Assembly (NCBI GenBank): GCA_014382805.1
Contig: JACNIZ010000241.1
Span: 1 to 32,159, forward strand
Direction: 5' to 3'
DNA length: 32,159 bases
Source of the DNA: Planctomycetota bacterium
GTDB taxonomy: Bacteria; Planctomycetota; UBA1135
In this document: positions 1-32,159 of the stretch, piece by piece
Position numbering within the stretch: position 1 is the stretch's first letter
Layout of the letters: every line of letters begins with the position of its first letter
The notes under the pieces: model-generated
Told to the model about the DNA's origin: nothing
Seen by the model: only the letters and a program-made list of their open reading frames with translations
Databases searched by the model: none
Translations under genes and position numbers: made by a program

Positions 1-2
1 TC

Positions 3-734
3 GCTAACCGTCAGTGGCACCGCTACGAGCGCGCTTACTTGCTGCTCGCTGCATTGGCCACGCCGCTGGTCCTTTCCGTGCACTCGGTGGTGTCTTTTGA
101 CTTTGCCATCTCGCAGCTACCTGGCTGGCACACAACGATCTTTCCGCCGTACTTTGTTGCCGGCGCAATTTTTTCAGGCTTTGCCATGGTGGTCACGCTG
201 GCTGTGCCGGCGCGCGCGATGTTCGGCCTGAAGAACTTGATCACGCTGCAACACCTAGAGTTGATGAACAAGGTCATCATGGCGACCGGCATGATTGTCG
301 GTTACGCCTACGCGATGGAGTTCTTCATCTCCTGGTACTCGGGTAACAAGTACGAGGCCTTCGCCTTTGTCAACCGCGCCTTCGGCCCATACTCCTGGGC
401 TTACTGGATCATGGTCAGCTGCAACGTAATCTCGCCGCAGATCTTCTGGTTTAAAAAAGCGCGACGCAGCATTCCGATCATGTTCATCGTGGCGATTTTC
501 GTCAACATAGGCATGTGGTTCGAACGCTTCGTCATTACGGTGACGTCTCTGAACCGCGACTTCCTGCCTTCTAGCTGGAACTACTTCTCGCCGACCTTGC
601 TGGACTTCGCCACGCTGATCGGCTCCTTTGGATTGTTCTTCACCTTGTTCCTACTGTTCTGCCGCTTCCTGCCACAGGTCGCGATTTCAGAGGTCAAGGC
701 TCAGACACCCCACGCTCATCCCCATAACCACTAG
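3..734 (+). CDS. actC: Alternative complex III NrfD-like membrane subunit ActC, C-terminal part (5' truncated by window edge)
   Basis: Open frame continues to the window edge ([59 protein letters not shown]...), an NrfD/PsrC-type hydrophobic pattern. It is followed directly by ActD- and ActF-like genes. The ORF track start at 39 is an internal TTG. Confidence 0.9.
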
Positions 735-740
735 GAGGAA

Positions 741-2219
741 ATGAAGATGAGCAACTCTGAAAAACTTCACGGCGTACTCGGCGAGTTTGAAAGCGTCGAC
801 CAAATCCTCGCCGCGGCCGAAATGGTTAAGAACTCCGGCTACACCAAGTGGGACTGCTACACACCGCTGCCTGTGCACGGTTTGGATGCAGCGATGGGCG
901 TCAAAGAAACGCGCCTGCCTTGGGTAGTGTTGATCGCTGGTATCACTGGTGGTGCATTGGGTCTGCTGATGCAGTACTGGATGAACGGCATTGACTACAA
1001 GATGATCATCTCTGGCAAGCCGATGAACAGTCTGCCTGCCAGCATCCCGGTGGTTTTTGAAACCACGGTGCTGTTTGCATCCATCGCGGCATTCTTGTCG
1101 ATGTGGATTTTTAACGGCCTACCGAAGTGGTTCAATCCACTCGCTCGCATGGAACGTTTTGCGCGTGCCACCGACGACCGATTCTTCGTCGCCCTGAGCG
1201 CCAAAGACCCCAATTTCGACGTCAAGACTTCGTCGGCGTTGTTGGAATCCTGTGGTGCAAGCGCCGTCGAGTTTGTCGAAGAGCCTGACGAACCGGCAGC
1301 GGTTCCAACTAGCATCAAAGCCACCATGGCTACGGTTGCGATGTTGGCTTTGATCCCGTTGGCCTTGATCATGTCCGAACGCGGCGCGATCAAAAAACAG
1401 CCACGTTTGCACTTGGTTCCTGACATGGACTTCCAAGAGAAGTTCCGTGCTCAAAGCGTCAGCGGCTTGTTCGCCGACGGCCGGGCAGCGCGTCCGCAAA
1501 TTGCTGGAACCTTCGCGCTGGAAGATGACGCTCTGGTCGGTAAGGACCCGGGTTTCTACACCGGTAAGGTTGATGGCGAATACCTAACGGAAGCACCCAT
1601 TGCTTACTCCGATGCAATCCTCGCTCGCGGTGAGGAACGCTACGGAATCAGCTGTGCACCCTGTCACGGTGGCGACGCCAACGGCAAAGGCCCTGTGCAC
1701 AATCGTGCGGTTGAACTGGGTTCACCGATGTGGATTCAACCTACCGACCTGCACTCTGAGCACTTGACTATCCAGCCGATTGGGCAGTTGTTTGAGTCCA
1801 TTAGCGTGGGCGTGCGCAACATGCCGGGTTATGCCAAGACGGTTTCGGCGAAGGATCGCTGGGCCATCGCGCATTACCTGCAGTCGATCCAATCGACTGT
1901 CGACACAGGTCCAGTCGATCCAAATGCTGACCCAGGAATTGCCGCTGGTAAGTTGGTTTACATGTCTAAAGCATGTATGGCTTGTCACACCACCGATGGC
2001 TCGCCATTGCTGGCTCCTAGTTTCAAGGGGCTGTTTGGCAGTGAGCGCGAACTTGAAGGTGGCACAACCATCACAGCGGACGAAGCTTACATCAAAGATT
2101 CGCTGCTGAATCCAACCGCCAAACTTGCTAAGGGCTTCCAGCCTCTGATGCCTCCGGCGGTACTCACCGATCAAGAATTCGCTGACTTGATCACCTTCCT
2201 TAAATCCCTAGCTGACTAA
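741..2219 (+). CDS. Fused ActD (DUF3341-like) plus di-haem cytochrome c protein (ActE-like and CoxB-like cytochrome c domains)
   Basis: N-terminus LHGVLGEFESVDQILAAAEMVKNSGYTKWDCYTPLPVHGLDAAMG is ActD/DUF3341-like with TM segments. The C-terminal half has two CxxCH motifs (CAPCH, CMACH). Start follows AGGAGG at about 734. Confidence 0.88.
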   Translation: MKMSNSEKLHGVLGEFESVDQILAAAEMVKNSGYTKWDCYTPLPVHGLDAAMGVKETRLPWVVLIAGITGGALGLLMQYWMNGIDYKMIISGKPMNSLPASIPVVFETTVLFASIAAFLSMWIFNGLPKWFNPLARMERFARATDDRFFVALSAKDPNFDVKTSSALLESCGASAVEFVEEPDEPAAVPTSIKATMATVAMLALIPLALIMSERGAIKKQPRLHLVPDMDFQEKFRAQSVSGLFADGRAARPQIAGTFALEDDALVGKDPGFYTGKVDGEYLTEAPIAYSDAILARGEERYGISCAPCHGGDANGKGPVHNRAVELGSPMWIQPTDLHSEHLTIQPIGQLFESISVGVRNMPGYAKTVSAKDRWAIAHYLQSIQSTVDTGPVDPNADPGIAAGKLVYMSKACMACHTTDGSPLLAPSFKGLFGSERELEGGTTITADEAYIKDSLLNPTAKLAKGFQPLMPPAVLTDQEFADLITFLKSLAD

Positions 2220-2234
2220 TTGGAGGCAACAAAA

Positions 2235-3467
2235 ATGCAACCTACCAATGTAGTTCGTGAAGCTGTCATGGCCCCTAGCCTGGCGGCAAAGACCTCCCGG
2301 ATCGGCCTGGTGGTCGGAGTTATAGGGATGGTATTGGCGGTCCTGCTCGGCATGCTCGAGGGTGACCACATGCGCCACTTTTACTGGGCATACTTAGTCG
2401 CGTTTTCCTTCATGTTTACGCTGACCTTGGGCGGCTTGTTCTTCGTGCTGATTCAGCACGTGACGGGCGCGCGCTGGAGTGTTTCGGTAAGGCGAATGGG
2501 TGAATTCGCAATGAATACTGTGCCGCTGCTCGCCGTCATGGCGTTGCCGCTGCTCTATCCATTGTTCACTCACGCTGGTGTCGAAGAGTTTGGTGGCCTG
2601 CTGTGGCCATGGATTCATCCGCATGGCGAACACGCCGCTCTGGTCGAATTTAAGAGCCCGTTCCTGAACGTCGGCTTCTTCTTGGCAAGATCGACGTTTT
2701 ACCTGTTGGCTTGGTGGATTGTGACGCGCTTCTTCCTGAAGAAGTCGGTGCAGCAAGACCAGGATCAGTCCGAAGCGCACACGGTGACCATGCGCAAGTT
2801 GTCGGCTCCGTCGATCATCTTGTTTGCACTGACCATCAGCTTTGCGTCCTTCGACTGGATCATGTCGACCGATCCTACTTGGTTCTCGACCATCTTTGGT
2901 GTTTACATCTTTGGTGGCGCGTTCCTGGCGATTAATGCGCTTTTGGTGATCTCAGCTTATTATTTGCGCACGCGCAACGTGATGACCGAGCAAATCACTA
3001 CTGAGCACTACCACGACCTCGGCAAGTTCATGACCGCCTTTACGGTGTTCTGGGCTTACATCGCGTTCTCGCAGTTCATGTTGATCTGGTACGCCAACAT
3101 CCCCGAGGAAACGGTTTGGTTTCAACACCGCGTCACCGAAGCCTGGAGCCCATGGTCATACGGCCTGGTCTTCACCAACTTCGTCATCCCGTTCTTCGGC
3201 TTCTTGTCACGCTGGACCAAGCGTAATCCCAAGGTGCTGATGTTCTGGGCCGCGTACACGTTGGTCGTGCATTGGGTAGACATTTACTGGTTAATCATGC
3301 CGAACATGGATGCGGAAACAGTCCCGTTTAGCTTGGTGGAGATCACCACGGCCTTGGGTGCATTTGGCTTCTTCGTGTGGGCTTACTCGCGCCAAGCAAC
3401 CAAGCATTCACTACTGGCTTACGGCGATCCTAACCTCGAACGCTGCTTGGGCCACGTTAACTACTAA
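2235..3467 (+). CDS. actF: Alternative complex III quinol-oxidoreductase membrane subunit ActF
   Basis: Polytopic protein (..ISFASFDWIMSTDPTWFSTIFGVYIFGGAFLAINALLVI..FWAYIAFSQFMLIWYANIPEET..) typical of ActF. The ATG at 2235 has GGAGG just upstream. The ORF track start at 2220 is TTG. Confidence 0.9.
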   Translation: MQPTNVVREAVMAPSLAAKTSRIGLVVGVIGMVLAVLLGMLEGDHMRHFYWAYLVAFSFMFTLTLGGLFFVLIQHVTGARWSVSVRRMGEFAMNTVPLLAVMALPLLYPLFTHAGVEEFGGLLWPWIHPHGEHAALVEFKSPFLNVGFFLARSTFYLLAWWIVTRFFLKKSVQQDQDQSEAHTVTMRKLSAPSIILFALTISFASFDWIMSTDPTWFSTIFGVYIFGGAFLAINALLVISAYYLRTRNVMTEQITTEHYHDLGKFMTAFTVFWAYIAFSQFMLIWYANIPEETVWFQHRVTEAWSPWSYGLVFTNFVIPFFGFLSRWTKRNPKVLMFWAAYTLVVHWVDIYWLIMPNMDAETVPFSLVEITTALGAFGFFVWAYSRQATKHSLLAYGDPNLERCLGHVNY

Positions 3468-3504
3468 AGCCGACGCCTACCGCGCAGGAAGCATTCCTGC
3501 TCCG

Positions 3505-3538
3505 CGACTCGCAACTTCTGGTTGCGAGTCGTTTTTTT
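3505..3538 (+). terminator. Rho-independent terminator of the act operon
   Basis: Perfect 11-bp stem CGACTCGCAAC-TTCTG-GTTGCGAGTCG followed by TTTTTTT. A small 7-bp hairpin GCAGGAA-GCA-TTCCTGC lies at 3484-3500. Confidence 0.93.
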
Positions 3539-3596
3539 GTGCCATAGAAATGAGAATTTGGAACCACGAACGACTATTTCATGTCACTCTAGAATC

Positions 3597-5486
3597 ATGC
3601 ATTCCCTCGTCCTCTTCATGTTGTCTGCGGCAGCAGGCCAAATCCCCGCGCCGCAGGTTGAAATTCAGCCAGCCCAGCTCCATATTCCTGCTTTTACAGG
3701 CTCTCAAGTGACCCTGCCGCGGCTGGAACGCGCAACCGATTTGGCATTGCAATTTCTGACCTCTCAAGGCATTTCCGGCGACGTCAGCCTGGACCGCGAC
3801 TTGGGTTGGTCGAGCACCGCCGAACGCGTCACCTTTGAGCGTACCTACCTTGGTGTGCCGGTATGGGGGGAAGTGGTCAAGGTGGTCATGTTCCGTGACG
3901 GCAGCGTGATTGTGGAGGGTAATCCGCAGCGCCAAGCTGGTGTGATTCCTGCCCAGGCAGGCCAAGCTGGTCAAGCTGGTCAAGCTGGTCAATGCATGGA
4001 TTCGGAAGCCGCGATCAACCTAGCGCTGAATTCGCAGCTGGCTCAGTCCGTCGATCACATGGACGTGATCAGCGCGCGTCAGGTTTGGTACCAAGGACAG
4101 CTTGCTTGGCAGCTGCGTACCCACGTCGAAGGTGATGGCGACTGGCACGTTGATTTGTTGCTCGATGCCCAAACCGGTGCGGAATTGCATCAACGCGACT
4201 TGCGGATTCACTCTCACGGCACTGCCGCCACTGGCACCGGTTCGGTTTTCATTCCGAACCCTGTGCAAACTTCCGGCGATCACGGCATGCAGGATCAAAA
4301 CGATTCCAACAGTGCGGTTCCCAGCTCGGAATACTTCACCGTCGACCTGCTCGACGTCGCCACCACGGGTTATTTGGATGGACCTTATTGCTCGACCTCG
4401 CCGACTAGCGGCCGTGTCAAGCAGACCAACTTGCAGTTTGTTTACCAGCGCAACCACGCTGCTTTCGAAGAGGTGATGACCTACTACCACATTGATGGCT
4501 TCCAGCGCTATCTGCAGTCCACCGGCCAAATGAATGCCAACAACCGCCAGCAAAAGGTTGACGTTAACGGCTATTCCGGCGACAACTCGTGGTACGACCT
4601 CGGCAACAGGGAAATAACTTTCGGTATCGGCGGCGTGGATGATGCCGAAGATGCTGACATTATCGTGCACGAATACGGTCACGCGCTGCACCACGACGTG
4701 CAGGGTGGCATTGGCAACGGCCAGAACAGTGCCATGTCTGAAGCTTATGGCGACTACTTCGCCGCCAGTTTCTACGACGACGCGTTGGTAGGTGAATGGG
4801 ATGCAGTTTCTTATACCGGCGGTAGCTTGCACTACTTGCGCCGCGTCGATGAGCAGCTGTTTTACCCTGGCGACCTGGGCGGCGGCTCGCACTACGACGG
4901 TCAAATTTGGTCGGCAATGTTGTGGGATATGCGCATGGCTTTGGGTCGCGATATCGCCGACAACATCATTGTTGAAGCTATGGGTTTGCAGTCCAACAGC
5001 TCCGGAATGGTGAGTGGCGGCAACTGGCTGCTGACCGCTGAGCAACAGCTTTACGGTGGTGCTTGGAGACCTTACATCGAGTGGGCGCTGCACCGTCGCG
5101 GCATTCGCACCTTGGCTAGTGGAGTGGTCGTACTGTCGCCTACCGACAGCACTCCGACGCCGGGTCAATCGACTTCGTTTAGCCTCAAGGCCAGCACTCA
5201 CGGTGGCAAGGATTACAAAACCTTGGCCTCGCTGCAGCCGGGTGAAAACGTGCTGGGCAATCCTTACAACGTGACCATTCACGTCGGCTTGGATCTGATG
5301 CAACAATCGCTGGGCACGCCGGGCATGACCGGTACTTTGAATGGTTCTGGCAACGCCAATTTCTCGGTGACCTTGCCGTCGCTGCTGGTTGGAATGCCGA
5401 TCGCATTCCAGTCGGCAATTTTCGATGGCGCTGGTTCCATCGTGGACGTGTCGATTCCGTGTGCGGTGCGCATGGGTCCTTACTAG
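3597..5486 (+). CDS. Secreted zinc metallopeptidase, M36 (fungalysin)/M4-like, with FTP-like propeptide
   Basis: IIVHEYGHALHHDVQGG (HExxH) followed by AMSEAYGDYFAAS (third ligand region). N-terminal signal-like MHSLVLFMLSAAAGQ from the ATG at 3597. Propeptide-like VWGEVVKVVMFRDGSVIVEGNP. Confidence 0.87.
   Translation: MHSLVLFMLSAAAGQIPAPQVEIQPAQLHIPAFTGSQVTLPRLERATDLALQFLTSQGISGDVSLDRDLGWSSTAERVTFERTYLGVPVWGEVVKVVMFRDGSVIVEGNPQRQAGVIPAQAGQAGQAGQAGQCMDSEAAINLALNSQLAQSVDHMDVISARQVWYQGQLAWQLRTHVEGDGDWHVDLLLDAQTGAELHQRDLRIHSHGTAATGTGSVFIPNPVQTSGDHGMQDQNDSNSAVPSSEYFTVDLLDVATTGYLDGPYCSTSPTSGRVKQTNLQFVYQRNHAAFEEVMTYYHIDGFQRYLQSTGQMNANNRQQKVDVNGYSGDNSWYDLGNREITFGIGGVDDAEDADIIVHEYGHALHHDVQGGIGNGQNSAMSEAYGDYFAASFYDDALVGEWDAVSYTGGSLHYLRRVDEQLFYPGDLGGGSHYDGQIWSAMLWDMRMALGRDIADNIIVEAMGLQSNSSGMVSGGNWLLTAEQQLYGGAWRPYIEWALHRRGIRTLASGVVVLSPTDSTPTPGQSTSFSLKASTHGGKDYKTLASLQPGENVLGNPYNVTIHVGLDLMQQSLGTPGMTGTLNGSGNANFSVTLPSLLVGMPIAFQSAIFDGAGSIVDVSIPCAVRMGPY
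3954..3989 (+). repeat. Short in-frame 9-nt tandem repeat (CAAGCTGGT) encoding (QAG)4
   Basis: CAGGCAGGC followed by three exact CAAGCTGGT units within the peptidase propeptide region. Confidence 0.9.
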
Positions 5487-6076
5487 TGATACTCAATACC
5501 TTCGAGCGGCTGGTTGTGAATCAGCCGCTCCGTCCTTTTTTACAGCGCTGGCTGGAGGCTCGGCCGCTGCTGAAAATGGGGGGTAAGGCGCGCGGCCGGG
5601 TGCTGGAAATCGGCTGCGGCCAGGGTTTGGGTGCGCAGATTTTGATGCAGGATTTTGGCGTCGATGAGTTGCATGGATTTGATCTAGACCGCCGCCAGTT
5701 GCAACGTGCGCAGAAGCGCTTGAACGGCACCAGCAAAGTGCATTTATGGCAGGGGTGCGCCAACCAGCTACCGACGCCCGCGCATTTTTACGACGCCGTT
5801 TTTGACTTCAACGTATTGCACCACATTCCCGACTGGCAATGCAGTTTGAATGAATTGGCGCGCGTTATGAAGCCGGGGGCTAAGCTGTACTTGCTGGAGA
5901 CTTTGAGCTTTTTCCTTAATAATCCGCTGAGCCGAATTCTGATGAAACATCCACGTCAAAACCGTTTCAATTTTCAGCAGCTTTGCGACGGCATGAATGA
6001 GGCGGGCTTCGAAATTTTGCAACACTGCAAACTCAGCGGTAGTTTTTGTTGGATGGTGGCGCAGTATGGCGGCTGA
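5486..6076 (+). CDS. Class I SAM-dependent methyltransferase
   Basis: RVLEIGCGQGLGAQILMQDFGVDELHGFDLD (motif I and acidic post-I) and DAVFDFNVLHHIPDWQCSLNELARVMKPGAKLYLLE. The GTG start at 5486 overlaps the peptidase stop (TAGTG). Confidence 0.88.
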   Translation: MILNTFERLVVNQPLRPFLQRWLEARPLLKMGGKARGRVLEIGCGQGLGAQILMQDFGVDELHGFDLDRRQLQRAQKRLNGTSKVHLWQGCANQLPTPAHFYDAVFDFNVLHHIPDWQCSLNELARVMKPGAKLYLLETLSFFLNNPLSRILMKHPRQNRFNFQQLCDGMNEAGFEILQHCKLSGSFCWMVAQYGG

Positions 6077-6102
6077 TTTTTTCGCCTGGATCGGAGCGCC
6101 GC

Positions 6103-6727
6103 ATGCGGCTTAAGGTATCAGTATAAATGGCGGCAAAAAATGCAGCCGCAACCATCGCGTCGGCGTTGCGTAGTGTGCAACGGCAATCAATGAGCGACTG
6201 CCTGCAATCATTAGTCGATACACGCAACTTCGGTCTAACCCAATGCCACGCCGATTGGATTGCCACTTTTGACGCCGATGATTGCATGCACAAACAGCGA
6301 CAAGCATATTCAAGCAACGGTTTATCGAAATGACGATTGGCCCGAGGACTACGATTTGTTTCTGCGTTTGGCAATGGAAGGTGCTCGATTTGGGCAAGTC
6401 GCAACGCCATTATTGAGCTGGCGCTGGCACGAGAATTCGACGTCGCGTTCTCACCCAGCATTTAGTTTGGCGACGATTGCCCGTTGTCGTGCGTATTTCC
6501 TTGCCCACCCTTTTCTAATTGCACACAAGCAAAATGTGCAATGGGGTTTTGGCGATACCGGCAGCGAATTGGCTGGCAACTTGCGCGCGCTCGGCAAAAA
6601 CATGGCCGCAGTTATTGAACTGCATCCGGGCCGCATCGGCCAACTCATTCACCGTGCACCTGTATTCCACCCGCACGATTATTTCAAAAACGCCGCCACC
6701 AATGTCGTTGCCTACTCAATGGCGTGA
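6103..6727 (+). pseudogene. Decayed family-2 glycosyltransferase
   Basis: MRLKVSV(stop)MAAKNAAATIASALRSVQRQS... continues to DWIATFDADDCMHKQRQ in one frame. The conserved YRNDDWPEDYDLFLRLAMEGARFGQVATPLLSWRWHENSTSR follows in another frame, with the middle of the protein missing. Confidence 0.8.
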
Positions 6728-6782
6728 GGGTCGCGAATACGTATTCACGGCATAAATCCAAGCCAACGAAAAAAGCATTGCG

Positions 6783-9239
6783 CTATTGCGCCAACAAATC
6801 CATACAACGCTCTTCTAAAGCCAAACCAGCACTGTGATCAGGTTGTGAATTCAGCACGACTTTAAGGTGTTTCAAGGCTAACTCCGGATGGCCCTGCTCG
6901 GTTAGCGTAAAGGCCAGCCAATGGTGGGCTTCCGCGGATTGAGGCTGTAAACCGACCGCACGTATGGCCATGTCATAGGCTTGTCCCAAATCACCATCGG
7001 CCTTACGCAGCAAGCGTAGCTGCACTGAAAACAATAAAGCTTGAAATTGCTTTGGATCAGTTTCAAGCACGACATCAAGGAAAGAGGCTAAAACGTCGTA
7101 CTTGCCAGCTTGTAGCACTGATCGCGCCGAGAACCAAGTCCAAGTATCCATATCAGGACGCAATTTTGAGCACTCGATAAACGCTGGAATACACTCGTCG
7201 TACCGTTCCAAGCCAAACAGCGCCTGGCCGCGCATGAAGTAGCCGCGGGATTGCCAACCAGCAAATGGTTGGTTAATGAGTTCCTCCGAAATCAGAATTG
7301 CTTGCTGCCACTCTTTTTGCTTCAATCGCAGCCAACCCAAACGATTCAAGAGGTGCCAAGCGGAGGGCCGTACTTCCAAGCCTTGCAGTAATAATTTTTC
7401 GGCTTCTTGGTATTTTTTGCGGCGCAATAAATCCTGAGCGCGCACGCTGGTGACCCAAGGATGAAGCAATCCTTGGTCAATTTCAGCCGCCTTTTGCAAT
7501 GGGAGTTCAGCCTCGTCGAAGCGTTTGGAAACCATCATCAAATTGGCCAAATCCGCCCAAACTAATGCGCTTTCTGGTTCTAATTCCAAACATTGCAGCA
7601 AGGCCACTTCACAGTCGTTGAATCGGTCCGCGCTCTTGAGCACCCGTGCCAACTGCCGCAAGGATTGCACGCTTTGCGCGTACAAATCCAACGAACCCTG
7701 CAAAGACTTAATCGCTTGATCGGTTTGGCCCAATCCACGCGCGGCAAAACCTTCGACAAATCGCAATGGATAGCTAGTTGGGTAATACACGCTAGCCGTC
7801 CGCACCGCCTGAATCGTTTCTTCATACTGTCCGGATTGATTGAAATACATGCAAAGCAACAGCCAGTCTCGTGGCGTCTTGGCTTCTAATTGCGGCGCAA
7901 GATCCGGCAACAATGCAAGGTCGCGTGGATTGCTCGCCAGGATGACGGACACTTGGTCGGCCAGTGAATCAGGTTTCAATTTGACGCTTTGATAGTTTGC
8001 CATGGCCAGCTCATGCTCGGCTTCGAGCAGAAATGCGTCACCTTCCAAACGTAAACGATCACCCCGCGGCAAATCTTTTAAGCGCTCCCGAAAAGCTTCC
8101 ATTAGGCCACGATGCCACAGCTCGGCGGTTTCTTTGTATTCCACTTGGACGCGGATTTCTTCCAGCTGGCTGCCTTGCACCTTGGCGATCAAGCCGGTCC
8201 CCAACGCGGCAAGGGCTAACACTGCGATGGACCCAGTAATGGCGGCGCGGCGCGGATTGCGGGAAGTTCGTTGCCACCATCGCGACAAGCGACCGCGCGG
8301 GATTGCCTGCACCGGTTCGAAGCGCAGGAAGCGCGCGAACTCTTCTTCGACTTCTATGGCGCTGCTGTAGCCGTCGGGAATTCGTTTTTCTAAACACTTC
8401 TCTATCACTGCGCGAACGTCGGTTGGGATGTTGCGCGGGTTTTTCCAAACTGGGTCGGCGAATTGAATATTGCGCAGGAGTTCGCGCTGATTTTCGCCTT
8501 TGAATGGGGGGCTGCCGTTGAGAGCTTCGAAGGCTACGGTGCCAAGCGAAAAAACGTCGGAAGCGGAAGTGAGGGCTAGCCCGCGCGCTTGTTCGGGCGA
8601 GGCGTAAAGCGGCGTGCCAATGAAACCAGTTGCGCCAGCTTGGCGAATCATGTGGTCGCGGTCAGCTAGTCCAAAATCAACTAGGTGCGGCGTGCCATCT
8701 TCATCCAGCAAAATGTTGCTGGGTTTGATGTCACGGTGCACGATACCCTGCGCATGCGCCGAAGCCAGCGCTGAGCTGAGTTGGCGCAGTACCGGCAAAA
8801 TAAAAGCCAACCAATCCGCCGAAGTTGGCGACGGCAATGCGTCGGCGCGGCCAGCTAAAATTTCACCGAGGTTGTAGCCCTTGATCAAGGACATCGCCAG
8901 CCAGCGATAATCAGGAGTCAAACCGGTATCAAAAACCTCAATGATGTTGGGGTGCTGCAACGATGCCAGCAAGCGGCCTTCGCGTTCCAAGCGCGCCTTG
9001 CCTTCGGCAGTGCGATCGGCCGCCACCAACGGGATCAGTTTCAACGCTACGCGTCGGCCTAAGCTTTTTTGCTGTGCTTCATAAACCACGCCTGTGGCGC
9101 CGCGACCAAGCACACTGAGCAAGATGTATTCGCCAATGTCCGCGCCTACGCTGGGCAATCCAACCGCGTCCTGTTCAAAGGACAGGAACGAAAGTGCATC
9201 ACTATGCTGACTTTCAGTCTGGCGGGGAGGATCGTCCAT
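6783..9239 (-). CDS. Transmembrane Ser/Thr protein kinase (PknB-like) with C-terminal TPR repeats
   Basis: LGRGATGVVYEAQQKSLGRRVALKLI, IVHRDIKPSNILLDEDGTPHLVDFGLA, GTPLYASPEQARG. One TM segment (AAITGSIAVLALAALGTGLIAKV) is followed by many TPR-like repeats. Confidence 0.95.
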   Translation of the reverse strand: MDDPPRQTESQHSDALSFLSFEQDAVGLPSVGADIGEYILLSVLGRGATGVVYEAQQKSLGRRVALKLIPLVAADRTAEGKARLEREGRLLASLQHPNIIEVFDTGLTPDYRWLAMSLIKGYNLGEILAGRADALPSPTSADWLAFILPVLRQLSSALASAHAQGIVHRDIKPSNILLDEDGTPHLVDFGLADRDHMIRQAGATGFIGTPLYASPEQARGLALTSASDVFSLGTVAFEALNGSPPFKGENQRELLRNIQFADPVWKNPRNIPTDVRAVIEKCLEKRIPDGYSSAIEVEEEFARFLRFEPVQAIPRGRLSRWWQRTSRNPRRAAITGSIAVLALAALGTGLIAKVQGSQLEEIRVQVEYKETAELWHRGLMEAFRERLKDLPRGDRLRLEGDAFLLEAEHELAMANYQSVKLKPDSLADQVSVILASNPRDLALLPDLAPQLEAKTPRDWLLLCMYFNQSGQYEETIQAVRTASVYYPTSYPLRFVEGFAARGLGQTDQAIKSLQGSLDLYAQSVQSLRQLARVLKSADRFNDCEVALLQCLELEPESALVWADLANLMMVSKRFDEAELPLQKAAEIDQGLLHPWVTSVRAQDLLRRKKYQEAEKLLLQGLEVRPSAWHLLNRLGWLRLKQKEWQQAILISEELINQPFAGWQSRGYFMRGQALFGLERYDECIPAFIECSKLRPDMDTWTWFSARSVLQAGKYDVLASFLDVVLETDPKQFQALLFSVQLRLLRKADGDLGQAYDMAIRAVGLQPQSAEAHHWLAFTLTEQGHPELALKHLKVVLNSQPDHSAGLALEERCMDLLAQ

Positions 9240-9261
9240 ATGGTGGCGCTAAACCACCAGT

Positions 9262-12033
9262 CTAACCCTTGGTCCGGCGGGATGCGCGCCGTTTTGCCCC
9301 ACTGAGCGCGTCGTCCAGGTCGGCTGCTGCTTCGGGTTGTTTGTTTGCCGGGGTCGGTGCGGTAGCTGGGGCTGCCTCTTTAGCCGCGGCCTTGCTTTTC
9401 GGCATCGCCCTCGCCCTCGCTGCAGTTACGTCCTTGGCGTTGGTTTCAAGGGCCGCCTTGGAAACAGTTTTTGCGCGCAACGCAACGCTTCCTTCAAATA
9501 AACGTCGCCAAGAAATTTCCATCAGCATCAGCAACAATCCGGCCATGGCGAACCACACTGCCAGGGGTTTCACTGCTTTGGCTTTGCGTGATCCGCGCAA
9601 TAATTCGGTCGTTGCAGGATTCATGCGGCCACCCGACAAACGCGCTACCCGACCTAAAACCAGATCGCCGCCGTCGCGTTGCATGCGCGGTTCAAATTCG
9701 GGTGAGTAGGGGATAGCGAGTGGGTCCATCTTTAAGATTTCCCCTACTTCGGTGGCGGCAGCGAATCGATAAACACCTTCCATGCCGATGGGTACCCGCG
9801 CTTCAAAGCGGTCGGCGGAAACTGGTACTAAATCGATGAGCGTACTGGAGCCGTCGGGTGCGACCATGCGCGCCGTCAATGCGCCGACGGCTTGAGCAGA
9901 GTTTTCGCGATCCACGTCAACGGAGATCACCGCTTCGCGCCCTTCACGCTGCACACCGGTGAAAAATTGTTGGGGCGCAGATTGCGCCGAAATCCAACGG
10001 CTAACCGTCACCAGTAAGTTGGCAACTTCCGGCCATGCCGCGGCATCGACTTGAAACTTACCGCTGACTTGGCCAGTGAACGCGGCGGTCCGACCCAGTC
10101 CAGCTTGCATGGTGGCAATGACTGGAGCACCGTATTCGTCGGTGGTGCGTGCCCCTTGTGAGGCACCTGGACGTAAATAGCACAAGTTATAACCAGGCAG
10201 AGTTTGCCAGGCACCGGCGGCTAAATTTGAAATGGCGAAAAGGCCGGGCGTGGATTCGGTGGTCGTCGCCAGGTCGATGAAGGAAGACCGCGCTGCCAAC
10301 AAAGTGTCCTGAGCAAACAGGCGCGGTAGTTCAGCCGGATCTTGCGAGAAGAAAATCTGGCCGCCGCCACGCCGCGCCACGTCTTGAAGAAATACGGCGT
10401 CTGAGTTGCTGGGATCGCCCAACGCAACAACCGAAACTGTGGTGTTGTATTTGGTGGTGAGATCATTTAGCAATTCGACGTAGCGGCCAGGCTCTTCGGC
10501 GTCGGCGGCGTCGGCGAATAAGACGATGTGGCGATTGGAGCGCGCAGTCTTGCTTAGTTCGATGGCTGCTGCGCTCAGGCCGGTATAGGTGTAAATTCCA
10601 CCGCCACCCGATTGAATGCCTGACACCCGACTCGTAAACGTCTCCGGATCATTCACCGGAGTAAGCGGAACAATCATGTGGGGTTCGGAATCCACCGCGA
10701 TCACGGTGACTTCATCCATTGGACCCAGCAACTGAATGGCCTCCATCGTGCCGGCATTGGCCAAGTCCATTTTGGTCAAGCCGCCAGCCACCGACGCTCC
10801 CATAGAACCAGAACGGTCGAGCACAAACGCCAACGCCAAACCGGCTTTGCGATGCTCGACGCGCATCTCCATCGTTACCGGCAGCAGCGGATCCAAACTC
10901 GACCGGTAATAACCACCGACGCCAAAACTAGCTTGACCGCCGGTAATCAGCAAGCCAGTTCCAAGGTCGCGGACTTGGCTAGCAATAGCCGGCAACATGC
11001 TGCCCAGTGCCGTCGCCGGCAAGTTTTCGAGCACAATGCTGCGGAAGTTTTCTAACCACGAGGCATCATGTTTAGGCAACTGCTCAGGCGTCACCACCTG
11101 CACTTTCATGCCCGCGCCTAGCAACGCCGCCGCCAACCGACCCATCGCGCCATCTTGATTGATCAGCAAAATGGGGCGGTTGCCTTCCACCCGCATCACG
11201 CCCAAGCCGACGTTATTCGCCAGCACTCGATCGCCATCCAACTCTAATTTCAAGCGGTACTTCGCCAGTCCGGCGCTTTGACCCAGATCGCGAAATAGCA
11301 GTTGGTTCAACCCCGAACGCAACTCTTGACTGCCGCGGCCAATGACCGTTTCACCACGCAGTAAAGTGTATTGCGCAGTAGTTTCACGATCCGATCGCAC
11401 GTAGGCCGCAAACTGAAATGGCTCGCCAACTTCCACGCTACTTGGCAGGTCCATACTCTCCACTGCAACGTCGACGTTACTGCTGATCCGAGCGCTGCGC
11501 ACGTCGATATGAATGTCACGCATCGCTGCGCGTCGGGCGACGGCGTCGGGTGGGGTGCCGTGGAATTCGCCGTCGGAAAAAAGCAGGATGGAGCCGGGGC
11601 GGTTCTCCGGAATGAGCGCAAGTGCCTGTTCCAGCGCCGATGTCAAATTGGAGCCATCGGCATCGAGGGTTGTGGAATAACCGTCCAGGCTGGCCGAGTT
11701 GCTTGGCGCTTGTTCGATGGCGTGATCGGCGGCGAAGGTCAGCACTGAAATGCGATCGCCAGATTTCATTTGCTCGCCGGCCAATTTCATGACTTCAGCG
11801 ACCGTGGCTTGGCTGCCGCCGGGCATGGAACGCGAGCGATCGATCACCAGAACCAAATCGCGGCCACTGACGGAGCCTCCACCATGCGGGCCAGCAAGCG
11901 CGATCAAAAGCGAAACGGCAATCAGGGCGCGCAACAGCAATCGCGTGCTCCAGCCGGGGCTGCTCTTCCAAAGGGCAATCGCCAGCGGGAATGCCAGCAA
12001 AAGTAGCTCAGGGTAAAGCAGGTTCATCTGCAC
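9262..12033 (-). CDS. Membrane protein with two VWA domains and a GATase-like region
   Basis: Two MIDAS motifs, VLVIDRSRSM and AFVLDRSGSM, separated by RPILLINQDGAMGRLAAALLGAGMKVQVVTPEQ...GLLITGGQASFGVGGY. N- and C-terminal TMs and an Ala/Lys/Arg-rich C-tail. Confidence 0.9.
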   Translation of the reverse strand: MQMNLLYPELLLLAFPLAIALWKSSPGWSTRLLLRALIAVSLLIALAGPHGGGSVSGRDLVLVIDRSRSMPGGSQATVAEVMKLAGEQMKSGDRISVLTFAADHAIEQAPSNSASLDGYSTTLDADGSNLTSALEQALALIPENRPGSILLFSDGEFHGTPPDAVARRAAMRDIHIDVRSARISSNVDVAVESMDLPSSVEVGEPFQFAAYVRSDRETTAQYTLLRGETVIGRGSQELRSGLNQLLFRDLGQSAGLAKYRLKLELDGDRVLANNVGLGVMRVEGNRPILLINQDGAMGRLAAALLGAGMKVQVVTPEQLPKHDASWLENFRSIVLENLPATALGSMLPAIASQVRDLGTGLLITGGQASFGVGGYYRSSLDPLLPVTMEMRVEHRKAGLALAFVLDRSGSMGASVAGGLTKMDLANAGTMEAIQLLGPMDEVTVIAVDSEPHMIVPLTPVNDPETFTSRVSGIQSGGGGIYTYTGLSAAAIELSKTARSNRHIVLFADAADAEEPGRYVELLNDLTTKYNTTVSVVALGDPSNSDAVFLQDVARRGGGQIFFSQDPAELPRLFAQDTLLAARSSFIDLATTTESTPGLFAISNLAAGAWQTLPGYNLCYLRPGASQGARTTDEYGAPVIATMQAGLGRTAAFTGQVSGKFQVDAAAWPEVANLLVTVSRWISAQSAPQQFFTGVQREGREAVISVDVDRENSAQAVGALTARMVAPDGSSTLIDLVPVSADRFEARVPIGMEGVYRFAAATEVGEILKMDPLAIPYSPEFEPRMQRDGGDLVLGRVARLSGGRMNPATTELLRGSRKAKAVKPLAVWFAMAGLLLMLMEISWRRLFEGSVALRAKTVSKAALETNAKDVTAARARAMPKSKAAAKEAAPATAPTPANKQPEAAADLDDALSGAKRRASRRTKG

Positions 12034-12058
12034 CCCCAGCGGTAATTGCGGAGGCAGC

Positions 12059-13822
12059 TCATGCAGACCTCCGCTTGCCCAAGTAAAGCCAGTTGGCGAT
12101 CAATAGACCGACGAAAAGCAGCAGCAAAATGCGGCCCATGGGAGATTCTGCGTAACCTTGCTGCGCTAAAACCGTCTCCCCCAAAAGGGGGGGCTGCTCG
12201 AAAGTTTCGGCAGTACTCAAATCGGACTCCGCCGGATCAATAAAATTCACCGCAAACCGCACCAGCGGCTTCTCCTGCAAACTCAAAACGTATGCAGGGT
12301 GCGGCGCCAAATCGTCTAATCGCAAATTGCCATCCGTTTTCAAACTCTTTTTCGCGCCGACGCCGTGCAATTCAAATTGAGCCCTACCCTGATGGCGGTA
12401 TTCAAACGCCTGCCCGGCAACCAAATTCACTTCTTGCGGACCTTGCAAAGCAGCGCGCCGCATTTCGACCAAATTAGAAACCAAAATCGGCCAATCCGGC
12501 GACTGCACCAAAGTCGAGCGCAGCGGCAGCAAATTGATCATGTAAATCACCGCATTGCCCACAGCAGTTTCGCTAATTAACGCCAAGTCGCCTATAGAAA
12601 GCAAGGGCAGACCTTTGGGCGCAAATGTTTTGGAGCGGCTCCATAAAATTCCTTCAAAGGTCAAGCCGCGTAGCAAAGCATGGCGCTTTTCAGGCAAGAA
12701 GCCATGAATAAATGCTTCGGCGTCGGCGGAAGCGGTGGCAGGATGCGGCACTACCACTGACCAAGCTGGTGCTGGCGCCGCATCGTGGCCAAAAACCAAA
12801 TGCGCAGCTTGCAACTGCCGAGTGATTTTCACCTCAGGCAAGGCGTCGGCAAAATCCTGTAGGCGCATTGCTTCTTGCACACCGACGTCCAACTGATAGC
12901 CCAAATAAACGGTGCGGTCGGGGTTGGGATAAAGCGTGGCGCTATTGTCGACGGCCACCGCGTCGGGCTGGAGTTGCAAGCGCACCGCAGGCGTGCCATC
13001 CGGCAGCGGGAATTCAAAGTGCACGTCCTTATTCGGCGCGGCTTCGAATTCGCGTTCCAGCAGCAGTTCTTCGCCAACAAAAATTTGCAGCTTGTTGCTT
13101 TGTGGGGTAGCGCTAGTCAATGCAGCCACGTCATAAAGCCGTGCCGTGCAATGAACAATATCAGCATTGGTGCGACGCGCTTCGATCAGCGCCATGTTTG
13201 CTTGTTGAGTGCCGAACCCGAGCACGCGCACCTCGTCGCCTAAGGTTGATTCGGCAGCCAAAGCGTGGTCGGTCATGAACCAAATCTCACCGCCCAACGC
13301 CAGTTCTCGCGCCAAACTGATCGCCGGTCGTGGATCATGTCCGGGCGACGTCGGTTGCCAGTTTTGCATGGCCTCGCGCGCCTCAGGGATCAACGCACCA
13401 GGTCCGCATAACAAGCTTGGCCGCACTCCGCTGCGGATCAAAGTGACCCGAGTCCGACGTCCTTGTTCGTCTAACTCCTCTTCGAATCGTTTATTCAATT
13501 CTGCCTTAACCGTGGCCGCGCTCATCGATGCGGAGTCGTCCAAAACCACGATCAAATGTTTGGCGTCGTTGTTCGACAGCGGGTCGAAACCGGAAATGAA
13601 CAGCGCAATCAGCAAGGCGGCAAACAACTCCATCCAAAACGACGGCGTGCGGCGCAACGGCTGACGCGTGCGACCCGACGACTCGCGCGCTTCTGGGCTA
13701 AGCCATAAAAAAAGCGAGCTGACCGGCACCTGCAAATGCCGCTGTCGATAAAGGTGCAAGGCCACCACCGCCGGAATCGCAGCGAAGGCAAACAACCCCA
13801 AAGGATTCGTAAACCAACTCAT
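12059..13822 (-). CDS. BatA-like protein (aerotolerance N-terminal region plus VWA)
   Basis: N-terminus MSWFTNPLGLFAFAAIPAVVALHLYRQRHLQVPVSSLFLW is BatA-like. MIDAS motif LIVVLDDSASM. C-terminal TM. Confidence 0.88.
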   Translation of the reverse strand: MSWFTNPLGLFAFAAIPAVVALHLYRQRHLQVPVSSLFLWLSPEARESSGRTRQPLRRTPSFWMELFAALLIALFISGFDPLSNNDAKHLIVVLDDSASMSAATVKAELNKRFEEELDEQGRRTRVTLIRSGVRPSLLCGPGALIPEAREAMQNWQPTSPGHDPRPAISLARELALGGEIWFMTDHALAAESTLGDEVRVLGFGTQQANMALIEARRTNADIVHCTARLYDVAALTSATPQSNKLQIFVGEELLLEREFEAAPNKDVHFEFPLPDGTPAVRLQLQPDAVAVDNSATLYPNPDRTVYLGYQLDVGVQEAMRLQDFADALPEVKITRQLQAAHLVFGHDAAPAPAWSVVVPHPATASADAEAFIHGFLPEKRHALLRGLTFEGILWSRSKTFAPKGLPLLSIGDLALISETAVGNAVIYMINLLPLRSTLVQSPDWPILVSNLVEMRRAALQGPQEVNLVAGQAFEYRHQGRAQFELHGVGAKKSLKTDGNLRLDDLAPHPAYVLSLQEKPLVRFAVNFIDPAESDLSTAETFEQPPLLGETVLAQQGYAESPMGRILLLLFVGLLIANWLYLGKRRSA

Positions 13823-14664
13823 CGCGGCTCCACCAACCCAGTCGGGATCAAGTCTTCGTAAACCACATCAACGATGTCCTCGCGCGCGATCAAACGCACA
13901 TAAGCACCTCCACCGCGACGCACCTCAGCTTGCAAGGTATCGCATAGCCGACGCAACCGTTTTTGGTACAACTCGGCGGCGCGATCGTCGAACGCGATAT
14001 CGCGCCACGCGCCATTTTCGACGTCATTCAAGTGCAAAGAACCGCGTTGTGGCGGCTGCCACTCGTCGGCGTCGAGCACTTGCAGAACAATGAAAGTGCT
14101 GCAGCGTGCTGCCAGTTTTTGCACCAAACTACGCGCGTCGTGCGGGTATAAAAAATCGCTGATGAGCACACGCACGGATCCAGCTCGGAGCAATCCACCC
14201 AACGGCAGTTGATCCAACGGCGACGTCGAAATCAATGGCAGGTGATCGGCGCTGGCATTGCGCAGTGCATCCAAAGGCAAAGGTACTGGAGGATCGCTGG
14301 CAAGCAATGCCTTAAACAGCGAATCCCCACTAGCCGCACCAGCCAAAAAACTAGCCAAGCCACGACTCGTATTGGCCTTCGCCGACGTCAACGCCATCGA
14401 TTTACTGCCGTCTAAAATCAGTTCAATCGTCGCCGCGACCTCCTCGCGATACAGCCGCGTAGTCAGAGTTTCGGTGCGGGCATACGCGCGCCAATCGACG
14501 TGGCGCAAGTCATCGCCCGCCTGGTAATCGCGAAACTCCTGAAACTCCAACGACGAACCGGTGCCCTTGCCAAAACGCTGACCCGCCGGACCCGCCTCAG
14601 GTCGGGCGTGTGCCAGCAGCGTGAAAGCGCTGCCTAGTTCGAATGGATTATCGGCCGCACTCAA
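13819..14664 (-). CDS. DUF58 domain-containing protein
   Basis: GSSLEFQEFRDYQAGDDLRHVDWRAYARTETLTTRLYREE followed by the VWA-like IELILDGSKSM. Four-base overlap with neighbours. Confidence 0.93.
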   Translation of the reverse strand: MSAADNPFELGSAFTLLAHARPEAGPAGQRFGKGTGSSLEFQEFRDYQAGDDLRHVDWRAYARTETLTTRLYREEVAATIELILDGSKSMALTSAKANTSRGLASFLAGAASGDSLFKALLASDPPVPLPLDALRNASADHLPLISTSPLDQLPLGGLLRAGSVRVLISDFLYPHDARSLVQKLAARCSTFIVLQVLDADEWQPPQRGSLHLNDVENGAWRDIAFDDRAAELYQKRLRRLCDTLQAEVRRGGGAYVRLIAREDIVDVVYEDLIPTGLVEPR

Positions 14665-16211
14665 TCCAGGTCAGTGGGCTCTGGGGTGGGAACAGCCGGG
14701 GGAACGGGTGCAGAAACTGGGGCGGCGCCTGAGAGTTGCTGACGGCGCAATTTTTTGAGCCTAGATCGATACCCCGCTATGAAAACAAATTGAGCAAACA
14801 ATGCCAGGGCGGCGAGGAACCCCCAACCGATTAGGCCTCCTGCTTCTCTCACACGGTTGTAGTTACGTCCTATAACGTAAATAGGATTCAGCCCGCTTTC
14901 GAAATTCGCCATGCTGTGTAGTCCAAATATCAATCCGAAGACTCCAGTAAGCAATGCCAAAATTGGAATCGTTGCCGGAATGGTCGCTCGCATAACGCTG
15001 CGCAAGACGAAGCCGGTGCTCGCGCGTGAAGCGATCATGCTTGGGAACAGTGCAATAGGCACGAATACTACTAGGGCGGAAATCGCTGCATAAAGTCCAT
15101 TGCTTGAAATACTATTTGTGGAGTGGCCGAACATACCTAGCCATGAATTGCCAGGAATCAGCAAAGGCAAGGACAGGATTGCCATCTGCATTAGATAAAG
15201 CGCACTGCCGGTAGTTCCACCGGGAAGGAATAGCCATGAGCCAAAACGTCGCCATTTGCCTTGGGTGATTTGATTGCGGCAGCGCACTCCAAGGTGATCG
15301 CTTTCCGTTAACGTGGGAATATTTAGCCCAGTGCAAAGGGCATAGTTCACCACCGTGCCAATGGTGACGACGTCCGGGTCGCGCCATAGGTGCCAGAACA
15401 AAATGACCAAGCCGGTGCCATAGATACTGGCCAACAGGCATGCCACACGCACTCGCAGTAAACCATTTTCTTCGCGGTGAGTGATGGTCTCAATTGCCAG
15501 GCCGTAGCCCCATAGATGCAGCAAGTTAAGGCCAATAAATACGGTCGCAGCTGTAACCAGCAAATCGCCTGAGTTTATGGAAACAAACGGTTGGAATAAA
15601 ACAACCATCATTCCGCCGGACCACCAAGCCACCATTCCTACGCAAACCAAGGCGAGGAAGGCCAATGCCAAAGACTGCAATGCACGATTTTTAAAGCTGC
15701 AAGCAAGAAAAATTGCCACCAAGCTCAAGGTCATAGAAAACGCGATGGTGAAAACCACCAACATCAAACTAACCAACAAATCCAAGCCGAATAAGGTATG
15801 CCCGACAACTAGAAAAGGGGCCAGCGTGCTGACGAAAAGCAGCATAAGCATGCCCGCAGCCAGCCATTTGCCTTGGATGATCTGCGCTGGCCGCAATCCG
15901 CTAATTAACAAGGCGTCGAAGGTATTGTCGTCGCGCTCGGACGCCATGCTGCGGTTGGCTTGCAACGGCACCAAAACCATTCCCGCTGCCGCCAATACGA
16001 TGCTCATGCCTAAGTAAAAAATGGTGCCCGAATCATTGACCAAGTCTTCGGATCGCGCATTTTGTGTGGTAAGTAACAAGGTGGCGACTATGAAAGCCAT
16101 GCCCAACATGCACAAGAAGCTGAAGCGGAAAAACTTGCCGCGCACCGCTTGGCGCACTTCTTTGACCAATATTGGATTTAATCGGTCCCCGAATTTGGCG
16201 AGCATTTTCAT
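14661..16211 (-). CDS. ABC-2 type transporter permease
   Basis: NPILVKEVRQAVRGKFFRFSFLCMLGMAFIVATLLL with multiple TM segments. Adjacent to and overlapping the ATPase gene. Confidence 0.87.
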   Translation of the reverse strand: MKMLAKFGDRLNPILVKEVRQAVRGKFFRFSFLCMLGMAFIVATLLLTTQNARSEDLVNDSGTIFYLGMSIVLAAAGMVLVPLQANRSMASERDDNTFDALLISGLRPAQIIQGKWLAAGMLMLLFVSTLAPFLVVGHTLFGLDLLVSLMLVVFTIAFSMTLSLVAIFLACSFKNRALQSLALAFLALVCVGMVAWWSGGMMVVLFQPFVSINSGDLLVTAATVFIGLNLLHLWGYGLAIETITHREENGLLRVRVACLLASIYGTGLVILFWHLWRDPDVVTIGTVVNYALCTGLNIPTLTESDHLGVRCRNQITQGKWRRFGSWLFLPGGTTGSALYLMQMAILSLPLLIPGNSWLGMFGHSTNSISSNGLYAAISALVVFVPIALFPSMIASRASTGFVLRSVMRATIPATIPILALLTGVFGLIFGLHSMANFESGLNPIYVIGRNYNRVREAGGLIGWGFLAALALFAQFVFIAGYRSRLKKLRRQQLSGAAPVSAPVPPAVPTPEPTDLD

Positions 16212-17143
16212 TGCAGGGCTCCATCCGTAAACGACAAGAACATTTCTTCCAAATCAACTTGGTGCCAGTGAAACTCGACCAATTGCAGGTCTTTGCTTAC
16301 TAAGAACGTCAATAGCCTGCTGATGTCTTCGTCGCTGCCGTCAAATTCGACCATGAAGCCGTCAGCCTCAGGCCGCGTTTTGACGACGCCCGGTGATTCG
16401 GCCAACGCCATTTGCAAAGCCTCTTCGCCTTTGAGTGAGCGGATGAATAAGAGTTGATGTTCGGATAGGTCGGTGCTTAGGCTTGAAACCAAACCTTCGC
16501 GCACTAAGCGACCGCGTTCTAGCACCACCACGCCGTCGCAAGTTTCTGAAAGCTCGGAAAGGATGTGGCTGGAGATGAGCACTCCTTTGCCTTGGTCGGC
16601 AAGCGCTCGGATCAACTCACGGAATTCAACCCGCGCGCGCGGATCCAAGCCGCTGGCGGGTTCATCCAAAATGAGTAGATCGGGGTTGTGAAGCAGCGTT
16701 TTAGCCAAACAAAGGCGTTGGCTCATACCTTTGGACAGGCTGCCCATCATTCGGTCACGCAAATTGGTGAGCTCGGTGAACTCCATCACCGAGCGAATGC
16801 GCGCGCTGCGTTCCGGTCCGCGCAATTTGGCGGCGCGGGCGAAAAAATCCAAGTACTCTTCAATCGTGGTGTCGGCATAAACACCAATCGCGTCGGGCAT
16901 AAAACCAATCCGACTATGAGCGTGACTTGGGTGTTCAATAATCGATTCACCCTCGAGCAGGACGTCGCCATGATCGGGTAAATCCAGGGTGGAGCAAATC
17001 CGCATCGTGGTGGTTTTGCCAGCACCGTTGGGACCGATGAAGCCCCAGATTTCACCGGCGTTTACCTGGAACGACAAGTCGGCCACGGCTTTCAAATCGC
17101 CGAAGGACTTGCTTAGGTTTTTGACTTCGAGCAGGGCGGTCAT
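16208..17143 (-). CDS. ABC transporter ATP-binding protein
   Basis: Walker A GPNGAGKTTT, signature SLSKGMSQRLCLAK, Walker B LLILDEPASGLDP. Confidence 0.97.
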   Translation of the reverse strand: MTALLEVKNLSKSFGDLKAVADLSFQVNAGEIWGFIGPNGAGKTTTMRICSTLDLPDHGDVLLEGESIIEHPSHAHSRIGFMPDAIGVYADTTIEEYLDFFARAAKLRGPERSARIRSVMEFTELTNLRDRMMGSLSKGMSQRLCLAKTLLHNPDLLILDEPASGLDPRARVEFRELIRALADQGKGVLISSHILSELSETCDGVVVLERGRLVREGLVSSLSTDLSEHQLLFIRSLKGEEALQMALAESPGVVKTRPEADGFMVEFDGSDEDISRLLTFLVSKDLQLVEFHWHQVDLEEMFLSFTDGALQ

Positions 17144-18939
17144 TTCGAAGCCTCCGCCAAGGTGCCAATTAACAAGTTGTGCTGCTCAAGCACCCGACGA
17201 TCGATACCGCCATCTTCCACAAACGGAGACGTCGGAATCATCGCGATGTAGCTCCGGCGCGGCGGTCCCCAAATTGGTAAATGGCTTAAATAGCTCGGGC
17301 TTTCCTCATCTTTTTCAATGTGGAATTCCACATTTGGCTGAACCGGGAATTTGATATCCGGAATCGCATCCGTCGACTGCAGCGCGCGACGCTCACCAGG
17401 TATAAAGTCCTCGGTATTAACCAGCGTTAGCCAAGCACCGTTTTCGTTGAGGTAATAAAATTCGGTCAGGCTGAAGTCAAAACCGTTGACGGCAAAGTAA
17501 GAGCCATTTTCAATTTCGATTTCTAGCCGACCGCGCGCGTTGGCGACGCTGGAAATCGCTTGCTCGGTCGGCAGTCGCACCGGTAGATAGTGGCCTTCCA
17601 GCGTGCCGCCCGCATCCATATTCATGGTAAAAGTCTTCTTGGTTTCAGTACTATTACTTTCCGGCCATGGTGCGGCCAAAGTGCGCGAAGAATACTGCAG
17701 GTTGTTGCGGAAAATGGAACCTGAAAAAGTGACGCGCTTGCTCAACGTGGTTGCTTGATGGCTTTGCTGATCCAACCAAGTCACACTGCTCCAAGCTTCT
17801 TGCACATCTATGCCCTGGACTAGCAAATTAAAACTCAAGATTACCGCCGAAAAACCAAAACCCAACAACGGCGTAACCACTAAAAAGCGAAACGGCGAAG
17901 ACTTCTTTCGCTTTTGCCGACGCAATTGCATAGGCCCGACAATGAGCGCAAAAATCAGCAATATGCCCAGCAACACAGCTACCGGTGCAGTACGCAATCC
18001 AGGGATTTGCATATTCTGTGCGACTACCCTAAGCGGGAAGGTGCCTGCAGGTGGGGCTATATTTATGTTGATGCCATTGGCGGCATTCCAACCGGAGCTA
18101 TCGAAATAATGGTGCAGCTTGTTTTTCGCAATACCGCCTTCGTTGGCTGTCACAATGCGACCAAAGTGATGGCGATAGACCAATCGGCTGGCTTCATCGC
18201 CAGCGTGACCTGAAATCAACTTCCTATCCGTTAGATAGCTTTCTTGACTGGCCAATAACTGACGCGCTTGTAGATTGCTGCCGATCAAAATCAAATTTCC
18301 GCCCGTTGAAACCCAGTCCATAATGGCTTGAAGTTGCTCAGCCTGGGGCGGAGTGCTGGTTAAATCCAATGCCACGAATTGCAAAGCGCTATAAGCACGC
18401 CAGTCCGTCGGTAGTTGTCCGGGTTCGCAGCCTTCGGCGCGTATAGCTTTGCCTAAACTGGCGATACCGTTCAAGTCGGTGGCAAAGGTTTCGGGTGTGT
18501 CCGACGCGGCAAGCAGCGGCGATGACGACTTATTTGCAGTACCCGAGTCCAGCTGTAATACGGTCAGCCAAGCCAAAGTTTTGGAGCCAGTTTTAACGTG
18601 CAGGGAAATGCGGTCCAGCCCATATCGGGTTTCCATAAAATGGGCCATCCACTGGATCGACTTAGTCTCTCCAGCCTCTAAATAAATCGACCCAGTGGTG
18701 ACGGCGCGGTCGTCATAAGTCTGTAAATTTCCCAATTCGAGGTCGAGAGCAACACCCGACGCGTTGGTATTGGTGAATTCCATTTCCACCGGCACATAGC
18801 CGCGCAATAACGCTTTCGGCATAATGCACGAAGTGCGTACGCTAATTCCGTCACTGCTCGTTTCTGTATAGCTGCCTTGCGCGGCCGCTTCGGCTATGGT
18901 GCCGACAAAAAAGAGCCAAACTAGAAAAAACTTAGCCAT
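17140..18939 (-). CDS. Secreted/membrane protein with DUF4350/GldG-like region
   Basis: Signal peptide MAKFFLVWLFFVGTIAEAAAQG from the ATG at 18939. LQAIMDWVSTGGNLILIGSNLQ is DUF4350-like. Central TM APVAVLLGILLIFALIVGPMQL. The start overlaps the moxR stop (ATGGCTAA). Confidence 0.72.
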   Translation of the reverse strand: MAKFFLVWLFFVGTIAEAAAQGSYTETSSDGISVRTSCIMPKALLRGYVPVEMEFTNTNASGVALDLELGNLQTYDDRAVTTGSIYLEAGETKSIQWMAHFMETRYGLDRISLHVKTGSKTLAWLTVLQLDSGTANKSSSPLLAASDTPETFATDLNGIASLGKAIRAEGCEPGQLPTDWRAYSALQFVALDLTSTPPQAEQLQAIMDWVSTGGNLILIGSNLQARQLLASQESYLTDRKLISGHAGDEASRLVYRHHFGRIVTANEGGIAKNKLHHYFDSSGWNAANGININIAPPAGTFPLRVVAQNMQIPGLRTAPVAVLLGILLIFALIVGPMQLRRQKRKKSSPFRFLVVTPLLGFGFSAVILSFNLLVQGIDVQEAWSSVTWLDQQSHQATTLSKRVTFSGSIFRNNLQYSSRTLAAPWPESNSTETKKTFTMNMDAGGTLEGHYLPVRLPTEQAISSVANARGRLEIEIENGSYFAVNGFDFSLTEFYYLNENGAWLTLVNTEDFIPGERRALQSTDAIPDIKFPVQPNVEFHIEKDEESPSYLSHLPIWGPPRRSYIAMIPTSPFVEDGGIDRRVLEQHNLLIGTLAEASK

Positions 18940-19963
18940 CGATGACTTCTTCGGGCAAAGGATCTTTGAGCGGTTTGACGTTAGTGAGTAGATCAGCCAC
19001 CACCATGCCCGCGCCGACGCCATCCAAACGCGCGCGGTAATCCATCACGATGCGGTGAATCAAAGCGGGCGAAACCACTCGGTTGACATTGTCAAAGCCG
19101 ACGGTTGGTTTACCATCGATAAGAGCATCTACTCGCGCCGATTCGGCTATAGAAATGGCGGCGCGAGGAGATGCACCGTAGCGCACGTATTCGCGCACCA
19201 TTTTTGGCGCCGCTTCGGCCGCGGGGTGGGTGGCTTCACACAAGCGCGCGATATATGAAAGCACCGCTTTCGGAATATGCACTCGACCCGCGAGGTTGGA
19301 AAATTTTTCGAACTCGGCGCCATCGGCAACTGCTTCAGGTTGCGGCGGACGGCCATGGCGTCGGCTGCCGACGATGGCTTCCAACACAGCAACGCTGACC
19401 GGGCCGACGTCGACCTTGAACATGAATCGGTCGAGCTGCGCTTCCGGTAAGGGGTAGGTGCCTTCCATTTCGATGGGGTTTTGCGTCGCCAATACGAAAA
19501 AGGGTCTGGGTAAGTCGCGCGTTTCACCGAGCACGGTCACCCGCGCTTCGGCCATGGCTTCCAGCAGCGCCGATTGGGTTTTAGGCGAGGCGCGGTTGAT
19601 TTCATCGGCCAGAAGCAAATTGCAAAACACGGGTCCGGGGCGAAATACAAAATCCTTTCCAGTCGCTGTTTCTTGCAGCACGTGGCCGCCGGTGATGTCG
19701 CCAGGCAGCAGGTCAGGCGTGAATTGAACGCGTTGGAATTGCAAGCTAAGCAATCTGGCCAAGCCTTTCACCAACTCAGTTTTGCCCAAACCAGGCAAAC
19801 CTTCCAACAATACGTGACCGCCCGCCAGCGAAGCCGTAACCACCGAGCGCACCAGGTCCTCTTGCCCAAGGATGACCGCATTCAAGCCGTCCATCAGCCG
19901 CTGGCCGAGTTGCTGACAGCTTTGGACTTCGCTGTCATTGAGATAAGAGTATTGCTGATCCAT
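18932..19963 (-). CDS. MoxR family AAA+ ATPase
   Basis: EGLPGLGKTELVKGLARLLSLQFQRVQFTPDLLPGDITG, LLLADEINRASPKTQSALLEAMAE, ATQNPIEMEGTYPLPEAQLDRFMFK. Confidence 0.97.
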   Translation of the reverse strand: MDQQYSYLNDSEVQSCQQLGQRLMDGLNAVILGQEDLVRSVVTASLAGGHVLLEGLPGLGKTELVKGLARLLSLQFQRVQFTPDLLPGDITGGHVLQETATGKDFVFRPGPVFCNLLLADEINRASPKTQSALLEAMAEARVTVLGETRDLPRPFFVLATQNPIEMEGTYPLPEAQLDRFMFKVDVGPVSVAVLEAIVGSRRHGRPPQPEAVADGAEFEKFSNLAGRVHIPKAVLSYIARLCEATHPAAEAAPKMVREYVRYGASPRAAISIAESARVDALIDGKPTVGFDNVNRVVSPALIHRIVMDYRARLDGVGAGMVVADLLTNVKPLKDPLPEEVIDG

Positions 19964-19992
19964 GTTGATTGCCTAAAAGTGCCAAAGTTTAC

Positions 19993-21480
19993 TTAATCCT
20001 TTGGCTTGAAGAAGCGTTTCACCGCTTGTCGATGGTCCGGATTCATGCGCCGTTTCCAAACGGTTTCGCCGGGCGTACTGGTCACCACATCCGCCGCGCC
20101 GACGCCCTCGGCTTTGGCATCAACCGTCGGCGCAGTCGACGTCATGCGGATGATTTCCATCGCCTCTTCGGGCGAATCGGGCGCCGCCATCGACGTCCAT
20201 TTCATTTGATCGCGAAGGTCGGGCGTTTCGTCTCCCCAAGTCAGAGGTACTGATCCTGGGCCACGGGTAATGCCAGCGCCAGTGCCGGCCTGGGCGGTGG
20301 TGCCACTACCTTTTCCAGGTACGGACATTGCACTTTGGCCCATTTCTAGCGCCAACATTTCCGCCAACTCGCTCATGGAATGGGTGCCAGCTTCCATGCC
20401 TTCCATTCTTTGCATGTTTTTCAACAAGCCTTGTTTCGCCAATTCCGCCAACTTTTCTAGCGCCGCTTGCGAAAGCTGCCCGGACAGCATTTCGGCCAGC
20501 TTTTTGGCCAACTCGGGGTCTAGCTTCATGCCGCGTGCAAGTTCGCCGAGCTGATCCAACATGCCCGATTCAGCCAGCTTTTTGAGTTGCTCTAGAAACT
20601 CCTCCGACAAGCCGTTTTTGGCCAGTTGCTCCAGGAATTCAGCGTTCAACGGCATTTCGGGCAGCGCACCATCTTCCTTCATTTTTTCGGCGAGCTCACC
20701 CAGCATATCCAACGCGTTTTCGCGCTGCATCGGGTCTTCAGCGGCGGCGTCGCGCGCGGCATCGGCACTTTGGCGGAGCTGATCTTCCAGCTGCTGTGCT
20801 TCTTCGGCGGCAACCGATTCCATCCGCGATTCCAATTGGTCCAAGGCTTCGCGTAGCGCCTCGCCTTCGGGCTGATCGGGATTGGATTCGGAGGTGAGTG
20901 CTTCCAGATTCTGTTGGATTTCTTCGCGTAGTTGCTCGTCTAGCACCAAAGTTTCGTCCAACGCCTCGGCCAACTGCTGCAACTCCTCGATGCGCCGCTG
21001 CGAAATGGGGTCGTTGCTCACTGCGGCGGGAACGCGCACGGGTAGGAATAAGGTGGCGGCGAAAAACAGCAGGCCAGGCAGTAGAGTGCGCAATATTCGG
21101 CGGATGTCCGGTCGCGGCTGAGTCTGGACTTCCATCCGATGCGAGCTGAGCCGGGCGATATCTGCGGTAGAAGGGTTTTTAAGTCTTTCTAGCTCAAACA
21201 GCAGCAGTCCAGCACCGCCGGCGCGCAGGTCGAGCAAGGTCGCAATTTGCTCGTCGTTGACCTGGCGCTGAGCAAACTTCCGAATTGCCCAAATCAAGCC
21301 GACGCCGACGCCAAGCAGCAGCGCGGGGGCGTCCCATTGATATCCATAAACTCGACCCAAAACCACCGCACAGCCGCCGATCAATAGCCCAATTCCGCAC
21401 CCGGTGCCAGCCAAGCTCATGGCTAGAGCCTGGTTCCAGCGGCGGCGGTCGCGCCGGACTTGTAGTTGAAGGTCGGACAT
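19993..21480 (-). CDS. Membrane-anchored coiled-coil protein (DUF4175-like architecture, tentative)
   Basis: N-terminal TM segments, then a long acidic, Leu/Ala-rich helical region (LEDQLRQSADAARDAAAEDPMQRENALDMLGELAEKMKEDG...). Start ATG at 21480 (MSDLQLQVRRDRRRW). Confidence 0.7.
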   Translation of the reverse strand: MSDLQLQVRRDRRRWNQALAMSLAGTGCGIGLLIGGCAVVLGRVYGYQWDAPALLLGVGVGLIWAIRKFAQRQVNDEQIATLLDLRAGGAGLLLFELERLKNPSTADIARLSSHRMEVQTQPRPDIRRILRTLLPGLLFFAATLFLPVRVPAAVSNDPISQRRIEELQQLAEALDETLVLDEQLREEIQQNLEALTSESNPDQPEGEALREALDQLESRMESVAAEEAQQLEDQLRQSADAARDAAAEDPMQRENALDMLGELAEKMKEDGALPEMPLNAEFLEQLAKNGLSEEFLEQLKKLAESGMLDQLGELARGMKLDPELAKKLAEMLSGQLSQAALEKLAELAKQGLLKNMQRMEGMEAGTHSMSELAEMLALEMGQSAMSVPGKGSGTTAQAGTGAGITRGPGSVPLTWGDETPDLRDQMKWTSMAAPDSPEEAMEIIRMTSTAPTVDAKAEGVGAADVVTSTPGETVWKRRMNPDHRQAVKRFFKPKD

Positions 21481-21581
21481 GGAAGGGAGAGCCCCTAAAG
21501 GTAGGGTGGGGTACCCTTCGCCTTGGGAATAACGGTACCGCGTTTGCAACGGTTCAGAAAGCGGCCTATACCTGGAGTCCG

Positions 21582-22031
21582 ATGATCGAGGAAATAGTCA
21601 ATTACTTTGAGTTCGCCGGCCCAGTCGGCACCGCCGGGCAGCCGTCGGCCGAACAGTTTGCCGACGTAGCGCTCGCCGGGTTTCACAGTGTTATCAACTT
21701 GTCTATGCCGGATGCGCACTACGCAATCCCGCATGAGGGCAGCCTAGTGACTGCTCACGGCCTCAATTATTTCCACATCCCAGTGCCGTTCGACGCCCCG
21801 GAGGCCGAACATTTGAGCCTGTTCATCAAACTGATGAACTCTTTGGGCCACGACGGAATTTTTGTCCATTGCGGCGCAAACATGCGCGTTTCGGCGTTCA
21901 TGTACCACTATTTGCAATGGAATCGCGGCCTCACCGCCGAGCAAGCGACGTCACCCATCTTGCGGGCATGGTTACCGCGCATGGACCCGATTTGGCGACG
22001 GTTTCTTGAGCTGTCCCAGACCTTGCCCTGA
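21582..22031 (+). CDS. Protein tyrosine phosphatase-like protein
   Basis: Y-FEFAGPVGTAGQPSAEQFADVALAGFHSVINLSMPD...HIPVPFDAPEAEHLSLF and the P-loop-like FVHCGANMRVSAFMY. Confidence 0.78.
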   Translation: MIEEIVNYFEFAGPVGTAGQPSAEQFADVALAGFHSVINLSMPDAHYAIPHEGSLVTAHGLNYFHIPVPFDAPEAEHLSLFIKLMNSLGHDGIFVHCGANMRVSAFMYHYLQWNRGLTAEQATSPILRAWLPRMDPIWRRFLELSQTLP

Positions 22032-22063
22032 GCCGACTACTCTTTGAGGCTTATACTCCATTC

Positions 22064-23680
22064 ATGGCAGTCGCATGCACCAGCCTTATTTTGTTTTTAT
22101 CGCTACATTTAGCGATTCAGAACCCTGAAGCCACGCCACTGGAAGTTGGCAAGCTACTCTCCGTGGAAGCCAGCGAAGAGGGAGATTATTTTTACAATTT
22201 CCCAGCCCGCAGCGGGGATCGCGTCGAAGGTCACGTCATGCAAGGGGATGACGCCAAAGTGATCCTGACCTCGCCGGACGGGAGTCAAATTTGGGAGTTT
22301 GATTACAAGCCTTCCGGCGCCGAGGCTTTTCATTTAATCGCGCCTTCGGATGGTATCTACCAGCTTCAGGTGAAAACCAAAGGCAGTTTTGAGATCTACT
22401 TGGCAATGGTTGAGCCTGAAGCGTCCGATGCGGAAGAAAAGCTGGCGCAGGCAATCAAGCTGCTGCCCCCGAATCGTCCGGGCCAAGCAGTGATGATCTT
22501 CGAAGGGTCGCAATTGGTGTACCAAAAAATATTAGGCATGGCCGACGTCCAGCGCCAAATTCCACTAACCATGGAAACACCCATCCCAATGGAGTTTTTA
22601 GATGAGCAGATTTTGGCTTATGCAATCGGGACCTTGATTCAACAGGAGAAAGTTTCTGCCACATCGCTGGTGAGTGAAGTCATACCAGAGTTCCGATGGG
22701 GAGCTTCGTTAACAATTGAAAATTTGGTAGGTGGAAGGTCTGGTTTACCTAATTTGCAAGCTCTGCATCGGTTCAGGATCGGTGATCGCAAAGCCTCGCC
22801 GTCTTACCAGCAAATGGCAAATCAACTCATCCAACTTAGCCGATTGAGCTTTGAGCCGGGTGGACTTTCCGATCATAGAGATGCCGACCATGTCGCTTTA
22901 CGGCTTATCATTGAACGGGTCGGCGGACTAGCATTTGATGAATGGATTAAGGGGAACCTGTTTCAGCCTTTGGGGATGAAAAAATCTTATTACTCTGCAA
23001 TTGGGGAAATCCAGCTGGAGGTGCTTCGACCGTCTTATTTTTCCAATTCGAAATGGGTGAGTACACGATTGAACGATTGGGAATTTCATCGGCCGGTGTT
23101 GAACCTGGCGGATTGGGCTTTATGGCAAAAGCGAATGATGGAACTGAGTGAAATAGGGGATTGCGGTTGTTGCAGGACATTTTTGGGCACGCATATTAGG
23201 GCGGGGAATAAATTGGCCAGGGTGGAATATGAAGAAGAAAGTGAGCTTTGGAGTTTAAGAGTTAATGCCTACTCTTCGTTGAGCCCAGCAAATTTACCAG
23301 CATTGGCAATGGCCCTATTGATTCACGGAAAGGAATGGAAATCATCTTTTACAAAATTCCAGAATGTGGTTGGTCTCGGTGGAGGCAGTTTTCAGAAGTA
23401 TCGTAAGTTAGCTAGAGTCGCCTCCGAAAAACTTTGTGGAACTTATTATTGTCGGGATGTGGATCTTGAATTAACCCTTATTTTGGATGAATGGAATAAC
23501 TTTTCTGCGGTACTTCCTTATGCCACGATTCCGCTAAAAGTGCCGATTGAGCCACGTACCTTGATTTCAAATTCAGATTGGTTTTCAAAGATCAGTTTCG
23601 ACCCACCGGTAGAAGGGGTATTCCAAGAGTTTCAGTTGCGTGGCAACACATTCGCAAACCTGTCATTTAAGCGCAAATAG
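22064..23680 (+). CDS. Serine hydrolase/beta-lactamase-like protein with apparently degenerate active site
   Basis: Class C-like scaffold: LSFEPGGLSDHRDADHVALRLIIERVGGLAFDEWIKGNLFQPLGMKKSYYS, LTIENLVGGRSGLPNL, C-terminal GTYYCRDVDLELTLILDEWNNF...VFQEFQLRGNTFANLSFKRK. N-terminal PPC-like region GDRVEGHVMQGDDAKVILTSPDG. Confidence 0.75.
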   Translation: MAVACTSLILFLSLHLAIQNPEATPLEVGKLLSVEASEEGDYFYNFPARSGDRVEGHVMQGDDAKVILTSPDGSQIWEFDYKPSGAEAFHLIAPSDGIYQLQVKTKGSFEIYLAMVEPEASDAEEKLAQAIKLLPPNRPGQAVMIFEGSQLVYQKILGMADVQRQIPLTMETPIPMEFLDEQILAYAIGTLIQQEKVSATSLVSEVIPEFRWGASLTIENLVGGRSGLPNLQALHRFRIGDRKASPSYQQMANQLIQLSRLSFEPGGLSDHRDADHVALRLIIERVGGLAFDEWIKGNLFQPLGMKKSYYSAIGEIQLEVLRPSYFSNSKWVSTRLNDWEFHRPVLNLADWALWQKRMMELSEIGDCGCCRTFLGTHIRAGNKLARVEYEEESELWSLRVNAYSSLSPANLPALAMALLIHGKEWKSSFTKFQNVVGLGGGSFQKYRKLARVASEKLCGTYYCRDVDLELTLILDEWNNFSAVLPYATIPLKVPIEPRTLISNSDWFSKISFDPPVEGVFQEFQLRGNTFANLSFKRK

Positions 23681-23709
23681 ATGTCATGCTCTGCCACTAA
23701 ACATCGGAC

Positions 23710-24969
23710 CTAAAAACTTGCCACTAACCGCAGGCCGATAACCGTCGCATTGCCCAGGCTGGGATCGCCGCTGGGATTGATGATGTACTGGATGTCCGGT
23801 TGGATGGAAAACCAGTCGTTGATTCGGTAATGGTAAGTCAGCTCGATCGCGGTTTCCCACGCCTGCCAACTGCCACCAAGGGCCGAGGCTGATTGGAATT
23901 CATCACTGAGATGAGCGGCCCCGATGGCGCATCCAGCTTGATCGGCATCCCGACCAGGGATGGCACCGGTGTAAACCAAGCCGCCACCAAGAAACAAATC
24001 CACCGGCTGCACGCGGCCGTCGGCGATGCCGGTACGCGTATAGAAATTTAATCCCTGCTCCGGGTCGGCGGCCTCATGGAACAAGGATTTTTCCATGATT
24101 AGATAAACGCCCGGTGCCGATCTTTGCTGAACCAATTCACCGCTAGAGTCAGTGCGCGTCCAATGATCAAAGTCATTGGTGTAAGTCCAAACTCCCAGCG
24201 CCAATTTTTCAAAACTTGGATTGCGGATGCCGATTTCCCCCGTCATCAGCACGCCATCTTGGCCCTGCAACAGCACGTGAGTGCCGTTGTGGTTGTGGGG
24301 GTCTCCGGGCACGCCGTCGAGGAGGGCAAACTGAGCGTAGGTCGATTCGGTGGGTTGGAATTGGAATCGCGCAGCTAACGAAGCAACCGGGAAGATCGAC
24401 GGACCGTTGCGCCCAGATAATCCGAATTCTGGCCCTATACCCTGCGCGCTATTGAGAAACAAACCACTACTCGGAAGGGCATTAAATTCAGAATTGAGGT
24501 CAAATAACCCCACTAGCAATGAGCTGCGCGAAGCAAATAGATCTTGTTCCAGCCACGCCTCATAAATCCGGGCGGTGGAGGGAGCTTCAATATTGCTAAC
24601 GGCTTGAATGTCGCCGACACGCTCACTGATGCTGCCGCCTTGAATTCCCAATCCATAGGCAAAGGCTCTGGCCCCGGTCCAGCCAACCAAGTTCTCCAAA
24701 TCCCAGGTTGCAGCTAACTTGAACAGCCCAAGAGCCTCATTCCCTCGGCTGACGCCGCCGTTCAAATTGGTAAATAAATCCAACGTGTATTCGACCTTGT
24801 AAGCGAATCCGGACTCATTGCCGTCGGCTAACTCTTGGCCGCTTGCTGTGTTCCACGCCAGCGCATGCGCGATCAAGCTAAGGATCCAAAAAGAGGGAGT
24901 GATGCCGACGTGCGCCATGATTGGGAGGGCCCCAATTGAGAGGAGGTCGCAAATTCTAGGATGGCGCAA
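23710..24969 (-). CDS. OprB-like carbohydrate porin
   Basis: WDLENLVGWTGARAFAYGLGIQGG, RIYEAWLEQDLF, GLFDLNSEFNALPSSGLFLNS and C-terminal ELTYHYRINDWFSIQPDIQYIINPSG...LRLVASF. The M at 24918 gives a better signal peptide. Confidence 0.88.
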   Translation of the reverse strand: MRHPRICDLLSIGALPIMAHVGITPSFWILSLIAHALAWNTASGQELADGNESGFAYKVEYTLDLFTNLNGGVSRGNEALGLFKLAATWDLENLVGWTGARAFAYGLGIQGGSISERVGDIQAVSNIEAPSTARIYEAWLEQDLFASRSSLLVGLFDLNSEFNALPSSGLFLNSAQGIGPEFGLSGRNGPSIFPVASLAARFQFQPTESTYAQFALLDGVPGDPHNHNGTHVLLQGQDGVLMTGEIGIRNPSFEKLALGVWTYTNDFDHWTRTDSSGELVQQRSAPGVYLIMEKSLFHEAADPEQGLNFYTRTGIADGRVQPVDLFLGGGLVYTGAIPGRDADQAGCAIGAAHLSDEFQSASALGGSWQAWETAIELTYHYRINDWFSIQPDIQYIINPSGDPSLGNATVIGLRLVASF

Positions 24970-25200
24970 GTCCTCGACTAGTTTACTTTTGGATATATTT
25001 AGGGGTTTGATGAAGCTGAAACTTTAAGCCGGACAACCCTTCATTGAAAGGAACAACCTGCACGTTGAACTATGTTTATCATTCACCTCTCTCCCAATGG
25101 TAGTTTTGGTACCCGGACCACTACACCAATGCCTCGATCGCAACGCCTACCAACTTGTCCCTCACATCCAATCAACCCGAAACCTACCCGTGGTATATCC

Positions 25201-25285
25201 GTCGTGTCGGCCGTTGCACGCCGGGGCGCATCAGGTCGAGCGTAGCGACCTGTCTAAGCCGCCGGCGTGCAACGGCCGACACGAC
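25201..25285. repeat. Long nested inverted repeat (24-bp perfect arms plus inner 7-bp stem)
   Basis: GTCGTGTCGGCCGTTGCACGCCGG (25201-25224) is the exact reverse complement of 25262-25285. The loop contains CAGGTCG (25232-25238) pairing with CGACCTG (25246-25252). Confidence 0.97.
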
Positions 25286-25294
25286 ACATAAACC

Positions 25295-25327
25295 AAAAAA
25301 AGGGACCGCACCGAAGTGCAGCCCCTT
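25295..25327 (-). terminator. Intrinsic terminator downstream of groEL
   Basis: On the minus strand, AAGGGGCTGCACTTCGGTGCGGTCCCTTTTTTT: GCAC-UUCG-GUGC stem with flanking pairs and a T-run. Confidence 0.78.
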
Positions 25328-25373
25328 GAGTTGGCGCGGTGTTTTGAACCGCACCGAATTGGAAGCAGCAGGC

Positions 25374-27038
25374 TTAGAAGCCCATGCCGCCCATTCCACC
25401 CATACCGCCCATGCCACCCATTGGGTCGCCGCCGGCACCCGGAGGCATGGCTGAGGCAGGCTGTGGAACTTCGGAAACCAGGGCTTCGGTGGTGAGCAGC
25501 AAGGTTGCGACGGAAGCGGCGTTTTGCAGAGCAATGCGCACAACTTTGGTCGGGTCGATGATGCCAGACTTGAACAAGTCTTCGTAAACACCAGTGGCAG
25601 CGTTGTAGCCTTTGTTGAAAGCCTTTTCGTTACGCACTTTTTCGACGATGACTGCACCGTCCAAGCCAGCGTTAACAGCAATCTGACGCAGTGGCGCTTC
25701 TAGCGCGCGCATCACGATTTGGGCACCGAACAACTGGTCACCCTTCAGGTCCAACTTAGCGATTTCGACTTGAGCGCGAATCAGTGAAGTGCCGCCACCA
25801 GGCAGAATGCCTTCTTCGGAAGCAGCGCGAACAGCAGCCAACGCATCGTCGACGCGGTCCTTCTTCTCTTTCATCTCAGCTTCGGTAGCAGCGCCTACAT
25901 TCAGCACCGCAACACCGCCAGCCAACTTGGCTAAACGCTCGAGCAATTTCTCTTTGTCGTAATCCGAAGTGGTGCGCTCGATTTCGTTGCGCAACTGCTC
26001 CATACGGCCATTGATCTTGTCCTGAGTGCCCGCACCTTCGATGATCGTGGTGTCATCCTTGGTGATGATGACGCGCTTGGCGCGACCCAAATCCTCGATG
26101 GTTGCGGTCTCCAACTTGTGACCCATTTCTTCCATTAAAGCGGTACCACCAGTCAAGGTCGCGATGTCTTCCATCATCGCCTTACGACGATCACCGAAGC
26201 CCGGAGCCTTCACTGCACAGCACTTGAAGATACCGCGCAAACGGTTAACTACCAAAGTAGCCAGCGCTTCGCCTTCAATATCCTCAGCCATCACCAACAG
26301 CGGCTTGCCACTCTTGGCAACCTGCTCCAGCAGCGGCAACATGTCGCGAATGTTGGAAATCTTCTTCTCGAAGATCAGCACGTAAGCGTCTTCCAGCTCA
26401 CACTCCAAAGTTTCCGCGTTGGTGGCGAAGTGCGGCGACAAGTAACCCTTATCGAACTGCATGCCTTTGACCTCTTCGATGGTAGTTTCCAACGAGCGGC
26501 CTTCTTCCACGGTGATGACTCCGTCGGCGCCGACTTTGTCCCAAGCTTCCGCCAACTTTTCGCCAATTTCGACGTCGTTGTTGGCAGCAACTGTTGCCAC
26601 CTGCTGAATTTCGTCGCGACCTTTCACCGGCTTCGACTTATCGCCGAGGAACTTGGTGACGGCAGCAACTGCAGCTTCAATGCCGCGCTTTAACTCAACC
26701 GGGTTTGCCCCAGCGGTTACGTTGCGCAGACCTTCGACGAAAATCGCCTCAGCCAACACGGTGGCGGTAGTGGTGCCGTCGCCAGCAACGTCGGAAGTTT
26801 TGGAGCTGACCTGACGGACCAGCTGGGCGCCAATGTTTTCGTAACTGTTTGATAGCTCGATTTCGCGAGCAACCGAAACGCCGTCCTTAGTCACCATCGG
26901 GGTGCCAAAGGATTTTTCGATGATTACGTTGCGACCGCGTGGGCCGAGCGTAACTTTGACCGCAGCGGCAAGCTTTTTAACACCCATCCGGATGTGCTCG
27001 CGAGCCTCTTGGTCAAAAGAGATTTTTTTAACTGCCAT
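25374..27038 (-). CDS. groEL: 60 kDa chaperonin GroEL
   Basis: [51 protein letters not shown] and C-terminal GGM repeats ([19 protein letters not shown]). Confidence 0.99.
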
Positions 27039-27062
27039 GACGAATCCTATGAATGATTTTGA

Positions 27063-27371
27063 TTAACCAATGATTCCAAGGATGTCGTCCTCGGACATGA
27101 TGAGGTATTCCTGACCGTCCCACTCGACTTCGGTGCCGGCGTAGGAGGTGAAAAGCACGCGGTTGCCTGCAGCGACAGTGAACTCGGTGCGGCGACCGTC
27201 CTCCAGCAAGCGACCTTCGCCCAATGCGATGACCTTGCCTTCAGCTGGCTTTTCTTTAGCGGAATCAGGTAGCACAATGCCACCAGCGGAGATGTCGGCA
27301 GCTTCAGTGCGCTGCACGAGTACTTTGTCCGCGAGCGGACGGATGGCGACTTTTTTGGCGGTTTTAGCCAT
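27063..27371 (-). CDS. groES: 10 kDa co-chaperonin GroES
   Basis: IRPLADKVLVQRTEAADISAGGIVLPDSAKEKPAEGKVIALG...AGTEVEWDGQEYLIMSEDDILGII. Precedes groEL. Confidence 0.99.
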   Translation of the reverse strand: MAKTAKKVAIRPLADKVLVQRTEAADISAGGIVLPDSAKEKPAEGKVIALGEGRLLEDGRRTEFTVAAGNRVLFTSYAGTEVEWDGQEYLIMSEDDILGIIG

Positions 27372-27385
27372 GGTTTGCATTTGCC

Positions 27386-27754
27386 TTAGTGGCGATTCGA
27401 GATGATTTGTTCGACGGTAATGCGCAGGATTTCCGTCGGGACGGGTTTGCGCAACATGGTGATGGCACCCAACTCCAGCGCAGCCGTTTCAATGGCCGTG
27501 GAGGGGTTACCCGTCATCAGGATGGACGGCACAATGACGCCAGCGCTTTTGAGATGGCCAAGGATCTGGATGCCGGTCAAACTTGGCATGTGTACATCAA
27601 GTACGGTCAGATCAAAGGTGGTCTGCAGCAGCAGGCGCAGTGCCTGGGAGCCGTCGGCGGCCGTCAATACCTCGAAACCTGGGCGATGCAGCGTTTGCAC
27701 TATGGCTTGGCGGCAGTCGTCCTGATCGTCGGCTACGAGGATGCGGAACACCAT
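27386..27754 (-). CDS. Receiver-only (CheY-like) response regulator
   Basis: ILVADDQDD, phospho-acceptor LTVLDVHMP, ILMTGN, LRKPV. No output domain. Stop lies 14 nt before groES. Confidence 0.95.
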   Translation of the reverse strand: MVFRILVADDQDDCRQAIVQTLHRPGFEVLTAADGSQALRLLLQTTFDLTVLDVHMPSLTGIQILGHLKSAGVIVPSILMTGNPSTAIETAALELGAITMLRKPVPTEILRITVEQIISNRH

Positions 27755-27775
27755 GGGATTTCCCTGCCGTCTTAG

Positions 27776-27792
27776 AGCAAGCCGCGTGCCAA
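27776..27792 (-). promoter_or_regulatory. Candidate sigma-54 (RpoN) -24/-12 promoter
   Basis: Minus strand TTGGCACGCGGCTTGCT matches YTGGCACG-N4-TTGCW with GG-N10-GC spacing, 21 nt upstream of the response regulator ATG. Confidence 0.82.
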
Positions 27793-27821
27793 GCCAAAAC
27801 TGCCTTTTTGGCGCACTTTTT

Positions 27822-27844
27822 CGGCATTTGCGGCAGAAATGCCG
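27822..27844. promoter_or_regulatory. Inverted repeat, candidate activator binding site
   Basis: CGGCATTT-GCGGCAG-AAATGCCG: perfect 8-bp arms upstream of the sigma-54-like element, with no T-run on either side. Confidence 0.5.
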
Positions 27845-27847
27845 GGG

Positions 27848-28192
27848 TTACAGCATTGCGTCGTCTTCGTCCTCGCCCTCGTCGCCGAAATCGGGGGTGC
27901 CTTCGAACATTTCTTCCTCTTCGTCGAGGAATTCGCCCTCGGTATCGGCGCGTAATTCGCCCTCGGCGAGCACCGAAGCGTCCTTCCAGGCGTCGACTTG
28001 GATGGTGAGCTGCTCGATTTCCATCTCGCCGCCGCACAGCAAGCAAATGCCGCCACCCTCCAGAGATTCCAAGGTCTCGGAGAAAGTGGCCATTTCATAG
28101 CCGCAGTGCGGGCAGGTCGGGGACGCGGAGCTCATCGGTTGGGGGAAGGCTAGATCCTGGCAGACGTCGCCAAAATCGCTGGACGGCCACAT
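27848..28192 (-). CDS. Small zinc-ribbon-like protein with strongly acidic C-terminus
   Basis: CPHCGYEMATF...CLLCGGEMEIEQ (two CxxC pairs) and tail DEEEEMFEGTPDFGDEGEDEDDAML. Start either 28192 (TAATG overlap with upstream gene) or 28135. Confidence 0.72.
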   Translation of the reverse strand: MWPSSDFGDVCQDLAFPQPMSSASPTCPHCGYEMATFSETLESLEGGGICLLCGGEMEIEQLTIQVDAWKDASVLAEGELRADTEGEFLDEEEEMFEGTPDFGDEGEDEDDAML

Positions 28193-28791
28193 TATCGTTC
28201 GCGGATCGCGGCGAGCAAAGCCTGTAAAGACCCAGAAGCCTGCAAAGCATACAAGGCCGACGCCAAGTAATTCGCCGCGGTGGCGTCGGGGTGGGGTTCT
28301 TCAAAAAAGCGTGTGCACGAAGCACTAGCTCCCAGCAAAATATGACTGTTGACGTCATCGTCATGCCAAAAATGGTCCCAGTCGCTAAATCTGCTTTCTG
28401 CCCGCTTTGCGGCAATGCGATGCAGCCCATTTTGCCGCAAAATGGCAGGGTTCAGCGGCGGCAACAATTCCACTCGCACTTCCCAAATCGGGTCGTGGCC
28501 CTCGGTGCCCCAGGTGATTCCGGCAAAAAGGCGCAGCTGGCGGTCGGAATCGGACCAAGAAAGGCCGTATTCGCGGATGCCGTCGCCGGGCACGGTGCTG
28601 AGCTGCTGCAACGGGAAGTCGTCTGTGAACTGGTGGTTGGCCTGCATCAGTAGCAACACCCGATTCAGCTTTTGGAACAGCGTTGGCAGACGAATCAACG
28701 CGGCCAAATCCTCCAAAACCACCGGTTCAGTGCTCGGCGCCTTTGCGACGGGCTCTGGCGTAGAGGGCGGCAGGGGGACGGGCTCGATCAC
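28192..28791 (-). CDS. Conserved-looking hypothetical protein
   Basis: Coherent 199-aa ORF, coupled to the downstream gene by TAATG. Function not recognisable by eye. Confidence 0.7.
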   Translation of the reverse strand: MIEPVPLPPSTPEPVAKAPSTEPVVLEDLAALIRLPTLFQKLNRVLLLMQANHQFTDDFPLQQLSTVPGDGIREYGLSWSDSDRQLRLFAGITWGTEGHDPIWEVRVELLPPLNPAILRQNGLHRIAAKRAESRFSDWDHFWHDDDVNSHILLGASASCTRFFEEPHPDATAANYLASALYALQASGSLQALLAAIRER

Positions 28792-28808
28792 GGCCCGACC
28801 AGATTAGC

Positions 28809-29162
28809 CTATGCAGCTTGACTTAAATAGGCACTCAGGTCGTCGCCTTGCAGTCCGTGGTTGAGGCTGCGGATCAAAATTTGGCTGGCTTCGGTGTGCG
28901 AACCAAGGTCGTGATAGGTCAAAACCAGCTCGGCAACGATTTGCGCATTCGCAGGATCTGCGCAGTAGGCGCGTGTTAGGTACTCCAATGCACTGGCCGG
29001 ATCGCCAGCGATTCGCATCACGATGCCCAATTCCAAAGCAATCGCCGGGTCCGACGGATTGTGGCGGAACACCTCCAGCAAAATGGTGGCGGCGGCGTGA
29101 AAGCGGCCGTCGGCGCTGGCACGTCGGGCGTCGTAAATCAGTTTGGAAGTGGTTGCGTTCAT
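28809..29162 (-). CDS. TPR-repeat protein
   Basis: ARRASADGRFHAAATILLEVFRHNPSDPAIALELGIVMRIAGDPASALEYLTRAYCADPANAQIVAELVLTYHDLGSHTEA has the TPR consensus. Confidence 0.8.
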   Translation of the reverse strand: MNATTSKLIYDARRASADGRFHAAATILLEVFRHNPSDPAIALELGIVMRIAGDPASALEYLTRAYCADPANAQIVAELVLTYHDLGSHTEASQILIRSLNHGLQGDDLSAYLSQAA

Positions 29163-29163
29163 A

Positions 29164-29197
29164 ATCCCTGCGCAGCCATTTATCGGCTGGCAGGGAT
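29164..29197 (-). promoter_or_regulatory. 13-bp hairpin directly upstream of the TPR gene start
   Basis: Minus strand ATCCCTGC-CAGCC-GATAAAT-GGCTG-(C)-GCAGGGAT then T-ATG. Arms pair perfectly apart from one bulge. Confidence 0.7.
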
Positions 29198-29241
29198 CCA
29201 TGAGTTAAGGGATTTGGAGCCCTGATGGCCCAAATGCTTGC

Positions 29242-30561
29242 TTAGGGGGTGATCCAGGCGCTTGCGGTCGAGCTTTTGACCGAATCAATGCCGCCCACTC
29301 CGCGCGGGGCGACGGCTTGGAAGTGGAGCTCGATGAGTGGGACGGAGGCTGGAATCAGATCTTCGAAACTGACGTGGCCGAAGGTGTCGGCGAGTTCAGA
29401 CATTTGCAGGACCACTGGGTTGAGCAGGTCGATGCACAAACCACCCAACGGTGGTGGGCACTGACCAATGCCGATGCCGCCCAATCCGCGCAGCAGAAAA
29501 ACGCGTTCACCAGCGTGAAAACCGTAAGCGTCGACGTCGGCCATCGTGTTGCGTTGCAAGCCGCCGACGTGCAGCCATTGCGAACTTGCGTTAGCTTCAT
29601 CGAGGGCAAAAATGTCGTGCCTAAGATTGGTATCGCCGGCGACAAAATTGGTTGCGGAACTGCCAAATACGACCGACGTTGCACCAACCGGTAGGGCCGG
29701 AGCGTCGCTGCGGCCGTCGCCCCATACTCCGCCTGGGCCGTAGCTGGCCAAGGTAGTGATGCCAGTTACGAAATCGCGTAGGAAGATGTCGTGGTCTCCG
29801 GTAATATCGCCGGCAACTAGGTCATCGGATGCGGAGTGGAAAGCTCCAAAACGGCCGTCGGGGCTGATGTCGGGCGCATAGCTGTGATTCCAAGCTTCAT
29901 CGCCGAAAGAATCGACGCTTTCTAAGGTGGTGATGCCGGTGGATACATCGCGCAGGTAAATGCGCGTGTCCGAGAAAATGAAACCCGGCACCAAGGTGGT
30001 GGCCACACTTTGGAAGATGATTCGATCGCCGCTACCGCTGATGCGGGGGACGTCGCTGTTGTGGTTGCCAAACAGGCCGGCCGTACTTTGCGAGACCAGT
30101 TGCAGCACGCCGTTGTTTTCATCAAAGATGCCATTTCCATCTGGGTCGCGGTCGTAGAGGTAAATTCCAGAGCCAGGGGTCGAGGTCAGATTGGCTTCGG
30201 AAAAATAGCAGACAAACCTGCCGTCCGCGGAGATGGAGGGCAGCTTCGAATCGCCCCATGACGAGCCGCCTAATAAAGCCTCGTCTAGGGTAGTGATGGT
30301 TCCCATTTCACGATCGCGGACAAAAATATTGTGGTGAGTTCCATGAGTGTGGAAGCCCGGAGCCAAATCGGCTTTGCTTTGAAAAACCACGTGGCGCCCA
30401 TCCCAGGAGACGTCGGGAAGTATGCTGGAATCAAGCCCTTCCTGGCCGCTGCCATCGACGCTTAGGCGGGTGGTTTGGGCGTTGGAGGGACTTGCAATCA
30501 ATGTAAGTGCCGCCATTGCGGTGACAAGTTGAATGAGGGAATGGCGTGAAAAGCGCGGCAT
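29242..30561 (-). CDS. Secreted PD40/TolB-like beta-propeller protein
   Basis: Repeated LPDVSWDGRHVVFQSKADL, LPSISADGRFVCYFSEANL, APDISPDGRFGAFHSASDDLVAGDITGDHDIFLRD. Signal peptide from the ATG at 30561 (MPRFSRHSLIQLVTAMAALTLIASPSNAQ). Confidence 0.83.
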   Translation of the reverse strand: MPRFSRHSLIQLVTAMAALTLIASPSNAQTTRLSVDGSGQEGLDSSILPDVSWDGRHVVFQSKADLAPGFHTHGTHHNIFVRDREMGTITTLDEALLGGSSWGDSKLPSISADGRFVCYFSEANLTSTPGSGIYLYDRDPDGNGIFDENNGVLQLVSQSTAGLFGNHNSDVPRISGSGDRIIFQSVATTLVPGFIFSDTRIYLRDVSTGITTLESVDSFGDEAWNHSYAPDISPDGRFGAFHSASDDLVAGDITGDHDIFLRDFVTGITTLASYGPGGVWGDGRSDAPALPVGATSVVFGSSATNFVAGDTNLRHDIFALDEANASSQWLHVGGLQRNTMADVDAYGFHAGERVFLLRGLGGIGIGQCPPPLGGLCIDLLNPVVLQMSELADTFGHVSFEDLIPASVPLIELHFQAVAPRGVGGIDSVKSSTASAWITP

Positions 30562-30637
30562 AACAGGTATGACCGGCAGCCGATCCAAACTCACACCAAA
30601 TTCGCTGAGAGTTTTGAGATACTGCAGGGAATCCTTT

Positions 30638-31228
30638 ATGGATGTCACCCGCCCAAGCTTGCTGCTGCGGATTCGCGATGCCAACGATCAAGACGCTTGG
30701 CAGAGTTTCTACGGCATATATCGACCCCTGCTGGTTCGCTACGGTCGCGCAACCGGTCTATGCGCCGACGACGCCGACGACTTGGCGCAGCAAGTTATGA
30801 GTGTGGTCCACCAAAAGATCGACGCCTTTGAATACAACCCAAAGAGCGGACGGTTTCGAGGTTGGTTGCACACTCTGGTGTGCAATCGTTCTTCGAATTT
30901 GAAGCGCGGCCGCGGGGTGGCGAATCGAGCGCAGGAAAAAGTTGCGGCGCAGGAACGGCGACGGGAAGAGGATCAGGTAACGCCGGATCAGATTTTTAAT
31001 CAGTTGTGGATGCAAGAGCACCTTTGGCATTGCTTGAAACAATTGGAACTTGAAGTCGAGGCGACCACCTTTCAGGTTTTTCAGCAGGTGGTCTTCGAAG
31101 AACAGTCTGCAGCCAAAGTGGCTGATGAACTTGGTGTTACGGTGCAAAATGTACACACCATTAAATGGCGGTTGACCAAACGCGTCGGCGAATTGATGAA
31201 GGATTTAGTTGGGGAAGAACTTGACTGA
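30638..31228 (+). CDS. ECF-type RNA polymerase sigma factor
   Basis: LLLRIRDANDQDAWQSFYGIYRPLLVRYGRATGLCADDADDLAQQVMSVVHQKI, FRGWLHTLVCNRSSN, VADELGVTVQNVHTIKWRLTKRV. Confidence 0.94.
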   Translation: MDVTRPSLLLRIRDANDQDAWQSFYGIYRPLLVRYGRATGLCADDADDLAQQVMSVVHQKIDAFEYNPKSGRFRGWLHTLVCNRSSNLKRGRGVANRAQEKVAAQERRREEDQVTPDQIFNQLWMQEHLWHCLKQLELEVEATTFQVFQQVVFEEQSAAKVADELGVTVQNVHTIKWRLTKRVGELMKDLVGEELD

Positions 31229-32087
31229 TTCCACTCTCGAAAACGAAGTCTGGTTGCAAAGACTGCGTGAAGCTGGTCCGGTGCCGCAAAGTCGTGGCGG
31301 CGATTTAGCGGGTGGGCCGTTGCCGGCCGATTTGATCCCCGGTTATGAATTATTGGCCGAAATTGGACGCGGCGGCCAGGGCATTGTTTTTAGTGCTTTG
31401 CAAGTACAAACTTCGCGCATCGTTGCGCTGAAGTTATTACACGATGGACCGTTGGCGAGCGCGTCGGCAGAAAGAAGATTTCAACGCGAAATTGAGCTTT
31501 CTTCTGCGCTCAACCACGCCGGTGTGCTGACGATTTTTGATGCTGGAGTCGCTCAAGATGGTCGCCGTTTTGTGGTTTCACGATTGCTCAAAGGTCAGCC
31601 CTTGGACCAGTGGCTTGAGAATGAGCAGCCCACGTTCGAACAGCGCTTGGATGTGATCTTGCAGCTATGCCGCGCCCTCGAACATGCTCACCAACGCGGC
31701 GTGATTCATCTTGATTTAAAACCATCAAACGTGATGGTCAGCGCATCAGGCAAGGTTTGCATACTCGACTTTGGGCTTGCGCGTTTGCTCGAACACAGCG
31801 CAAATCATTCGCTTTCAATCGGTATGATTGCCGGCACGCCAGCCTATATGGCGCCCGAGCAAATCAACCAAAACCCCGCCAATTGGGATACTCGCACCGA
31901 GCTATATGCACTTGGGGTTTTGTTGTTTGAGGTCATAGCCGGGCGCGCTCCGTTTTCAGGCGACGGCACGCCATTGGAAGTATTGAAAGCGGTAGAAACT
32001 ACCTTGCCGCCGTCACTGCAAACCCTGGTGCAGAATCAAATCCCGCGGCAACGGGGGCGCGATTTGGATGCCATTTGCAAGCCATGA
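31209..32087 (+). CDS. Ser/Thr protein kinase (PknB-like); ORF probably interrupted at its 3' end
   Basis: IGRGGQGIVFSALQVQTSRIVALKLL, VIHLDLKPSNVMVSASGKVCILDFGLARLL, GTPAYMAPEQ. TTG starts at 31209 or 31221 overlap the sigma stop. Confidence 0.88.
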   Translation: MGKNLTDSTLENEVWLQRLREAGPVPQSRGGDLAGGPLPADLIPGYELLAEIGRGGQGIVFSALQVQTSRIVALKLLHDGPLASASAERRFQREIELSSALNHAGVLTIFDAGVAQDGRRFVVSRLLKGQPLDQWLENEQPTFEQRLDVILQLCRALEHAHQRGVIHLDLKPSNVMVSASGKVCILDFGLARLLEHSANHSLSIGMIAGTPAYMAPEQINQNPANWDTRTELYALGVLLFEVIAGRAPFSGDGTPLEVLKAVETTLPPSLQTLVQNQIPRQRGRDLDAICKP

Positions 32088-32159
32088 TGAGGGGCGAACA
32101 GGTCATGGCGCGTGGAATGGATCGCGCGTATCGACGGCGGCTCTCGTTGTAACGCAACC

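Follow-up and report, generated by a model that had tools for sequence, protein, structure and literature searches.

The chaperonin operon of this planctomycete, consisting of a receiver gene followed by groES and groEL, probably belongs to a sigma-54 proteostasis regulon together with dnaK and clpB, driven by the kinase-activator pair encoded next to dnaK. We assign this reading a probability of roughly 0.78 from comparisons of sequence. The window (the whole stretch of 32,159 nt that was analyzed) is contig C72 of a 4.17-Mb draft planctomycete genome, whose close named relatives are Planctomycetota MAGs.

The chaperonin operon and its sigma-54 box

The operon comprises three genes, listed here in the order of transcription:

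27386..27754, minus strand, receiver gene, encoding a single-domain response regulator (Pfam PF00072), first gene of the operon
27063..27380, minus strand, groES (Pfam PF00166)
25374..27038, minus strand, groEL, with a GGM-rich tail (Pfam PF00118)

The true start of groES is probably at 27371 (MAKTAKK), because the alignment of the relatives begins at MAKTAKK. In the receiver, the residues for phosphorylation are kept, namely the acidic pair, the phospho-Asp, the Thr/Ser and the Lys. The gene 5′ of the receiver (27848-28192) encodes a small protein with two CXXC motifs and an acidic tail, PDFGDEGEDEDD, and in many genomes of the family, the coding sequence before the promoter likewise ends in an acidic stretch. 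At the other end of the operon, 3′ of groEL (25200-25290), the GC-rich stretch CGTGTCGGCCGTTGCACGCCGG is followed by its own reverse complement 50 nt further on; the two could form a large hairpin, which is possibly a terminator or a mobile repeat.

The gap 5′ of the receiver gene is 93 nt long (27755-27847) and contains the following elements:

27776..27792, minus strand, sigma-54 -24/-12 box TTGGCACGCGGCTTGCT, exact match with GG-N10-GC spacing, kept 5′ of groES across order and phylum
27765, minus strand, predicted transcription start (+1), placed from the -12 element and leaving an 11-nt leader
27793..27812, minus strand, inverted repeat GCCAAAA-N6-TTTTGGC, overlapping the degenerate activator site
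27800..27814, minus strand, degenerate candidate activator site GCGCCAAAAAGGCAG, with 9/12 dyad positions, ending 7 bp before the box and centered at approx. -42
27822..27844, minus strand, inverted repeat CGGCATTT-N7-AAATGCCG, directly after the stop of the upstream gene, lacking a T-run and borderline against shuffles

The preliminary description had proposed a sigma-54-like promoter in this gap, and the exact box at 27792-27776 bears this out, with the GG at 27790-27789 and the GC at 27778-27777 of the minus strand giving the GG-N10-GC spacing. The exact pattern TGGCAC-N5-TTGC occurs only once in the window (0.2 copies expected), and the chance of an exact box on the minus strand within the 93-nt gap is approx. 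0.00025. Over the whole genome, we counted 29 exact matches, and 578 with one mismatch versus 242 for the reversed pattern. The genome also encodes RpoN itself (PF00309 match, 52 bits, contig C215), whose absence had been named as grounds for discarding the promoter.

To assess conservation, upstream DNA was read at groES loci of the 25 nearest relatives (same family) and of 75 other members of the order, and box counts were restricted to loci with enough upstream sequence, using a threshold score of at least 13.2 of 15.7. A box reaching this threshold is present in 81 of 89 loci of the order, i.e., 23/25 in the family (window included) and 58/64 in the rest, mostly 400 to 760 nt upstream of groES. 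The box of one of these loci (L072) is probably spurious, since it lies inside the receiver gene. As a control, we used 20 paralogous groES loci, mainly second copies, of the same genomes; two of them have a box reaching the threshold. A receiver gene stands 5′ of sigma-54 groES in 86/89 loci of the order versus 0/20 paralogous loci. Having no receiver and almost no boxes, the paralogous groES genes were rejected as additional members of the regulon. Among the named loci, most of those in Phycisphaerae, Sedimentisphaerales, Kuenenia and Poly30 have the box, as do most Scalindua loci. Thus, the GG and GC dinucleotides, for which conservation had been proposed as a check, are kept in orthologous promoters across order and phylum and are missing at nearly all paralogous groES genes.

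Pfam also identifies a receiver in the position between box and groES in Kuenenia and Phycisphaerae (L187:2568-2981, L205:2470-2883). The first, N-terminal acidic residues of these receivers look degenerate, so they are perhaps pseudo-receivers. At some of the named loci, the box is found at -75 to -140 of groES and no receiver gene intervenes.

A conserved dyad shared with dnaK and clpB

Both inverted repeats of the preliminary description are present in the gap where it had placed them. As drawn, however, they are not a conserved element and were rejected as a conserved operator; what is kept among relatives is a different dyad, partly overlapping GCCAAAA-N6-TTTTGGC. Shuffled sequences contain at least two repeats with arms of 7 nt or longer in 3.6% of cases, so that on their own the two repeats of the gap are only borderline. 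RNA hairpins or a terminator were likewise rejected, as there is no T-run and the fold energy of the repeats is no better than that of shuffled sequence (z 0.18).

The conserved dyad, CTGCCA-N3-TGGCAG, was found by anchoring 128 groES loci on the sigma-54 box. Upstream of the box, it reaches a score of at least 10 in 116 of these loci versus 2.5% of shuffles (first-order Markov). In the window itself, a score as high as that of GCGCCAAAAAGGCAG occurs at 0.08% of positions, and its 7-bp distance to the box matches the perfect sites at the groESL loci of relatives and at dnaK of the same genome. In ten groESL loci, exactly 7 bp separate the dyad from the 17-nt box, placing the center of the dyad near -42. 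In other lineages, the distance to the box ranges from 38 to 164 bp, and two copies of the dyad frequently follow each other at intervals of 40, 33 or 30 bp. As for helical phasing, a suggestive pattern was seen for clpB alone and not for groES, and it was not relied on as proof of activation.

Perfect copies of the dyad (CTGCCR-N3-YGGCAG) occur only twice in the whole genome, both beside exact sigma-54 boxes:

Contig C176, before dnaK, perfect dyad and exact box with 7-bp spacing, the box approx. 50 nt from the ATG
Contig C83, before clpB, perfect dyad and exact box with 81-bp spacing

In approximately 30 relatives examined for each gene, dnaK and clpB mostly carry box and dyad as well. Searching 26 genomes of the family with the composite pattern of dyad plus box resulted in 27 matches and none for the reversed control. 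All 27 precede either dnaK or receiver-groESL as assigned by coordinates; for two matches at contig ends, the assignment was made from identity to a groESL promoter (G018:C53) and from the neighboring activator gene (G022:C196), respectively. In a phylum-wide sample, box and dyad are recognizable at only some dnaK genes. The other exact sigma-54 boxes of the genome were rejected as regulon members; apart from dnaK and clpB, they have no good dyad nearby and yield weak candidates only. Taken together, a sigma-54 promoter with a shared activator site is very probable for these operons.

The clpB gene of this genome contains an in-frame TGA after GGQLTEAV, beyond which the frame resumes (G000:C83, L246:3380-3397, minus strand). 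This may reflect either an error of the assembly or a genuine interruption of the gene.

The candidate activator and competing explanations

A search for sigma-54 activators, which had been suggested along with control of the chaperonin operon by an enhancer-binding protein, detected approximately ten strong activator genes in the genome, and such control appears well supported by the comparisons. Directly 5′ of dnaK, a 241-aa histidine kinase is encoded (HisKA and HATPase domains, no recognized sensor), followed by the activator gene:

Contig C176, 3613-2153, NtrC-type activator P0010, 486 aa, with REC, AAA and Fis HTH domains (PF00072, PF00158, PF02954) and a GAFTGA motif

Accordingly equipped with a sigma-54 interaction domain, the GAFTGA loop and a DNA-binding domain (Fis HTH), P0010 has orthologs adjoining dnaK in the majority of family genomes and also in several further families, and a close relative stands beside dnaK at approx. 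10 of the 27 loci read in the phylum sample. Kinase and activator genes stay paired in families f5 and f6, but at a distance from dnaK. In both sampled genomes of genus g12 (drafts 73 and 80% complete; loci L011, L019, L264, L279), no box or dyad at groES and dnaK, no receiver and no close ortholog of the activator were found, an apparent co-loss of all four elements. Because the pair is linked to dnaK and a close ortholog of its activator is missing together with the sites in g12, we consider the pair likely to be the regulator acting on the dyad.

The usual regulators of heat-shock genes were searched for in 61 genomes of the order. No hrcA was detected in any of them (control genomes were positive in 7 of 14 cases), and no CIRCE element, allowing up to five mismatches, was found upstream of groES in the loci of the order scanned, in agreement with the preliminary description, which had seen none at this operon. 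HrcA-CIRCE control was rejected on these grounds. Nor was RpoH (sigma-32) control supported, as none of the 61 genomes had a match above the curated cut-off of the proteobacterial model and scores were only those expected of other sigma-70 family members.

Based on these results, we propose that a sigma-54 (RpoN) promoter would drive receiver-groES-groEL as part of one regulon that also includes dnaK and clpB. The dnaK-linked NtrC-family activator, once phosphorylated, would bind CTGCCA-N3-TGGCAG upstream of each box and open the complex of sigma-54 and polymerase at the expense of ATP. The signal may be stress, with heat or unfolded protein being plausible, and it might be received by DnaK binding the kinase. 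The receiver of the groESL operon could feed back on the kinase by competing for phosphate, a plausible role as feedback element or phosphate sink. Doubtful, and put forward only tentatively, is a wider scheme of two feedback loops, in which much of Planctomycetota would have transferred its core chaperone genes (groESL, dnaK, clpB) to a single sigma-54 activator pair, free DnaK would control the sensorless kinase and the groESL receiver would drain its phosphate, with no heat-shock sigma factor or repressor involved.

Several findings count against the main reading and lend themselves to other explanations. The dyad of the window is degenerate, and with its center near -42 it lies closer than is usual for a sigma-54 activator site. 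It could be the operator of a repressor which, similar to HrcA, blocks polymerase at approx. -42 of an otherwise real promoter, and the dyad often abutting the -24 box (7 bp) in the family of the window is typical of steric repression. Yet the remote and often tandem dyads elsewhere fit an enhancer better, a Fis-type activator gene adjoins dnaK, and HrcA is absent, making a repressor quite improbable. The position of the pair away from dnaK in f5 and f6, which keep their dyads, and the presence of approximately ten other activators also allow for a real regulon and dyad served by another sigma-54 activator, with the dnaK-linked pair as a bystander. We regard this as unlikely, given that several families of the phylum show the same linkage to dnaK and that genus g12 lacks sites and close activator ortholog alike.

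Finally, the box could be a chance match or a minor promoter, with the chaperonin produced mainly from a sigma-70-type promoter. The genome does contain 29 exact boxes, and tandem promoters are known, e.g., at hrcA-grpE of Chlamydia (PMC8762339), but the conservation throughout the phylum, the near-absence at paralogous loci and the shared dyad rule out chance, and this explanation is highly improbable. A second, housekeeping promoter at the operon is possible. The reading of a sigma-54 regulon driven by the dnaK-linked pair is also compatible with data on Rhodopirellula baltica without being supported by them: rpoN itself is not heat-induced there, and the study, in which rpoH, rpoE and rpoN were all unresponsive to heat shock, suggested a different cascade (PMC2754498).

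Known systems and implications

Prediction of a sigma-54 promoter at chaperone genes is not new in itself. A computational study from 2025 in PLoS One predicted such promoters at chaperone groups of Planctomycetota and Bacteroidota, with enrichment at the GroEL, GroES, DnaK, GrpE, DnaJ and IbpA groups in Planctomycetia and less so in Phycisphaerae (PMC12316311). Unlike the present analysis, the passages of that study considered here contain no activator site, activator, receiver-groESL operon or test for HrcA and RpoH. The shared site, the candidate activator and the link to the receiver appear to be new; no description of dyad, activator pair or receiver link was found in the literature searched, which included only a minority of subscription journals.

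The groESL3 operon of Bradyrhizobium japonicum is tied to nitrogen fixation via NifA. As in the present proposal, the groESL genes are transcribed from an RpoN promoter that an enhancer-binding protein controls, in this case NifA (PMC4842269). In contrast to the operon described here, groESL3 is one of several groESL copies and is not known to belong to a regulon of chaperone genes including dnaK and clpB. In Myxococcus xanthus, HsfA is of the NtrC type, and we know of no chaperone dyad shared by targets of HsfA-HsfB. This two-component system likewise activates a heat-shock gene, lonD, but its known target is one protease gene, and it belongs to another phylum (Ueki and Inouye, 2002, cited in PMC9548883). 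In the sister phylum, the hrcA-grpE-dnaK operon of Chlamydia also has a sigma-54 promoter, together with a pair of the AtoS-AtoC type; Chlamydia differs in keeping HrcA and a main sigma-66 promoter, and its rpoN falls on heat shock (PMC8762339). HrcA-CIRCE in Bacillus and Caulobacter and RpoH in Escherichia coli similarly control groESL and dnaK as a set, but neither regulator was found in the 61 genomes of the order.

Sigma-54 promoters show strict, ATP-dependent on/off behavior, a logic which would be unusual for essential chaperones. Given a defined site, a defined candidate pair of kinase and activator and three operons as targets, chaperone control without HrcA or RpoH becomes directly testable in cultured species. 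As a sigma-54 promoter and an activator site are common to groESL, dnaK and clpB, the comparison suggests that this lineage may run its protein-repair response via a two-component activator rather than, as is usual, via a heat-shock sigma factor or a repressor.
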